A stretch of DNA of 64,000 nucleotides from Polaribacter sp. Hel_I_88 (GTDB lineage Bacteria > Bacteroidota > Bacteroidia > Flavobacteriales > Flavobacteriaceae), in contig NZ_JHZZ01000001.1 of the NCBI RefSeq assembly GCF_000687935.1, positions 2,626,001 through 2,690,000 on the forward strand. The letters are read 5' to 3'. A model generated the notes under the pieces. It had not been told where the DNA came from, ran no database searches, and was given only the letters and a program-made list of their open reading frames with translations. Each line of letters opens with the position of its first letter. The stretch's first letter is position 1. Shown one piece after another: positions 1 through 64,000 of this stretch. Position numbers and translations under genes: made by a program.

Positions 1-823
1 CTGAAAAAGAAGGCATTACAATTGCAAAAGCAACGAGTTTATTGTTTTCATCAACAACAAATTTTATATATTCAGGATTGATAAAACTGATGTATTTCTT
101 TTTAAAAAATGCTATTTGAGCATCAGAAATTGGCACAAAACTAGATAGTTTTGCATACGATGCACTAAAAACGTCAAACATTTCATCAACATAAGGCATA
201 ATGTCTTTTGTCTTGGTAAAATCTAATGCTTTTAGTTTAAAACGTCTTTTTATGATGTTGCTAATTCTATCGAAATAAACAGCATCAACATCTTTAAATT
301 TAAATTTATTTTCTAAATATTCTTTCTCTTTAACAAACCCTAATTGCTCAAAATGATCTTTATAATAAGGATGATTGTACCAAGTAATCATGGTGCCTAT
401 ATGATCAAAACCATCTACTAAAACACCAGTTTTATCTAGATTATTAAAACCAATTGGACCTTCTATATATTCTAAATTATTTTTTTTGGCGATTTCGTTT
501 ACTTTGTCTAATAACACTTTAGAAACCTCAAGATCATCAATTACATCAAACCAACCAAAACGCATTTTTTTTACTTTTTGCTGGTTTACTTCGTGCCAAT
601 TTATAATGGCAATAACTCTACCAACAATTGTATTGTTTTTATACGCTAAAAAGAATTGAGCCTCTGCATTTTCGAAAACAGGATTTTTTTTAGGATCAAA
701 ATTGGCAATTTCATCCTTAATAATAGGAGGAACCCAATATTTGTGATTTTTATATAAAGAGAAAGGAAATAACACAAATTGTTTTATTTCGCTTTTAGTT
801 TTGGCTTCTTTTAAAGTGATCAT
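1..823 (-). CDS. GNAT-like N-acetyltransferase family protein (C-terminus cut by window edge)
   Basis: The frame is open from an ATG at 823 to the left window edge, giving 274 residues with no stop, so the C-terminal end lies outside. The N-terminus has residues such as FPFSLYKNHKYWVPP, followed by an NPVFENAEAQFFLA segment and an IVGRVIAIIN strand. This is the pattern of the large YghO/GNAT-like proteins that are common in Bacteroidota. The family is thought to transfer acyl groups, but no substrate can be read from the sequence. It starts 21 bases after the barrel protein ending at 845, so the two are probably cotranscribed. The family call is by recognition of sequence style and is moderate. 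Confidence 0.65.
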   Translation of the reverse strand, partial: MITLKEAKTKSEIKQFVLFPFSLYKNHKYWVPPIIKDEIANFDPKKNPVFENAEAQFFLAYKNNTIVGRVIAIINWHEVNQQKVKKMRFGWFDVIDDLEVSKVLLDKVNEIAKKNNLEYIEGPIGFNNLDKTGVLVDGFDHIGTMITWYNHPYYKDHFEQLGFVKEKEYLENKFKFKDVDAVYFDRISNIIKRRFKLKALDFTKTKDIMPYVDEMFDVFSASYAKLSSFVPISDAQIAFFKKKYISFINPEYIKFVVDENNKLVAFAIVMPSFS

Positions 824-844
824 AAATTTTTTAACAATACTTAT

Positions 845-1852
845 TTAGTTCCTTTTTCGTTTCTTTCTGGTTGAATTTTTTCCTTCTTTTTTCTTGAATA
901 CACTAAAAAGTCGACTAAAGAAACTACCTTGTTTTTTATTGTATTCAGAAACTGGACTATTTATTTCTCTACCATTTTCATCTATTTCTTTATAGGAATC
1001 TTTGTGTTTGTCAATTCTGTAAGAAACTCCAAAACCTCCATAAAAACCTTGCGTATTTCCTTCCATAAGAAGTCTTCCAGAAGCATTTATTTGAAGATTT
1101 TTGCTGTATAAATACGCTAAACCAGCACCAATATTTATGTTATTTTGATTTTCTAAAAAAACGGTTTGGTTTTCCACAAAGCCAGACCAATAATCGTTAA
1201 AATTAAAGGTTCCTGTAATGATGTATGAAATTTCAGAAAAATCAGTTCCTATTTTATCATAAAAAACATTGGTAACAATATTAAAATCAGAACTTAAATT
1301 ATTTTGTAATAAAAGGCCAAATTTAGGAGACATGCTACCTGTTTTGTAAATGTCATTTACCATATCTGTATTTAAACCAGCGTAAATTGCCACAGAAGGT
1401 ATTAATCTTTTATAATCAAAAGCCATTTTTCTTTTCCAACTTCTAATTTCTTTGCTTTTATCATCATATTCTTGTTGATACACTAAATATTTGGCACCCA
1501 CTGTAAATCGTCCAAATCCATTTACAGCATAATCTGAAGTAAAAATATTCTTAAAAGCAATTTTATCTTTTTGATAACTAGTTTGTAGGTTTAATTCTAA
1601 CCTTTCTAAGAAAAAACTAGTTCTAAAAAGCATATCAAAACCTAAAGATTGAGGTCTAGAAAAAGTGGGTTTTACAGTCATATTTCTAAAGAACAAACTG
1701 CTTTCAAATTGATAAACTCCAGTACCAACACTATAAGGACTTTCTGAAAAACCTGGTTTGTTAGAGTTTATAACTTCTGTATATTGGCCGTAAACAGCAG
1801 AAAAACCAAAGAATAAGCATACAATAAAGAGTTGTAAAGAGTGGTTTTTCAT
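845..1852 (-). CDS. Outer-membrane beta-barrel transporter-like protein
   Basis: 335 residues with a clear signal peptide (MKNHSLQLFIVCLFFGFSAVYG, cleavage near residue 22). The mature start, with its TEVINSNKPGFSESPYSVG segment, is typical of Bacteroidota proteins annotated as transporter (phenol-degradation MetA-like barrels). Alternating aromatic and polar strands run to about residue 285 and suggest a small outer-membrane barrel. The tail from about 290 is unusually basic (FKKKEGKNSTRKKRKRN) and follows the last strand. What passes through or binds to it is unknown. A good -7 box at 1894-1901 lies 42 bases upstream of the ATG, and the GNAT-like gene follows in the same direction. Confidence 0.65.
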   Translation of the reverse strand: MKNHSLQLFIVCLFFGFSAVYGQYTEVINSNKPGFSESPYSVGTGVYQFESSLFFRNMTVKPTFSRPQSLGFDMLFRTSFFLERLELNLQTSYQKDKIAFKNIFTSDYAVNGFGRFTVGAKYLVYQQEYDDKSKEIRSWKRKMAFDYKRLIPSVAIYAGLNTDMVNDIYKTGSMSPKFGLLLQNNLSSDFNIVTNVFYDKIGTDFSEISYIITGTFNFNDYWSGFVENQTVFLENQNNINIGAGLAYLYSKNLQINASGRLLMEGNTQGFYGGFGVSYRIDKHKDSYKEIDENGREINSPVSEYNKKQGSFFSRLFSVFKKKEGKNSTRKKRKRN

Positions 1853-1893
1853 TACTAAAAGAATGATTTTAATTTAAAAATTTAATTACAAAA

Positions 1894-1901
1894 CAAACAT
1901 A
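1894..1901 (-). promoter_or_regulatory. Bacteroidota -7 promoter box upstream of the barrel gene
   Basis: Read on the minus strand the bases are TATGTTTG, an exact match to the Bacteroidota -7 consensus TAnnTTTG. A weak T-rich -33 region sits about 20 bases further upstream. The predicted start of transcription is near 1887, leaving a leader of about 35 bases before the ATG at 1852. Confidence 0.5.
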
Positions 1902-2027
1902 GCACAAAAATGCTGTTATTAAAAGCATTGCTCCCTTTTTTACCTTTATAAAAGTTTTGTAGTTTGTTAACGTTAGATTTGTTCGCAAATTGTTATTTTT
2001 GAAGTATTTTTTAACACTATTTATTAC

Positions 2028-2282
2028 ATGGGTTTATTAAAGTTTATATTCTTTGCGTTATTATTTTATTACGGATTTAAGTTTTTAGCAAGATTATTTG
2101 CACCTTTTTTAATTAAAAAAGTAGCAGATACCATGCAAAAAAAAGCTGAAGAACAATTTGGAGGACAGCAAGCAAAAAATAGTGTAAAAGAAGGAGAAAC
2201 CATAATTGATAAAGCTCCAAGAAATAGCACACAAAGCAAAAACTCTGTGGGAGAATATGTAGATTTCGAAGAAATAGATTAA
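2028..2282 (+). CDS. DUF4834 family small membrane protein
   Basis: 84 residues. One hydrophobic segment (residues 4-28) is followed by a short basic and charged cytoplasmic tail with FGGQQ and a conserved-looking acidic end (VDFEEID). This matches the DUF4834 family of Bacteroidota, which has no assigned function. It is the first gene of the surface-glycan run and lies 65 bases before the YfhO gene, an order often seen in flavobacteria. A -7-like box TATTTTTG at 1994-2001 precedes it, but the -33 TTTG candidates have poor spacing. No Shine-Dalgarno sequence is visible. Confidence 0.75.
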   Translation: MGLLKFIFFALLFYYGFKFLARLFAPFLIKKVADTMQKKAEEQFGGQQAKNSVKEGETIIDKAPRNSTQSKNSVGEYVDFEEID

Positions 2283-2347
2283 GTAACTTCTATTTATTTT
2301 GAGGCACTTTTATCAACCAAAAAAGTTCAATTTTTTAAATTAAGCAT

Positions 2348-4816
2348 TTGAAACTTAAAAAAATATTTCCATATCTTGTAGCAATTCTAATCTTTATAAT
2401 TGCCTCTTTATTATATTTTCATCCTGTTTTAAAAGGACAAAAAATAGCACAGTCAGATATTACCCAATTTCAGGGAATGGCTAAAGAAATTACCGATTTT
2501 AGAGTCGATAAAAACACAGAACCTTATTGGACAGGCGCTTCTTTTAGTGGAATGCCAGCCTATCAAATAAGTGCGTATTATCCATTCGATTTTGTAAGAA
2601 CTTTAGACAGAACATTACGTTTTTTACCAAGACCTGCAGATTATACTTTTCTGTATTTTTTAAGTTTTTTTGTGTTGATGATGGCACTAAAAGTAGAATG
2701 GCGTTTGGCAGTTTTAGGCGCACTTTCCTTTGGGTTTTCCACCTATTTAATTATCATTTTTATTCCTGGGCATAATTCTAAAGCACACGCAATTGCATAT
2801 ATGCCTTTGGTTTTAGCTGGATTTTTGTGGGTTTTTCAACGAAAATATGTGTTAGGTTTTATTGTTACAGGTTTGGCAATGGCTTTAGAAATTTATACAA
2901 ACCACATTCAAATGACCTATTATTTAGGTTTTTGTTTGCTGATTTTAGGTATTGTAGAGTTGATAAACGCCATCAAAGAAAATGTTTTACCAGTATTTAT
3001 AAAACAAGCGGCTGTAATTTTAGCGGCTGTAATTTTAGGAATTGGCGCAAATGCACCCAGATTAATGGCAATGCAAGAATATTCGGAATTTAGTACAAGA
3101 GGAAAATCTGAATTAACCATAAATGCTGATGGTAGTAAAAAAGAAGCAACGAAAGGTTTAGACAAAGCCTACATTACACAATATAGTTATGCAAAATTAG
3201 AAACTTTTAATTTGTTTATTCCACGTTTTATGGGTGGAGGAACTGTGGAAGAATTGGATGATAATTCTAATTTTTACAATTATTTTGAAGAATTACATGG
3301 GAGAAAAGCAGCAGATGATTACTCTAAACAAGTACTAACTTATTGGGGAGATCAACCCATTATTGAAGCACCTGCGTATATTGGTGCAGTTATTTTCTTC
3401 TTATTTTTTCTTGGGATATTTTTGGTAAAAGGACGCCTAAAACAATGGTTAGTTGCTGCAACTATATTTTCAATTTTGTTAAGTTGGGGTAGAAATTTAG
3501 AGTTTTTAACCAACTTTTTTATCGATTATATTCCATTATATAATAAGTTTAGAGCAGTTTCTTCCATACAAGTTATTGCAGAATTATGTGTGCCAATTTT
3601 AGGAGTTTTGGCGTTAAAAGAATTTTTCTCTGCTAAAATTTCATCCGAAGAAAAAATAGAAAGTTTAAAAAAAGCAGTTTATGTTTTTGGAAGTTTAATT
3701 ATTGTTGGATTTTTTTTAGCACATTTTTCGTCTTCTTTTGAAGGTTTAAGAGATGGTAATTATAGTGAATTACCTGGTTTAATTGATGCAGTTATTGCAG
3801 ATAGAAAATCGATGTTATTAATGGACACTATACGTTCTTTAATTTTGATGATATTAGCTGCTGGCGTTTTATGGTTTTTCTTAAAAGGCAAACTAAAACA
3901 ACATATTGCAGTAATTGGTTTGGTACTTTTTATATTGTTCGATTTAATTTCGGTCAACAAAAATTACGTAAACGAATCTGATTTTAAACCTTCAAGAAGA
4001 GTCGATAAACCTTTTACAGCAAGCAATGCCGATAAATTAATTTTAGAGGATAAAACACATTATAGAGTTGCCAATTTTGCAAAAGACCCAATGCAAGATG
4101 GTTCAACCTCTTATTTTCATCAATCAATTGGTGGGTATCATGCTGCAAAAATGGGACGTTATCAGGAATTATTTGAGTATCAAATTGCAAAAAATAATAT
4201 GGATGTGTTGAATATGTTGAACACAAAATATTTTATTGTTCCTGATAAAGAAGGCAAAGAACAAGTGCAATTAAATGAGGACGCCAATGGAAATGCTTGG
4301 TTTGTGGAAAATGTAAAAGTGGTAAATTCTGCAAACGAAGAAATGAAAGCTTTAGATTCTTTAGATACAAAAGAAGAAACTGTAATTAGGCTTTCAGAAA
4401 TTGAAGAGTTTAAAAAGTGGCATCATACTGCACCAATAAGATTATTAACAAACTTTTCTTTTGAAAAAGACTCAACTGCAACTATCAATTTAACAAATTA
4501 TGATGTTACAGAATTAACATATCAATCTAGTTCTACAAAAGAGCAATTTGTTGTTTTTTCTGAAATTTATTATAAAGATGGTTGGAATGCGTACATTAAT
4601 GGTGAATTAACACCACATTTTAGAGTAAATTATGTTTTAAGAGGAATGCAAATTCCTGCTGGAGAAAACGAAATTGTGTTTAAATTCGAACCAAAAGTAA
4701 TTCAAAAGGGAGGTATTATTTCTTTAGTTTCCTATGGTTTATTAATACTTGTTACAGTTGGTTGGTTATTTTATGATGATAAGAAAAAGAAAAAATCAGC
4801 CTTAAATGTACACTAA
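2348..4816 (+). CDS. YfhO family polytopic membrane protein
   Basis: 822 residues, starting at a TTG because no in-frame ATG lies near. About a dozen transmembrane segments fill residues 8-560. A soluble domain of about 230 residues follows, and a last membrane helix sits near residues 795-815 with a lysine-rich end (DDKKKKKS). This is the YfhO layout (a GT-C-like membrane fold). In Firmicutes YfhO family proteins take part in glycosylating lipoteichoic acid; in Bacteroidota the acceptor is unknown. The early luminal motif GASFSGMPAYQ and the GxNSKAHAI segment fit the family. It overlaps the next gene by 11 bases and so is translationally coupled to the methyltransferase. It probably moves sugars from a lipid carrier to a periplasmic acceptor. 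Confidence 0.8.
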   Translation: MKLKKIFPYLVAILIFIIASLLYFHPVLKGQKIAQSDITQFQGMAKEITDFRVDKNTEPYWTGASFSGMPAYQISAYYPFDFVRTLDRTLRFLPRPADYTFLYFLSFFVLMMALKVEWRLAVLGALSFGFSTYLIIIFIPGHNSKAHAIAYMPLVLAGFLWVFQRKYVLGFIVTGLAMALEIYTNHIQMTYYLGFCLLILGIVELINAIKENVLPVFIKQAAVILAAVILGIGANAPRLMAMQEYSEFSTRGKSELTINADGSKKEATKGLDKAYITQYSYAKLETFNLFIPRFMGGGTVEELDDNSNFYNYFEELHGRKAADDYSKQVLTYWGDQPIIEAPAYIGAVIFFLFFLGIFLVKGRLKQWLVAATIFSILLSWGRNLEFLTNFFIDYIPLYNKFRAVSSIQVIAELCVPILGVLALKEFFSAKISSEEKIESLKKAVYVFGSLIIVGFFLAHFSSSFEGLRDGNYSELPGLIDAVIADRKSMLLMDTIRSLILMILAAGVLWFFLKGKLKQHIAVIGLVLFILFDLISVNKNYVNESDFKPSRRVDKPFTASNADKLILEDKTHYRVANFAKDPMQDGSTSYFHQSIGGYHAAKMGRYQELFEYQIAKNNMDVLNMLNTKYFIVPDKEGKEQVQLNEDANGNAWFVENVKVVNSANEEMKALDSLDTKEETVIRLSEIEEFKKWHHTAPIRLLTNFSFEKDSTATINLTNYDVTELTYQSSSTKEQFVVFSEIYYKDGWNAYINGELTPHFRVNYVLRGMQIPAGENEIVFKFEPKVIQKGGIISLVSYGLLILVTVGWLFYDDKKKKKSALNVH

Positions 4817-5321
4817 AATTCCACATAAAAGATATGCACATACTTTAGCATTTCTTCAAAGAGTAATGCCAGCACCTGCAACAATTTTAGATTTAGGGAT
4901 TAGAAATCCATTTTCTGAAATCATGGAACAACATGGTTATACAGTTATCAATACTGAAGGAGAAGATTTAGATCTTTTACCTGAAATTGTAAAAAATCAT
5001 AAAGTTGATGCTGTTACAGCCTTCGAAATTTTCGAACATTTATTAGCACCTTTTAATGTTTTACGAGCCATTGAAGCTACTAAATTAATAGCGACAATAC
5101 CATTAGATTTATGGTTTGCAAAAGCCTACAGAAGCAAAACTGATAAATGGGATAGACATTATCACGAATTTGAAGATTGGCAATTTGATTGGTTGTTAGA
5201 AAAATCAGGTTGGGAAATTCAAACGAAAGAAAAATGGACAAGCCCAATTGATAAAATTGGTTTCAGACCTATTTTAAGAAAATTTACGCCAAGATATTAT
5301 GCAGTATTTGCAACAAAATAA
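4806..5321 (+). CDS. Small class I SAM-dependent methyltransferase
   Basis: 171 residues. The glycine motif is shortened to LDLGIRNPFSEIM (residues 28-40), followed by the acidic loop NTEGEDLDLL and the post-motif AVTAFEIFEHLL, which resembles motif II/III of class I methyltransferases (often xxxEVxEHL). It is shorter than usual, so only the Rossmann core is present. The start overlaps the 3' end of the YfhO gene and the stop is 6 bases before wecB. This places it in the glycan operon, where it may methylate a sugar or lipid intermediate. The substrate is not known. The SAM-binding glycine motif is weaker than in the classical GxGxG form. Confidence 0.7.
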   Translation: MYTKIPHKRYAHTLAFLQRVMPAPATILDLGIRNPFSEIMEQHGYTVINTEGEDLDLLPEIVKNHKVDAVTAFEIFEHLLAPFNVLRAIEATKLIATIPLDLWFAKAYRSKTDKWDRHYHEFEDWQFDWLLEKSGWEIQTKEKWTSPIDKIGFRPILRKFTPRYYAVFATK

Positions 5322-5327
5322 TATATA

Positions 5328-6425
5328 ATGAAGAAGAAAATTTTAATTGTAGTTGGTACAAGACCTAATTTTGTAAAAATAACTCAATTTAAAAAAGTTG
5401 CTGAGAAATACGAAAATTTAGAACTTAAAATAGTACATACAGGTCAGCATCATGATGATAAAATGTCTACTATTTTTTTAGAACAATTTGGTATTGAAGT
5501 CGATTATTTTTTAGGAATAAAAAGCACTTCCCCAAATAGTTTAATTGGCGAAATTATTATAAAGTTAGAAAGCGTAATCAATGACTATAAACCAGATTTA
5601 TTACTTTGTGTTGGCGATGTAAATTCAACATTAGGAGCTGCAATTTGTGCGAATAAGTTAGGATTAAAATTAGGTCATGTAGAAAGTGGTTTAAGAAGTT
5701 TAGATCGAAAAATGCCAGAGGAAATAAACAGGATTTTAACCGATGAAATTTCTGATATTTGCTTTGTGACCGAAAAAAGTGGTATCCAAAATTTAAAAAA
5801 TATTGGTAAAGAAGATGCTCAAATTGCATTTGTTGGCAATACAATGATAGATACTTTGGTTCATTTTAAAATTGAGATTGAAGCTTCTACCATTTTAAAA
5901 GATATTCAACAAGAAAAGCATCAATATATTTTAGCCACTTTACATAGACCCAGAAATGTAGATACTAAAGAAGCCCTTTTAAAAATTCTTGATTTATTTA
6001 AACAACTTACAGAGAACAATAAAGTAGTTTTCCCAATTCATCCAAGAACAAAAAGTAATTTTATAAAGTTTAATTTGTATGATTCTTTAACAGCGCTAAA
6101 AAATTTAATCATTATTGGGCCACAAAATTATTTCTCTTTTCAAAAATTGATAAAATATTCTTTTTGCGTTATTACAGATAGTGGAGGCATTCAAGAAGAA
6201 ACTACTTTCTTACAGATTCCTTGCATCACTTTAAGAGAAAATACAGAAAGACCTTCAACCATAGAAGAAGGTACCAATGAATTAATGACTTTTGATACAC
6301 AAAAAATTGTTCAAAAGATTCAACATATTTCTGAAGGAAACAATGGGAATAGTACAATTCCAGAATTTTGGGATGGAAATGCCACAGAAAGAATTATCCA
6401 AAAATCTTTAGAGTTTTTAGCATGA
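5328..6425 (+). CDS. wecB: UDP-N-acetylglucosamine 2-epimerase (non-hydrolysing)
   Basis: 365 residues, the normal length. It interconverts UDP-GlcNAc and UDP-ManNAc in the cytoplasm, supplying ManNAc-type sugars for surface polysaccharide. Family motifs are in order: GTRPNFVK (10-17), HTGQHHD (37-43), GDVNST (96-101), HVESGLRS (117-124), PEEINR (130-135), a histidine in LHRPRN (H206) and TDSGGIQEE near residue 285. The likely catalytic acids are D97, E119 and E131. The common THRREN form is LHRPRN here. The stop overlaps the next start as ATGA. No UDP-ManNAc dehydrogenase (wecC) lies in the window, so ManNAc itself or a product made elsewhere is used. Confidence 0.93.
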   Translation: MKKKILIVVGTRPNFVKITQFKKVAEKYENLELKIVHTGQHHDDKMSTIFLEQFGIEVDYFLGIKSTSPNSLIGEIIIKLESVINDYKPDLLLCVGDVNSTLGAAICANKLGLKLGHVESGLRSLDRKMPEEINRILTDEISDICFVTEKSGIQNLKNIGKEDAQIAFVGNTMIDTLVHFKIEIEASTILKDIQQEKHQYILATLHRPRNVDTKEALLKILDLFKQLTENNKVVFPIHPRTKSNFIKFNLYDSLTALKNLIIIGPQNYFSFQKLIKYSFCVITDSGGIQEETTFLQIPCITLRENTERPSTIEEGTNELMTFDTQKIVQKIQHISEGNNGNSTIPEFWDGNATERIIQKSLEFLA

Positions 6426-7633
6426 GTTACATCTGTATGATTGTTGATGGAGCATATCCTAATGATATTCGTGTTCGAAAAGAAGCAGAAGCTTTAGCTG
6501 AAAATGGTAAAAAAGTTTTAGTAGTTTGTCCAAGAAAAAAAAACGATTTAGAAACTGAAATTGTAAACAATGTAACAGTTTTTAGAATCGGAAAAAACTA
6601 TAAAACAGCCAAAAAAGGGATTTACGATATCCTAGAAAGTGTTTCAAATATCAATCCTCTTTTTTACTTCGGAATTAAAAAAGCGTTTAAAAAATATAAA
6701 ATTGATTATTTACATGTGCATGACTTGCCTTTGGCTGGAACAGGATTTAAATTTAAAAATAACGTAAAAAAGATCTATTTAGATTTACATGAAAACTATC
6801 CTGAAGCTTTAAGAACTTGGTTTTTGTGGAAACAAAATAGCGTTATTAAAGTAAAGAATTCTCTTTTTTTTAATTCAGAAAATTGGTCTAAAAAAGAAGA
6901 AAAATACTGTCAAAAATATGACAAAGTAATTTGCGTTGTTGAAGAAATGAAAGCAAAATTAATTGCTAAATTCAATATTGAAAAGGATAAATTAATTGTG
7001 GTTTCTAATCACGAGAAAAAGAGTTTTGCAGATAATTTTAACGAAGAAGTTGCTCAAAATATCATCAGTAAAAACGATTTTTCAATAACATATGTTGGTG
7101 GTTTTGGTCCTCATAGAGGTTTGCAAACAGCAATTGAAGCAATGCCAAAGATTGTACAAAAAGTACCAAATGCAAAATTATTTTTAATTGGGAAAGGAAG
7201 TGCAGATGTAGAAACTAAATTAAGAGATATTGTAAAAGAATTTAATGTAGAAAATTCAGTGGTTTTTGTTGGGTATAGACCCTTTAAAGAGGTCTCTACA
7301 ATTATGCAAAAAACCAATGTAAACATCATTCCTCATTTGTCTAATGATCATACAGATAATACAATTCCTCATAAATTATTTCAAATAATGATGAGTAAAA
7401 GTTTGCTTTTAGTGAGTTCTTGCAAACCTTTAAAAAGAATTGTTACGAAGTATAATGCAGGTATTGTTTTTAATGCTGATGATGCCAATGATTTTGCAGA
7501 AAAAGTAATTTCAATTCATCAAAATTATGATGAATATCAAATAAAAACCCAAAATGCTTTTGATGCTGTTATGAATAAAGGAGAAAATTGGGAGAAAGAA
7601 AGTTTAAAACTATTCAATTTATACACTAACTAA
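6422..7633 (+). CDS. Glycosyltransferase family 4 protein
   Basis: 403 residues from the ATG at 6422, which overlaps the wecB stop (ATGA); the frame is open 18 codons further upstream, but that part lies inside wecB. The N-terminal Rossmann half begins MSYICMIVDGAYPNDIRVRKEAEALA, typical of GT4 enzymes, where the acceptor binds. The C-terminal half has ITYVGGFGPHRG, then LFLIGKGS and a VFVGYRPFKEV strand, and a donor-binding region containing PHKLFQIM at about 316-323. It probably transfers a sugar from a nucleotide donor to a lipid-linked glycan on the inner face of the membrane. The specific sugar cannot be told. It is flanked by wecB and a second GT4 gene in the same operon. Confidence 0.85.
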   Translation: MSYICMIVDGAYPNDIRVRKEAEALAENGKKVLVVCPRKKNDLETEIVNNVTVFRIGKNYKTAKKGIYDILESVSNINPLFYFGIKKAFKKYKIDYLHVHDLPLAGTGFKFKNNVKKIYLDLHENYPEALRTWFLWKQNSVIKVKNSLFFNSENWSKKEEKYCQKYDKVICVVEEMKAKLIAKFNIEKDKLIVVSNHEKKSFADNFNEEVAQNIISKNDFSITYVGGFGPHRGLQTAIEAMPKIVQKVPNAKLFLIGKGSADVETKLRDIVKEFNVENSVVFVGYRPFKEVSTIMQKTNVNIIPHLSNDHTDNTIPHKLFQIMMSKSLLLVSSCKPLKRIVTKYNAGIVFNADDANDFAEKVISIHQNYDEYQIKTQNAFDAVMNKGENWEKESLKLFNLYTN

Positions 7634-7638
7634 AACTA

Positions 7639-8904
7639 TTGAAAGCGCTCATCATCACATATTATTGGCCTCCAGCTGGTGGTTCTGGCGTTCAACGTTG
7701 GTTAAAATTTGCAAAATATTTGCAAGATTTTGGTATAGAACCTATAATTTATACTGTTGATAATGCCAACTATCCAAAAGAAGATATTAGTTTGGTTGAT
7801 GAAATTCCGAAAGGAATTATGGTTCTAAAACAACCTATTTGGGAACCCACAGATGTATTGTTTTGGAAGAAAAAAAATCAACAGAAAAAAGATATATCAA
7901 ATAGTACAAATAGTGGTTTTTTATCTTTTATAAGAGGTAATTTCTTTGTGCCTGATCCAAAAATATTTTGGGTAAAACCTTCTATTAAATATTTAGAAAA
8001 GTATTTAAAAGATCATAAAGTTGATGTAATAATTTCTACAGGTCCTCCTCATAGTATGCATTTAATTGCTGATAAATTGCATCAAAAAACAGGTATTAAA
8101 TGGTTAGCAGATTTTAGAGATCCTTGGTCTAATTTGTATTATAATAAAGATTTTAAGCAATTAAATTTTGCCATCAATCAAAATAAAAAATTAGAAACCA
8201 AAATATTAAAAAATGCAAATTGTATCTTAACTGTCAGCAATTCTTTAAAAGAGGAGTTTGCAAAACAAGCAAAAAGAGTTGAAGTAATTACCAATGGTTT
8301 TGATAGTGAAGTGTTGTTGTCTGATTCCAATGAATTAGATAAGAAATTTACAATTTCGTACATTGGTTTATTACCAAAACAAAGCAATCCTACATTGTTT
8401 TTTAAAGTTTTAAATGAAATTTGTCATCAAAATAAAGCGTTTAAAAACGATTTAAAACTAAATTTTATTGGTGATATTTCTGATGAAGTAAGAGATGAAA
8501 TTCAAAACAATAATTTAGTAGGTAACTCAAATTTTCTTGGCTATGTTTCTCATCAAGAAGCGATTGGTTTTCAGAAAAAATCGCAGGTTTTGTTATTGTT
8601 AATTCCTAATATTGAGAATGCTCAAGGTATTTTAACAGGCAAATTGTTTGAGTATTTAACAGCAAATCGACCAATTTTGGCAATTAGTCCACCAAACAAA
8701 GATTTACAAGAAATTATAGAAAACACAAATGCAGGAACTGTTGTAAATTATAATGATGAACAAAAGATAAAAGAAACGATTGAAGGTTTTTACAATCAAT
8801 ATAAAAAAGGTTCTTTACAAGTAGCTGCAAAAAATATTGAACAATATCATAGAAAACAATTAACGAAAAAGTTAGCATTTATTATTAAAAGTCTAAATTC
8901 GTAA
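7639..8904 (+). CDS. Glycosyltransferase family 4 protein
   Basis: 421 residues from a TTG start 5 bases after the previous stop. The N-terminus LIITYYWPPAGGSGVQRWLK is a hallmark of a GT4 subgroup in Bacteroidota in which the glycine-rich loop begins the acceptor domain. Later motifs include ADFRDPWSNL (about 154-163), FTISYIGLLP at the start of the donor domain, and LTGKLFEYLTANRPILAI (about 334-351) with the E of the EX7E-like donor-binding segment in LFEYL. It should add a further sugar in the same glycan pathway as its neighbours. The donor and linkage are unknown. The flippase gene starts one base after its stop. Confidence 0.85.
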   Translation: MKALIITYYWPPAGGSGVQRWLKFAKYLQDFGIEPIIYTVDNANYPKEDISLVDEIPKGIMVLKQPIWEPTDVLFWKKKNQQKKDISNSTNSGFLSFIRGNFFVPDPKIFWVKPSIKYLEKYLKDHKVDVIISTGPPHSMHLIADKLHQKTGIKWLADFRDPWSNLYYNKDFKQLNFAINQNKKLETKILKNANCILTVSNSLKEEFAKQAKRVEVITNGFDSEVLLSDSNELDKKFTISYIGLLPKQSNPTLFFKVLNEICHQNKAFKNDLKLNFIGDISDEVRDEIQNNNLVGNSNFLGYVSHQEAIGFQKKSQVLLLLIPNIENAQGILTGKLFEYLTANRPILAISPPNKDLQEIIENTNAGTVVNYNDEQKIKETIEGFYNQYKKGSLQVAAKNIEQYHRKQLTKKLAFIIKSLNS

Positions 8905-8905
8905 A

Positions 8906-10393
8906 ATGGGAATTGTATTAAAACAATCTTTTAAAAACACGTTATTTATTTACCTTGGCTTCGTCTTTGGAGGAATCAATACACTAGTTTTATATACGCG
9001 TTTTTTAGAAGATGAATACTATGGTTTGGTTACCTACTTGTTGGCAACTTCCAATATTCTAATGCCTTTAATTGCTTTAGGAATTCATCATACCATTGTA
9101 AAGTTTTTCTCAAGTTATTTTACAAAATCCGATAAAGATAAATTTTTATCATCCGTCTTATTTTTACCATTATTGGTAGCAATTCCTATGGGTTTTTTAG
9201 GGAATTTGTTTTACGAGCAAATTGGTAATTATTTATCAGAAGAAAACCCAATCATTAAAGAATATACCTTCGTTATTTATTTAGTGGCTTTTACATGTGC
9301 ATATTTTGAAGTTTTTCATGCTTGGGCAAAAGTGCATTTTCAAACAGTTTTTGGGAATGTTTTAAAAGAATTATACAACAGAGTTGCAGTAATGGTTTTG
9401 TTGTTTGCTGTTTATTTTGAGTGGATTACAAAAGCTGAATTTATTTATTATTTAACAGGTGCGTATTTTATAAGAATGCTTTTAATGATGTTTTACGCAT
9501 TTAAATTATACTTTCCGAAATTCACATTTTCAAGACCCGATAACTTTAATGAAGTATTGCGTTTTTCTCTCTATATAATTTTAGCAGGAAGTGCAGGTGC
9601 TATTATTTTAGATATCGATAAATTCATGATTCCAGGAAAAGAATCTCTAGAAAAAGCTGCTTATTATGCTGTTGCAGTTTTTATTGGTTCGTTTATTGAG
9701 GCACCAAGTAGAGCTATGTTAAATATTTTACAACCTTTAACATCTAAAACTCTGAATGAAGAAAATCATAAAGAAGTAGCATCACTTTATAAAAAAAGTT
9801 CTATAAATTTATTGTTGATAAGTGGGTTGTTTTTTGTGTTGATAAATGCCAATATCAATCAGTTATTCAATTTGTTACCAAAAGAATATGCAGGTGGAGC
9901 TTTGGTTGTTTTTATGATTTCGTTACTAAAAATGTACAATGGCTTTTTAGGGAATAATGGCGCCATTATCAACAATTCAAAATATTACAAAGTTACTTTA
10001 CCTTTTAGTTTAATCATGGCTTTTTCGGTCTATTTTTTGAATAAACTCTTTTACTATGAATTAAATATGGGAACTGATGGATTGGCTTTAGCAACGTTAA
10101 TTGTAATTTTTTGTGCAAATACAGGTAAAATATTTTTTGTAAAAAGAAAATTTTCGATGTTACCTTTTACTGATAAATCATTTTTAATGATTTTTATTAT
10201 CACAGCACTTTATTTGGTTTTTAATTTTTGGGATTTTCCAATTGAAAACATTTATCTATTTAAATTTCCAATTCATCCTATTATCAACATCATCTTAAAA
10301 AGTATATTAATTGCTTTTATTTATATATTTTTAGTGATAAAACTGAATATTTCTACAGAAATAACCAACATTGTAAAGCGTTTTTACAAGTAA
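8906..10393 (+). CDS. Polysaccharide flippase (Wzx-like, MOP superfamily)
   Basis: 495 residues with about 14 hydrophobic helices over the whole length and no large soluble domain. The N-terminus (KQSFKNTLFIYLGFVFGGINTLVLYTRFL) and the motif IDKFMIPGKESLEKAAYYAVA (about 235-255, an inner-face helix pair) are typical of oligosaccharide flippases in flavobacteria. It probably moves the lipid-linked oligosaccharide assembled by the upstream glycosyltransferases across the inner membrane. It is the last gene of the run. Its last 10 bases overlap the end of the opposing DUF6122 gene, leaving no room for a dedicated terminator between them. Confidence 0.85.
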   Translation: MGIVLKQSFKNTLFIYLGFVFGGINTLVLYTRFLEDEYYGLVTYLLATSNILMPLIALGIHHTIVKFFSSYFTKSDKDKFLSSVLFLPLLVAIPMGFLGNLFYEQIGNYLSEENPIIKEYTFVIYLVAFTCAYFEVFHAWAKVHFQTVFGNVLKELYNRVAVMVLLFAVYFEWITKAEFIYYLTGAYFIRMLLMMFYAFKLYFPKFTFSRPDNFNEVLRFSLYIILAGSAGAIILDIDKFMIPGKESLEKAAYYAVAVFIGSFIEAPSRAMLNILQPLTSKTLNEENHKEVASLYKKSSINLLLISGLFFVLINANINQLFNLLPKEYAGGALVVFMISLLKMYNGFLGNNGAIINNSKYYKVTLPFSLIMAFSVYFLNKLFYYELNMGTDGLALATLIVIFCANTGKIFFVKRKFSMLPFTDKSFLMIFIITALYLVFNFWDFPIENIYLFKFPIHPIINIILKSILIAFIYIFLVIKLNISTEITNIVKRFYK

Positions 10394-10689
10394 CAATCTA
10401 GCCAATCTGTTGCAATGTGAAAGAGCAATGCAAAGGCTAAAATTCTTATTTTCTTAAAAAATAACCCAACTATATAAACTCCAATAGCAATATAAGAGTG
10501 TAAAGGATGAAAGTTGATACTACATCTATTTTCTTCAAAAATTGGGTTTGCTAAAAGGTGATCTAAATCAATAAGCATCGAAGCTAAAAAGATAAGATAC
10601 ACAGTTTTCCATCGATCTTTAAAAAAGAAATACGCTATAAAAAACGGAACTATAAAATGGAACGAGTAGTGAATTATAAACTTAATCAT
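10384..10689 (-). CDS. DUF6122 family small membrane protein
   Basis: 101 residues with three or four hydrophobic segments. The conserved polar residues are spaced like metal-binding membrane hydrolases: HYSFHFIVPF near the start, MLIDLDHLLANP (38-49) and FHPLHSYIAIG (60-70), then FHIATDWLDC near the end. These H and D residues match DUF6122, which resembles the YdjM/LexA-regulated membrane-hydrolase style, but no reaction has been established. The 3' end overlaps the flippase gene on the other strand by 10 bases. A strong hairpin lies just upstream of its start. Confidence 0.75.
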   Translation of the reverse strand: MIKFIIHYSFHFIVPFFIAYFFFKDRWKTVYLIFLASMLIDLDHLLANPIFEENRCSINFHPLHSYIAIGVYIVGLFFKKIRILAFALLFHIATDWLDCYL

Positions 10690-10694
10690 AAAAT

Positions 10695-10724
10695 AAAAAG
10701 GCTTACTACAAAATAAGCCTTTTT
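10695..10724 (-). terminator. Rho-independent terminator (bidirectional shape)
   Basis: A perfect 11-bp stem is formed by 10695-10705 (AAAAAGGCTTA) and 10714-10724 with an 8-base loop. Runs of A on one side and T on the other make it suitable in both directions. It lies about 90 bases after the stop of the Crp-like gene on the minus strand and just before the DUF6122 start, so it most likely ends the Crp-like transcript. Confidence 0.8.
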
Positions 10725-10815
10725 AATTTGAATATAAATAGTTGGGGGAAATTAAATTCTATAATTCAAATTTAGTATATTAAAACGCTTTATCTGTTTA
10801 CATATGTTAAGAAAG

Positions 10816-11391
10816 TTACTTTGAGTAAATTTCTTTTCTAATTCTACTTAATTGAACAGGAGAAATATTTAAATAAGAAGCTATATGGTACTGAGTTATT
10901 AATTCTTCTATATTAGAAATTTCTTTTTTTAACTTCAAATATCGTTCTGTTGCATCCAAAACTGATAAATCATGAATCCTAGATTCCATAATTAAAAAAA
11001 TAGATTCAAGCATTCTGTTATATAATATGGCAATATGATGATCTTTTTTTACTTGTTTTTTAAATTCCTTAAAATTAATTTCATAAAGTAAACAATCTGT
11101 TAAACATTGATAGTTAAGTTTGCAAGTTTCTTCAGTAATTAATGAACTTAAACAGCCTGTTGCTCTATTATCTGTAAAAATAGTTCTAATGTACTGTTTC
11201 CCTTTTTCATCTTGATAATAAGATCTTACAACACCCGTTTTTATGATATAGAAGCTGTTGGAAATTTGTCCAATTTTGCTTATAATTTCACCTTTTTTAA
11301 GGGAAACTTCTTTAGCTAAATCTACTAATTGTTGCACACTCGTTTTTGGAATTTCTCCAAAACTTTCGGTAAAATTTTTTAAAAATTCCAT
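10816..11391 (-). CDS. Crp/Fnr family transcription regulator
   Basis: 191 residues. Residues about 15-110 form a cyclic-nucleotide-binding-type beta roll with LKKGEIISKIGQISNSFYIIKTGVVRSYY, and the C-terminal quarter holds a helix-turn-helix (HIASYLNISPVQLSRIRKEI, about 168-187). This matches small Crp-like regulators of Bacteroidota, which often do not bind cAMP. The arginine of the classical cAMP motif (RxxT/S) is not apparent. It is flanked by WbqC (52 bases upstream) and the terminator at 10695-10724, so it has its own unit or reads through from WbqC. Its targets cannot be inferred. Confidence 0.85.
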   Translation of the reverse strand: MEFLKNFTESFGEIPKTSVQQLVDLAKEVSLKKGEIISKIGQISNSFYIIKTGVVRSYYQDEKGKQYIRTIFTDNRATGCLSSLITEETCKLNYQCLTDCLLYEINFKEFKKQVKKDHHIAILYNRMLESIFLIMESRIHDLSVLDATERYLKLKKEISNIEELITQYHIASYLNISPVQLSRIRKEIYSK

Positions 11392-11443
11392 ATTTTCCTG
11401 CTTTTTGAATAAAGATAGGAAAAATTATATGCTATTCAAAAAA

Positions 11444-12040
11444 TTATAAATAACTAATTGCATTGGGTCCTTCCATAAAAAGTAAATCTAAAATAGAAAG
11501 ATTTGGTAAAAATCCATGTTTATCATCAAACATTTGAATGTATGTATCTACCACTTTTTGAGGCTGTTGCTTTCTGTTTGCTAAAAATCTGAAATCTTTT
11601 TCAGTAGTTTCAACCTCATAATTTTCTGTAGTTGTAAAGTTAGAATCCAGTTGTAGTGCATCAGTTATAAATAAAAAAGTATCAATATTTAAATCCTGCA
11701 AATATTTATATTTTTTATGAAAAATAGGTGCAATATCCTCTTCTAAAAAATCAAAAAAAGGCGATGTTCTATAAGCAATTTGTAACGATTTAAAATGTTG
11801 GTCTTGCCAAGGAAAATCGTTTTCAACTAAAGTATCTTTTGTTTTTTTTCTGCTATCTTTAGTTTGATGTTTTACAGGAATACTCAACAACTGTTTGCCA
11901 TTAGAATTATAGATATAACAACGATTTCTATAGCTTTGTTTCTGGAAATTATCCTCCAATTCAAAAACAATTTCATCGGCTTTTACAATCTCTGAATATT
12001 GAGAAATAGGAGAGAAGTATGTTGGTATAAATATTGACAT
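11444..12040 (-). CDS. WbqC family protein
   Basis: 198 residues with the typical start FIPTYFSPISQYSEIVKADEIVFELEDNF, then FQKQSYRNRCYI and LLSIPVKHQ (about 35-58). The segment ALQLDSNFTTTENYE and the end DLLFMEGPNAISYL are also characteristic. The WbqC family is found in O-antigen loci and is linked to sugar biosynthesis, but no enzymatic role is firmly set. It lies at the 3' end of the parAB-dapB-lepB run, 167 bases after lepB, an order often seen in flavobacteria. The last residues are close to the Crp-like gene, which may be cotranscribed. Confidence 0.88.
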   Translation of the reverse strand: MSIFIPTYFSPISQYSEIVKADEIVFELEDNFQKQSYRNRCYIYNSNGKQLLSIPVKHQTKDSRKKTKDTLVENDFPWQDQHFKSLQIAYRTSPFFDFLEEDIAPIFHKKYKYLQDLNIDTFLFITDALQLDSNFTTTENYEVETTEKDFRFLANRKQQPQKVVDTYIQMFDDKHGFLPNLSILDLLFMEGPNAISYL

Positions 12041-12207
12041 TGGCCCCTTTTAATTCCCCAAAGGGGAAATTTTAGCAAGTTTGTGAAAAGTTTGTAATAA
12101 ATTTTCATCAAAAGAAATAAATTTATTTTGATTAAAACTCTTTTCGTACTTTGCGTTAAACCCTTGCATCTTTGCGTTTATTTTACTGCTTATTGCCAAA
12201 TGAAAAC

Positions 12208-13908
12208 TTACTTCTTAGCTTTCTTTTTCCCTTTATAAAAACTCCAACCAATATACAATCCAATTAATGCAAAAACAACATATCTGTAAGAAACAGGTTC
12301 TCCATCTCCATGAACAGTAGTAAACATCCTATTCCAACGAATTGATTTTAATTTTTCGCCAAAACTTGCAGCATCAGCATCCCAACTAAACCAAATCATT
12401 ACAGGTTTTCCTAAAACGTGATCAAAAGGAACATAACCCCAATAACGTCCATCTAAAGAATTGTGTCTGTTATCTCCTACTAAATAAAAGTAATCTTGAT
12501 TAAAAGTATAAGAATCTGCTTTTTCTCCATTGATAAAAATATCATCTCCATTTACAACCAAATCATTATTTTCATAATTTTTGATGATTTGCTCATAATA
12601 AGGCAGTGAGTTTTTATCTAATTTTACAGTAGTTCCAGCTTTAGGAATGTATAGTGGTCCAAAATTATCTTGACTCCATTGATTACTTTCTATATGTGGA
12701 AAAATTGCATTATCAGGACCATGATTTACTTTTTTAACAGAAACAGCCAAAGAGTAATTTTTAAGCTTTTCAGCTTCTTCTTCTGTCATGTTAATATTGA
12801 TTTTATTCTCAACATTTAACATTTTAAATTTTTGAGCAAACTCAGGATTTATACCTCCAGCAACTTCTGTATATAAAGAATCTTCGCCAATTTTAGACAA
12901 GCTTCCATTTAGTTTTATAGCTTCTTGAACACGATTGTCATTCCAATATTCAGTTAAAATTTTATAAACACCAGTTCTGCCTTTGTCAATTAAAAACTTA
13001 GGATATGTATTTGCAGAAATAGGTTGCTTGCTTTCATACGTATAATAAAACTGCAATTTAGCTCTGTAAGGTAAATCGTTCTTTTTTCCATTGATGTAAA
13101 AATAACCATCTCTCATTTCAATAGAATCGCCAGCAATTCCAACAGCACGTTTTACGTAATTTGTTTTCTTATCAACAGGTTTGTAAGTGAATTTTCCAGA
13201 AACATCACCCCACATTGTAGCCAAAGAATCTGCAGGCCAATTGAAACAAACAATATCATTATTTTTTATTTCTTGAAAACCTGGCAATCTTGTATAAGGT
13301 AATTGTGGTCTTTTTAAATAGGATGCAGTTCCTGTAAAAGGCAAAGAATCATGCACCATTGGTGCAGCAATTACTGTTGATGGAACTCTTGCTCCATAAT
13401 GAAACTTGCTTACAAATAAATAATCTCCAATCAACAGAGACTTCTCTAAAGAAGAAGATGGAATTGTAAATGGCTGCATAAAATACGTATGCACTAAAGT
13501 TGCAGCAATAATTGCAAAAGTTATGGAACTAATCCATTCTCCTAATTCAGAACGTGGCTTTAAGCTTCTATCTGCATTGAATTCTGAGTCTGTTGCATAA
13601 TTGATATAAAAAATATACAAACCTAAAGTTATAATAACTAAAAAGGAATCTAATTTTTTATAAAAACCGAAAGTTCTAATGGTTTCTATCCAAATAACTG
13701 GGAACATCAACAAATTTACAACAGGAATAAACAATAAAATAATCCACCATTTTGGACGATTTATGATTTGCATTAAAATAATTCCGTTATAAATTGGTAC
13801 AGCAGCTTCCCAAGCTTTTCTGCCTGCTTTAACATACAATTTCCAAGTTCCTAAAAAATGGATAACTTGAATTACAAGAAAGAAGATTAGCCATTGTGTA
13901 TACGTCAT
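12208..13908 (-). CDS. lepB: Signal peptidase I, large flavobacterial form
   Basis: 566 residues, far longer than the 300-residue family norm. The N-terminus has about four membrane helices up to residue 105. The S26 catalytic parts follow: PSSSLEKS with the nucleophile S153, the general base K253 in YVKRAVGIAGDSIE, and the C-terminal GDNRHNSLDGRYWG box. A long insertion of about 200 residues between the K253 region and that last box is the reason for the size. A final helix lies near residue 550, before GKKKAKK. It cleaves signal peptides on the periplasmic side. It follows dapB, and a 74-base inverted repeat (13922-13995) lies in the 132-base gap. Confidence 0.93.
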   Translation of the reverse strand: MTYTQWLIFFLVIQVIHFLGTWKLYVKAGRKAWEAAVPIYNGIILMQIINRPKWWIILLFIPVVNLLMFPVIWIETIRTFGFYKKLDSFLVIITLGLYIFYINYATDSEFNADRSLKPRSELGEWISSITFAIIAATLVHTYFMQPFTIPSSSLEKSLLIGDYLFVSKFHYGARVPSTVIAAPMVHDSLPFTGTASYLKRPQLPYTRLPGFQEIKNNDIVCFNWPADSLATMWGDVSGKFTYKPVDKKTNYVKRAVGIAGDSIEMRDGYFYINGKKNDLPYRAKLQFYYTYESKQPISANTYPKFLIDKGRTGVYKILTEYWNDNRVQEAIKLNGSLSKIGEDSLYTEVAGGINPEFAQKFKMLNVENKININMTEEEAEKLKNYSLAVSVKKVNHGPDNAIFPHIESNQWSQDNFGPLYIPKAGTTVKLDKNSLPYYEQIIKNYENNDLVVNGDDIFINGEKADSYTFNQDYFYLVGDNRHNSLDGRYWGYVPFDHVLGKPVMIWFSWDADAASFGEKLKSIRWNRMFTTVHGDGEPVSYRYVVFALIGLYIGWSFYKGKKKAKK

Positions 13909-13921
13909 AATATATTTTTTA

Positions 13922-13995
13922 TGTCTGTTCGAGCGCAGTCGAGAACTTTTAATTTGTGGTTAAAAATAAACCTCTCGACTGCGCTCGAGGAGACA
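13922..13995. repeat. Inverted repeat with GAGCGCAGTCGAG core
   Basis: Two 25-base arms (13922-13946 and 13971-13995) are largely complementary, with a 24-base AT-rich loop between them. Each arm contains the core CGAGCGCAGTCGAG or its complement. It sits between dapB and lepB, both on the minus strand, so it would fold in that transcript. The same 18-base core TTCGAGCGCAGTCGAGAA occurs once more at 39545-39562 inside a gene. This is a dispersed short repeat, not a classical terminator, as no T-run follows. Confidence 0.75.
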
Positions 13996-14040
13996 AATTA
14001 TAATTCAATTAGTATTTTTTTAAATATATTGTTACAGTTT

Positions 14041-14742
14041 TTAACCGATGTTTAACACATCTTTCATGGTAAAAACACCTGTTTTATCTAAAATCCATTC
14101 TGCAGCAATTACAGCACCTAAAGCAAAACCTTTTCTGTTATGGGCTGTGTGTTTTATCTCTATAGTATCCACTTCAGAATTGTACCAAACAGAATGCGTT
14201 CCAGGAACATCAGGAATTCTTTTGGCAACAATTGGTATGTTTTCTTCGGATGAAATTGCACCTAATTCCCATGCCGTTTTTGATGAGTTTTCAATAACAC
14301 CTTCAGCTAATGTAATTGCTGTGCCACTTGGAGCATCTAGCTTTTTTGTATGATGAATTTCTTCCATAGAAATATTATAATCCTCTAAAGTAGCCATCAT
14401 TTTCGCTAATTGTTTGTTTAGTTCAAAAAAGATATTTACACCAACACTATAGTTAGATGCATAAATAAAAGCCCCTTTTTTTTCTTCGCAAAGTGCAACT
14501 GCATCTTTGTAATTATCTAACCAACCAGTGGTTCCAGAAATTACAGGAACATTATGGTTAATACAATTAGAAATGTTTTTAAAAGCAGCATCAGGAATGC
14601 TAAAATCGATAGCGACATCTGCTATAGAAATATCAATAGTGTCATCAACATCTTTTCTAATTACTATTTCATGACCTCTAGAAATGGCAATTTTTTCAAT
14701 TTCTTTGCCCATTCTTCCATAGCCTAATAATGCAATTTTCAT
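14041..14742 (-). CDS. dapB: 4-hydroxy-tetrahydrodipicolinate reductase
   Basis: 233 residues, shorter than the 270-residue E. coli enzyme but usual for Bacteroidota. It reduces the dihydrodipicolinate-pathway intermediate with NAD(P)H, in lysine and meso-diaminopimelate synthesis for peptidoglycan. The Rossmann loop GYGRMGKEI is at 7-15, GTTG at 70-73 and the catalytic EIHHTKKLDAPSGTA at 128-142, with H130/H131 and K134. The ATG start abuts the stop of the DUF5683 gene (TAAATG), so translation is coupled. Its position between chromosome segregation genes and signal peptidase groups envelope growth functions. Confidence 0.95.
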   Translation of the reverse strand: MKIALLGYGRMGKEIEKIAISRGHEIVIRKDVDDTIDISIADVAIDFSIPDAAFKNISNCINHNVPVISGTTGWLDNYKDAVALCEEKKGAFIYASNYSVGVNIFFELNKQLAKMMATLEDYNISMEEIHHTKKLDAPSGTAITLAEGVIENSSKTAWELGAISSEENIPIVAKRIPDVPGTHSVWYNSEVDTIEIKHTAHNRKGFALGAVIAAEWILDKTGVFTMKDVLNIG

Positions 14743-15342
14743 TTAAAAAGTATATTTTAAGGTTAATCCAACTTTTGGCGCTTCAAATAGAATAGGATCT
14801 GCAATAAAAGTAGGTTTTAAAGATAAATTATCATCTGTATTAAATTGTAATAAATGTGCATTTACACTTGCTTCAACAATCTGTAAAACGTAAATTATAA
14901 TTCCGGATAATAAGGACATATCTCTGTTTTCTCTTAATTGCTCTTGGGCAGTTTCTAAAGTAGTCGTAGAAACATTAGAAACACCGTTTATTGTAAACTC
15001 ATCTTCTAACCCAGCTTTTCTTAATCTGTAGGCTGTTCTGTACCTTTTGTATTCTGAATTATTTGTTTGATAATAATATACAGGTACTGCTAAAGCTCCC
15101 CAAACTATGGGAGCTTTCCAATATTTTTTATTGTAAATCTGTCCCATTCCTGGGAAAATTGCAGAATAAAAAGCTGCTTTTGAAGGTGCCAAAGCATCAT
15201 AAACTCCTTGTGGGTTTTTTATGTTGTCATCAATTTTTAAATCTTCAACTTTTACAAATTTTGGAATAGAATCTTGTTGCGCTAAAAAATTTGCAGAAAA
15301 AAATCCGATATAAAAAACAAGTATGACTTTTTTAAACAACAC
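14743..15342 (-). CDS. DUF5683 domain membrane protein
   Basis: 199 residues starting at a GTG immediately after the parB stop (TAAGTG). A signal peptide covers residues 1-22 (FYIGFFSANFLAQ). The conserved stretch APSKAAFYSAIFPGMGQIYNKKYWKAPIVWG (about 52-82) marks DUF5683, a family of Bacteroidota membrane proteins with no known role. A second hydrophobic stretch lies near residue 145. The mature domain ends with VGLTLKYTF, a C-terminal phenylalanine as seen in outer-membrane proteins. It is coupled on both sides, to parB and dapB. Confidence 0.85.
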   Translation of the reverse strand: MLFKKVILVFYIGFFSANFLAQQDSIPKFVKVEDLKIDDNIKNPQGVYDALAPSKAAFYSAIFPGMGQIYNKKYWKAPIVWGALAVPVYYYQTNNSEYKRYRTAYRLRKAGLEDEFTINGVSNVSTTTLETAQEQLRENRDMSLLSGIIIYVLQIVEASVNAHLLQFNTDDNLSLKPTFIADPILFEAPKVGLTLKYTF

Positions 15343-16230
15343 TTATTTTAGTAAGTTTTTAATACGATTAAAATCTTCTTCTGAATGAAAAGGAATTGAA
15401 ATTTTTCCTTTCCCATTTTTAGCAATACTAATATCAATTTTATGACCAAAAAATTCGCCAATTTCTTTTTGACTTTCTTTTATAAAAGCAGGAATTGCTT
15501 TCTTTTTTGGTTTTGCAATAGCACCCGATTTTAAGTTTTTAACCAAATCTTCTGTTTGTCTAACAGATAATTTATCACGTAAAATTTTCTCGTAAATGGC
15601 TAGTTGATCTTCCGTATTTTCAACATTGATCATAGCACGTCCATGCCCCATTGAAATAAAACCATCTCTCATGCCTGTTTGTAAAATTGGATCTAATTTT
15701 AGCAATCGTAAATAATTGGTTACTGTTGATCGTTTTTTACCAACTCTGGTACTCAATTCTTCTTGAGTTAACTGAATTTCATCAATTAAACGCTGGTACG
15801 AAAGTGCCACTTCAATTGGGTCTAAGTTTTTACGTTGTATGTTTTCAACCAAGGCCATTTCTAGCATTTCTTGGTCGTTTGCTAATCTTATATACGCAGG
15901 TACAGTTTTGTTTCCTATTAATTTTGATGCTCTAAAACGTCGTTCACCAGAAACTAATTGAAATTTGTTGCCTTCTAATTTTCTTACAGTTATTGGCTGA
16001 ATTACCCCTAATTCTCTAATAGAACTTGCCAATTCACGCAAAGCTTCTTCATCAAAATAAGTTCTTGGTTGATATGGATTTACATCAATTAAATCTAATT
16101 CCAACTCAATTATATTACCTACAACTTTGTCTGCATTTTTGTCTTGTGCAGAGTTTATGTTAGGTGTATCTTGTTGTAACAAAGCAGATAATCCTCTTCC
16201 TAAAGCTTGTTTCTTGGTTGCTTTTGCCAT
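15343..16230 (-). CDS. parB: Chromosome partition protein ParB
   Basis: 295 residues. The ParB/Spo0J N-terminal CTP-binding domain has IDVNPYQPRTYFDEEALRELA and the signature GERRFRA (95-101). A helix-turn-helix for parS binding follows (LTQEELSTRVGKKRSTVTNYLRLL, about 153-176), and a C-terminal dimer segment ends the protein. The N-terminal leader is Lys-rich with GRGLSALL. It loads on parS near the replication origin and works with ParA in chromosome segregation. I found no good parS match by eye in this window. The ATG is 2 bases after the parA stop. Confidence 0.95.
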   Translation of the reverse strand: MAKATKKQALGRGLSALLQQDTPNINSAQDKNADKVVGNIIELELDLIDVNPYQPRTYFDEEALRELASSIRELGVIQPITVRKLEGNKFQLVSGERRFRASKLIGNKTVPAYIRLANDQEMLEMALVENIQRKNLDPIEVALSYQRLIDEIQLTQEELSTRVGKKRSTVTNYLRLLKLDPILQTGMRDGFISMGHGRAMINVENTEDQLAIYEKILRDKLSVRQTEDLVKNLKSGAIAKPKKKAIPAFIKESQKEIGEFFGHKIDISIAKNGKGKISIPFHSEEDFNRIKNLLK

Positions 16231-16232
16231 TT

Positions 16233-16997
16233 TTATGAATTCTTTTTTAATAATTCTTGGGCCAAATTTAAGTAATTTACAGCACCTTTACTTGTAGCAT
16301 CATAAGCAATAATACTTTCTCCATAACTTGGTGCTTCTCCCAAACGCGTATTTCTTCTAATAATTGTATCAAAAACCATACTAGAAAAATGTTTTCTAAC
16401 TTCATCTACAACTTGGTTCGATAAGCGTAAACGAGAATCGAACATGGTTAACAATAAACCTTCGATATTTAATTCTGAATTATGAATGTTTTGAATACTT
16501 TTAATCGTATTTAATAATTTCCCTAAACCTTCTAATGCAAAATATTCACATTGAATTGGAATAATTACAGAGTCTGCAGCCACTAAAGAATTTAAGGTGA
16601 TTAAACCTAAAGAAGGTGCACAATCAATTAAAATATAATCGTATTCATCTTTAATTTTGTCTAACGCTTTTTTGAGCATGTACTCTCGGTTCTCTTTGTC
16701 TACCAATTCAATTTCTATGGCAACCAAATCAATATGAGCAGGAATCATATCTACGTTTGGTGAAGTCGTTTTTACAATTGCTTTTTTAGCAGAAACAGAA
16801 TGTTCCAAAACTTGATACGTTCCATATTCAAGAGCATCTACATCAACTCCTAAACCAGAGGATGCATTTGCTTGTGGATCTGCATCTATCAACAAAACTT
16901 TTTTCTCTAAAACACCCAAAGAAGCAGCTAAACTTATACTTGTAGTTGTTTTACCAACACCTCCTTTTTGATTTGCTATTGCAATTATTTTTCCCAT
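16233..16997 (-). CDS. parA: Chromosome partition ATPase ParA (Soj)
   Basis: 254 residues, the usual size of chromosomal ParA. The deviant Walker A KGGVGKTT is at residues 11-18, the signature DADPQANASSGLG near 39, and the Walker B-like DYILIDCAPSLGLITLNSL near 120. It forms DNA-bound ATP dimers that move ParB-parS complexes. It is first in the run parA-parB-DUF5683-dapB-lepB-wbqC. A -7-like TACTCTTTG lies upstream on the minus strand but has one extra spacer base, so the promoter is uncertain. The short distance to parB suggests coupled translation. Confidence 0.96.
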   Translation of the reverse strand: MGKIIAIANQKGGVGKTTTSISLAASLGVLEKKVLLIDADPQANASSGLGVDVDALEYGTYQVLEHSVSAKKAIVKTTSPNVDMIPAHIDLVAIEIELVDKENREYMLKKALDKIKDEYDYILIDCAPSLGLITLNSLVAADSVIIPIQCEYFALEGLGKLLNTIKSIQNIHNSELNIEGLLLTMFDSRLRLSNQVVDEVRKHFSSMVFDTIIRRNTRLGEAPSYGESIIAYDATSKGAVNYLNLAQELLKKNS

Positions 16998-17185
16998 TAA
17001 AACTTTCTGTTTTCAAAGAGTAAAATTACGATTTATTCTCTTTTATTAAAGTGAAAGATGTTAACAAAAATACAAACTTTTAAATTACTCTATATCAGTT
17101 GTATATGTTTTAATAATGAAAGTTTTTAAACAATTACAGTATTTTTTAATTAAAACACCTTTTACCAGTTTTTAAGTGGTGAATT

Positions 17186-18649
17186 TTATGCTTTTTGTGG
17201 AATATTCTTTAAAACTTCTACTAATAATTTCCAAAATTTTTGGGTTGATGATATTTGCGCACGTTCATCAGGAGAATGTGCACCTCTAATATTTGGACCA
17301 AAAGAAATCATATCCATATCAGGATAATTTTTTCCTAAAATTCCACATTCTAATCCTGCATGACAAGCTGCCACATTTGGATTTTCGTTAAATAATTCTT
17401 TATATAAACCTTCTAAAACAACTAAAATTTCTGAATTCAAGTTTGGTAACCAACCAGGATATTCTCCTGAAAAATCAACATCTAAACCTGCTAATTCAAA
17501 ACATGAGCGTAAAGAATTTGCCAAATCCCATTTATTAGTTTCAGAAGATGAACGTGTTAAACAACCCACTTTAATACTACCATCTTTAACAATAATTCTA
17601 GCAATATTGTTAGAAGTTTCTACCAAACCAACTACATCAGGACTCATTCTATAAACGCCATTATGAGCTGCATAAATTGCTTTGATAAAAGATTCTTGAA
17701 CTCCTAATTCCATAATAGTTTTAGGAGATTCAATTTCTTTAATTTCAATATTTAAGTTGCTTTCTAATGTTGAAAACTCATTTTTTATATTGTTGATAAG
17801 TGTATTAGTTTCTGATAAAAAATTTTCTTTAGAAACAGTGTCAATTACTACAGATGAAAAACTTTCTCTAGGAATTGCATTTCTCAAACTACCTCCATTT
17901 ATTTCAGCAATTCGCAAACCATATTTTTCAAAACCATCAAACAAAATACGATTCATTATTTTGTTTGCATTTCCTAAACCTTTAATGATATCCATTCCAG
18001 AATGCCCACCATTTAAGCCTTTTACAGTAATTGAAAATGCAGTTGTATTTGTTGGAGTATTTTCTTCTTTATAGTTTTTTGTTGCAGTTACATCAACTCC
18101 ACCTGCACAACCAATACCAATTTCGTCATCTTCTTCAGTGTCTAAATTTAGTAGAATTTCGCCTTTTAAAACGCCACCTTCTAAACCCATTGCTCCAGTC
18201 ATTCCTGTTTCTTCATCAATAGTAAATAAAGCTTCAATTGCTGGATGCGCAATTTCTTTGGATGATAAAACAGCCATAATTGCTGCAACTCCCAAGCCAT
18301 TATCTGCGCCTAAAGTTGTACCTGCTGCTTTTAACCAATCACCATCTACAAACATTTTAATCCCTTCTTTATCAAAATCGAAATCAGTGTCTGCATTTTT
18401 TTGATGCACCATGTCTAAATGACCTTGCATTACAATGGTTTTTCTGTTTTCCATGCCAGAACTTGCTGGTTTTTTTATGATAACATTCCCAACCTTATCC
18501 ACAAAAGTTTCAAGGTTTAGTTTGTTGCCAAAATCAACCATAAATTGAATAACTCTTTCTTCTTTTTTTGAGGGTCTTGGAACTGCATTTAAATCTGCAA
18601 AGTGATTCCAAACTGCTTTTGGTTCTTTATTTCTGATGTCTTGGCTCAT
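17186..18649 (-). CDS. pepD: Aminoacyl-histidine dipeptidase (M20 family)
   Basis: 487 residues, matching PepD. It is a cytoplasmic zinc dipeptidase that splits Xaa-His and other dipeptides. The metal ligands and base are present: H77 and D79 in VMQGHLDMVHQ, D116 in LGADNGLG, E146/E147 in IDEETGMTG, and the C-terminal HAGLECGILG and GAHSPDE. The lid domain lies between about residues 205 and 400. It has its own neighbourhood: a 188-base gap to parA and a nested palindrome upstream. No partner gene for peptide import is next to it. Confidence 0.93.
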   Translation of the reverse strand: MSQDIRNKEPKAVWNHFADLNAVPRPSKKEERVIQFMVDFGNKLNLETFVDKVGNVIIKKPASSGMENRKTIVMQGHLDMVHQKNADTDFDFDKEGIKMFVDGDWLKAAGTTLGADNGLGVAAIMAVLSSKEIAHPAIEALFTIDEETGMTGAMGLEGGVLKGEILLNLDTEEDDEIGIGCAGGVDVTATKNYKEENTPTNTTAFSITVKGLNGGHSGMDIIKGLGNANKIMNRILFDGFEKYGLRIAEINGGSLRNAIPRESFSSVVIDTVSKENFLSETNTLINNIKNEFSTLESNLNIEIKEIESPKTIMELGVQESFIKAIYAAHNGVYRMSPDVVGLVETSNNIARIIVKDGSIKVGCLTRSSSETNKWDLANSLRSCFELAGLDVDFSGEYPGWLPNLNSEILVVLEGLYKELFNENPNVAACHAGLECGILGKNYPDMDMISFGPNIRGAHSPDERAQISSTQKFWKLLVEVLKNIPQKA

Positions 18650-18666
18650 GTATTTTGATTTTTAAT

Positions 18667-18785
18667 GCCACGAATTCACGAATTTTTTTAATTCTGATAA
18701 ATCTATAATTTCATAAAATGAAATTATAGATTTATCATCTGTGAAATACTTTTTAATATAAAATTCTAATTCGTGAATTTGTGGC
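18667..18785. repeat. Nested palindrome of 119 bases between pepD and the nitroreductase gene
   Basis: An inner perfect 19-bp stem (18696-18714 with 18718-18736) has a 3-base loop. An outer pair (18667-18684 with 18768-18785) matches at 17 of 18 positions and reads GCCACGAATTCACGAATT on the left. Such AATTCGTG-type arms recur in flavobacterial intergenic DNA, also near 36340. It could act as a terminator for the nitroreductase gene, or be a degenerate MITE-like element. Confidence 0.8.
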
Positions 18786-18831
18786 TAATATTTTTAATTT
18801 GTGATTAAAATTGAGGTATCGTAAGTGATGT

Positions 18832-19464
18832 CTAATTAAACTCAATCACAACATCCTCTAAATTCTTTCTTACTTTTTTTAAATCCTTCATGTAATCATC
18901 TTCAGCTCTAAAACCAACAGGTAACACTAAAGTTGCTGTAAGATTGTGTTCTTCTAAACCTAAAATTTCATCGTATTTAGCAGGTACAAAACCTTCCATT
19001 GGACAAGCATCAATTTGCTCTACAGCACAAACCGTTAGTAAATTTCCTAAAGCTATATAGGCTTGATTTCTATTCCAAACTAATAATTCTTCTTGTGTTT
19101 TTTTGCTGATATCCGCAGTTAAAAATGTTTTAAAAGGATCCATTACTGAATCTGGTGTTGCTCTGATTTTTTTTACCAAATCAAAATATTTTTTAACTTC
19201 TGTGATTGCATATTCTTTAGGAATGCAAATTACTAAAAGATGAGAAGCTTCCAAAACTTGTGGTTGATTAAATGAGGCAGGAACCAATTTTTTCTGGATA
19301 TCTTTATTATTGATAACAACCAGTTTTAAAGGTTGTAAACCATAAGAAGTGGCAGTTAAATTAAATGCCTCTTTTAAAGTTTTTATTTGTGATGTTGATA
19401 AGGTTTTATTAATGTCGAATTTTTTAACAGCATATCGCCATTGTAAACTTTCTATAGTGTTCAT
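18832..19464 (-). CDS. NAD(P)H-dependent nitroreductase family oxidoreductase
   Basis: 210 residues from the ATG at 19464. A longer frame exists from a TTG at 19485, but that codon lies inside a -7 box (TATTTTTG, 19483-19490 on the minus strand), so the later ATG is chosen. Residues SLQWRYAVKKFDINKTLS, YGLQPLKLVVI, LVICIPKEY and ACPMEGFVPAKYDEILGL mark the NfsB-like group, which uses FMN. It probably reduces quinones or nitro compounds in the cytoplasm. The C-terminus (FRAEDDYMKDLKKVRK) fits NAD(P)H-dependent oxidoreductases of flavobacteria. No linked gene hints at a natural substrate. Confidence 0.88.
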   Translation of the reverse strand: MNTIESLQWRYAVKKFDINKTLSTSQIKTLKEAFNLTATSYGLQPLKLVVINNKDIQKKLVPASFNQPQVLEASHLLVICIPKEYAITEVKKYFDLVKKIRATPDSVMDPFKTFLTADISKKTQEELLVWNRNQAYIALGNLLTVCAVEQIDACPMEGFVPAKYDEILGLEEHNLTATLVLPVGFRAEDDYMKDLKKVRKNLEDVVIEFN

Positions 19465-19574
19465 TTTGTTTTTTTTGAGATGCAAAAATAAACTATAATA
19501 AGGTTTAATTTTTCTGTTTCTATTGGTAAAATTGATACATAAATAAATTATTTGTACCTTGAAAGAAAAAAAGT

Positions 19575-20846
19575 ATGAATGAGGAATTTTTGTATTATGT
19601 ATGGAAGTACAAAATATTTACGAATATAAATCTACAGACTTCAGATGCTAAAGAAGTCGCTATTTTAAAAACGGGAATTCATAATAAAAATTCAGGGCCA
19701 GATTTTTTGAACTCACAAGTAAAAATTGATCATCAGCTTTGGGTTGGAAATGTTGAAATGCACGTAAAATCGTCTGATTGGTATTTGCATAAACATGAAG
19801 AAGATTCAAATTACGATGCTGTAATTTTGCACGTAGTTTGGGAACATGATGTAGACATTTTTATGAAAAACAACAAACCTCTGCCAACTTTAGCGTTGAA
19901 AAACTTTGTATCAAAAAATCTTTTAGACAACTATAGTAGTTTAGTATATCATCAGCAAAAATTTATTCCTTGCGAAAATCAATTGGCAACTATTGATGAA
20001 TTTCTCATGAATAATTGGTTGGAGCGTTTGTATTTTGAACGTTTGGAACATAAATCGACCTTTATAAAAGAGTTGTTGTTAGCTACAAATGCCGATTTTG
20101 AAGCTGTTTTGTTTCAATTATTAGCTAAAAACTTTGGCTTAAAAGTAAATGGAGACGCTTTTTTACAATTAGCTACTTCTATAGATTTTTCAGTCATTAG
20201 AAAAGAACGTTTTGATTTAGAACAATTAACAGCCTTGTTTTTTGGACAAGCAGGTTTTTTAGAAGAAGACGTAGCAGCACATTATCATCAACAATTAAAA
20301 GAAAAATACAGGTATTTAAAACATAAACACAAGTTGAATTCAATTTCTAAAAATACATTTGAATTCTTTAGAATGCGACCTCAAAATTTTCCAACTATCA
20401 GAATTACACAATTGGCATCTTTATATTTTACACATCAAAATTTATTTTCAAAGTTGATGAGCATCCATAAAAAAGAAGATTTTTACGCATTATTTTCTTT
20501 TGAAGTTGATGCGTTTTGGAAAACACATTATACGTTTGAATCAGCATCAAAAAAATCATCAAAAAAATTGACAAAATCTTTTATAGATTTACTGATTATC
20601 AACACTATAATCCCTTTAAAGTTTGTGTATTTGCAGAGTAGAGGAGCAGTAGATAATAATGAAATCATGCAATTGATAAAACAGGTTTCATCAGAAAAAA
20701 ATAGCATAATTTCTAATTTTTCAGCTTTAGAAATTAAGGCAAAAAATGCGATGGAAAGTCAGGCTTTGCTGGAGCTTAAAAACAACTATTGCACAAAGAA
20801 ACGATGTTTACAATGTGCAATAGGGAATAGTTTGCTAAGAAAATAA
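19575..20846 (+). CDS. DUF2851 family protein
   Basis: 423 residues. The start MNEEFLYYVWKYKIF, then NSGPDFLNSQVKI, WVGNVEMHVKSSDWYLHKH (54-72) and NYDAVILHVVWEHD are diagnostic of DUF2851. The GPDF and NVEMHxxSSDW motifs, with several conserved acidic and histidine residues, resemble a nuclease-like core, but that is my inference and no activity is established. The C-terminus has conserved cysteines (NNYCTKKRCLQCAIG) that could bind a metal. It stands alone on the plus strand, ending 3 bases before the opposing metalloprotease stop. Confidence 0.85.
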   Translation: MNEEFLYYVWKYKIFTNINLQTSDAKEVAILKTGIHNKNSGPDFLNSQVKIDHQLWVGNVEMHVKSSDWYLHKHEEDSNYDAVILHVVWEHDVDIFMKNNKPLPTLALKNFVSKNLLDNYSSLVYHQQKFIPCENQLATIDEFLMNNWLERLYFERLEHKSTFIKELLLATNADFEAVLFQLLAKNFGLKVNGDAFLQLATSIDFSVIRKERFDLEQLTALFFGQAGFLEEDVAAHYHQQLKEKYRYLKHKHKLNSISKNTFEFFRMRPQNFPTIRITQLASLYFTHQNLFSKLMSIHKKEDFYALFSFEVDAFWKTHYTFESASKKSSKKLTKSFIDLLIINTIIPLKFVYLQSRGAVDNNEIMQLIKQVSSEKNSIISNFSALEIKAKNAMESQALLELKNNYCTKKRCLQCAIGNSLLRK

Positions 20847-20849
20847 AAT

Positions 20850-23273
20850 TTATTTTGGGTCTAATATTTCTTTAATATTTGCCAAACAATCTCTGTAATG
20901 GTATTTTGTAATTCTATTAACACCTCTATTTTTTGCAATGGTTAATTGAAAATTTAACGCTTGTAATTCACCTCTAATTATTGAGCTGATATCAGAATTT
21001 TGAGTGTCTTTTGAATTTAAAAGCATTCCCATTCTGTTAATCATCGATTTTTGTAAATTACGTCTAAAAACATCTACATTTTTGTTGTAATTTGTTTCAG
21101 AAAAAATGCCAGTTCTTAAATCACGAATCATATCTAAAGCGCTGTAGGTATTAGCATCAATAACTTCTGCATCAATCATCATTTCTAATTTATTTGGATT
21201 TAGCAGTGTATACAATTGTCTGTTTTGTAAACTTAAAATTCTATCTGTATATCCATTTTCGTTGATGTTTGCTAAGATTTCTGGATTTATCAACCAATCT
21301 TGCGTTTCAAAAGCATTTTTTTGCAACCAAACCATGGCTTCTTTTTGTTTCTTTTTAGATACAGCTTCGTACACCATTCCATTTTGAACAGGTTTTTTGT
21401 TGAATTCATAAACGCCACCAATATTACCTGAAACATGCCCAACATATCTGCTCCAAACTCCTAAAAGTTCTCCATATAATTCAGATAAATCTTCATAATT
21501 ATTGGTTTGATCAGAAGTCCAACTTGGTAAATTTTCAGCAACAATTTTCAAGTTTTTCATTCCATAAGTTGATGCTTTTACTTGGTCGTTTCCAATTCCT
21601 TCAGTTTGTGCAGAAGGATCAAAACGTGCTCCACCAAATCTATAAATAGGATCATCAGCTTTTTCCTCAATCCATTTATCTAAAGTTTTAACTTCTTGTT
21701 CAGGCGTTTTTGCTGATGGAATTTTTCTGTAACCCCAGTTAATTGCATAATGATCATAAGGCCCTAATTGACGAATAAATCTTACATTTTCATCTCCTGG
21801 TTGTGCAATATAATTGTAACGTGCATAGTCCATAATAGTTGCTGCAATTCCCATTTTTTGAGTAAATTTTCCAGAGCGTAAAGAATCTACAGGATACGCA
21901 TAACTTGCAGCCATATTATGAGGCAAGCCAAGTGCATGACCAACTTCGTGCGAAATTACCATACGCATCATTTCACCAATTTCTTCAGCTGGTGTGTTTA
22001 AAGTTCTTGCAGACGGATTTGCTGCTCCAGTTTCTAATAAATATCTGTTTCTGTAAGAACGTAAATGATTGTGATACCAAATAATATCGCTCTCTAAAAT
22101 TTCTCCAGTTCTTGGATCAGAAACACTAGGTCCAGTTGCATTTCTTGTGGTACTTGCAACATATCTAATTGAAGAATAACGCACATCTTCCATACTAAAT
22201 TCTGGATCTTCTTCTTCAGTTGGTGGATATTTTGCCATAATTGCATTCTTAAAACCAGCAGTTTCAAAAACTTTTGCCCAATCATCAACACCTTGTTTAA
22301 TGTATTTTTTCAATTTATCTGGAGTTCCAGGATCTAAATAATATACAATTGGCTTTATAGGTTCTACCAATTCTCCACGATTATAAGCGTTGATATCTTT
22401 AGGTTCTAATCTCCAACGTCTAATATATCTTTTGTCATCTGCTTTTAACGCTTCAGAACTATAATCTACATTTCCAATCGAAAAATACCCCACTCTTTTA
22501 TCATACACTCTTGGCATCATTTTATCTTCTGGCAATACAATCATAGATTGATTTACACGAATTGTAATGGTATTTGTTGATGAGTTGCTTGGTGGTTCAG
22601 CAGCATCAAATGTAAAATCTTGCACGACTTCTATATTTTCTGGATAACTTTTTATAGAGTTGATAAAACTTCTTGACGCATCTAATCTCCTAACTTTATA
22701 CCTTTTTCTATACGAATCTGGTAAAGGAGAAATCGCTTGAATATCCGAAGTAAAAAACTTGGTAACATCCACCAAAACTGCTGTAGAATCTTGATTTTGA
22801 GTGGCAATATCAAACGCAAATAAAATAGGTTCTAAATTGTTTGCTTTTACAGATTTGTAAATTGGTAAAGAGTCGTTTGCAACAGCATCATACGATTTTA
22901 CTTTCAATAAAATTTTATCTTGAAACTCTTCCCAAACAACAACTTGTGTGTTTATTTTTGAGCCAGCATTTACATAACCACCACCTAAACCAGCAGGAAT
23001 GTCTTTAATTCTGGTAACCAGTAACATTTCTTTTCCAAAATGGGCTTTCGGAATTTCATACATGAATTTATTGTCTGTGTTGTGTACTTTAAATAAACCA
23101 TCATCTGTAGATGTTTTCTTGGTTACAAAATCAGCATATTTTGGTGTTTTGCTTTTTTGAGGTTTTGCTGCAGTTTCTTCTGAATTGTTTTTCTTTGATT
23201 TTTTTCTTTGTGCATTCATTTCTGTAGGAAATGTAAACGCTAAAATCAATGAGAAAAGTAGTAATTTTTTCAT
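20850..23273 (-). CDS. Secreted zinc-dependent metalloprotease (DUF5117/DUF4953 type)
   Basis: 807 residues from the ATG at 23273; a start 27 bases earlier is possible but would place extra residues before the signal peptide. The signal peptide is KKLLLFSLILAFTFPTEMNAQ. A long N-terminal domain with KVHNTDNKFMYEIPKAHFGKEMLLVTR is followed by the zinc motif HEVGHALGLPHN (HEVGH at residues 442-446) in the metzincin form HExxHxxGxxH. The downstream MDYARYNYIAQPGD segment supplies the Met-turn. It is probably periplasmic or surface exposed and digests proteins. It converges with the DUF2851 gene. Large homologues are abundant in marine flavobacteria. Confidence 0.9.
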   Translation of the reverse strand: MKKLLLFSLILAFTFPTEMNAQRKKSKKNNSEETAAKPQKSKTPKYADFVTKKTSTDDGLFKVHNTDNKFMYEIPKAHFGKEMLLVTRIKDIPAGLGGGYVNAGSKINTQVVVWEEFQDKILLKVKSYDAVANDSLPIYKSVKANNLEPILFAFDIATQNQDSTAVLVDVTKFFTSDIQAISPLPDSYRKRYKVRRLDASRSFINSIKSYPENIEVVQDFTFDAAEPPSNSSTNTITIRVNQSMIVLPEDKMMPRVYDKRVGYFSIGNVDYSSEALKADDKRYIRRWRLEPKDINAYNRGELVEPIKPIVYYLDPGTPDKLKKYIKQGVDDWAKVFETAGFKNAIMAKYPPTEEEDPEFSMEDVRYSSIRYVASTTRNATGPSVSDPRTGEILESDIIWYHNHLRSYRNRYLLETGAANPSARTLNTPAEEIGEMMRMVISHEVGHALGLPHNMAASYAYPVDSLRSGKFTQKMGIAATIMDYARYNYIAQPGDENVRFIRQLGPYDHYAINWGYRKIPSAKTPEQEVKTLDKWIEEKADDPIYRFGGARFDPSAQTEGIGNDQVKASTYGMKNLKIVAENLPSWTSDQTNNYEDLSELYGELLGVWSRYVGHVSGNIGGVYEFNKKPVQNGMVYEAVSKKKQKEAMVWLQKNAFETQDWLINPEILANINENGYTDRILSLQNRQLYTLLNPNKLEMMIDAEVIDANTYSALDMIRDLRTGIFSETNYNKNVDVFRRNLQKSMINRMGMLLNSKDTQNSDISSIIRGELQALNFQLTIAKNRGVNRITKYHYRDCLANIKEILDPK

Positions 23274-23438
23274 ATTGTGTTTAAGTTCTGAATTAAACAA
23301 CTAAAGTAATAAATTTTGAAATAGATTGGTTTGTAGAATGTGTTAAAAAAGTAAATGATATCTTTATGAGATAAATTTCTATATTAGTGTCAATTTTAAA
23401 ATCAGTAGCTTAAAACATCGGTTTTTGCAATTATTTTT

Positions 23439-24080
23439 ATGAATATAAAAACAAAATTATATAAAGAGCAATTAAAAGAATGGCCAGAAATGGGGCATCA
23501 TATAATGGCTCAGTTTGATGATGAAAAAGTAATTGTATATCAATCTTACAGACCAGAGATAGGAAATTTTGCTTTTCAGAATCAGTATTTTGGGGGTGCT
23601 TTTAGTGTACATAGAATGACTTGGATAAAACCAAATTTTCTTTGGATGATGTACAGAAATGGCTGGGGAACAAAAGTTGGACAAGAAATTGTTTTGGCAA
23701 TTCATTTAAAGCGAGAAGCTTTTGAACGTTATTTAAATCAAGCTGTTTATTCTAGTTTTCAAAATGATATTTATGGAAGTAAAGAAGAATGGCAAGCTGC
23801 TGTAAAAAACTCAAATATCAGATTGCAATGGGATCCAGATCACGATCCTTATGGAAATAAATTAGTTAGAAGAGCTATACAAATAGGAATAAGAAATCTA
23901 GAAATAGTAAAATATGCCAAAGAAGATATTTTAGAAATTGAAGACATCTCTGAGTTTGTAAAAGAACAACATCAATTTGTTTTAAATAACGAGTTGGATG
24001 CGTTATTAACCCCAATTGAAAAGCCTTTTATTCCAAGTAATAAGCAAACATTTAAATTGTTGAAATTAAGTGGTGAATAA
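23439..24080 (+). CDS. DUF4291 family protein
   Basis: 213 residues. The core IMAQFDDEKVIVYQSYRPEIGNFAF, followed by FSVHRMTWIKPNFLWMMYRNGWGTK (about 51-75), QEIVLAIHLKREAFE and LQWDPDHDPYG, matches DUF4291. The family has no assigned biochemical function and occurs in many bacteria and in fungi. It is a single gene between the metalloprotease start and the RAYT/REP region, with no operon partner. No signal peptide is present, so it is cytoplasmic. Confidence 0.85.
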   Translation: MNIKTKLYKEQLKEWPEMGHHIMAQFDDEKVIVYQSYRPEIGNFAFQNQYFGGAFSVHRMTWIKPNFLWMMYRNGWGTKVGQEIVLAIHLKREAFERYLNQAVYSSFQNDIYGSKEEWQAAVKNSNIRLQWDPDHDPYGNKLVRRAIQIGIRNLEIVKYAKEDILEIEDISEFVKEQHQFVLNNELDALLTPIEKPFIPSNKQTFKLLKLSGE

Positions 24081-24107
24081 TGTCTGTTATCCAAATTTCT
24101 TACCTCA

Positions 24108-24131
24108 GTTAGCGCGAGCATCTTGCTCGTG
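24108..24131. repeat. REP-like hairpin 1 (left of the RAYT gene)
   Basis: Reads GTTAGCGCGAGC with the stem CGAGCA/TGCTCG around a TCT loop. It lies 200 bases before the RAYT gene and is the inverse of the copies on the right side, so the gene is flanked by opposed REPs. Confidence 0.85.
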
Positions 24132-24331
24132 AACGAAAACAATTTCTTTATTTTGCAAATCAACAAAGTGTTATCATTTTTGAAAAAAGAAATCATTTTT
24201 TAATTAATTTTGGTTTTAATATTTTCAAGAATAAACAAACTACTATCAGTCGCGTCTTTGAATAACAAGAGGAAATAGGTTATTTTGGCTCATGAAATTG
24301 AAGGTTAATTCCTTATTTTTACTCAAAAAAA

Positions 24332-24880
24332 ATGAGTAGAAAATATAAATTTAGAGAAAAGTCAGGTGCTTATTTTATAAGTTTTGCCACTGTAAATTGG
24401 GTAGACGTATTTACAAGAGATTTATATTATACTTGTATTACTGAGTCTTTAGATTTCTGCAGAAAAAACAAAGGAATGGAAATTTATGGATATTGTATTA
24501 TGACAAATCATATTCACTTAATTTTCCGTTCTTCTTTGAATGATCCCTCAGGTTTGATAAGAGATTTTAAAGGTTTAACATCTAGAAAACTTTTGAAAAT
24601 GATAGAAGAAAACGCTCAAGAAAGTAGAAGAGAATGGATGTTATGGATGTTTGAAAGAGCAGGAAAAAAGAATAGTAATGTAACTAATAGGCAGTTTTGG
24701 CAACAGCATAATCATCCCATAGAAATATGGTCTTTAAAAGTTTTTGAACAAAAATTGAATTATATACATCAAAACCCTGTAAAAGCAGGTTTTGTTACAG
24801 ATCCAATAGATTGGAAATATAGTAGCGCCAGAAATTATGGAAATGATGACGCTACTATTTTGGAAATAGATTTAAATTAG
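24332..24880 (+). CDS. REP-associated tyrosine transposase (RAYT, Y1 HUH family)
   Basis: 182 residues. The single-strand HUH-type nuclease motif is YGYCIMTNHIHLIF, with metal ligands H60 and H62. The catalytic tyrosine is most likely Y144 in KLNYIHQNPVKAGF. It binds and cuts REP hairpins in single-stranded DNA. It is not an insertion sequence with its own ends: one REP lies to its left and four to its right, in the pattern GCGCGAGCA-loop-TGCTCGTGC. The N-terminus KFREKSGAYFISFATVNWVDVF is the usual RAYT start. The gene looks intact. Such genes persist as single-copy domesticated transposases. Confidence 0.93.
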   Translation: MSRKYKFREKSGAYFISFATVNWVDVFTRDLYYTCITESLDFCRKNKGMEIYGYCIMTNHIHLIFRSSLNDPSGLIRDFKGLTSRKLLKMIEENAQESRREWMLWMFERAGKKNSNVTNRQFWQQHNHPIEIWSLKVFEQKLNYIHQNPVKAGFVTDPIDWKYSSARNYGNDDATILEIDLN

Positions 24881-24886
24881 ATTAAA

Positions 24887-24911
24887 GCACGAGCAAGATG
24901 CTTGCGCTAAC
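24887..24911. repeat. REP-like hairpin 2
   Basis: Reads GCACGAGCAAGATGCTTGCGCTAAC, 6 bases after the RAYT stop. It is the reverse complement of REP 1 apart from one base: the stem has a G-T pair (TTG in place of TCG). Confidence 0.85.
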
Positions 24912-24931
24912 TTGATTTGAATTATATTAAA

Positions 24932-24956
24932 GCATGAGTAAGATCTTTATGCTAAG
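24932..24956. repeat. REP-like hairpin 3, degenerate
   Basis: Reads GCATGAGTAAGATCTTTATGCTAAG, aligning over its whole length with REP 2 but carrying several changes. Its stem is much weakened, so it looks like a decaying copy. Confidence 0.7.
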
Positions 24957-24981
24957 TTGATTTTACTGTTATTTAATATTC

Positions 24982-25006
24982 GTTAGCGCGAGTTTCAAAC
25001 TCGTGC
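24982..25006. repeat. REP-like hairpin 4, inverted, with altered stem
   Basis: Reads GTTAGCGCGAGTTTCAAACTCGTGC. The flanks match REP 1 but the stem is CGAGTTT/AAACTCG instead of CGAGCA/TGCTCG, so both arms have changed together while pairing is kept. Confidence 0.85.
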
Positions 25007-25057
25007 CAATAAAGTTTGGAAAGTATTTTTTAGCACAAATTTTTAAGTTAATTTTAG

Positions 25058-25082
25058 GCACGAGCAAGATGCTCGCGCTAAC
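25058..25082. repeat. REP-like hairpin 5
   Basis: Reads GCACGAGCAAGATGCTCGCGCTAAC, the exact reverse complement of REP 1's core. With REP 4 it forms an opposed pair about 50 bases apart, like a bacterial interspersed mosaic element. Confidence 0.85.
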
Positions 25083-25129
25083 TTTGGAATGAATTAACTG
25101 TTCAATAACTTTTATAAAAATGTATAAAA

Positions 25130-25157
25130 AAATCCCAATCAAATTTGATTGGGATTT
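25130..25157 (-). terminator. Rho-independent terminator of the E1 dehydrogenase gene
   Basis: A perfect 28-base palindrome, AAATCCCAATCAAA and its complement, lies 20 bases after the stop on the minus strand and is followed by a run of T on that strand. It separates the dehydrogenase transcript from the REP region. Confidence 0.85.
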
Positions 25158-25176
25158 CAGTTTTATATCAAAAGTA

Positions 25177-27630
25177 TTAATACAAACTCTTAAATTTCTG
25201 TGGATTGAATTCATGCATAATTCCATAAACTTTTTCAAAAATGTCTTCTGCAGAAGGTTTTGAGAAATAATCACCATCAGTTCCGTAAGCAGTTCTGTGA
25301 GATTTTGCTGTTAGAGTAGAGGGTTTACTGTCTAAATATTCATAGCCATTTTGATTTTCCAAAATCTCTTGTAAAAGATACGCAGAAGCGCCTCCAGGAA
25401 CATCTTCATCAACCACTAATAATTTATTTGTTTTCATGACACTTTTTACACAATCGTGATTTGAATCAAATGGTAATAAACTTTGTGCATCAATAATTTC
25501 TACATCAATACCAACTTGCAATAAATCCTTTGCTGCTTCTTCTACAATTCTTAAGGTAGAACCGTAAGAAACAATAGTAATGTCAGTTCCTTCTTTGATG
25601 GTTTCAACAACACCAATTGGCGTTTTATATTCGCCTAAATTGGTTGGTAATTCTTCCTTTAATCTATAACCATTTAAACATTCTATCACTAAACCAGGAT
25701 CGTCACCTTCTAAAAGTGTGTTGTAAAAACCTGCAGCTTTGGTCATATTTCTTGGCACTAAAACATGGATTCCTCGCAAGTTATTGATAATGCCACCCAT
25801 AGGTGAACCTGCATGCCAAATACCTTCTAATCTATGTCCACGAGTTCTGATAATTAACGGCGCTTTCTGTTTTCCAAAAGTTCGGTAACGTAAAGTAGCT
25901 AAATCATCACTCATAATTTGAAGCGCGTACAACAAATAATCTAAATATTGTATTTCTGCAATGGGTCTTAAACCTCTCATTGCCATTCCAATTCCTTGCC
26001 CTAAAATGGTTGCTTCTCTAATTCCAGTGTCAAAGATTCTAATATCTCCAAATTTTTCTTGCAATCCTTCCAAACCTTGGTTTACATCCCCAATAAAACC
26101 AGCATCTTCACCAAAAATTAATACATCTTTATGTTTGTTTAAAATGGCATCAAAATTATCTCTCATGATGATTCTTGCATCTACCATGTTTTTTTCTTGA
26201 GCGTATGTTGGTTTTTTCTCTAAAACTTTTGATGTACTTAAAGCAGTTTCACTTAATAAATGTGTAGAATACCTATTTTGCGCATTCTTTTGTGTAGATT
26301 TTATAAAATTTTGAAGTTCAATTTTTTCGCTAAATTCTTCGTCCTTTAAATACCATAAACATTTTTTTACAGTTGATAAAACGTCTTTTCTTGTAGGTTC
26401 TGAAATAGTGCTTAAATCGTTGGTGTATTTATTGATAAAATTCTCATTTTTACTTTTTACAGCAACTCTTTTTAATAAATCAGTAGCTTTAATAAGTTCT
26501 GATTTTATTTCATTTAAAAAAGCATTCCAAGCATTTCTTTTTGCGTTGGTAACTTCTTTTTTAGCTTCTCTATCAATGGCTATTAAATCTTCTTCACCAT
26601 CAACAAAACGTAAAATATCTCCATTTTCTGTTTCTAGTTCAAATTCTAAAATCCATTCTCTAAATTTAGTAATACAATCGTGGTCTTTTTCCCACTGTAA
26701 ACGCTCTTTATCTTTATAACGTTCATGAGAACCAGAAGTTGAATGTCCTTGTGGTTGTGTTAATTCTTTAACGTGAATTAAAACTGGTACATGTTCTTCT
26801 CTTGCAATTTTAGCTGCTTTTTGATAAACGTCCATTAACTGCACGTAATCCCAACCGTTAATTACAAAAATTTCGTACCCTTTATTTTTTTCATCTCTTT
26901 GAAAACCTTTTAAAATTTCGGAAATACTTTCTTTTGTAGTTTGATGTTTTGCGTGTACAGAAATTCCATATTCATCATCCCAAACACTCATTACCATGGG
27001 TACTTGTAAAACACCAGCTGCATTTATGGTTTCAAAAAACAGACCTTCACTTGTACTTGCGTTTCCAATGGTTCCCCAAGCAACTTCGTTTCCTTTGTTA
27101 GAAAATTTGTTTTTACCTTGAACACTTTTTTCGTTTCTGTAAACTTTAGATGCTTGTGCCAAACCTAATAAACGTGGCATTTGACCAGCAGTTGGTGAAA
27201 TATCTGAACTAGAATTGTATTGCTTTGTTAAATCTTTCCAGCTTCCATCATCATGTAAACTGTGTGTTGCAAAATGCCCACCCATTTGCCTACCTGCAGA
27301 CATTGGGTCTGCATCAATATCTGTATGTGCATATAAACCTGCAAAAAATTGCTGTGCAGTAAGCTCGCCAATCGCCATCATAAAAGTTTGATCTCTGTAA
27401 TAACCAGATCTAAAATCACCTTTATTAAAAGCTTTTGCCCAAGCTAATTGAGGAACTTCTTTTCCATCACCAAAAATACCAAACTTAGCTTTTCCAGTAA
27501 GTACTTCTCGTCTTCCAAGTAAACTACATTCTCTACTAATTCTAGCAATTCTATAATCACTTAAAACTTCTTTTTTAAAATCGTTAAAAGTAATTTCTTG
27601 CTTATTTAAAGGAATTGTTTTTTGCAACAT
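25177..27630 (-). CDS. Fused 2-oxoacid dehydrogenase E1 (alpha plus beta), branched-chain type
   Basis: 817 residues that join both E1 chains in one protein, usual in Bacteroidota. The alpha half (1 to about 390) holds SGYYRDQTFMMAIGE, MGGHFATHSL and the thiamine diphosphate motif with GTIGNASTSEGLFFETINAA. The beta half (about 475 to 817) has NFDAILNKHKDVLIFGEDAGFIGDVNQG, ARYRTFGKQ-like and the transketolase C-terminal ending with LDSKPSTLTAKSHRTAYGTDGDYFSKP. It decarboxylates 2-oxoacids and passes the acyl group to a lipoyl E2, probably in branched-chain amino acid breakdown. E2 and E3 are not in the window. Flanked by its own promoter and terminator, so it is monocistronic. Confidence 0.88.
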   Translation of the reverse strand: MLQKTIPLNKQEITFNDFKKEVLSDYRIARISRECSLLGRREVLTGKAKFGIFGDGKEVPQLAWAKAFNKGDFRSGYYRDQTFMMAIGELTAQQFFAGLYAHTDIDADPMSAGRQMGGHFATHSLHDDGSWKDLTKQYNSSSDISPTAGQMPRLLGLAQASKVYRNEKSVQGKNKFSNKGNEVAWGTIGNASTSEGLFFETINAAGVLQVPMVMSVWDDEYGISVHAKHQTTKESISEILKGFQRDEKNKGYEIFVINGWDYVQLMDVYQKAAKIAREEHVPVLIHVKELTQPQGHSTSGSHERYKDKERLQWEKDHDCITKFREWILEFELETENGDILRFVDGEEDLIAIDREAKKEVTNAKRNAWNAFLNEIKSELIKATDLLKRVAVKSKNENFINKYTNDLSTISEPTRKDVLSTVKKCLWYLKDEEFSEKIELQNFIKSTQKNAQNRYSTHLLSETALSTSKVLEKKPTYAQEKNMVDARIIMRDNFDAILNKHKDVLIFGEDAGFIGDVNQGLEGLQEKFGDIRIFDTGIREATILGQGIGMAMRGLRPIAEIQYLDYLLYALQIMSDDLATLRYRTFGKQKAPLIIRTRGHRLEGIWHAGSPMGGIINNLRGIHVLVPRNMTKAAGFYNTLLEGDDPGLVIECLNGYRLKEELPTNLGEYKTPIGVVETIKEGTDITIVSYGSTLRIVEEAAKDLLQVGIDVEIIDAQSLLPFDSNHDCVKSVMKTNKLLVVDEDVPGGASAYLLQEILENQNGYEYLDSKPSTLTAKSHRTAYGTDGDYFSKPSAEDIFEKVYGIMHEFNPQKFKSLY

Positions 27631-27652
27631 AATTTTTTTGGTTTAATAATTA

Positions 27653-27684
27653 CAAAGATAGTTTTTTTAGTTGATATTTAAAAA
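27653..27684 (-). promoter_or_regulatory. Promoter of the E1 dehydrogenase gene
   Basis: On the minus strand the -7 box is TATCTTTG (27653-27660) and a -33-like TTTTTA lies at 27679-27684, with an 18-base spacer. This fits the Bacteroidota consensus TTTG-N17-23-TAnnTTTG. The ATG at 27630 follows 22 bases after the box. Confidence 0.65.
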
Positions 27685-27774
27685 TAACGTGCTTTCTTAA
27701 GAATATGTTAATAAAAGTATGTAAATAACTATTATTGTTAGGAATTACACAATCTGCTAACTTTTTGTTTTAAT

Positions 27775-30588
27775 TTACAAAAGCCCTCTTCTAAAGAAAT
27801 TATAAATGGCTCCTAAATTTCCATTAACGGTAAATCTAATTTTTTCAGCATACGCACTTTGAGATACTTCCCAGCCATTGTTGGAATATAAAGGAAAGTA
27901 AATTTCAAAAATATTGTGAATAAAATTGAGTCGAATTCCATTATTATAAGCAAAATACAAAGGTTCTTGTTTGTTTTTTAAGAAAGCAACATCATTATAA
28001 AATTCTACCCATCTCCATAAACCAATACTGGAGTTTAAAGAAACCATATATTGATTTGCAAATCTTGTAGGTAAAACAGATTTAAAACCACCTTCTGCTA
28101 TAATAAATTGCTGACTAAAAATACCAGTTTCTTCAGAGCGTCCAAAATAATTGAGTTGAAATAAATAATCATTTGCTCTATCCAAACCGAAACTAAAATA
28201 ATCTCCAGTAGATCTATTGCTTAAAAAAGAACCTACATAAAATCTAAAATCTAACTGTGTATCTGAAGAGGATAAAGATCTATAACGAATGTCTGCAGCA
28301 ACTTTAGAAAAATTATCGGCAATTTCTAAACTATAATTTTGCCTAAATTCTTTGATGATATCTGGATTCACATAATTATAGCTTAGGCTAAATACGCTGT
28401 AATTATCTTGGGCTGTTTTTATTTGACCAAAAGGGATTTCTTTATCAATGTGTAATAATTTTGCTCTAATAGCTTCTTGAGTAGCATCTCTTAAATCTTT
28501 TCTTTTAAAAATCATATTTACAAAAGGCGAAAAAGATTTGTAAGATAAATTCGGAGCATAATCTGATGTTGCTCCAGAAACTCCATACATCATTTTATAA
28601 ATGCTAGTTTTTTCGAAATATTGATTGAATAAAATAGAAAAAGATCCAACAACCGAACCACTTTTAGTGGCGTAAGAAGGTGCTACAGAAAACTCTAAGT
28701 TTCTTTTAATTAATGGTTTGTTGTGTAGGCTTACACCTAAAATTAAACCATTGTAAAAATTATAAGCAAAATTTGGTTGATAAAATATTTGATTATAGTA
28801 AGGGTCTTGAATATCTTTTATTAAACTAAATTTTAGAGGTTTGTTAAAGATTTTATCTTGTAATCTTTTCCAATTATCTAACGTGTTTAACTCTGGATAT
28901 AGGTTTTCGTAGTTTAAAGTAACTTTATTAACACCCTGTTTTGGAATGCTAACAGTTGTTGTATCTGAAATACCAGTAAACCATTTTTTGTATATAATTT
29001 CTCGATTATTTAAACCATATAAAAGTACAGGTGTTGTTATATTTCTTTTATTTCTGATAGTTACTTGTAAGCTGTCTTCCTTTTCTACAAGTTCATCTAT
29101 AGTGTAATCTATTTTTTTATTGGTTTTAATAAAATCGCCAAAAAACCACTTCAATTCTTTGTTGGTTTTAGATTCTAAAAGGTTTCTAAAATCGTTACTG
29201 TTTACAATTTTTGTTTGGTTTTTTTGATAAAATTCCTGAATAGTATTGTTTAAAACGCTATCTCCTATAAAACCTTTTAAATATCTAAAAGCCAAACCTG
29301 CTTTGTATTTATTGGCTATTTTTCTATTAAAGTTTGATAAAGAATCTGCAGAAGTTGCTAATGATTGATCTAAAAAACTACGTGATACAAATTGATATAC
29401 TAAAGGATATTTATCGTTAAAATCGGCTTTAGATATTTCAAATGTTCTAACGAACCAAGTATCAGAAAATTTACCAATTAATTTAGCATCAGGATAAAAT
29501 TGCTCTATATATTCAATCATTAAATAATTTTGCAAACCATCTAACAACCAGTAATCTTGTCTTTTATTTAAGAGCAACGTGTTTTCTATAAATCTGCTAC
29601 TTAAAGCTTTAAACATGGTTAAATCATATCTAAATTCGTCTTCAAAAGGTCTTAAAAAGCTAGGCAGTTGTGTTAAGCCATATACAGGATCTTTGCTTTG
29701 TGTAGCTTTATCTACATAGATTTCTTTATGAGGATATTTGCCTAGAAACTTCTCTAAAAAGGTAAATTCTCTTGTTAAAAAAGCAATGGTTGTGCTATCG
29801 TTTAAATCTTCATCAAAAACATCTGTATAAACAGTAACCTTTTTAGTTTTAAAAGTTTTTAGTTGCTCTTTTTTGTTGATGCCTAAAATAACATCGGTTT
29901 TATTTTTGCCTACTAAATAATAGTTTGTTATGGTTTCTTTTTTTGTTTGATATTGATATAAGTTACTTTCTAAAACATAGTCTTTTGGAATGTCTATATC
30001 AATTGTAAAATCGGTTGCTTTTTCATATAAATCATCGATGTTTAAATTGCTCATTAGTTGCCAACCTTGATCGTAAACTGCTGGAGTTATATACCAAAAT
30101 CGTAAATGATAACCGTCTTTAGTTTTGCCATAACCCGTAAATTTAGCATTGGGTATTTTTACTGTATAGGTTACAGATATTTTAACGCTATCATTTTTTA
30201 ATAAAGGCTTTATAAGATCAATTTTAAGAATATCAGCTTGATCATCTAGCTCGCTAAACGCGTTATTTTCAAAATCTACGATTAGGTTTTTTATGGTAGT
30301 TTTTCCTAAATTCTCTGGTTTAGCAAAATATAAATCTTTTCTAAAATCTTTAATAAACCTTTTTGATAAAGGTGTTTTTCGATCTCTAAAACTGTTCGCC
30401 CAATTATGAAGGTATATTTCTGACAAAATAGAGTCTGTAGAATTTACAAAAACAATTTCTTGTTTTATAAATAACTCATTTTTCTCTACATTTAAGTTTG
30501 CTTTAATAGCAATAGAGTTCTGCTGAGCAATAGAATAACTGCTGCTAAAAAAACAGAAAAAAACAACAATGTTTATAAGCCTCTTCAA
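27775..30588 (-). CDS. M1-like (gluzincin) protein lacking the HExxH zinc motif, with barrel-like C-terminus
   Basis: 937 residues. Signal peptide at 1-21. Residues 22-240 are a beta-sandwich that looks like the M1 aminopeptidase N-terminal domain (VEKNELFIKQEIVFVNSTDSILSEIYLHNW). The region that should hold HExxHxx(18)E reads FKALSSRFIENTLL and then KRQDYWLLDGLQNYLMIE, so the two zinc histidines are absent at about residues 329-333; the acidic E335 and the WL-GLQNY stretch are kept. Residues 560-937 are rich in alternating aromatics, with a terminal phenylalanine-rich strand, as in an outer-membrane barrel. It may be a non-catalytic surface protein. A fold-level relation to M1 is inferred, not proven. 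Confidence 0.7.
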   Translation of the reverse strand: MKRLINIVVFFCFFSSSYSIAQQNSIAIKANLNVEKNELFIKQEIVFVNSTDSILSEIYLHNWANSFRDRKTPLSKRFIKDFRKDLYFAKPENLGKTTIKNLIVDFENNAFSELDDQADILKIDLIKPLLKNDSVKISVTYTVKIPNAKFTGYGKTKDGYHLRFWYITPAVYDQGWQLMSNLNIDDLYEKATDFTIDIDIPKDYVLESNLYQYQTKKETITNYYLVGKNKTDVILGINKKEQLKTFKTKKVTVYTDVFDEDLNDSTTIAFLTREFTFLEKFLGKYPHKEIYVDKATQSKDPVYGLTQLPSFLRPFEDEFRYDLTMFKALSSRFIENTLLLNKRQDYWLLDGLQNYLMIEYIEQFYPDAKLIGKFSDTWFVRTFEISKADFNDKYPLVYQFVSRSFLDQSLATSADSLSNFNRKIANKYKAGLAFRYLKGFIGDSVLNNTIQEFYQKNQTKIVNSNDFRNLLESKTNKELKWFFGDFIKTNKKIDYTIDELVEKEDSLQVTIRNKRNITTPVLLYGLNNREIIYKKWFTGISDTTTVSIPKQGVNKVTLNYENLYPELNTLDNWKRLQDKIFNKPLKFSLIKDIQDPYYNQIFYQPNFAYNFYNGLILGVSLHNKPLIKRNLEFSVAPSYATKSGSVVGSFSILFNQYFEKTSIYKMMYGVSGATSDYAPNLSYKSFSPFVNMIFKRKDLRDATQEAIRAKLLHIDKEIPFGQIKTAQDNYSVFSLSYNYVNPDIIKEFRQNYSLEIADNFSKVAADIRYRSLSSSDTQLDFRFYVGSFLSNRSTGDYFSFGLDRANDYLFQLNYFGRSEETGIFSQQFIIAEGGFKSVLPTRFANQYMVSLNSSIGLWRWVEFYNDVAFLKNKQEPLYFAYNNGIRLNFIHNIFEIYFPLYSNNGWEVSQSAYAEKIRFTVNGNLGAIYNFFRRGLL

Positions 30589-30810
30589 ATTAGTTTTTTA
30601 TCAATTTTAAAGGTTTATAAACATTGGTGCGTAAAAAGTGTAATTGTATACTAATAGTATTCAAATTCATTCTCAACTAATTTTTTTAAATAGAGTGCTT
30701 AATTTTTATCTTTTAAAAATAAAAAAAGTTTTACAATATTAGTATTTAAAAATGAATAAATGGTAATTTAAAATTTTGGTATTTTTTAAAAAAAAATAGA
30801 TAAATAATTT

Positions 30811-31518
30811 TTAAAAGTTAGGTTTTAATTGATATTTAGCATAAAATTTATTCAAGTGTTCTACAGCTTCATCAGCAGTATCTACAATTCTAAACAAGCT
30901 TAAATCTTCTAAACCTATATTTTTTTCTGTAATTAAAACATCTTTTATCCAATCTATTAAACCTCCCCAAAATTTTGTACCTACTAATACAATAGGAAAA
31001 CGTCCAATTTTTTTAGTCTGTATTAAGGTAATCGCTTCAAAAAGCTCGTCCATAGTTCCAAAACCTCCAGGCATTACAATAAAACCTTGTGAGTATTTTA
31101 CAAACATAACTTTACGCACAAAAAAGTAGTCGAATTCTAAATTTTTGTCTTTGTCAATCCAAGGATTGTCATGTTGTTCAAAAGGCAATTCTATATTCAA
31201 ACCAACTGAAGATCCTTTTCCTCTTCTTGCACCTTTGTTACCAGCTTCCATAATTCCTGGTCCACCACCAGTTATTACACCATACCCATTTTGAGTTAAT
31301 TTATAAGCAATTTCTTCTGCCAATATATAATAAGGATGATCTGGTTTTGTTCTTGCAGATCCAAAAATAGATACAGAAGGACCAATTTTACTTAACTTTT
31401 CATATCCATCAACAAATTCGGCCATTATTTTAAAAATAGCCCAAGAGTCATTTGTTTTAATTTCGTTCCAAGTTTTTTGTCCTAATTTCTCTTTTATTTT
31501 TCTATCGTCGTTTGTCAT
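30811..31518 (-). CDS. LOG family protein (TIGR00730, Rossmann fold)
   Basis: 235 residues. The conserved motifs are GSARTKPDHPYY, ITGGGPGIMEAGNKGA (about 79-94) and PGGFGTMDELFEA (about 150-162), the PGGxGT signature of the LOG family. Proteins of this group hydrolyse nucleoside 5'-monophosphates with a ribosyl bond, as in plant cytokinin activation; bacterial substrates are AMP-like but not fixed. It starts 77 bases after uvrA ends, on the same strand, and may be transcribed with it. The 222-base gap between its stop and the next gene is AT-rich without a clear hairpin. Confidence 0.92.
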   Translation of the reverse strand: MTNDDRKIKEKLGQKTWNEIKTNDSWAIFKIMAEFVDGYEKLSKIGPSVSIFGSARTKPDHPYYILAEEIAYKLTQNGYGVITGGGPGIMEAGNKGARRGKGSSVGLNIELPFEQHDNPWIDKDKNLEFDYFFVRKVMFVKYSQGFIVMPGGFGTMDELFEAITLIQTKKIGRFPIVLVGTKFWGGLIDWIKDVLITEKNIGLEDLSLFRIVDTADEAVEHLNKFYAKYQLKPNF

Positions 31519-31595
31519 TATATATTTTTTTGATTTTTAAACAGCTTACTAAATTAGTGCTTTTTTAAATATTGAGACTATTTTGTAATCTATTT

Positions 31596-34436
31596 TTAAT
31601 TTAATTCTTTTTTCAAAAACTTGGCTGTATAACTTGTTTTATGTTTTGCAACTTCTTCTGGAGTGCCAGTAACTAGAATTTTTCCTCCTTTTTTGCCACC
31701 TTCCATACCAACATCAATTACATAATCTGCGAGTTTTACAACATCTAAATTATGTTCTATAATTAAAACAGTATTTCCTTTATTGGCTAACTTATTTAAA
31801 ACTTCCATCAACACTCTTATATCTTCAAAATGAAGTCCTGTTGTAGGTTCGTCTAAAATGTAAAACGTATTTCCTGTATCTCTTTTAGATAATTCTGATG
31901 CCAATTTTATACGCTGAGCTTCACCACCAGAAAGTGTTGTAGATTGCTGACCAAGTGTTATATAACCCAAACCAACATCTTTAATTGTTTTTAGTTTTCT
32001 GTGGATTTTAGGAATCATTTCAAAGAAATCGGTTGCATCTTCGATTGTCATATTTAAAACATCTGAAATCGATTTTCCTTTGTAACGAATTTCCAATGTT
32101 TCTCTGTTAAAACGTTTTCCTTGGCAGGTTTCACATTCCACTTGCACATCAGGTAAAAAGTTCATTTCGATAACTCTAACGCCTCCACCTTGACAGGTTT
32201 CACAACGTCCACCTTTTACATTAAAAGAAAAACGCCCAGCTTTGTAACCACGAATGGCAGCTTCAGGAGTTTTTGCAAATAAACTTCTAATTTCATCAAA
32301 CGTTTTTGTGTAAGTTGCTGGGTTAGATCTTGGTGTTCTTCCTATAGGAGATTGGTCAATATCAATTACCTTATCTAAATGTTCTAAACCTTCAATTTTT
32401 TTATATGGCATAGGAATTTTTACACCTCTATAGATATGAGCGTTTAAAATAGGATATAGAGTTTCATTAATTAAGGTAGATTTTCCACTTCCAGAAACTC
32501 CAGTAACACAAATCATTTTACCTAAAGGAAACTCAACAGAAACATTTTTTAAATTATTTCCTGAAGCGCCTTTTAGTTTGATGGTTTTTCCATTGCCTTC
32601 TCTTCGTGTTTTAGGAACTTCAATCTTTTTTCTACCCGTTAAATAATCTGTAGTTAATGTTTTTGTTTTGATGATTTCATCATACGTACCAATACTTACA
32701 ATTTCTCCTCCATGTTTTCCTGCTCCTGGACCAATATCTAAAACATAGTCGGCCTTTTTCATCATGTCTTCATCATGTTCAACTACTAGAACAGAATTCC
32801 CAACATCTCGTAATTTTATCAAAGAATCTATTAATTTTTGATTATCTCTTTGATGCAAACCAATACTTGGTTCATCTAAAATATATAAAACACCTACTAA
32901 TTGAGAACCAATTTGAGTTGCCAAACGAATTCGTTGAGCTTCTCCACCAGAAAGCGATTTTGAGGTTCTGTCTAACGTTAAATAATCCAAACCAACATCC
33001 AGTAGAAACTGAATTCGAGTTCGTATTTCTTTTAATATTTCTGATGCAATTGTGTTTTGTTTTTCTGATAAATCTTTTTCAATATCTGAAAATAATTTAG
33101 CCAATTCTGTCACATCCATTTGAGCTAAATCACTAATGTTTTTATCAGTAATTTTAAAATGAAGTGCTTCTTTTTTTAAACGTTTACCATCGCAAGTTTT
33201 GCAGGTAACTTCATCCATAAAACCTTTTGCCCAACGTTTTATAGAAGTACTTTCAGCATTATCAAATTGTCCTGTTATAAAAGCAACAATTCCTTCAAAA
33301 TCTATTTTATAGTTTCTTGTAACACCAACTGTTTTAGATTCTATTTTAAAAGCTTCATTTCCACCATTTAAAATAATATCCAACGCTTCTTTTGGAATGT
33401 CTTTAATGGCGTCTGTTAATTTAAATTGATAACGTTCTGCTATGTTTTGAATCTGTTTAAAAATCCAACTATTTTTTTGTTCTCCTAAAGGGATAATTCC
33501 ACCTTTTTTTATAGAAATAGTATTATCTGGAATTACTTTATTTAAGTTGATTTCTTGGGTAACTCCTAAGCCATTACACGTATCACAAGCACCTTTTGGC
33601 GAGTTAAAAGAAAAATTATTAGGTTCAGGATTTGGGTAGGCAATTCCTGTTGTTGGGCACATTAATTCACGGCTAAAATATCGAGGTTTTTCATCATCAA
33701 TATCAATTACCATCATAATATTATTCCCAGAATATAAAGCTGTTTTTATGGTTTCTTCTAATCTTTTTTCTGATGATTCGTTTACTAAAAGTCGATCAAT
33801 TACAACTTCAATATCATGCGTTTTATATCTATCTAAACGCATTCCTTTTTCTATTTCTTTGATTTCGCCATCAACTCGAACTCTTACAAAACCTTGTTTA
33901 GAAATTTGCTCAAAAAGTTCTCGATAATGTCCTTTTCTTGATTTGATTAATGGCGCTAAAACTGCAATTTTTTTATCAGCAAAATCTGTAGAAATTAATT
34001 CTTTTATTTGTTCATCAGAATAGCTGACCATTTTTTCGCCAGTATTATAAGAATACGCATCAGAAGCTCTTGCAAACAATAATCGTAAAAAATCGTAGAT
34101 TTCTGTAATGGTACCAACTGTAGAACGTGGACTTTTATTCGTAGTTTTCTGTTCGATAGAAATTACTGGCGAAAGTCCGTCAATCTTATCAACATCGGGT
34201 CTTTCTAATCCTCCTAAAAACTGGCGAGCATAGGCAGAAAACGTTTCTATATAACGTCTTTGTCCTTCAGCATAAATGGTATCAAAAGCTAAAGAAGATT
34301 TTCCACTTCCACTTAAACCGGTTATAACCACTAGTTTTTCGCGAGGAATTTTTACATCAATATTTTTTAAATTGTGTGCTCTAGCTCCGTAAACTTCTAT
34401 ATATTCTTGATCTTTCAAATAAGGTGTTTTTTTCAA
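31596..34436 (-). CDS. uvrA: Excinuclease ABC subunit UvrA
   Basis: 946 residues, normal for UvrA. Two ABC cassettes are present: Walker A GLSGSGKSSLAFD near residue 38 and GVSGSGKSTLINE near 645; signatures LSGGEAQRI twice; and zinc-finger CxxC pairs (CDTCNGLG and CETCQGGG with CETCQGKR). It scans DNA for damage with UvrB in nucleotide excision repair. The start is a TTG at 34436, as an in-frame stop lies upstream and no ATG is close. A -7 box (TAACTTTG, 34442-34449 on the minus strand) sits only a few bases upstream, so the leader is very short. The window does not contain uvrB or uvrC. Confidence 0.96.
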   Translation of the reverse strand: MKKTPYLKDQEYIEVYGARAHNLKNIDVKIPREKLVVITGLSGSGKSSLAFDTIYAEGQRRYIETFSAYARQFLGGLERPDVDKIDGLSPVISIEQKTTNKSPRSTVGTITEIYDFLRLLFARASDAYSYNTGEKMVSYSDEQIKELISTDFADKKIAVLAPLIKSRKGHYRELFEQISKQGFVRVRVDGEIKEIEKGMRLDRYKTHDIEVVIDRLLVNESSEKRLEETIKTALYSGNNIMMVIDIDDEKPRYFSRELMCPTTGIAYPNPEPNNFSFNSPKGACDTCNGLGVTQEINLNKVIPDNTISIKKGGIIPLGEQKNSWIFKQIQNIAERYQFKLTDAIKDIPKEALDIILNGGNEAFKIESKTVGVTRNYKIDFEGIVAFITGQFDNAESTSIKRWAKGFMDEVTCKTCDGKRLKKEALHFKITDKNISDLAQMDVTELAKLFSDIEKDLSEKQNTIASEILKEIRTRIQFLLDVGLDYLTLDRTSKSLSGGEAQRIRLATQIGSQLVGVLYILDEPSIGLHQRDNQKLIDSLIKLRDVGNSVLVVEHDEDMMKKADYVLDIGPGAGKHGGEIVSIGTYDEIIKTKTLTTDYLTGRKKIEVPKTRREGNGKTIKLKGASGNNLKNVSVEFPLGKMICVTGVSGSGKSTLINETLYPILNAHIYRGVKIPMPYKKIEGLEHLDKVIDIDQSPIGRTPRSNPATYTKTFDEIRSLFAKTPEAAIRGYKAGRFSFNVKGGRCETCQGGGVRVIEMNFLPDVQVECETCQGKRFNRETLEIRYKGKSISDVLNMTIEDATDFFEMIPKIHRKLKTIKDVGLGYITLGQQSTTLSGGEAQRIKLASELSKRDTGNTFYILDEPTTGLHFEDIRVLMEVLNKLANKGNTVLIIEHNLDVVKLADYVIDVGMEGGKKGGKILVTGTPEEVAKHKTSYTAKFLKKELN

Positions 34437-34525
34437 AAGTGCAAAGTTAAGGATTCCTAATCATTTTAGGTAAAAAAGTATGGAACAAATAAAGAGATTG
34501 TATTATATTGCGTTGAAAGAATTAT

Positions 34526-34987
34526 ATGGGTTTTTTAGATTTTATTTTTGGTAAAAATGAATATTTGCAAGACGCCTTTTTTGGTAAAATGCTTTTTTTA
34601 AAGGATCATAAAATACCAGATAATAGTTATTTTGAATGCAGACGTTATTTTACTCCTATTAAAAAAGACATAGAAATAGCTGTTACATCAAATAATTTAT
34701 CAGTCTCAGAAGAACAAAAGGTTTTTTTTAAAAAAATAGAAAAAGATTTTGATCAATTTGTTTTAAAAATAAAACCTGTAATTGAAGATGAATTTAGGAA
34801 TTGGAAAGAGGACTTTAAAATTATTGATTTCAAAAAAGAGTTTGCTGCAGATTATGTAACAATTCCTAATTTAAAAAATAAACCTATACATTGGGAAATT
34901 AGTTTTAACAGTATTCACGATTTAAATCATACTTTTACAATTATGATGATCGATTTTGAGGTTGAAGGTATTCAGATTGATGGTTAA
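34526..34987 (+). CDS. Hypothetical protein
   Basis: 153 residues with no signal peptide or membrane helix. It begins MGFLDFIFGKNEYLQDAFFGKM and continues with a repeated lysine and phenylalanine pattern. The last third, NKPIHWEISFNSIHDLNHTFTIMM, has several aromatic and histidine residues that could form a beta-sheet core. I do not recognise the family. It lies 11 bases before the PspC-like gene and shares its strand with the potassium channel, so an operon of three is likely. The start codon ATG has no Shine-Dalgarno sequence. Function unknown. Confidence 0.6.
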   Translation: MGFLDFIFGKNEYLQDAFFGKMLFLKDHKIPDNSYFECRRYFTPIKKDIEIAVTSNNLSVSEEQKVFFKKIEKDFDQFVLKIKPVIEDEFRNWKEDFKIIDFKKEFAADYVTIPNLKNKPIHWEISFNSIHDLNHTFTIMMIDFEVEGIQIDG

Positions 34988-34998
34988 TTTATAGTACT

Positions 34999-35226
34999 AT
35001 GAAATATATTCATTCTTTACGACATTTTTTTGAAAGGCATGGTTTTGGTTTTTTCCAAAGACTTGCAGACAGACTTGGAATGCACGCAAAAAATGTACGA
35101 ATCTATTTTATTTATGTAACTTTTTTTACGGTAGGTTTGTCTTTTGGTTTTTACCTAACATTTGTATTTGCCATGAAATTAAAAGATTTAATTTACACAA
35201 AAAGAAGTTCGGTTTTCGATTTGTAG
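34999..35226 (+). CDS. PspC-like small membrane protein
   Basis: 75 residues. The segment LADRLGMHAKNVRIYFIYVTFFTVGLSFGFYLTFVFAMKLKDLI matches the PspC domain: a short amphipathic start followed by one or two membrane helices. In other bacteria PspC takes part in the phage-shock envelope response. Here a stand-alone small version is present and ends with KRSSVFDL, common in flavobacterial homologues. Only 3 bases separate its stop from the potassium channel start, so they are coupled. Confidence 0.75.
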   Translation: MKYIHSLRHFFERHGFGFFQRLADRLGMHAKNVRIYFIYVTFFTVGLSFGFYLTFVFAMKLKDLIYTKRSSVFDL

Positions 35227-35229
35227 TTT

Positions 35230-36228
35230 ATGAAAAAATTTGATTCTAAAATATATACAACCTTAATTTTAGTTGCATCAACAATTGCAGTGGGTACAAT
35301 TGGGTATATGGGGTTGTCTCATTATACTTTTATAGATGCTGTTTACATGACTGTAATTACAGTTACTACAGTCGGTTTTGGAGAATTAAGACCTTTTTCG
35401 CCCGAAGAAAAAGTATTTACAATTTTTTTAATTTTAACAAGTATTACTATTTTTGGATATGCAATTTCTGCCTTTTCAGAATATTTAGTAAGCGGAAAAC
35501 TCTTTGATCATTTTAAACATAGAAACGTGGAGAAACAAATTAATAGATTAACAGGACATACTATTGTTTGTGGTTATGGTAGAAATGGAAAACAAGCGAT
35601 TTTAAAATTAACAAACTACAATAAAAAAATTGTGGTGATAGAAAATGATAAAGAAATTATAGATGTATTAGATGCAGAAGAAATTTTAAATGTACAAGGA
35701 GATGCTACTACAGATGAAGCTTTGTTAAGAGCAGGAATTACAAAAGCAGAAAATTTAATAACAGCTTTACCATCTGATGCAGATAATTTATTTGTGGTTT
35801 TAAGTGCAAGACAATTAAATAAAGATTTTAAAATTATAAGCAGAGCTAGTAATGAAAGTTCATATAGCAAATTAAAAATTGCGGGTGCAGATAATGTTAT
35901 TATGCCAGATAAATTAGGTGGAAACCATATGGCTTCTTTGGTGACAACTCCAGATGTTATTGAGTTTGTAGATCGATTAACAATTGAAGGAGAAACAACA
36001 GCAAATTTAGAGGAAATTTCTGTGAATGATTTGCCAAGTAAATATCTAAATAAAACGATTTTAGATTTAGATTTGAGGCGTCAAACTGGTTGTACAGTTA
36101 TTGGTTTTAGAAATGAATATAAAGATTATATTATAAATCCGGAAGCCAGTATTAAGCTTGTTGAAAACTCACAATTAATTGTTTTAGGAAGACCAGAACA
36201 AATTATGAAGTTAAGAGAATTGTTTTAG
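35230..36228 (+). CDS. Two-TM potassium channel with RCK (TrkA-N and TrkA-C) domains
   Basis: 332 residues. Two membrane helices (about 11-30 and 64-88) flank a pore with the filter TTVGFGE (46-52), the K+ selectivity signature. The RCK-N domain starts at 109 with HTIVCGYGRNGKQAI, holding the nucleotide-binding GxGxxG. A TrkA-C domain follows from about 250 to the end (KLRELF). It should open in response to a ligand such as a nucleotide or Ca2+ and pass K+. It belongs with the upstream PspC-like and unknown genes by close spacing. A complete channel, no truncation seen. Confidence 0.92.
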   Translation: MKKFDSKIYTTLILVASTIAVGTIGYMGLSHYTFIDAVYMTVITVTTVGFGELRPFSPEEKVFTIFLILTSITIFGYAISAFSEYLVSGKLFDHFKHRNVEKQINRLTGHTIVCGYGRNGKQAILKLTNYNKKIVVIENDKEIIDVLDAEEILNVQGDATTDEALLRAGITKAENLITALPSDADNLFVVLSARQLNKDFKIISRASNESSYSKLKIAGADNVIMPDKLGGNHMASLVTTPDVIEFVDRLTIEGETTANLEEISVNDLPSKYLNKTILDLDLRRQTGCTVIGFRNEYKDYIINPEASIKLVENSQLIVLGRPEQIMKLRELF

Positions 36229-36272
36229 AAAATGACAGGAATTGTACAAGTTTGTCTAAATTTTTATGTTTA

Positions 36273-36454
36273 GTGAAATTTGCGGAATTAGTGAACAACA
36301 ATAACTTTCATATTTTTCACAGACATCATTGAAAATTCGTGAAATCCGTGTCAAAGAGTAACATCATATATGTGCAATTCGAGAAATTAGTGTCTAACTA
36401 TTTAATCTTATATTTTGCATAAACATCAGTGGAAATCCGTGAAATCCGTGTCTA
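36273..36454. repeat. Two diverged direct copies of an ~84-base intergenic unit
   Basis: Copy one spans about 36273-36356 and copy two 36372-36454. Both start GTG-AATT and end with GAAATCCGTGTC preceded by ATCA-T/G-GAAA. The middle has several mismatches, so this is an old duplication. AAATTCGTG and AAATCCGTG words occur in the same order in each. It fills most of the 254-base gap between the K+ channel and RmlD-like genes. Confidence 0.75.
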
Positions 36455-36482
36455 AAAAATCCAAAAAATCCAAATAATATAA

Positions 36483-37382
36483 ATGAATAAAGTAATTATA
36501 ACAGGAAGTAATGGTTTGTTAGGGCAATCTTTATTAAACCTTTTATTAGAAGAAAAAGATATCTACCAGATTTATGGTTTTTCAAGAGGCGAAAATAGGA
36601 GTGGAAGAGAAGATTTTAATTATGTTTCTATTGATATTACAGAGGAAGAAAATTTAAAGAAGTGTGTTCAGGAAATTCAGCCAGATTTTATAATTAATAC
36701 AGCTGCAATGACACAGGTAGATGATTGTGAAAACAACAAACAAGCTTGCAATCTTTTAAATGTTGATGTTGTAAAATGGTTATCGGAAATTGCTGATGAA
36801 GTAAATGCGCACGTAATTCATATTTCTACAGATTTCATTTTTGATGGTAAAAAAGGGAATTACAAAGAAACAGATACTCCAAATCCAATCAGTTATTATG
36901 GACTATCAAAATTAAAATCAGAAGAAGTTTTAACGAGTTCAAACATCAACTTTACAATTTTAAGAACCATTTTAGTGTATGGAAAAGTGTTTGATATGAG
37001 TAGAAGCAATATTGTACTTTGGGTAAAAGAGATGTTGGAGAAAGGTAAACAAATTACGATTGTAAACGATCAATTTAGAACACCAACCTATGTTACAGAT
37101 TTAGCTTTGGCGTGTAAAATTTCTATGGATAAAAAAGCAACAGGAATCTTTAATATTTCGTCCAGCAAATTAATGAGTGTGTTTGAAATTTCTCAAGAAA
37201 TTGCAGACACATTTAATTTAGATAAAAGTCTAATAAAACCAATATCTACTTCAACTTTGAACCAAACAGCGCCAAGACCTGCAAAAACTGGTTTCGATTT
37301 AAGTAAAACCAATAAAGAGTTAGGCTTTTATCCAAAAACGTTCAAAGAAGATTTACAAAAATTCAAAGAAACGTTATCATAA
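36483..37382 (+). CDS. RmlD-like SDR sugar-nucleotide reductase
   Basis: 299 residues. The Rossmann loop GSNGLLG is at 8-14, followed by INTAAMTQVDDCE (71-83), HISTDFIFDG (113-122) and the catalytic YGLSK (Y139, K143). This is the RmlD substrate-binding family, which reduces dTDP-4-keto sugars or acts on similar nucleotide sugars. Typical RmlD motifs such as FRTPTYVTDLA (about 199-209) are present. The other rhamnose genes are not adjacent, so the substrate is unsure. It stands alone, with a 254-base repeat-filled gap upstream and 86 bases before the symporter gene. Confidence 0.85.
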   Translation: MNKVIITGSNGLLGQSLLNLLLEEKDIYQIYGFSRGENRSGREDFNYVSIDITEEENLKKCVQEIQPDFIINTAAMTQVDDCENNKQACNLLNVDVVKWLSEIADEVNAHVIHISTDFIFDGKKGNYKETDTPNPISYYGLSKLKSEEVLTSSNINFTILRTILVYGKVFDMSRSNIVLWVKEMLEKGKQITIVNDQFRTPTYVTDLALACKISMDKKATGIFNISSSKLMSVFEISQEIADTFNLDKSLIKPISTSTLNQTAPRPAKTGFDLSKTNKELGFYPKTFKEDLQKFKETLS

Positions 37383-37468
37383 AATTATTTTTAACTGTTA
37401 AAAGTTGTTAAAAGCACATTTTTTTAAGATATTGCGCTACACAAAAATAAAATTAACTTAACATAATT

Positions 37469-39082
37469 ATGAATAAAAAACTCTTATCACTGCTTTTTTT
37501 AGCGGTACCAATAGTAACATTTGCTCAAAACACAACTGATAAAATTGATGAGGTATTTAAAGATTACACAGGTTGGTTTGTAGACGCTATTTTTTACGAA
37601 ATTCCATTTTCGGATACTTTTCAAATTCCTTGGGTACTTATTGTTTTAGTGGGAGGAGCACTTTTTTTTACATTTTATTTTAAATTTATAAATTTCACTG
37701 GTTTTACCACAGCTATTCAAGTTGTAAGAGGTAAATATGAAGACATTGAAAAACATGGAGTGGATAAGTTGTATGGAAATCAAACAACAAAAGGAGATGT
37801 ATTAAAAACTATAAGAGATGAAAGTGTAGATGGTGAGGTTTCTCACTTTCAAGCATTAACAGCAGCTTTATCTGCAACTGTAGGTTTAGGAAATATTGCA
37901 GGAGTTGCAGTTGCATTATCAATTGGTGGGCCAGGAGCTACCTTTTGGATGATTGTTGCAGGGCTTTTAGGGATGGCATCTAAATTTGCAGAATGTACTT
38001 TAGGAGTAAAATATAGAGATGTTGGAGAAGATGGTACTGTATATGGAGGACCAATGTATTACCTATCAAAAGGACTTAAAGAAAAAGGTGCTGGAGGTTT
38101 AGGTAAAGTATTAGCAGTTTTATTTGCAATATTTGTAATCGGTGGTTCTTTTGGAGGTGGAAACATGTTTCAAGCCAATCAAGCAGCTGCTCAGTTTACA
38201 AAATTATTTGAATTAACAGGTCCAAATGCAGGATTGTACTTTGGTATAGTAATGGCTATTTTAGTAGCTGTAGTAATTATTGGAGGAATTAAAAGAATTG
38301 CTTCTGTAACAGAAAAAGTTGTGCCTTTTATGGCAGGAATTTATGTGTTAGCAGCCTTAGTAATTTTATTTGCAAACTTTAGCTTAATTGATGATGCTTT
38401 TGCTTTGATTTATGAAGGTGCATTTTCAGGATTGGGTATTGCTGGTGGTTTAATTGGTGTTATGATTCAAGGTATTCGTAGAGGAGCATTCTCTAATGAA
38501 GCTGGTGTTGGGTCTGCAGCAATTGCACACTCTGCAGTAAGAACTAAATATCCAGCAAGTGAGGGTATTGTTGCGCTTTTAGAGCCTTTTGTAGATACTG
38601 TTGTAATTTGTACAATGACAGCTTTGGTAATTATTATTACAAACTTCGATGGTCAGTTTATGGAATATGGAGTTGAAATTAAAGAAGGAGTAGAGCTAAC
38701 AGCGGTTGCTTTTGATACTGTGATTCCTCATTTCTCAGTTGTGCTTACAATTGCTGTAATTTTATTCGCTTTCTCTACAATGATTTCTTGGTCTTATTAT
38801 GGAATGCAAGGATGGAAATATTTATTTGGTAAAGGAAAAATTACAGATTTAGTATATAAAATTTTATTTTTAATGTTTGTAATTGTTGGAGCATCAATAA
38901 GCTTAGGTGCTGTAATCGATTTCTCTGATGCTATGATTTTTGCAATGGTTGTTCCAAATATTATTGGTGTAATTATGTTATCGCCAATCATTAAAAAAGA
39001 ATTAACAAAATATACCAACGCAATTAATAAAAAAGAAGAAGCTATAGAAGATGGTGCTGTAGATATAAACGAGCACATGTAA
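37469..39082 (+). CDS. Alanine/glycine:cation symporter (AGCS family)
   Basis: 537 residues. A signal-like first segment (MNKKLLSLLFLAVPIVTFAQ) is followed by a short periplasmic stretch and about 11 membrane helices. The core ALSATVGLGNIAGVAVALSIGGPGATFWM (about 132-160) and RRGAFSNEAGVGSAAIAHSA (about 337-356) are AGCS signatures. It takes up D/L-alanine or glycine with Na+ or H+. The end KKEEAIEDGAVDINEHM is a soluble tail. It precedes the helix-hairpin-helix gene by 10 bases, but their functions do not obviously join. The N-terminal cleavable-looking signal is a feature of many Bacteroidota members. Confidence 0.92.
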   Translation: MNKKLLSLLFLAVPIVTFAQNTTDKIDEVFKDYTGWFVDAIFYEIPFSDTFQIPWVLIVLVGGALFFTFYFKFINFTGFTTAIQVVRGKYEDIEKHGVDKLYGNQTTKGDVLKTIRDESVDGEVSHFQALTAALSATVGLGNIAGVAVALSIGGPGATFWMIVAGLLGMASKFAECTLGVKYRDVGEDGTVYGGPMYYLSKGLKEKGAGGLGKVLAVLFAIFVIGGSFGGGNMFQANQAAAQFTKLFELTGPNAGLYFGIVMAILVAVVIIGGIKRIASVTEKVVPFMAGIYVLAALVILFANFSLIDDAFALIYEGAFSGLGIAGGLIGVMIQGIRRGAFSNEAGVGSAAIAHSAVRTKYPASEGIVALLEPFVDTVVICTMTALVIIITNFDGQFMEYGVEIKEGVELTAVAFDTVIPHFSVVLTIAVILFAFSTMISWSYYGMQGWKYLFGKGKITDLVYKILFLMFVIVGASISLGAVIDFSDAMIFAMVVPNIIGVIMLSPIIKKELTKYTNAINKKEEAIEDGAVDINEHM

Positions 39083-39092
39083 AATCTTTAGA

Positions 39093-39992
39093 ATGAAATT
39101 ATTTAAATCCCATTTCTGGTATAACAAAAGCCAAAGAAATGGGATTTTTTTATTGGCAATACTTATCATAATTCTTCAAATATTTATTTTTGTTGATGTT
39201 TTTGCTGATGATGAAAAAATTGATACAAATAAACCAGAATTAATCGCTTTTCAAAAACAGATAGATAGCTTAAAAGCGATTGAGGTTGAAAATAGTAAAT
39301 CCAAAGTATATCCTTTCAACCCAAATTATATTACAGATTATAGAGGAGCGCAGTTAGGCTTGTCTTTAGAGGAAATAGATAGGTTATTAACCTATAGAAA
39401 AACGAATAAGTTTGTTAATTCAAAAGAAGAATTTCAAAAGGTCACCAAAATTTCTGACTCTTTATTAAACAAAATTTCTCCATATTTTAAATTTCCAGAT
39501 TGGGTTGTAAAACAAAATCAAAAAAGTTCTAAATATAATGTCTCTTCGAGCGCAGTCGAGAAGTCGTATAAAAAGAAGGCAGTAAAAATTTCATCAACGG
39601 ATATTAATAAAGCAACTGCAGAAGATTTTCAGTCAATAAATGGAGTTGGCCCCTCATTTTCTAAAAGAATTATTAAGTATCGTTCTAAATTACAAGGTTT
39701 TTCTTTTGAAGATCAATTGTATGAAGTTTGGGGTTTAGAAAAAGAAGTTGCAGATAAGGTGTTGGCAATTTTTAAAATTGATGAAAAACCAATTATAGAA
39801 AAGGTAAATATAAACACAATAGAATTCAAGCAATTACTTAAAAATCCCTACATAGATTATGAGTTGTGTAAGAAAATTTTTGATTACAGAGATGAAGTTG
39901 CAGAACTCCAAAATTTATCACAATTAACAAATATCGAAGGTTTTCCTTTAGAATTGTATGATAGAATAGTCTTATATTTGGAGGCTAAATAA
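39093..39992 (+). CDS. Helix-hairpin-helix (ComEA-like) membrane-anchored protein
   Basis: 299 residues. One membrane helix at about 15-37 (GIFLLAILIIILQIFIFV) and three helix-hairpin-helix-like parts: near 85 (LSLEEIDRLLTYRKTNKF), near 165-205 (DINKATAEDFQSINGVGPSFSKRIIKYRSKL, the best ComEA match) and near 225-295. The fold binds DNA without sequence preference, as in competence protein ComEA. Residues 150-158 (VSSSAVEKS), in the linker before the main HhH, are encoded by an 18-base repeat also found at 13928-13945, so the insertion extends the linker in frame. Whether it takes part in DNA uptake is not known; no other com genes are nearby. Confidence 0.85.
   Translation: MKLFKSHFWYNKSQRNGIFLLAILIIILQIFIFVDVFADDEKIDTNKPELIAFQKQIDSLKAIEVENSKSKVYPFNPNYITDYRGAQLGLSLEEIDRLLTYRKTNKFVNSKEEFQKVTKISDSLLNKISPYFKFPDWVVKQNQKSSKYNVSSSAVEKSYKKKAVKISSTDINKATAEDFQSINGVGPSFSKRIIKYRSKLQGFSFEDQLYEVWGLEKEVADKVLAIFKIDEKPIIEKVNINTIEFKQLLKNPYIDYELCKKIFDYRDEVAELQNLSQLTNIEGFPLELYDRIVLYLEAK
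39545..39562. repeat. Copy of the GAGCGCAGTCGAG repeat inside a coding sequence
   Basis: The 18 bases TTCGAGCGCAGTCGAGAA are identical to 13928-13945 and sit within the helix-hairpin-helix gene, keeping its frame. The base on each side differs from the other copy but the outer pair is still complementary (C/G here, G/C there). Confidence 0.8.
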
Positions 39993-40012
39993 ATAATTAA
40001 AATTCACTCTAA

Positions 40013-41179
40013 ATGAATAGTATGTATTTTACGGAAGAACATGAAGCATTTCGTGCAAGTTTCAAAGATTTTTTACAAAAAGAAGTAGTTCCTCATATTG
40101 AAAAATGGGAAAAAACTGGAACTATAGAACGTTTCATCTGGAAAAAGTTTGGAGAAATGGGCTACTTTGGCTTATCAACTCCAGAAGAATTTGGAGGCAT
40201 GGATTTAGATTTATTCTACACAGTGATCTTTTTAGAGGAAATGCAAAAAATAAATTCAGGAGGATTTGCAGCTGCAATGTGGGCTCATGAATATTTAGCA
40301 ATGACGCATTTAAATAAAGAAGGAAATCAACAACAAAAAGAAAAATATTTAGTTCCAAGTGTAGAAGGAGATATGATTGGTTGTATGTGTATTACAGAAC
40401 CTTTTGGCGGAAGTGATGTTGCAGGAATGCGTTCTACAGCCATCAAACAAGGAGATAAATACATTTTAAACGGATCTAAAACATTTATAACAAATGGAGT
40501 GTATTCAGACTATTTAATAGTTGCTGCTAAAACAGATCCAGCAGATAAATATAAAGGGATTAGCATTTTTGTAGTAGATAGAAGTGCAAAAGGAATTACA
40601 GCAACAAAATTAGATAAGCTAGGTTGGAAAGCATCTGACACAGGAGAAATCGCTTTTGATAATGTAGAAATTCCAGCAGAAAATTTATTAGGAGAAGAAG
40701 GAAAAGGTTTTCCTTATATAATGCAACATTTTGCTTTAGAGCGTTTAATTATGGGCGTTAATGCCCATGCAAGAGCAGAGTTTGCTGTAGACTATGCTAT
40801 CCAATATATGAAAGAGAGAATTGCTTTTGGCAAATCTTTAGACAAATTTCAAGCATTAAGACACAAAATTGCAGAAATGGCAAGTAAGGTTGATATGTGT
40901 AGAGAATACAACTACTCAATTACTAAAAGATTAGATAAAGGTGATTATGTGGTAAAAGAAGCAAGTATGTCTAAATTATTATCTACAAAAATGGCAGACG
41001 AAGTAATTTACGACGCACTACAATTATTAGGAGGTTATGGGTATATGGAAGAATATCCAATGGCTCGTTTATTAAGAGATAGTAGATTAGGCCCAATTGG
41101 TGGAGGAACCTCAGAAATCTTGAAAGAAATCATCGCAAAAATGATTATTGACGGAAAAGAATACAAACCAGCAACATAG
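40013..41179 (+). CDS. Acyl-CoA dehydrogenase
   Basis: 388 residues, a typical flavoprotein length. It removes hydrogens from acyl-CoA at C2-C3, passing electrons to ETF. Motifs: MCITEPFGGSDVAGMRSTA (about 124-142, FAD/substrate contact), KTFITNG (155-161), ERLIMGVNAHARAEFA, and QLLGGYGYMEEYPMARLLRDSR (about 340-361), with the catalytic base likely E351 in MEEYP. GGGTSEILKEIIA completes the C-terminus. In-frame ATGs at 40013 and 40022 are both possible; the first is chosen. Substrate chain length cannot be decided, but glutaryl-CoA or isovaleryl-CoA types remain possible. A terminator follows. Confidence 0.9.
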   Translation: MNSMYFTEEHEAFRASFKDFLQKEVVPHIEKWEKTGTIERFIWKKFGEMGYFGLSTPEEFGGMDLDLFYTVIFLEEMQKINSGGFAAAMWAHEYLAMTHLNKEGNQQQKEKYLVPSVEGDMIGCMCITEPFGGSDVAGMRSTAIKQGDKYILNGSKTFITNGVYSDYLIVAAKTDPADKYKGISIFVVDRSAKGITATKLDKLGWKASDTGEIAFDNVEIPAENLLGEEGKGFPYIMQHFALERLIMGVNAHARAEFAVDYAIQYMKERIAFGKSLDKFQALRHKIAEMASKVDMCREYNYSITKRLDKGDYVVKEASMSKLLSTKMADEVIYDALQLLGGYGYMEEYPMARLLRDSRLGPIGGGTSEILKEIIAKMIIDGKEYKPAT

Positions 41180-41207
41180 ATATTATTTGTTGAATCTATT
41201 TTATAAT

Positions 41208-41244
41208 ATCCTGTAAGATTTTTTTAAACCTTGCAGGATTTTTC
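41208..41244 (+). terminator. Rho-independent terminator of the acyl-CoA dehydrogenase gene
   Basis: Arms 41208-41217 (ATCCTGTAAG) and 41230-41239 (CTTGCAGGAT) pair over 10 positions with one G-T. The loop is AT-rich and a T-run follows at 41240-41243. It is 28 bases after the stop codon. Confidence 0.7.
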
Positions 41245-41250
41245 ACTTTT

Positions 41251-41320
41251 AACCACTAACCACTAACCACTAACCACTAACCACTAACCACTAACCACTA
41301 ACCACTAACCACTAACCACT
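41251..41320. repeat. Ten perfect tandem copies of AACCACT
   Basis: Exactly 70 bases of the heptamer AACCACT repeated ten times without a change, directly after the terminator T-run. The unit is shorter than a normal minisatellite and has no coding frame use. It is prone to slippage. It lies 130 bases upstream of the rpsU promoter. Confidence 0.95.
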
Positions 41321-41328
41321 AATTTTCT

Positions 41329-41418
41329 GGGCGTTCCCTAAAAAGGTCGGGCTTTCACTACTCGCTTTTTTTGAGAAAAACAAAAAAGAGCTCAAACAAA
41401 CCGTTCAATCCCTAACGC
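41329..41418. repeat. Structured intergenic repeat, GGGCGTT...CCCTAACGC
   Basis: About 90 bases beginning GGGCGTTCCC and containing GGTCGGGCTTTCACT, a central poly-T/poly-A hairpin near 41365-41390, and the end TTCAATCCCTAACGC. The terminal GCGTT and AACGC are complementary. I recall similar sequences between genes in many flavobacterial genomes, but cannot check that here. Its role is unknown. Confidence 0.55.
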
Positions 41419-41453
41419 AAATCGCTAGTTTAAAAATAAAGTTAAAAATTTAA

Positions 41454-41483
41454 TTTGTAGTTAATATTTAATAAGTACATTTG
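41454..41483 (+). promoter_or_regulatory. rpsU promoter
   Basis: A -33 box TTTG at 41454-41457 and a -7 box TACATTTG at 41476-41483, with an 18-base spacer, match the Bacteroidota consensus TTTG-N17-23-TAnnTTTG fully. The transcript should start near 41490, leaving about 69 bases of leader. Confidence 0.8.
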
Positions 41484-41541
41484 CAAACTCAAAAAATGAT
41501 AACTAGCAGTAGAGCTGCATAAAAATATAAAAGATACGATG

Positions 41542-41551
41542 AAGGGAGGTG
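41542..41551 (+). promoter_or_regulatory. Strong Shine-Dalgarno sequence of rpsU
   Basis: AAGGGAGGTG includes GGAGGT (41545-41550), a full match to the 16S anti-Shine-Dalgarno, 8 bases before the ATG. Other start sites in the window, such as tuf, rplK and rplL, have AT-rich leaders instead. It is known in Flavobacterium that bS21 helps hide the anti-Shine-Dalgarno, and that rpsU itself keeps a strong one for autoregulation. Confidence 0.9.
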
Positions 41552-41558
41552 CCAACAT

Positions 41559-41756
41559 ATGTTAATTATACCTATTAAAGAAGGAGAAAATATAGATAGA
41601 GCTTTAAAACGTTACAAACGAAAGTTTGACAGAACTAAAACAATGAAGAACTTACGTAACAGAAAGAACTTTACAAAGCCATCTGTAGCGAAAAGAGCTC
41701 AAAGAATTAAAGCCTCTTACGTTCAAAGATTAAGAACACAAGAAGAAGTAGGATAG
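41559..41756 (+). CDS. rpsU: 30S ribosomal protein S21 (bS21)
   Basis: 65 residues, strongly basic, starting MLIIPIKEGENIDRALKRYKRKFDRTK, which matches bS21. It binds near the 3' end of 16S rRNA on the small-subunit platform. In Bacteroidota it covers the anti-Shine-Dalgarno region together with bS18 and bS6. It is preceded by a long leader with an exact Shine-Dalgarno sequence and by a consensus promoter, and followed by a strong terminator, so it forms a single-gene unit. Excess free ribosomes lacking bS21 would favour its own translation. Confidence 0.96.
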   Translation: MLIIPIKEGENIDRALKRYKRKFDRTKTMKNLRNRKNFTKPSVAKRAQRIKASYVQRLRTQEEVG

Positions 41757-41778
41757 TACTATCTTATTTTTGAAAACT

Positions 41779-41812
41779 AAACTCGCATCAATTTATTTGA
41801 TGCGAGTTTTTT
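41779..41812 (+). terminator. Rho-independent terminator of rpsU
   Basis: A perfect 13-bp stem, 41779-41791 (AAACTCGCATCAA) with 41797-41809, has a 5-base loop and ends in a run of seven T. It is 22 bases after the rpsU stop, so xerC downstream needs its own promoter or read-through. Confidence 0.9.
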
Positions 41813-41857
41813 TATGAGCAAATTTTTGTAAATTTACTACCATCAAAAACTATCAAA

Positions 41858-42745
41858 TTGATAAACTCATTTTTAGATTACATTTCACTTGAAAAAAAAT
41901 ATTCTGCAAATACTGTTACAGCATATAAAAATGATTTAATATCTTTTCGTGATTTTTTAATTGAAGAATACAATCAAGAAAATTTATTAGAGGTTCATTA
42001 TCCACAAATAAGAAATTGGATAGTATCTTTAGTTGATACCAATATTTCTAACAGAACAATAAATAGAAAAGTAAGTTCTTTAAAGTCGTTTTATAAATAC
42101 TTACAAAAAAGCAATCAGATTATTGTAAGTCCACTTAGTAAACATAAAGCTTTAAAAACTGCTAAAAAAGTACAAATACCTTTCACAACAAAAGAAATTA
42201 ACGCAGTTATCGAAAATATAAGTAAAGAAAATGATTTTATATCTACAAGAAATAAACTAATTGTAGAGCTATTTTACTCTACAGGAATTAGAAGAACAGA
42301 GCTGATCAACATCAAGGAAAAAGATATTAGCCTTTCTAACGGAACAATTAAAGTGTTAGGAAAAAGAAATAAAGAACGCTTTGTGCCTCTTTTAAAATCA
42401 GTGGCAATATCTTTAAAAAGATATTTAGAAATAAAAAAAGAGTACTCTAAAAATTTAGAAGAACTTTTCATTACTGAAAATGGAAATAAAATTTATGAAA
42501 CACTTGTCTACAGAGTTATAAATTCATATTTTAGTCAAGTCTCTTCAAAGGTAAAAAAGAGCCCTCATATTTTGAGGCATTCTTTTGCAACACACCTTTT
42601 AAATGAAGGGGCAAATTTAAACTCGGTTAAAGAATTGCTAGGGCATTCTAGTTTAGCCTCAACACAAATCTATTCTCATAATAGTCTAGATGCTATAAAA
42701 AAAGTATATAACCAAGCTCACCCTAGGAGCATTAAAAAAGATTAA
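41858..42745 (+). CDS. xerC: Tyrosine recombinase XerC
   Basis: 295 residues, the length of Xer proteins. All catalytic residues are present: R145 in STGIRRTEL, probable K169 in VLGKRNKERF, H237 and R240 in SPHILRHSF, H263 in LGHSS and Y272 in TQIYSHNS. The N-terminal SAM-like domain spans about 1-95. It resolves chromosome dimers at dif with a second Xer protein. The start is a TTG; no ATG fits. It is in the classical place between rpsU and hpf. No dif sequence was found here. Call to XerC over XerD is by gene order. Confidence 0.88.
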   Translation: MINSFLDYISLEKKYSANTVTAYKNDLISFRDFLIEEYNQENLLEVHYPQIRNWIVSLVDTNISNRTINRKVSSLKSFYKYLQKSNQIIVSPLSKHKALKTAKKVQIPFTTKEINAVIENISKENDFISTRNKLIVELFYSTGIRRTELINIKEKDISLSNGTIKVLGKRNKERFVPLLKSVAISLKRYLEIKKEYSKNLEELFITENGNKIYETLVYRVINSYFSQVSSKVKKSPHILRHSFATHLLNEGANLNSVKELLGHSSLASTQIYSHNSLDAIKKVYNQAHPRSIKKD

Positions 42746-42748
42746 TTT

Positions 42749-43057
42749 ATGAAAGTATTCACACAATCAGTTAATTTCAACGCAGACAAAGAATTAATTA
42801 ACTTTGTAGAAAAGAAAGTTGGTACATTAGTAAAATTTCATGATAAAATTGTAGATGCAGAGGTTTTTTTAAAAGTTCAAAATACTAGTGATAAAGAAAA
42901 CAAAATTACAGAAATTAAAATAAATATTCCAGGTAGCGAGTTGATTGTAAAAAGAGAAACAAAAACCTTCGAAGAAGGTGTTAATGCTGCTGTAGACAAT
43001 TTAAAAAGACAATTAAAAAGGTCAAAAGAAAAACTTCGTGATTCTATGATTTCATAA
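42749..43057 (+). CDS. hpf: Ribosome hibernation-promoting factor (short HPF/RaiA type)
   Basis: 102 residues, the short form. The start MKVFTQSVNFNADKELINFVEKKVGTLVKFHDKIVDAEVFLKV and the end RETKTFEEGVNAAVDNLKRQLKRSKEKLRDS are typical. It binds the decoding centre of 70S or 100S ribosomes and blocks translation in starvation. The ATG follows xerC by 3 bases, so it is coupled to it. No C-terminal dimer domain is present, so 100S formation would need another factor. Confidence 0.92.
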   Translation: MKVFTQSVNFNADKELINFVEKKVGTLVKFHDKIVDAEVFLKVQNTSDKENKITEIKINIPGSELIVKRETKTFEEGVNAAVDNLKRQLKRSKEKLRDSMIS

Positions 43058-43114
43058 AATCAAAAAAAAATCAAAAAAATACTACAAATAGTTTTTATAT
43101 ATAAAAAAACTTTA

Positions 43115-43122
43115 TACATTTG
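43115..43122 (+). promoter_or_regulatory. -7 box of the tRNA/tuf operon promoter
   Basis: TACATTTG, an exact consensus -7 box with a T-rich -33 region (GTTTTT, 43091-43096) 18 bases before. Transcription would begin near 43130, before the first tRNA, and could run through tuf. Confidence 0.7.
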
Positions 43123-43161
43123 CAATCCGTTAGAAATAGCGGATTGTTTTTTTGAAAAAAA

Positions 43162-43235
43162 GCCGATGTAGCTCAGCTGGCTAGAGCAGCTGATTTGTAA
43201 TCAGCAGGTCGTGGGTTCGAGTCCCTCCATCGGCT
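43162..43235 (+). tRNA. tRNA-Thr (anticodon TGT)
   Basis: 74 bases. Acceptor GCCGATG (43162-43168) pairs with CATCGGC (43228-43234). The anticodon loop TTTGTAA holds TGT, and the T-loop reads GGTTCGAGTCC. CCA is not encoded. Confidence 0.97.
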
Positions 43236-43278
43236 CAATAAAAAAAATAAAATAGTTCATTGAAATAGTAAATTTATA

Positions 43279-43360
43279 GGGGAGATACTCAAGCGGCCAA
43301 CGAGGACGGACTGTAACTCCGTTGACTACGTCTTCGCAGGTTCGAATCCTGCTCTCCCCA
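43279..43360 (+). tRNA. tRNA-Tyr (anticodon GTA)
   Basis: 82 bases with a long variable arm. Acceptor GGGGAGA (43279-43285) pairs with TCTCCCC (43353-43359). The anticodon loop CTGTAAC has GTA and lies in the stem ACGGA/TCCGT. Confidence 0.97.
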
Positions 43361-43374
43361 CAAATTTACATTTT

Positions 43375-43447
43375 GCGAAAGTAGCTCAGTTGGTAGAGCG
43401 TCAGCCTTCCAAGCTGAATGTCGCCGGTTCGAACCCGGTCTTTCGCT
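43375..43447 (+). tRNA. tRNA-Gly (anticodon TCC)
   Basis: 73 bases. Acceptor GCGAAAG pairs with CTTTCGC (43440-43446). The anticodon loop CTTCCAA has TCC in stem TCAGC/GCTGA. Confidence 0.97.
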
Positions 43448-43464
43448 CAAATTAAATCAACAAA

Positions 43465-43537
43465 GCCGGTGTAGCTCAGTTGGTAGAGCGCATCCTTGGT
43501 AGGGATGAGGTCGTGGGTTCAAGTCCCGTCGCTGGCT
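43465..43537 (+). tRNA. tRNA-Thr (anticodon GGT)
   Basis: 73 bases. Acceptor GCCGGTG pairs with CGCTGGC (43530-43536) with two G-T pairs. The loop TTGGTAG has GGT in stem CATCC/GGATG. It is 59 bases before tuf. Confidence 0.96.
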
Positions 43538-43596
43538 CATTTAATAAGTATTATTAGACACTATATATTTAAAAATAAAAATTAAAATCAATAATT

Positions 43597-44784
43597 ATGG
43601 CAAAAGGAACTTTTGACCGTTCGAAACCACACTTAAACATCGGTACAATCGGACACGTAGATCACGGTAAAACAACTTTAACTGCGGCTATTACTAAAGT
43701 ATTAGCTGATGCAGGATTCTCTGAAGCTAGGTCTTTTGATCAGATTGATAATGCACCAGAAGAAAAAGAAAGAGGTATTACAATTAATACTTCGCACGTT
43801 GAATACCAAACTGCAAACCGCCACTATGCACACGTAGATTGTCCAGGTCACGCGGATTACGTTAAGAACATGGTAACTGGTGCTGCTCAAATGGATGGTG
43901 CTATCTTGGTGGTTGCTGCTACAGATGGTCCAATGCCACAAACTAGAGAGCATATTTTATTAGGTCGTCAAGTAGGTATTCCACGTATGGTTGTTTTCTT
44001 GAACAAGGTAGATATGGTTGATGATGAAGAGCTTTTAGAGTTAGTTGACATGGAGGTTAGAGAATTATTATCTTTCTATGAATATGATGGTGATAATGGG
44101 CCTGTTGTTTCTGGATCTGCTTTAGGGGCATTGAACGGTGAGCAAAAATGGGTTGATACTGTTTTAGAATTAATGGAGCAAGTTGATGCTTGGATTGAAG
44201 AGCCTTTGAGAGAAATTGATAAGCCTTTCTTAATGCCTGTTGAAGATGTGTTTTCTATTACAGGTCGTGGTACAGTAGCAACTGGACGTATCGAAACTGG
44301 AATTGCAAATACTGGAGATGTTGTTGATATTATTGGTATGGGAGCTGAAAAAATGACTTCTACTATTACTGGTATTGAAATGTTTCGTCAAATCTTAAAT
44401 AGAGGAGAAGCAGGAGATAACGCTGGTATCTTATTAAGAGGTATAGCAAAAGAAGATATTAAAAGAGGAATGGTAATTTGTAAGCCAGGTTCTGTAACTC
44501 CACATGCTAAATTTAAGGCAGAGGTTTATGTCTTGAAAAAAGAAGAAGGTGGACGTCATACTCCATTCCATAATAATTATCGTCCACAGTTCTATGTAAG
44601 AACTACAGATGTAACAGGTACAATTAATTTGCCTGATGGAGTTGAAATGGTTATGCCAGGAGATAACTTAACAATTACTGTAGACTTGATTCAGCCTATT
44701 GCTTTAAACGTAGGTTTAAGATTTGCTATTCGTGAAGGTGGTAGAACTGTAGGAGCAGGTCAGGTAACTGAATTATTAGATTAA
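43597..44784 (+). CDS. tuf: Elongation factor Tu
   Basis: 395 residues. The GTPase G1 motif GHVDHGKTT is near residue 19, G3 DCPGHADYV near 82, G4 NKVD near 136, and the C-terminal barrels end in [13 protein letters not shown]. It delivers aminoacyl-tRNA to the ribosome A site. It stands in the common bacterial cluster tRNA-Thr, tRNA-Tyr, tRNA-Gly, tRNA-Thr, tuf, tRNA-Trp, secE. The start has an AT-rich leader without Shine-Dalgarno. Only one copy is seen in the window. Codon use is biased, as expected for a highly expressed gene. Confidence 0.98.
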
Positions 44785-44813
44785 TATTAATTATTTAGTA
44801 ATTGATAAATATA

Positions 44814-44844
44814 AAAGGTATTCCGTTTCTAACGGAATACCTTT
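44814..44844 (+). terminator. Hairpin after tuf
   Basis: A perfect 14-bp stem (44814-44827 with 44831-44844) around a TCT loop, core GGTATTCCGTT. The following T-run is weak (TTTAT), so it may be a partial terminator or an RNA processing site before tRNA-Trp. Confidence 0.75.
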
Positions 44845-44860
44845 ATCAATGAATAAATAT

Positions 44861-44932
44861 ACGGGCGTAGTTCAGCGGTAGAGCACTGGTCTCCAAAACC
44901 AGCTGTCGGGAGTTCGAATCTCTCCGCCCGTG
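44861..44932 (+). tRNA. tRNA-Trp (anticodon CCA)
   Basis: 72 bases. Acceptor ACGGGCG pairs with CGCCCGT (44925-44931). The loop CTCCAAA has CCA in stem CTGGT/ACCAG. It lies just upstream of secE. Confidence 0.97.
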
Positions 44933-44953
44933 CAATAAAAACATAAACGTACG

Positions 44954-45154
44954 ATGAATTTTATACAATATATCAAAGATTCTTTTGATGAGTTAAGTAA
45001 TCACATGACTTGGATTTCAAAAGAAGATGCGCAAAAAACAACAGTAACTGTAGCTGTTTTTACAATATTGTTTGCATTAGCAGTAGCTGGTATAGATTAT
45101 GTTTTTCAAACCGGATTGGATAATTTTTTCGAAATGTTTAAATCTAATTCATAA
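44954..45154 (+). CDS. secE: Preprotein translocase subunit SecE
   Basis: 66 residues with one membrane helix (about 33-52), the short SecE form. The amphipathic part FIQYIKDSFDELSNHMTWISKEDAQKTTV is characteristic, with the conserved W. SecE clamps SecY in the export channel. Its stop overlaps the nusG start by one base (TAATG), so the two are translationally coupled. It directly follows tRNA-Trp by 21 bases. Confidence 0.95.
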   Translation: MNFIQYIKDSFDELSNHMTWISKEDAQKTTVTVAVFTILFALAVAGIDYVFQTGLDNFFEMFKSNS

Positions 45155-45705
45155 TGGCAGCTGATTCAGTAATGAAATGGTATGTTGTTAGAGCCATTGG
45201 AGGACAAGAAAACAAAGTGAAAGCCTATATAGAAACTGAAATTTCTAGAGTAGGTTTATCTGATTATGTTAATCAGGTGATTGTACCTACAGAAAAAGTT
45301 ATTCAAATACGTAATGGTAAGAAAGTAAATAGAGAGAGAGCTTTTTTTCCAGGATATATTATGGTTGAAGCAAATCTTTCGGGAGAAGTTCCTCACGTAA
45401 TTAGGTCTATAACCGGAGTTATTGGTTTTTTAGGTGAAGTAAAAGGAGGAGACCCTGTCCCAATGCGTAAATCTGAGGTTAATAGAATGCTTGGTAAAGT
45501 TGATGAACTTTCTGTTCAAGATGAAAATATGGCTATTCCATTTAATATTGGTGAAACCGTAAAAGTTGTAGATGGACCATTTAATGGATTTGATGGTACT
45601 ATTGAAAAAATAAATGAAGAAAAACGCAAGCTTGAAGTAATGGTAAAGATTTTTGGAAGAAAAACTCCATTAGAATTAAGTTACATGCAAGTAGAAAAGG
45701 TATAA
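45154..45705 (+). CDS. nusG: Transcription termination/antitermination factor NusG
   Basis: 183 residues. The N-terminal RNAP-binding domain opens KWYVVRAIGGQENKVKAYIETE and contains PTEKVIQIRNGKK and FFPGYIMVEA. A KOW domain follows near 125-175 with IGETVKVVDGPFNGFDGTI. It binds the RNA polymerase clamp, keeping elongation going and coupling to ribosomes. No insertion domain is visible. It starts on the secE stop and precedes rplK by 73 bases. Confidence 0.97.
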   Translation: MAADSVMKWYVVRAIGGQENKVKAYIETEISRVGLSDYVNQVIVPTEKVIQIRNGKKVNRERAFFPGYIMVEANLSGEVPHVIRSITGVIGFLGEVKGGDPVPMRKSEVNRMLGKVDELSVQDENMAIPFNIGETVKVVDGPFNGFDGTIEKINEEKRKLEVMVKIFGRKTPLELSYMQVEKV

Positions 45706-45778
45706 TTGTTACACAAATATATAGATCGATTTATTTTGATGCTTCCAAAGTTAAGATAAATCATTAAACATTTTTAAA

Positions 45779-46216
45779 ATGGCAAAAGAAGTTAGTAAAG
45801 TAGTTAAGTTACAAGTAAGGGGAGGCGCAGCGAATCCATCGCCGCCGGTTGGACCCGCTTTAGGTGCTGCTGGTGTTAACATTATGGAGTTCTGTAAACA
45901 GTTTAATGCAAGAACGCAAGACAAACAAGGTAAAGTTTTACCTGTTGTTATTACTGTTTTCAAAGACAAATCGTTTGATTTTGTTGTAAAAACTCCTCCT
46001 GCAGCAGTTCAGTTACTAGAAGTGGCCAAAATTAAAAAAGGTTCAGGAGAACCAAACAGGAAAAAAGTAGCATCAGTTACTTGGGATCAAATTAAAGTGA
46101 TTGCAGAAGACAAAATGGTAGATTTAAATGCCTTTGAGATTTCTTCAGCAATGCGTATGATTGCAGGTACAGCACGTTCTATGGGTTTAACAGTTAAAGG
46201 AAATGCACCAGCATAA
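45779..46216 (+). CDS. rplK: 50S ribosomal protein L11 (uL11)
   Basis: 145 residues. Start [39 protein letters not shown] is the L11 signature, and the C-terminal RNA-binding domain ends [15 protein letters not shown]. It binds 23S rRNA in the GTPase-associated centre with L10. It is followed by rplA after 20 bases. In many bacteria L1 represses this pair by binding the mRNA; the leader here (45706-45778) is short and I see no obvious L1-type target. Confidence 0.97.
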
Positions 46217-46236
46217 ACTTTATAAAAAGTAGTAAA

Positions 46237-46926
46237 ATGGCAAAATTAACAAAAAAGCAAAAAGAAGCGCACGCGAAATTAGATCGTTCTCAATCGTATG
46301 ATTTAGCAGCAGCTTCAGCGTTAGTCAAAGACATTACTAATGTAAAGTTTGATGCATCAGTAGATTTAGCAATACGTTTAGGAGTAGATCCACGTAAAGC
46401 TAATCAAATGGTTCGTGGTGTAGTAACATTACCTCATGGAACAGGAAAAGATGTAAAAGTTTTAGCATTAGTAACTCCAGATAAAGAAGCAGAGGCTAAA
46501 GAAGCAGGTGCAGATTACGTTGGATTAGATGAGTACCTTCAGAAGATTAAAGGAGGTTGGACAGATGTAGATGTAATTATCACGATGCCTGCAGTTATGG
46601 GTAAATTAGGTCCTTTAGGTAGAATATTAGGTCCTAGAGGTTTAATGCCTAACCCAAAAACAGGTACAGTAACTATGGATGTTGCTAAAGCTGTACAAGA
46701 TGTAAAAGCTGGTAAAATCGATTTTAAAGTTGATAAAACTGGTATTGTACACGCTTCAATTGGAAAAGTATCTTTTGATGCTATAAAACTTCAAGAGAAT
46801 GCAAACGAGCTAATACAAACTATTATTAAATTGAAACCAACAACTGCTAAAGGCGTTTATGTAAAAAGCGTTTTTATGTCTAGTACAATGAGTCCTAGTA
46901 TCGCTGTTGAGGTAAAAACTGTTTAA
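46237..46926 (+). CDS. rplA: 50S ribosomal protein L1 (uL1)
   Basis: 229 residues, standard. Signature parts include [31 protein letters not shown] and [18 protein letters not shown] (about 128-145). It binds 23S rRNA and moves the E-site tRNA with the stalk. It often autoregulates its own operon by binding mRNA. It is 20 bases after rplK and 19 before rplJ, so it is transcribed in one unit with both. Confidence 0.97.
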
Positions 46927-46945
46927 TACGTTAAAACTTATAATT

Positions 46946-47461
46946 ATGACTAGAGAAGAGAAATCACAAGTAATACAAGATTTAACAGAAGTATTAGCAG
47001 ATACTAATACGTTATATTTAGCAGATATTTCTGGATTAAATGCACAGACTACTTCTAATTTACGTAGAGCATGTTTTAAGGCAGGTATTCAGTTATCAGT
47101 TGTTAAAAATACATTACTTGCGAAAGCAATGGAAGCATCAGATAAAGATTTTGGTGATCTTCCAACAGTATTAAAAGGTAATACTTCTATGATGATTTCT
47201 GAAGCAGCTAATGCTCCAGCTAAATTAATCAAAGAATTTAGAAAAAAATCTAAGAAACCATTATTAAAAGGGGCTTTTGCAGAAGAGTCTGTTTATATTG
47301 GAGATGATCAATTAGATGCTTTAGTAGATATTAAGTCTAAAGAAGAATTAATTGGAGAAATCATTGGATTATTACAGTCACCAGCGAAGAATGTTATTGG
47401 AGCATTACAATCTGGAGGACAAAAACTTTCAGGTATTTTAAAGACATTATCTGAAAAATAA
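46946..47461 (+). CDS. rplJ: 50S ribosomal protein L10 (uL10)
   Basis: 171 residues. The N-terminal rRNA-binding domain starts MTREEKSQVIQDLTEVLADTNTLYLADISG, and the C-terminal helix (QSPAKNVIGALQSGGQKLSGILKTLSEK) carries the L7/L12 dimers. It holds the stalk base on 23S rRNA. In other bacteria L10 with L12 represses translation of its own mRNA. It is 50 bases before rplL. Confidence 0.96.
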   Translation: MTREEKSQVIQDLTEVLADTNTLYLADISGLNAQTTSNLRRACFKAGIQLSVVKNTLLAKAMEASDKDFGDLPTVLKGNTSMMISEAANAPAKLIKEFRKKSKKPLLKGAFAEESVYIGDDQLDALVDIKSKEELIGEIIGLLQSPAKNVIGALQSGGQKLSGILKTLSEK

Positions 47462-47511
47462 ACAAGCGCACAAATAAACTATAATAAACAAAATTTTTAA
47501 AAACAATTAAA

Positions 47512-47886
47512 ATGGCAGATTTAAAAGATTTCGCAGAGCAATTAGTTAACTTAACAGTAAAAGAAGTTAATGAATTAGCTACTATCTTAAAAGACGAGTA
47601 TGGTATTGAGCCAGCAGCAGCAGCAGTTGCAGTTGCAGGACCAGCAGCAGGTGGAGAAGAAGAAGCAGATGAGCAAACTGAATTCGATGTAATTTTAACA
47701 GCAGCAGGTGGTTCTAAGCTTGCAGTAGTAAAATTAGTTAAAGAATTAACTGGTTTAGGATTAAAAGAAGCAAAAGGTATCGTAGATAGCGCTCCTGCAG
47801 CAGTAAAAGAAGGTGTATCTAAAGATGAGGCAGAAGGTCTTAAAAAATCTTTAGAAGAAGCTGGAGCTGAAGTAGAGCTTAAGTAA
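47512..47886 (+). CDS. rplL: 50S ribosomal protein L7/L12 (bL12)
   Basis: 124 residues. N-terminal dimer domain ([24 protein letters not shown]), alanine- and glutamate-rich hinge ([18 protein letters not shown]) and the C-terminal factor-binding domain ([31 protein letters not shown]). It recruits EF-Tu and EF-G. It is made in several copies per ribosome, and a hairpin just downstream (47932-47970) may limit read-through to rpoB. Confidence 0.97.
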
Positions 47887-47931
47887 GCTTTAATCCTGAT
47901 TTCATTTATTGGAATTAGGACAACAAATTTA

Positions 47932-47970
47932 GGTTTAGGTACTAAAAACACATGTTTTTAGTCCTAAACC
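47932..47970 (+). promoter_or_regulatory. Long hairpin between rplL and rpoB
   Basis: A 17-bp stem with one bulged T (47940) and an ACAT loop: GGTTTAGG-T-ACTAAAAAC pairs with GTTTTTAGTCCTAAACC. It lies 46 bases after the rplL stop and 62 before the rpoB start. No long T-run follows, so it fits an attenuator or RNase III cut site better than a full terminator. A similar role is known for the E. coli rplL-rpoB gap. Confidence 0.75.
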
Positions 47971-48031
47971 ATTTTGTGTATATATTCGTTCTTTATTTTA
48001 ATTCAGATTTTAATCAAAAAAATATTCTCTT

Positions 48032-51000
48032 TTGGCAACGAAAAACACTACTGAAAGAATCAACTTCGCCACTTCTAAAATGATTAAGGAGTATCCAGAT
48101 TTCTTGGATATTCAGGTAAAATCTTTTCAAGATTTTTTCCAACTTCAAACAAAAGCAGAAGAAAGAGGTGAAGAAGGTTTGTATAAAACCTTCATGGATA
48201 ACTTTCCTATTACAGATACAAGAAATCAATTCGTTTTAGAATTTTTAGATTACTTTGTAGATCCACCTAGATATTCAATACAAGAGTGTATTGAAAGAGG
48301 TCTTACACACAGTGTTCCTTTAAAAGCACGTCTAAAACTTTACTGTACAGACCCAGAACACGAAGATTTCGAAACTATTGTTCAAGATGTTTATCTTGGT
48401 ACAATTCCTTATATGACAAACTCTGGTACCTTTGTAATTAATGGTGCAGAGCGTGTGGTAGTTTCTCAATTACACAGATCACCAGGTGTATTTTTTGGAC
48501 AGTCATTCCACGCAAATGGTACAAAATTATATTCAGCAAGAGTAATTCCTTTTAAAGGTTCTTGGATAGAATTTGCAACCGATATCAATCAAGTAATGTA
48601 TGCTTATATTGATAGAAAGAAAAAATTACCAGTAACAACATTATTCAGAGCTATAGGTTTTGAAAGAGATAAAGATATTTTAGAGATTTTTGATCTTGCT
48701 GAAGAAGTAAAAGTTTCTAAAGCTGGTTTAAAGAAAGTATTAGGACGCAAATTAGCGGCTAGAGTTCTAAAAACTTGGCATGAAGATTTTGTGGATGAAG
48801 ATACTGGAGAGGTTGTATCAATTGAAAGAAATGAAATAATTTTTGATCGTGATACAATTCTTGAAAAAGAACACATTGATGAAATAATGGAAGCAGGTGC
48901 TAAAACCGTTTTACTACATAAAGTAGACAACGATTTAGCAGATTATGCTATTATACATAATACATTACAGAAAGATCCTACGAATTCTGAAAAGGAAGCT
49001 GTAGAACATATTTATAGACAATTACGTAATGCAGAACCGCCAGATGAAGAGACTGCAAGAGGTATAATCGATAAGTTATTCTTTTCTGAACAAAGATATA
49101 ATTTAGGTGAAGTAGGTCGTTTTAGAATGAACACCAAACTTCAATTAAATGAACCTATAGATCAAAAAGTATTAACGAAGTTAGATATTATTACGATTAT
49201 AAAATATCTAATTGAATTGATAAACTCTAAAGCAGAAGTAGATGATATTGATCATTTATCAAACAGAAGAGTTAGAACTGTAGGAGAGCAATTAGCAGGT
49301 CAGTTTGGTGTTGGTTTAGCTAGAATGGCTAGAACAATTCGTGAACGTATGAATGTACGTGATAACGAAGTTTTTACACCTATTGATTTAATTAACGCAA
49401 AAACTTTATCATCTGTAATTAATTCTTTCTTTGGTACTAACCAGTTATCTCAGTTTATGGATCAAACAAATCCATTAGCAGAGATTACACATAAGCGTAG
49501 GTTATCTGCACTTGGACCTGGTGGTTTATCAAGAGAAAGAGCTGGTTTTGAGGTACGTGACGTTCACTATACTCATTATGGACGTTTATGTCCTATTGAA
49601 ACACCTGAAGGACCAAACATTGGTTTAATTTCTTCACTTTCTGTTTTTGCAAAAGTGAACAATTTAGGATTCATTGAAACTCCATATAGAAAAGTAGACA
49701 ATGGTGTAGTAGCTGGTGATGAACCAATCTATTTAAGTGCTGAAGAGGAAGAAGGAATGAAAATTGCTCAATCTAATTTAGAACTTAATGAAGATGGTAC
49801 TATTGTTTTAGATAGAGTTATTGCAAGAGAAGAGGGCGATTTTCCTGTTGTTAACCCAGATGAGATTAACTATATGGATGTTGCACCAAACCAAATTGCA
49901 TCAATATCTGCATCTTTAATTCCATTTTTGGAACATGATGATGCTAACCGTGCTTTGATGGGATCTAACATGATGCGTCAAGCAGTTCCTTTATTACGTC
50001 CTGAGTCTCCTATTGTTGGAACAGGTTTAGAACGTAGAGTTGCAAAAGATTCTAGAATCTTAATTAATGCAGAAGGAGCAGGAGTTGTTACTTATGTTGA
50101 TGCAAATCAAATAACTATAAAGTACGACAGAACCGAAGAAGAAAAAATGGTAAGTTTTGATTCTGATGAAGTTACTTATAACTTAATCAAGTTTAGAAAA
50201 ACAAACCAAGGTACTTCTATCAACCTAAAACCAATTGTAGAAAAAGGAGATAGAGTTGAAGAAGGGCAAGTTCTTTGTGAAGGTTATGCAACACAAAAAG
50301 GAGAATTAGCTTTAGGTAGAAACATGAAAGTAGCCTTTATGCCTTGGAAAGGGTATAACTTTGAGGATGCCATCGTAATTTCAGAGAAAGTTGTTCGTGA
50401 AGATATATTTACATCTATTCATATCGATGAGTATTCTTTAGATGTTAGAGATACAAAATTAGGAACTGAAGAGTTAACTAATGATATTCCTAACGTTTCT
50501 GAAGAAGCTACCAAAGATTTAGATGAAAATGGAATGATAAGAATTGGAGCAGAAGTAAATCCTGGTGATATCTTAATTGGTAAAATTACACCAAAAGGAG
50601 AATCTGATCCAACTCCAGAAGAAAAATTATTACGTGCTATTTTTGGTGATAAAGCAGGTGATGTAAAAGATGCATCATTAAAAGCTTCTCCATCTTTAAG
50701 AGGTGTAGTAATTGATAAAAAATTATTTAGAAGAGCTGTTAAAGATAAGAACAAGAGATTAAGAGATAAAGAAGCTGTTGCAACTTTAGAGCAATCTTTC
50801 GTTTCTAAGTTTGAAACTTTAAAAGATGAATTAATTGATAAATTATTCACTTTAATAAGCGGAAAAACATCTCAAGGAGTTTTTAACGATTTAGGAGAAG
50901 AAGTTTTACCAAAAGGTAAAAAATATACGCTTAAAATGTTAAATTCTGTTGATGATTATATTCACTTAACAGGTTCTTGGACAACTGATAAAGATTTAAA

Positions 51001-51841
51001 TACTTTAGTTGGTGAATTAGTTCACAATTATAAAATTAAAGTAAATGATTTACAAGGTTCTTTAAGACGTCAAAAATTTACAATTTCTGTAGGTGATGAA
51101 TTACCGGCTGGAATTTTAAAATTAGCTAAAATTTACATCGCTAAAAAACGTAAGTTAAAAGTAGGTGATAAAATGGCAGGACGTCATGGAAACAAAGGTA
51201 TTGTAGCTAGAATTGTAAGAGCTGAAGATATGCCTTTCTTAGAAGATGGAACTCCAGTAGATATCGTTTTAAATCCTTTAGGTGTACCATCTCGTATGAA
51301 CATTGGTCAGATTTATGAAACTGTTCTTGGTTGGGCAGGTCAAAAATTAGGAACTAAATATGCAACACCAATTTTTGATGGAGCATCTTTAGATCAGATT
51401 AATGGAATTACAGACGAAGCTGGTGTACCAAGATTTGGACATACTTATTTATATGATGGTGGAACAGGAAAACGTTTCGATCAACCAGCAACAGTTGGTA
51501 TCATTTATATGATTAAGTTAGGACACATGATTGAAGATAAAATGCATGCTCGTTCTATTGGACCATATTCTTTAATTACTCAACAACCTTTAGGTGGTAA
51601 AGCACAATTTGGAGGTCAGCGTTTTGGAGAGATGGAAGTTTGGGCGCTTGAAGCATATGGAGCATCAAGTATCTTAAGAGAAATCTTAACCGTAAAATCT
51701 GATGATGTTATGGGTAGAGCTAAAACATACGAAAGTATTGTGAAAGGTGAAGCAATGCCAGAACCAGGTTTACCAGAATCTTTTAACGTATTAATGCATG
51801 AACTGAAAGGTTTAGGTTTAGACGTTAGATTAGAAGAATAA
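48032..51841 (+). CDS. rpoB: DNA-directed RNA polymerase subunit beta
   Basis: 1269 residues. The start is a TTG, since the reading frame upstream closes at 48011-48013 and no ATG fits. The rifampicin pocket [38 protein letters not shown] is wild-type in pattern (split here into one region near residues 470-507). Further motifs: [44 protein letters not shown]. It makes the catalytic cleft with beta-prime. Its mRNA is preceded by the rplL-rpoB hairpin, and a 70-base spacer with GAATACT repeats lies before rpoC. The Bacteroidota-style insertion between beta regions is present. Confidence 0.98.
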
Positions 51842-51859
51842 TATTAGTAAACAGTTAAT

Positions 51860-51927
51860 CAGTATTCAGTAAGCAGTCAGCTTCTGAATACTGAATACTG
51901 AATACTGCCAATTGAATACTGAATACT
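51860..51927 (+). repeat. GAATACT repeats and hairpin between rpoB and rpoC
   Basis: CAGTATTCAG (51860-51869) pairs with CTGAATACTG (51884-51893). Three GAATACT copies abut at 51886-51906, and two more are at 51914-51927, right up to the rpoC start region. The unit is 7 bases, as in the AACCACT array at 41251, but the sequence differs. It is inside a transcribed operon of essential genes. Confidence 0.9.
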
Positions 51928-51938
51928 TATTTAAAGAC

Positions 51939-54900
51939 ATGGCAAGAAAACAAGAAAAGTACACTGTAAAAAAGTTTAATAAAATCTCTATTGGTTTATC
52001 ATCACCAGAAGCAATTCTAGAAATTTCTAAAGGTGAAGTTTTAAAACCAGAAACTATAAATTATCGTACACACAAGCCAGAAAGAGATGGTTTATTTTGT
52101 GAGCGTATTTTTGGTCCTGTAAAGGATTACGAATGTGCTTGTGGAAAGTACAAAAGAATTCGCTACAAAGGTATCGTTTGTGATAGATGTGGTGTAGAAG
52201 TTACAGAAAAGAAAGTACGTAGAGATAGAGTAGGGCATATCAATTTGGTAGTGCCTGTTGCTCATATTTGGTACTTTAGATCATTACCTAACAAAATGGG
52301 TTACCTTTTAGGTTTGCCATCTAAAAAGTTAGATATGATTATTTACTACGAAAGATACGTAGTAATTCAGCCAGGTATTGCTAAAGGTCCTGAAGGAGAG
52401 CCATTACAAAAAATGGATTTCTTAACGGAAGAAGAGTATTTGGATATCGCTGATGAACTTCCACAAGATAATCAATATAAAGATGATGCTGATCCAGATA
52501 AGTTTATCGCTAAAATGGGTGCAGAGTGTTTAATTGATTTGTTAGCGCGTATCGATTTAGAATCTTTATCTTTCGAATTAAGACATAAAGCAAATACAGA
52601 AACGTCTAAACAACGTAAAACTGAAGCTTTAAAACGTTTAAATGTTGTTGAAGCATTTAGAGATTCTCAAAAGAACAGAGAAAACAATCCTGAATGGATG
52701 ATTATGAAGGCTGTGCCTGTAATTCCACCAGAATTAAGACCTTTGGTTCCTTTAGATGGTGGTCGTTTTGCAACTTCAGATTTAAATGATTTATACAGAA
52801 GGGTTATTATTAGAAACAATCGTTTAAAAAGATTGGTTGAAATAAAAGCTCCAGAAGTTATTTTACGTAATGAAAAGCGTATGTTACAAGAATCTGTAGA
52901 TTCTTTATTTGATAACACACGTAAATCATCAGCTGTAAAAACTGAATCTAACAGACCTTTAAAATCTTTATCAGATTCATTAAAAGGTAAACAAGGTCGT
53001 TTCCGTCAAAACTTATTAGGAAAACGTGTTGATTATTCTGCACGTTCTGTAATTGTTGTTGGACCAGAAATGAAATTGTCTGAATGTGGATTGCCAAAAG
53101 ATATGGCAGCTGAACTTTACAAGCCTTTTGTAATTAGAAAATTAATTGAAAGAGGAATTGTAAAAACAGTAAAATCTGCAAAGAAAATTATAGATAGAAA
53201 AGAACCAGTTGTTTGGGATATTTTAGAAAATGTAATTAAAGGTCACCCAGTTTTATTAAACAGAGCTCCTACTTTACACAGACTTGGTATACAAGCATTC
53301 CAACCAAAATTAATTGAAGGTAAAGCAATTCAGTTACACCCATTAGCGTGTTCTGCATTTAATGCCGATTTTGATGGGGATCAAATGGCTGTGCATTTAC
53401 CATTAGGACCAGAAGCTATTCTAGAAGCACAAATTTTAATGTTGGCTTCTCATAATATCTTAAATCCAGCAAATGGTGCTCCAGTTACTGTACCTTCTCA
53501 GGATATGGTTTTGGGTCTTTATTATATGACTAAAGAAAGAATCTCTACTCCAGAAGTTAAAATTAAAGGAGAAGGATTAACTTTTTATTCACCAGAAGAA
53601 GTTACGATTGCTTTTAATGAAGAGAAAGTAGACTTAAATGCTGGAATTAATGTAAGAACTTACGATGTTGATGAAAATGGTGAGCAAGTAAGAAAAATAA
53701 TAAAAACTACAGTTGGTAGAGTTTTATTTAATGAAAAAGTTCCTGCTGCTGCTGGTTACATTAATGAAGTATTAACTAAAAAGAACTTACGTGGTATTAT
53801 TGGTGGTATTTTAAAAGCTACTGATATTCCTACAACTGGAGAATTTTTAGACGAAATTAAAAATATGGGATATAAATTTGCCTTTCAAGGTGGTTTATCA
53901 TTCTCATTAGGAGATATTATTATTCCTGCTGAAAAACAATCTATGATTGATGAAGCAAACAAGGAAGTTGATGCTATTGTAGGGAACTACAACATGGGTA
54001 TGTTAACGCAAAAAGAGCGTTACAATCAGGTAATTGATGTTTGGGGTTCTACCAACAACAGATTAACTGAATTATCTATGAAAAACTTACGTGAAGACCA
54101 ACAAGGTTTTAACTCGGTTTATATGATGCTTGATTCTGGTGCAAGGGGTTCTAAAGAACAAATTCGTCAGTTAACAGGTATGCGTGGATTAATGGCAAAA
54201 CCTAAAAAATCGACTGCTGGTGGTGGAGAAATTATTGAAAACCCAATTTTATCTAACTTTAAGGAAGGTTTATCAATTTTAGAATACTTTATCTCAACTC
54301 ACGGTGCTCGTAAAGGATTAGCAGATACCGCATTAAAAACGGCAGATGCTGGTTATTTAACACGTAGATTGGTAGATGTTTCTCAAGATGTTATTATTAA
54401 CGAAGAAGATTGTGGAACTTTAAGAGGATTAGATGTTGAACCTTTAAAGAAAAATGATGAGATTGTAGAATCTTTATCAGATAGAATTGAAGGTCGTATT
54501 TCTTTACAAGATGTGTATCATCCTTTAACAGATGAACTTCTATTAGAAGCAAATCAACCAATTACATCTAAATTAGCGGATGCAGTGCAAGCTTCAGGAA
54601 TTGATTCTGTTCAAGTAAGATCTGCTTTAACTTGTGAGTCTTTAAAAGGTATTTGTGCTAAATGTTATGGATTAAGTTTATCTACTCGTAACAAAGTTCA
54701 AATTGGTGAAGCAGTTGGTGTAATTGCAGCACAATCTATTGGAGAGCCAGGTACACAGTTAACATTACGTACTTTCCACGTTGGTGGGGTTGCAGGAAAC
54801 ATATCAGAAGAAAACAAATTAATTGCCAAATTTGATGGTAATGTTGTTATTGATGATTTAAAAACTGTAAAAGGTAAAGATAACGATGGTAAGCCAGTAG

Positions 54901-56216
54901 ATATCGTAATTTCGAGAACTGCTGAAATTAAAATTATTGATAAGAAAACAGATATAACTCAAAGTACAAATATTCTTCCTTATGGGTCTATTATTTTTGA
55001 TAAAGATAGAAAGACTATTAAAAAAGGAGATGCAATTGTTCAATGGGATCCATTTAATGGTGTAATTGTTTCTGAATTTGCTGGTAAGGTGAAGTTTGAT
55101 AATTTACAACAAGGTATTAACTACTCTGTTGAAATCGATGAACAAACTGGTTTCCAAGAAAAAGTAATGACTGATTCTAAAAACAAGAAAATCATTGCTT
55201 CTTTAATCATTGAAGATAAAGACGGAAACGATTTACGTTCTTATAGTTTACCAGTAGGTGCACACTTAATGGTAGATAATGGAGAAATGGTAGAGGCTGG
55301 ACATACAATTGTTAAAATTCCAAGAAAATCTGGTAAAGCAGGTGATATTACTGGAGGTTTACCAAGAGTAACAGAATTATTTGAAGCACGTAATCCTTCA
55401 AACCCTTCTGTAGTTTCTGAGATTGATGGTGTTGTTTCTTTCGGAAAAATTAAAAGAGGAAATAGAGAAATTATTGTTGAATCTAAAACTGGAGATATTA
55501 GTAAGTATTTAGTTAAACTTTCTAACCAAATTTTAGTTCAAGAAAATGACTTTATCAAAGCAGGGATGCCATTATCTGATGGAGCAACAACTCCTTCTGA
55601 TATTTTAAGAATTAAAGGGCCATCTGCAGTTCAGCAATACTTAGTAAACGAAATTCAAGAAGTATATCGTTTACAAGGTGTAAAAATTAATGACAAGCAT
55701 TTCGAGGTTGTAGTTCGTCAAATGATGCGTAAAGTTAAAATTATTGATTCTGGAGATACGTTATTTTTAGAAAATCAATTAGTTCATAAAATTGACTTTA
55801 TACAAGATAATGATGCTATTTTTGGAATGAAAGTTGTTGAAAGTGCTGGAGATTCTGAAAACTTGAAAGAAGGTCAAATTATTTCTGCTCGTCAGTTAAG
55901 AGATGAAAATTCTTTATTGAGAAGAAATGATAAGAACTTAGTTGAAGCTAGAGATGCAAAACCAGCAACAGCTGAACAAGTTTTACAAGGTATTACAAGA
56001 GCTTCTTTACAAACAAAATCGTTTATTTCTGCTGCTTCTTTTCAAGAAACAACTAAAGTATTAAACGAAGCTGCTGTAAGTGGTAAAGTAGATACTTTAG
56101 AAGGCTTGAAAGAAAATGTAATTGTTGGTAAGAGAATTCCTGCAGGTACAGGTATGAGATCTTACGAAAACATTATTGTAGGCTCTAAAGATGAAATGGA
56201 GCAAAGTAATTTCTAA
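51939..56216 (+). CDS. rpoC: DNA-directed RNA polymerase subunit beta-prime
   Basis: 1425 residues from the ATG at 51939 ([15 protein letters not shown]), the common start in the family; the frame also opens 27 bases upstream in the repeat region. Zinc site one is [21 protein letters not shown], the active-site motif is [12 protein letters not shown], and zinc site two is [17 protein letters not shown]. The trigger loop region and jaw follow. With RpoB, it forms the catalytic core. A strong hairpin follows after about 30 bases, ending the operon. Confidence 0.98.
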
Positions 56217-56244
56217 ATAAAAACGTGTAAACGTTTTAAGTTTT

Positions 56245-56298
56245 AAAAAGTTGAATTGTTTACTGTAAGTTAATTATGGTATTCAATTCAACTTTTTT
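56245..56298 (+). terminator. Terminator of the rpoBC operon
   Basis: Arms 56245-56258 (AAAAAGTTGAATTG) and 56284-56297 pair perfectly over 14 positions, with a 25-base loop and a T-run at 56293-56298. It lies 28 bases after the rpoC stop. Confidence 0.8.
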
Positions 56299-56348
56299 AT
56301 TTTTACATGTATAAAATTTAATGATTATAAAATTTGATAAAAGTAATT

Positions 56349-56660
56349 ATGGAAGAAAATAAAAATAAAGAAGGACAATTAAATATAGAGCTTGATCAAG
56401 AAATTGCTGAAGGTACCTATTCTAATTTAGCAATAATCAATCACTCTGTATCAGAATTTATTGTTGATTTTATAAATATTATGCCAGGAGTACCTAAAGC
56501 AAAAGTAAAATCTAGAATAATATTAACACCACAACATGCTAAAAGATTAGCAAAAGCTTTAGCAGATAATGTTCGAAAATTTGAACAACAAAATGGCGAA
56601 ATAAAAGATTATGAGCAACCTCCAATTCCAATGAATTTTGGACCTACAGGTCAAGCCTAA
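56349..56660 (+). CDS. DUF3467 domain protein
   Basis: 103 residues from the ATG at 56349; a TTG 15 bases before it is also open, but the ATG gives the usual family start. The core LAIINHSVSEFIVDFINIMPGVPKAKVKSRIILTPQHAKRLAKALADN is typical of DUF3467. The family is small, cytosolic and of unknown function; it is widespread in Bacteroidota and also elsewhere. It is often found after rpoC in flavobacteria, as here. A palindromic element follows right after the stop. Confidence 0.88.
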   Translation: MEENKNKEGQLNIELDQEIAEGTYSNLAIINHSVSEFIVDFINIMPGVPKAKVKSRIILTPQHAKRLAKALADNVRKFEQQNGEIKDYEQPPIPMNFGPTGQA

Positions 56661-56669
56661 AGAAGATAG

Positions 56670-56800
56670 GAGGCTGTTTAAAAAGTAAATTTCTTGTCAA
56701 TTTGAATTTATTTTAGATTCTTATGTTGTTTGATTATCAGTATTTTAAGATGCTGAAACAAGTTCAGCAAGACAAGTCTAAATCTTTTTTAGACAACCTC
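56670..56800. mobile_element. MITE-like palindromic element with GAGG(C/T)TGT ends
   Basis: Left end GAGGCTGTTTAAAAAG (56670-56685) and right end CTTTTTTAGACAACCTC (56784-56800) are inverted copies with a few mismatches. Inner arms hold CTTGTCAATTTGAA and TTCAGCAAGACAAG. I recall the same GAGGCTGTCT...TTGTCATTCTGAACTTG pattern in other flavobacterial genomes. No open reading frame. It is followed by a T-run and may also serve as a terminator for DUF3467. Confidence 0.7.
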
Positions 56801-56926
56801 TTTTTTGCTTAAAACTTTCTGAAGAAATGATACTAACTTTTTTAAGTATCAATTTTGATTGGTAAGAAAAATCCCATCAATTTAAAGATATATCGAGTCA
56901 TAACTAGTTATATAGAGTACGCTTTT

Positions 56927-57811
56927 CTATATTGCAGTTTCCGTTTGTCGGTTGTTCTTTTTTAAAACATCATAATACAAAAAATCTACAATTTCTTTTC
57001 TACACTGGTTCATAGGTCTGCCAGACCAGCTATGATCTCCTTTTTTAATAGTATATAAATAAAAGGATTTATCAATTTCTTTAAGTTTATTAGCAATTGC
57101 TTTTGAACCGTATAATTTTAAATATCCAACACTATTTTTATCACAATAATGATGAGGAGCAACATTATAAGGTACTAATTTATCATTAGTTCCATGAAAT
57201 AATTGAGTTGGAATTGCTGTTTTAGTAGTTATATTATCTAAAGTGATTATAGCACCAGCCATACTAATAACCCCAGCAAATTTAACTTCTTTTGATAATG
57301 TTTTACTAGTATACACATATGCTAAATTTAAAACAGCTTCTGCACCAGCACTAGTGCCCATTAAAATAATTTGATTGGGATTAATATTAAACCGTTCTTT
57401 ATATTTTATAAGATAATTAGTTGCTTGAATAATATCATCTGATGCAGTGTTAAAAGCATTTATTTTATCGGATGATTTTGTATTACAGCCAAAACCTAGC
57501 TTTTTCATTGTTAATTGATAAGATATAGAAGCAACAGCATAACCACGCTCAGCCATATTATTTGCAAACGATTCTATGTTTATATCATCTCTTTTTCCAC
57601 CAGAAAATCCACCTCCATGAACATATAAAATTAATGGAGTTGTAGATTTCATTCTTCTTGGTTTGTAAAAATCTAACTTTAATTTAATACTATCCAATTT
57701 TTTATAAGTTCGTGTTTTTTTAGAAACCTTTGTAACTTCATTTAAATATAAAGTTTGACAAAAACTTTTCTGTAGGATAAAACAGCATAAAAAAGTAATA
57801 AATATTTTCAT
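56927..57811 (-). CDS. Secreted alpha/beta hydrolase (carboxylesterase-like)
   Basis: 294 residues with a signal peptide (MKIFITFLCCFILQKSFCQ). The oxyanion motif HGGG is at 65-68 and the nucleophile elbow GTSAG at 152-156 (S154). Acid D210 in HGTNDKLVPY and H260 in KKGDHSW complete the triad. It is an esterase of the hormone-sensitive or acetyl-xylan type, probably acting on small esters in the periplasm. The membrane acyltransferase is directly upstream, 22 bases away on the same strand, so a linked acyl-adding and acyl-removing pair is possible. The substrate is not known. Confidence 0.88.
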   Translation of the reverse strand: MKIFITFLCCFILQKSFCQTLYLNEVTKVSKKTRTYKKLDSIKLKLDFYKPRRMKSTTPLILYVHGGGFSGGKRDDINIESFANNMAERGYAVASISYQLTMKKLGFGCNTKSSDKINAFNTASDDIIQATNYLIKYKERFNINPNQIILMGTSAGAEAVLNLAYVYTSKTLSKEVKFAGVISMAGAIITLDNITTKTAIPTQLFHGTNDKLVPYNVAPHHYCDKNSVGYLKLYGSKAIANKLKEIDKSFYLYTIKKGDHSWSGRPMNQCRKEIVDFLYYDVLKKNNRQTETAI

Positions 57812-57833
57812 AATATATAAGTCGTTATTAAGG

Positions 57834-58922
57834 CTACTTACCTTTCAAAGTATCAAAAATATTTCTGAAATATTTATATAAAAAAGCATTTGTTTTCACA
57901 TAATAAAAAGAAATAAAACAAACGGACATTATAAATAGAGATGCTCCAAAAACAGCTTGCCAATCAGAAAGTGTTTTACCAATTAATTTTAAACCAATTC
58001 CAGTAAAACTTCCATAAATAATAATAAAATGAATTACATAAATGGATAAAGTTTTTTGTCCGATTTTTAATATTAAAGGAAATTTTAAATACTTTTCAAA
58101 AGCGTAAAAAAATGCAAAATAGATAAAAACATTTCCTAGTCTTGTAAAAAGGTAATTATAACTCGCTGAATCTAAAAATAGTTTGATGTTTGTAATTTTA
58201 GATATTTCAGATAAAATGTAGGAAGAGTAAAATATTAGAATTAAACCAATCACGAAAAAAGATACTATGGCTTTTAATTTAAACTTTTTTTTATGTAAGT
58301 TTTTATGAAAAAGTGTTGCTAAAAAGGCTCCAAAAGCTACATAACCAAACCATGGGATTATAGTAAAAATAGATCCATTACTTTTAGAAATATAATTGCT
58401 GAAAAATAATGGTAAATTTTCGAAAGATAATCCACGATAAAGGGGTTCCGTTAAGAAAATTAAAACACCTATTGAAACAGATACTATTGAAAACAGCATT
58501 GTTTTTTTACCCGATAAAAAATATAATATGATAATTAGAATTAAACTTAACCCAATACATTGTAGAACATCTATTACTAAAAAATAGGTATTAAAACTTC
58601 CAGAAAGCCATTGTAAGATTGGAGACCTTATAAGGTACCCTACAAAAACTAAAAAGAAACCTCTAATAATTCCTTTTCGCATTCGTTCTTTTTCATTTCC
58701 TTTTTCTTTTGCTTTTAAAAGTAAATAAGTAAAAATTAATCCAGAAATTGTAAAAAAAGTAGGTGCAGTTATACCTCTAAAATAAGACCAAATTGCGTAT
58801 GGAACTAAATTTAAATCTCTATATTCAACAGCTAAAAGTGTGTCAATAAAATGACCTTGAAGCATCATAATAATGGCAAAAGCACGAATAATATCAATAA
58901 AATATAATCTTTTAGATTCCAA
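57834..58922 (-). CDS. Integral membrane acyltransferase (HGSNAT/DUF1624-like)
   Basis: 362 residues with about ten membrane helices. The start YFIDIIRAFAIIMMLQGHFIDTLLAVEYRDL and then YFRGITAPTFFTISGLIFTYLLLKA matches the heparan-alpha-glucosaminide N-acetyltransferase-like group, with an essential-looking His in the first helix (H24). Related acyltransferase-3 proteins are an alternative. It would move an acetyl group through the membrane to a periplasmic sugar. It is upstream of the secreted esterase with a 22-base gap. No glycan gene is nearby. It starts 84 bases before the end of aroC. Confidence 0.72.
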   Translation of the reverse strand: MESKRLYFIDIIRAFAIIMMLQGHFIDTLLAVEYRDLNLVPYAIWSYFRGITAPTFFTISGLIFTYLLLKAKEKGNEKERMRKGIIRGFFLVFVGYLIRSPILQWLSGSFNTYFLVIDVLQCIGLSLILIIILYFLSGKKTMLFSIVSVSIGVLIFLTEPLYRGLSFENLPLFFSNYISKSNGSIFTIIPWFGYVAFGAFLATLFHKNLHKKKFKLKAIVSFFVIGLILIFYSSYILSEISKITNIKLFLDSASYNYLFTRLGNVFIYFAFFYAFEKYLKFPLILKIGQKTLSIYVIHFIIIYGSFTGIGLKLIGKTLSDWQAVFGASLFIMSVCFISFYYVKTNAFLYKYFRNIFDTLKGK

Positions 58923-59006
58923 TATTTAAAATTTACGCCTTAAATGTAAGGATATATTTATCATATCTTAAAAATAAAATGAGTTAGTTATTTTATGATA
59001 ACTAAA

Positions 59007-60071
59007 TTAAATTTTTCTCGTTTTATGAATTAACCAAAAATCAGCTAAAACTAATGCAGTCATCGCTTCAATAATTGGCACAGCTCTTGGAACAACACAA
59101 GGATCATGCCTTCCTTTACCAGTAATTTCTGTTATTTCATTTTCAGAATTTATGGTCTGTTGACTGCTCATAATGGTTGCTACAGGTTTAAAAGCAACTC
59201 TAAAGTAGATATCCATTCCATTGCTAATTCCACCTTGAACTCCACCAGATAAATTAGATTGTGTAGAGCCATCAGCATTAAAAATATCATTATGTTCAGA
59301 ACCTTTCATTCTTGCACCACAAAAACCACTACCAAACTCAAAACCTTTTACAGCGTTAATTGAAAGCATTGCTTTGCCCAACTCTGCATGTAGTTTATTA
59401 AAAATTGGTTCACCTAAACCAACAGGCATGTTTTGTGCAACACATGTAATTGTTCCACCAATAGTATCACCTTGTTTTCTAATTTCTTTAATTTTAGCAA
59501 TCATTTTTTCTGCTGATGTTCCATCTGGACAGCGAACAATATTATCTTCTGTTTTAGAAAAATCTAATTCTTGATAAGGTTTATCAATAAAAATATCTCC
59601 AACTGAAGATGTAAAAGCGTTAATCTTAATATTTGCAATTAATTGTTTTGCTAAGGCACCAGCAACTACCCAATTCGCAGTTTCACGAGCAGAACTTCTA
59701 CCACCACCTCTATAATCTCTAATTCCATATTTTTGATCATATGTAAAATCTGCATGAGAAGGTCTGTAAATATTAGTATTATGATTATAATCTTTACTTT
59801 TCTGGTTGGTGTTTTTGATGATGAAGCCAATAGAAGTTCCTGTAGTTATCCCTTCAAAAATACCAGACAAAAACTCAACAGTATCAGGTTCTTTACGTTG
59901 TGTAACAATTTTAGATTGTCCAGGTTTACGCCTATCTAATTCTTTTTGAATGGCTTCAAAGTTTATTTTTAAACCTGCAGGAAAACCATCAATTATACCG
60001 CCAATTGCAGTTCCATGAGACTCTCCGTAAGTTGTAACTTTTAATAAATTTCCAAAAGAATTGAATGACAT
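59007..60071 (-). CDS. aroC: Chorismate synthase
   Basis: 354 residues from the ATG at 60071. A frame opens 57 bases further upstream, but its start would lie ahead of the -7 box at 60097-60104, so it is dropped. Motifs: [26 protein letters not shown] (about 7-32), [30 protein letters not shown] (about 107-136) and the C-terminal [25 protein letters not shown]. It turns EPSP into chorismate with reduced FMN, the last step of the shikimate pathway. It is a single gene with its own promoter. Confidence 0.96.
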
Positions 60072-60096
60072 ATAGCTTAAATTATAATAATCTTTG

Positions 60097-60104
60097 CAAA
60101 TATA
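60097..60104 (-). promoter_or_regulatory. -7 box of the aroC promoter
   Basis: On the minus strand the bases read TATATTTG, an exact -7 consensus, with a TTTC-like -33 about 16 bases further. It puts the start of transcription near 60090 and supports the ATG at 60071. Confidence 0.65.
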
Positions 60105-60243
60105 AGCATCTATATACCAAGAAAACATTATTTATTATATTGTAATGATTTCTAATAAAATAAATTTAACTTTAAATCTTGATATATAAGGGAATATAAA
60201 GTTAGTAAAATGATATTCAAAAAAGATAAAAATTTTTGAACTT

Positions 60244-60278
60244 TTTGTTTCACAAAATGAAAAAGGTTTATATATTTG
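60244..60278 (+). promoter_or_regulatory. Promoter of tRNA-Ser
   Basis: A -33 TTTG (60244-60247) and a -7 TATATTTG (60271-60278) with a 23-base spacer. Transcription would begin near 60285, before the tRNA at 60314. Confidence 0.7.
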
Positions 60279-60313
60279 CACTCGCAATTAGGAAATGCCT
60301 AATGATACGCACT

Positions 60314-60398
60314 GGAGAAATGGCAGAGCGGTCGAATGCGGCAGTCTTGAAAACTGTTGACTGTAACAGGTCCGGGGGTTCGAATCCCTCTTTCTCCG
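60314..60398 (+). tRNA. tRNA-Ser (anticodon TGA)
   Basis: 85 bases with a long variable arm. Acceptor GGAGAAA (60314-60320) pairs with TTTCTCC (60391-60397). The loop CTTGAAA holds TGA. Its 3' part is the likely attachment site of the element that follows; the tRNA is intact. Confidence 0.97.
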
Positions 60399-60421
60399 CT
60401 GATAGATTTTCAAAAATCATC

Positions 60422-60458
60422 AAAACCCTTTAAAACCTATGTTTTAAAGGGTTTTTTC
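60422..60458 (+). terminator. Terminator of tRNA-Ser
   Basis: A perfect 15-bp stem, AAAACCCTTTAAAAC (60422-60436) with 60441-60455, has a CTAT loop and a T-run. It lies 24 bases after the tRNA. Confidence 0.9.
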
Positions 60459-60510
60459 ATTTCCATAAAACCCATAAAATTCATTAAATCGTATATCAAT
60501 CGAGACCAAA

Positions 60511-60645
60511 TCGGTGTCACCTGCAAAATTGCAGAATTTAGTGACACCGAATTTTTATCTATCCCTTTGATAGCAAAGGTTTAAAAATTAAAATCAGACT
60601 AAAACTAGTTCAAAAAAAGTACATCTTGTTTTGAATTCGGTGTCA
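60511..60645. repeat. TCGGTGTCA repeats upstream of the integrase
   Basis: TCGGTGTCAC (60511-60520) and GTGACACCGA (60541-60550) are perfect inverted copies with 20 bases between. A third, direct copy AATTCGGTGTCA is at 60634-60645, extending the match on its left to the second copy's flank (GAATT). They lie in the 282-base gap between tRNA-Ser and the integrase and may be binding sites of the integrase or a directionality factor. Confidence 0.75.
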
Positions 60646-60680
60646 GTTTAAATTTAATATGAATTTTAAAGGTTACCAAA

Positions 60681-61928
60681 ATGAAAACAAAAACAGCAAT
60701 TTTATTTTATGCAAAGAAGTCAAAAGTAAACGCCAAAGGGCAATGTGTAATTTATACGCGCATTACAGTCAATGGAAAGCGTATGGAGTTTAGTACAGGT
60801 AGATTAGTAAATCCAGAAAAATGGTCCTCTGCAGGAGGTAAAGTAAAGGGACATTCTAATGAAGCTCGTTCAATAAATAGACATCTTGATATTCTGAAAA
60901 CGAAAATCATTGATATTCAAATGGAATTTATTCATGCAAAAATTCCGATCACAGCAAAACTATTTAAAAGTAAAATTTTAGGAGAAGAAGTAAAACGTCG
61001 AATGTTAATTCCAATTTTTGAAGATCATAATAAGAGAATAGAAGAATTAGTTGGCAAAGAATATGCTCCAGGAACTTTAGAGAGATATAAAACATCATTA
61101 AAACACACCAAAGAATTTTTAGAATGGAAATTTAAAGAATCAGATATTGATATTCTAAAAATCAATCATGCCTTTATTACAGATTACGAATTCTATTTAA
61201 GAAGTGTAAGAAACTGCAGCAACAATACAGCAGTAAAATACATTAAGAATTTCGGTAAAATAGTTAAAATCTGTTTGGCTAATAACTGGATGGATAGAAA
61301 TCCGTTTAGCAATTACAAATCTAAAGTAAGAACAGTAGAGCGTGTCTATTTAACAGAAGATGAAATTCAAAAACTAATGGATAAAGAATTCGCAACAGAA
61401 CGTTTGTCTTTGGTAACAGATATATTCTTATTCAGTTGCTATACAGGTCTCGCGTATATAGATGTAAAAAACCTAACGAAGTCACATATCAGTATTGGTA
61501 TTGATGGTGACAAATGGATTTTTACGCACCGTCAAAAAACAGAGTCTGCTTCTAAAATTCCAATTTTGCCAGTTACTCAAATGATCATTGATAAATATGC
61601 AGACCATCCAAAATGCATTGCCAATAACTCTTTACTTCCAATTTTTAGCAATCAAAAAATGAATGCGTATTTAAAAGAAATTGCTGTAGTTTGTGAAATC
61701 AATAAAGAGCTGACTTTTCATATTGCACGTCATACATTTGCAACAACTGTAACGCTTTCAAATGGTGTGCCAATAGAGAGTGTCAGCAAAATGCTCGGAC
61801 ATAAAAATCTAAGAACAACGCAACATTATGCTAAGGTGCTAGATAGAAAAGTAAGTCATGATATGAATATTTTAAAACAAAAGTTAGCCAATACATATAC
61901 TTTAGGTAAAAGTCAAGGTATAGGTTAG
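60681..61928 (+). CDS. Tyrosine-type integrase, IntDOT-like
   Basis: 415 residues. An arm-binding N-terminal domain (about 1-95), a SAM-like core-binding domain (about 115-210) and the catalytic domain. Catalytic residues: H347 and R350 in HIARHTFATT, H374 in MLGHKN and Y383 in QHYAKV. The position of the first arginine, normally in TG-R, is A258 (CYTGLAYID). In CTnDOT IntDOT the same position is a serine, so the absence is a known feature of this group. It integrates and excises the element at tRNA-Ser. The start ATG is preceded by TCGGTGTCA repeats. Confidence 0.93.
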   Translation: MKTKTAILFYAKKSKVNAKGQCVIYTRITVNGKRMEFSTGRLVNPEKWSSAGGKVKGHSNEARSINRHLDILKTKIIDIQMEFIHAKIPITAKLFKSKILGEEVKRRMLIPIFEDHNKRIEELVGKEYAPGTLERYKTSLKHTKEFLEWKFKESDIDILKINHAFITDYEFYLRSVRNCSNNTAVKYIKNFGKIVKICLANNWMDRNPFSNYKSKVRTVERVYLTEDEIQKLMDKEFATERLSLVTDIFLFSCYTGLAYIDVKNLTKSHISIGIDGDKWIFTHRQKTESASKIPILPVTQMIIDKYADHPKCIANNSLLPIFSNQKMNAYLKEIAVVCEINKELTFHIARHTFATTVTLSNGVPIESVSKMLGHKNLRTTQHYAKVLDRKVSHDMNILKQKLANTYTLGKSQGIG

Positions 61929-62025
61929 TTTAGAGACTGTTAATAACTTTTTAAGTACTTAGATTCAGAAATTTTATACAAAATGATTTAAATTGTAGCT
62001 CTCAAAATAAATCATTTTAATTGCT

Positions 62026-62862
62026 ATGAATTCATTTTGCACACCATTCTTTCAAGAATTGGAGCGGGATTTTGTATTACTCAAAAATTGCGAATCCAAT
62101 ACGATTGTTGGGTGTCAAAAAATTATTTATTTTTTAGAAAAGAAGCTGAAAAAACTTAACAAGTGGTTGAAAATTTATCGTTTTGAATCTGAAAAAGAGG
62201 AGGTTTATTTCTTCAAAGAATTAAAGCCTTCACTAATTTCTAAAATACTGTTTTATAAACATGTTTTAAAGATAGAATCTAGGTTACCTTCTAGCAAAAA
62301 AGGAAAACGAAAGCACTATCTCAAATCTTTAAACAAAGCTTCTCAAATTGCAAGAGAAGATTTTGATTTTTACGAGTACTTCAGATCCAGATCAACTTAT
62401 AACGACCACCATTATTTTATAAGAAGGCCCTATAAAGATATCATTCGAGATCACTCAATGCAATTGTATTTCGATTCTAAAATATCCACATCTCATGAAT
62501 ATCAAGTCGCAAATTTGATCTGTTCAGACATGCTCACAAACTACTTAGAACGTAAAATAGATGAAATAGATCATAAAAGTGGAACTACAAATTTTAGGGA
62601 ACCTGTAAATTATTCCTGGTCTGGAACCAAAATAGATTTAGTCGAATTAATTTACGCACTCAAACATGCCAGACTTATCAATAACGGAAATACAGATGTA
62701 AAAGAATTAGCAAAACACATAGGCGAAATTTTCAATATAGAATTAGAAGATAATATTTATAGAATTTACCAGGACATCAAATTACGTAAAACAGTCAGAA
62801 CAAAATTTATAAATCGTTTAGCAGACAACCTCAATCAAAAATTAAACGAAGAAGATTTGTAA
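62026..62862 (+). CDS. RteC domain protein
   Basis: 278 residues. The start FCTPFFQELERDFVLLKNC, the central KSKKGKRKHYLKSLNKASQIAREDFDFYEYFRSRSTYNDHHYFIRRPYKDI-like segment (about 95-140) and the C-terminal SWSGTKIDLVELIYALKHARLINNGN (about 205-230) match RteC. In CTnDOT RteC activates the excision operon in response to tetracycline through RteA/B. No two-component pair is seen here, so a different signal would operate. A helix-turn-helix-like C-terminal half is expected. It starts 97 bases after the integrase. Confidence 0.85.
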   Translation: MNSFCTPFFQELERDFVLLKNCESNTIVGCQKIIYFLEKKLKKLNKWLKIYRFESEKEEVYFFKELKPSLISKILFYKHVLKIESRLPSSKKGKRKHYLKSLNKASQIAREDFDFYEYFRSRSTYNDHHYFIRRPYKDIIRDHSMQLYFDSKISTSHEYQVANLICSDMLTNYLERKIDEIDHKSGTTNFREPVNYSWSGTKIDLVELIYALKHARLINNGNTDVKELAKHIGEIFNIELEDNIYRIYQDIKLRKTVRTKFINRLADNLNQKLNEEDL

Positions 62863-62902
62863 ATCCCAACTTGGGTCAGCTGTGGTTTTTGGCTTAAAAA
62901 GC

Positions 62903-62925
62903 AGCTTTTTTTAAAAGCTCTTTTT
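62903..62925 (+). terminator. Possible terminator after the RteC gene
   Basis: A 7-bp stem AGCTTTT (62903-62909) with AAAAGCT (62913-62919) and a TTT loop, then C and five T. It is short but lies 40 bases after the stop. Confidence 0.45.
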
Positions 62926-63086
62926 GGTAAAGAAATCAACAGACTTTCATTTTAAAATATTTTATCAATAGTAAAAGTAGTTTACAAGCTTTTGGTAAAA
63001 AATAACACCCACCTTACGTATACCTTGTGAATAGGAAACACACAATTGGTCTTGTTTTGTAGTATAATAATTTAAAACAAATCAAT

Positions 63087-63413
63087 ATGTATCTACACTT
63101 AAAAAAACTATTTCCAGAAACCGAAAACCTCGACATCTTAAAACACCAACAAGTAACAAAGTTAGATTTACTAAACGCTCTAAACTTTTTAGTAGATGAG
63201 ATAAAAACTAGTAAAAAAGAAGAACAACCTAAAAAGTGGCTAAAGTCTTCAGAAGTAAAAAGCTTATTAAGAATTTCTCCTGGAACATTACAAAATTTAC
63301 GCATAAACGGAACCTTAACCTATACCAAAATAGGAGGAATCATTTTTTACTCTTATGAAGAAATTCTAAAAGTAATGGAACAAAACAAAGTAAAAGCAAC
63401 ATCAAATGAGTAA
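63087..63413 (+). CDS. Excisionase-like helix-turn-helix protein
   Basis: 108 residues. The C-terminal part KKWLKSSEVKSLLRISPGTLQNLRINGTLTYTKIGGIIFYSYEEILKVME (about 51-100) is a winged helix-turn-helix of the MerR/excisionase type (HTH_17). The N-terminal LHLKKLFPETENLDI and the charged linker precede it. In CTnDOT-type elements such small proteins (Xis2c-like) help integrase excise the element. Its stop overlaps the next start (ATGAGTAA), so the two are coupled. The 224-base gap upstream is AT-rich. Confidence 0.85.
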   Translation: MYLHLKKLFPETENLDILKHQQVTKLDLLNALNFLVDEIKTSKKEEQPKKWLKSSEVKSLLRISPGTLQNLRINGTLTYTKIGGIIFYSYEEILKVMEQNKVKATSNE

Positions 63414-64000
63414 CATGAATTATATAAAACACCTAACTGGTTTCTTTGATAAAGTCATCAACGATCATACGTTAAACCCAACACATATTAGTTTATACAT
63501 AGCCTTGTTTCAATTTTGGAACTGCAATCGATTCAGAAATCCCATCAGTATTTCAAGAGACGAAGTAATGCGAATTAGTAAAATCAGTTCAAAAGCAACT
63601 TATCATAAATGCTTAAAGAATTTACACGCTTTAGGATATTTGAGGTACGAACCCTCATACAATCCCTATAAGGGAAGTATGGTGTATATGTTTAATTTCT
63701 CAGAAAACTTAAAGCCAAAAAAGAAATCATTTAATAAACAAGTAAAAGACAAGCAGGAGACAAGTAACTTACCAACTACTGAACAAGCAGCGGTATCTTA
63801 TATAAACTATACAAACAGTATAAACAATATAAAAAGTTTAAAAGAAGGAGAGCAATCACGGAATTTAGAATTAGAAAATTTAGTAGAGATTTCAAAACAA
63901 AAAAAGTTGCGCAAAAAAAACAAAAGGAATGTGCCAATTTTAGAAGAGGTGATGAAATACTTTCAGGAACAAAACTTTCCAGAAATCGAAGCCAATAAAT
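63406..64000 (+). CDS. Replication-initiator-like protein of the element (cut by window edge)
   Basis: The frame is open from an ATG at 63406 (MSNMNYIKHLTGFFDK) to the right edge, 198 residues, with no stop, so the C-terminus lies outside. It overlaps the excisionase-like gene by 8 bases; an ATG at 63415 is an alternative start. The first 100 residues include HISLYIALFQFWNCNRF and SRDEVMRISKISSKATYHKCLKNLHALGYLRYE, a winged-helix pattern common in accessory replication or transcription proteins of flavobacterial elements. The rest is basic and low in complexity (QKKLRKKNKRN). Function is inferred only from context. Confidence 0.7.
   Translation, partial: MSNMNYIKHLTGFFDKVINDHTLNPTHISLYIALFQFWNCNRFRNPISISRDEVMRISKISSKATYHKCLKNLHALGYLRYEPSYNPYKGSMVYMFNFSENLKPKKKSFNKQVKDKQETSNLPTTEQAAVSYINYTNSINNIKSLKEGEQSRNLELENLVEISKQKKLRKKNKRNVPILEEVMKYFQEQNFPEIEANK

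Follow-up and report, generated by a model that had tools for sequence, protein, structure and literature searches.

Organization of the RAYT locus

The locus lies in a stretch of 64,000 nucleotides from Polaribacter sp. Hel_I_88 (NZ_JHZZ01000001.1, positions 2,626,001 to 2,690,000), referred to as the window herein, and local coordinates are counted from its first letter. An intact RAYT (TnpA-REP) gene has one REP hairpin to its left and four to its right, in exactly the positions and orientations given in the preliminary description. The features are as follows.

23439-24080, + strand: DUF4291 gene, 213 aa, upstream neighbour of the RAYT gene and co-directional with it
24108-24911, + strand: REP-RAYT-REP stretch corresponding to the discrete unit of relatives, whose data define the unit ends
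24108-24132, + strand: REP at the left end, upstream of the gene; its foot GTTA points outward and its tail is GTGAACG
24332-24880, + strand: RAYT (TnpA-REP) gene, 182 aa, intact frame, motifs NHIH, WQ and YIHQNP
24887-24911, - strand: downstream (right-end) REP, foot outward, one arm mismatch (AAGCA/TGCTC)
24932-24956, - strand: decayed REP, DNA fold -2.2 kcal/mol
24982-25006, + strand: REP whose stem GAGTT/AACTC has covaried; it forms the left half of an inverted pair resembling a REPIN
25058-25082, - strand: REP that completes the REPIN-like pair 24982-25082 on the right

REP 24108 begins 28 bp past the DUF4291 stop, and REP 24887 begins 6 bp past the RAYT stop. The tail GTGAACG of the former also occurs in 17 of 79 upstream REPs among relatives. 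Four good REPs (24108, 24887, 24982 and 25058) fold as DNA at -4.4 to -9.2 kcal/mol on the REP strand, and together they match the sister species G009 in 106 of 112 columns, compared with 254 of 339 for the spacers. Individually, 28 of 28 columns are identical for REP 24982, 27 of 28 for REP 24887 and 26 of 28 for REP 25058. REP 24932 is decayed and has no counterpart in G009 (11 of 28 aligned columns alike), so the five hairpins originally counted amount to four and one remnant, which is probably a local duplicate of REP 24887 that has since decayed. The covaried stem noted earlier in REP 24982 is real: relative to the other REPs, two neighbouring pairs have changed, p8 from C-G to T-A and p9 from A-T to T-A, and both changes are compensated.

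Rfam returned only two weak chance matches at 23000-26000 of the window and nothing at gathering score on the relatives' loci L122 and L126, and neither the RAYT nor the DUF4291 protein had a match in PADLOC.

Family of the RAYT and selection on it

The identification as a RAYT holds on several lines of evidence. The protein scores 100.6 bits against the NCBIfam model REP_Tyr_transpos (cut-off 80) and 38.1 against Pfam Y1_Tnp (cut-off 23), and residues H60, H62, Y144, N148 and P149 are invariant across 35 relatives. A profile search matched E. coli TnpA-REP (4er8) at E 1.1e-5. The predicted fold (mean pLDDT 75.7, pTM 0.76) has the same entry, TnpA-REP on a REP, as its best solved match (E 4.7e-8, TM 0.63/0.68), followed by IS200/IS605 structures.

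By its sequence signature, we file the protein in TnpA-Y1 subclass 2.6, which is RAYT group 5, a name that reportedly comes from Bertels in 2017. The signature NHIH, FWQQ and YIHQNP agrees with that listed for this subclass in Table 1 of PMC6006769, and both the host phylum and the flanking atypical hairpins fit. The preliminary description had held that RAYT/REP systems are mostly described in Proteobacteria, which made a flavobacterial one worth following. Novelty on account of the phylum is not supported, since subclass 2.6, or group 5, is a Bacteroidetes group with "atypical" hairpins described previously (Quentin 2018, PMC6006769, in the parts drawn on here).

The RAYT gene is under purifying selection in the lineage of Polaribacter sp. 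Hel_I_88 and G009, with a dN/dS of 0.054 between the two (9 nonsynonymous and 29 synonymous differences). It is single copy in its own genome (E 0.001), and G009 has the same locus, with both the RAYT and the DUF4291 gene. In a protein tree of 91 of the 108 rows, from which broken or partial proteins were left out, Polaribacter RAYTs fall in at least two places, with mostly weak support. A search of phages for relatives gave no match at E 1e-10, and a search of plasmids gave three records at 44-51% identity.

A common hairpin frame with fixed and free pairs

The REPs of the window and of its relatives fit a common 21-nt frame. A REP has an unpaired foot and a 9-bp stem, and its 3-nt loop nearly always begins with T. 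The foot reads G[C/T]T[A/C/G] across relatives, as GTTA in the window and mostly as GCTA or GCTG elsewhere; the tetranucleotide GT[AG]G does not stand at the foot of the window REPs. We collected 108 RAYT loci, 79 from genome contigs and the remainder from the genus Polaribacter, and picked REP sites by the frame bases alone, namely the foot, the first four stem bases and the last three. REP hairpins lay less than 1 kb from the RAYT gene in 102 of the 108 loci, our own included. A stricter pattern left 16 of 109 loci without a REP, and a looser last base left 6 of 108. Within 1 kb of RAYT genes (207,088 bp), 294 sites were found, and 280 of these formed at least four of the five arm pairs that played no part in their selection, whereas shuffled flanks (50 passes) gave 0.88 sites and 0.02 paired sites per pass. 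Farther from RAYT genes, 376,573 bp held 35 sites, 30 of them paired.

Aligning the stems, a check already proposed for this locus, bore out selection for the fold. The alignment (A1) held 201 of 207 sites, 126 of them distinct and all with at least four of five arm pairs. Among the 126 distinct sequences we counted 162 double-change cells, compared with 31.1 ± 4.6 after shuffling and 6 to 37 after sliding, and 98.7% of cells pair versus 80.8%. One of five measures, the number of further pair types, showed no excess (16 versus 15.3 shuffled).

As a check with different selection rules, hairpins were chosen by the foot and six Watson-Crick pairs, leaving p1-p3 free. Among the resulting 289 hairpins, the p3/p19 pair was G.T in 272, p4/p18 was C-G in 283, p7/p15 was G-C in 284, and the first loop base was T in 284. 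To judge from these sequences, selection acts on the REP fold and, in addition, on part of the stem bases, the stem having fixed as well as free pairs; the earlier statement that it does not act on the stem bases is not supported. The stem type of REP 24982 is one of many among relatives. On the opposite strand the wobble becomes a C.A mismatch and the foot is missing, so the wobble tells the two strands apart. The G.T wobble, the fixed C-G and G-C pairs, the loop T and the free covarying pairs together make a simple hairpin code that could be assayed base by base. While the subclass itself had been described, the common REP frame with its G.T wobble is newly defined here.

REPs in the Polaribacter sp. 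Hel_I_88 genome and in the genus

A strict REP pattern matched three times in the window and in none of 100 shuffles. In the whole 3,996,527-bp genome, which is closed and a single contig, it also matched three times, always at the RAYT locus, and the reversed control gave no match. The looser frame gave 32 matches, 8 with at least four of five arm pairs; of these eight, three lie at the RAYT locus, two are of stem type TCGTT/AACGA and three lack the fixed G-C pair. A REP covariance model found six matches at E 0.01. Away from the locus, the genome thus holds no REP of the RAYT-locus stem type, and without dispersed REPs of that type it gives no sign of activity. The preliminary description had reasoned that a lack of further copies in the genome, together with a lack of relatives of the same arrangement, would mean a local duplication. 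The former is what we found for intact REPs of the locus type; as for the latter, relatives share the arrangement, and their hundreds of hairpins exclude mere local duplication.

The two TCGTT/AACGA hairpins are lone REPs at genome positions 464871 and 2869434 (L176 and L177), in convergent spacers with no RAYT gene beside them. The same stem type adjoins the RAYT gene of another branch in G119, and the lone REPs are probably remains of a lost RAYT. At genome position 3438155 there is also a CGTCATTGCGAGG-like palindrome, which we take to resemble CGTC-tagged REPs.

Across 146 Polaribacter genomes, 39 have a RAYT gene (E 1e-10) and 56 have a REP by the covariance model. The two go together, with a REP in 33 of the 39 genomes with a RAYT gene and in 23 of the 107 without (odds ratio 20, Fisher p 4e-12, uncorrected for kinship and with a model, R1, whose training set included REPs from these RAYT-bearing genomes). 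Cognate REPs are dispersed in the genomes of some relatives. REP arrays with regular spacings occur as well, at about 145 bp in L185 (G119), about 118 bp in L186 (G008) and 220-440 bp in L184 (G034); no RAYT gene was found anywhere in the G008 genome.

REP-RAYT-REP as a discrete unit in relatives

The orientation of REPs around RAYT genes is regular. We took 99 loci flanked by 300 bp or more on each side. Among them, the closest REP upstream of the gene pointed outward (+) in 79, inward in 9 and was absent in 11, and 75 of the 79 outward REPs lay within 250 bp of the RAYT gene. The nearest downstream REP pointed outward (-) in 74, inward in 7 and was absent in 18, with 71 of the 74 within 60 bp. 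RAYT genes are bracketed at less than 250 bp upstream and less than 60 bp downstream in 61 of the 99 loci. The window fits this pattern, with REP 24108 (+) upstream and REP 24887 (-) downstream of the gene.

In relatives, this unit measures about 650 bp. When a 3.7-kb stretch of F. anhuiense was used as query, the matches in the closest Flavobacterium genomes ran from query position 933-936 to 1592, which are the REP feet. Two to four copies of the unit were found in 7 of 16 Flavobacterium genomes, some with broken frames, and flank searches of 16 and of 150 Flavobacterium genomes recovered the unit but hardly its flanks.

We examined the ends in 66 units for which both REPs and flanking sequence were available. 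Among them, 62 pairs were at least 90% alike, drawn from 30 units at 25 loci. The left end of homology fell within 10 bp of the foot in 56 of these pairs, the right end did so in 54 and both ends in 48; for pairs within one genome, both ends did so in 5 of 5. At a threshold of 80% (559 pairs), homology extended beyond the foot by more than 40 bp in only seven pairs on the left and three on the right, and left-side homology often halted inside the unit (345 of 559). The bases just outside the feet are biased, with C at 59-71% in positions -5 to -1 on the left and G at 53-74% in positions +1 to +5 on the right. Shortened units that keep both ends also occur. G077 has two 352-bp repeats retaining RAYT codons 1-27 and 153-182, and G271 and G261 have four shortened units and one, respectively.

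For 26 pairs of RAYT genes at least 92% alike, both outer flanks are common in 11, one in 10 and none in 5. At 85%, 163 of 206 pairs have no common flank, a figure to be read with the loss of flanks with distance in DNA comparison. G056 and G013 have identical copies of the RAYT gene, which were considered as cases of transposition and rejected, since they sit inside identical repeats of more than 4 kb and show nothing about the RAYT itself. These repeats (L122-L129) are near-identical, with four in each genome; in G013, three lie 7312 bp apart.

At L218-L222 (Flavobacterium tistrianum, quisquiliarum, phragmitis, soyae and Root186), small variable genes, a few of them SUKH-like (weakly, E 2e-4), take turns with RAYT units, and the whole series stands ahead of genes for a leucine-rich-repeat protein. 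These loci have the look of toxin-immunity arrays whose genes are separated by RAYT units. An Rhs-core-like tail (E 3e-5, under the cut-off) lies near L228.

Empty sites and neighbouring genes

Related genomes without the unit show what its place looks like when it is absent. At the position of the window locus, the metalloprotease and dehydrogenase genes are adjacent, with neither DUF4291 nor RAYT between them, in 6 of 18 genus loci, and G099 has a different RAYT (62% alike) there. The DUF4291 gene itself is found in 9 of 58 genus genomes, our own counted. A second Polaribacter locus has a RAYT gene in common in G040, G077, G037 and G034; of nine genomes with no RAYT gene at this locus, seven have less than 60 bp between the genes, G106 has a lone REP and G050 has 197 bp. 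At a Flavobacterium locus, the anchors are 35 bp (G336) and 33 bp (G370) apart, compared with 929 bp in L034. Where relatives have a whole unit, G430 has a single two-footed hairpin, and G359 has half a left REP together with another gene. Four RAYT-bearing species at this locus (L034, L036, L041 and L047) differ in the gene before the unit. Since the empty sites of the window and of the Flavobacterium locus lack the neighbour gene too, they are not exact to the REP feet. A search with the joined flanks of 79 units for a nucleotide-exact empty site gave no clean case, the 13 alignments from three units being gapped.

Neighbouring genes were surveyed in 76 units flanked by 700 bp or more on each side, taking the nearest ORF of at least 80 aa from a simple caller. 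The nearest upstream ORF was co-directional with the RAYT gene in 63 units, opposed in 8 and absent in 5; downstream, 46 were co-directional, 21 were opposed and 9 had none. A scan of 56 proteins encoded before the unit revealed no functional theme, the commonest families having two members each.

Interpretation

We consider it likely that the locus is a REP-RAYT-REP unit of subclass 2.6 that is discrete in relatives and has been kept without spreading in Polaribacter. The RAYT would be a Y1-HUH single-strand nuclease whose substrates are REPs folded from one strand only, and by analogy with the TnpA-REP enzymes of E. coli and S. maltophilia it may bind and cleave at the foot. In Flavobacteriaceae, the unit (the gene and one REP on each side, feet outward) would be gained, lost and copied locally, would come to lie behind the 3' end of a gene read in the same direction, and would leave as remains shortened units that keep both ends, pairs resembling REPINs and lone hairpins with two feet. 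In Polaribacter, it may have entered between the metalloprotease gene and the pyruvate-dehydrogenase-type gene, with or beside DUF4291, when the lineage had not yet parted from that of G009. It would then have made a few REP copies locally, after which purifying selection would keep the RAYT gene with no spread of its REPs. The anatomy, the family, the covariation, the sharp unit ends in relatives and the absence from related genomes are seen directly; the action of the enzyme, self-movement of the unit and the reason for its retention we infer rather than observe.

A bolder version is possible, and we put it forward tentatively. Here, subclass 2.6 would not be domesticated at all, and REP-RAYT-REP would be an autonomous mobile element of Flavobacteriia that inserts, perhaps with the preceding gene, after the 3' ends of co-directional genes and decays into REPINs, shortened units and two-footed REPs. 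The ends of IS608 are read on one strand, and since the terminal hairpins here are inverted, excision of a single strand as in IS608 would not be available to such an element. Against autonomous movement stand the region that most of the closest RAYT copies share, the failure to find an empty site exact to the nucleotide, the loss of the neighbour gene from the empty sites as well, and the long repeats that carry the identical copies of G056 and G013; the sharp ends could also come from exchange of neighbours at REPs.

It is rather doubtful, in our assessment, that the RAYT is truly domesticated, that is, resident, housekeeping-like and vertically inherited with REPs of use to the host, in which case neighbour exchange at REPs would account for the sharp ends seen in relatives. 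The preliminary description had called the gene domesticated, and its single copy and purifying selection here agree with that, as do the locus shared with G009, the locus common to four other Polaribacter genomes, the region shared by most of the closest RAYT pairs and a published account that describes RAYTs as single-copy and vertical (a 2021 paper, PMC8049555). What the term does not cover is the relatives, with two to four copies in 7 of 16 Flavobacterium genomes and units ending at the feet in all five within-genome pairs. The patchy presence in 39 of 146 genus genomes also argues against it, as do, with their mostly weak support, the two or more places of Polaribacter in the tree. We place mobility above pure domestication, but well short of proof.

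An unlikely alternative is a gene cassette, in which the unit and the small co-directional gene ahead of it travel or recombine as one and different genes are delivered to one site. This would suit the co-directional upstream neighbour in 63 of the 71 units that have one, the Flavobacterium site where four RAYT-bearing species have different preceding genes and a fifth species shows yet another gene beside half of a left REP, and the joint absence of DUF4291 and RAYT from 6 of 18 genus loci. However, the far side of the neighbour gene has no REP, 11 DUF4291 loci elsewhere have none within the stretch examined, the neighbours share no functional theme, and insertion after gene ends would look alike.

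We regard an ordinary IS200/IS605 insertion sequence as very improbable and already disfavoured. Its Y1_Tnp fold, hairpin-bounded unit and IS200/IS605 structures as next fold matches are outweighed by a score of 28.7 bits against NF033573 transpos_IS200, below the cut-off of 55 and against 100.6 for the RAYT model, by a YxxxNP motif in place of the YxxxQ of subclass 1.1 TnpA, and by the mutual inversion of the two end hairpins. That the hairpins are merely transcription terminators of the upstream gene adjoining a transposase is scarcely credible, for although they sit after gene ends, no T run follows them, separate terminators lie beside the REPs of the window (25130-25157), the foot and wobble are strand-specific, and the hairpins stand in both orientations.

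In Polaribacter sp. Hel_I_88 the gene sits quietly at one place, but in related flavobacteria the sharp-ended unit keeps turning up next to different neighbours, so the subclass 2.6 branch may be less tame than the usual picture of RAYTs has it. Among domesticated transposases of bacteria, RAYTs are the standard example, and a branch whose units have sharp bounds and exist in several recent copies would offer a system where movement could be caught.

Comparison with known systems

Our literature search found no paper joining RAYT or REP with Flavobacterium. The REPtrons of E. coli (group 2) and of S. maltophilia and Marinomonas (group 3) likewise have a REP-flanked RAYT and strand-specific recognition, and the first loop base that is critical in group 3 (Sm G13, Mb T13) parallels the fixed T here (PMC8266576, in the sections drawn on). 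By the same sections, the REPtron foot is GTAG, in contrast to G[C/T]T[A/C/G] here, and the E. coli REP has a bulge, whereas the REPs here have a single wobble. The window also differs from REPtrons in that its REPs are not dispersed. Similarly, 24982-25082 resembles a REPIN in being an inverted REP pair with feet outward, but it has no dispersed population in its own genome.

TIRtrons, with their TIRYTs, also place a transposase gene between inverted ends (PMC3733652). Their ends read GGGGWSAS, of which the C-rich and G-rich outermost bases of the relatives are a faint echo, yet the ends here are REP hairpins; moreover, TIRYTs are mostly subclass 2.1 (PMC6006769, in part).

The likeness to subclass 2.6 itself lies in the NH[LIV]H, WQ and YIH[QN]NP motifs, a length near 179, Bacteroidetes hosts and hairpins without GT[AG]G. 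Its account in PMC6006769, as far as the parts drawn on here go, gives no shared hairpin motif, whereas we find a common 21-nt frame with a G.T wobble, as well as relatives with sharp unit ends and several copies. Lastly, the two-footed hairpin that replaces a whole unit in G430 resembles the double-foot REPs of those same parts of PMC6006769, where such a replacement is suggested.
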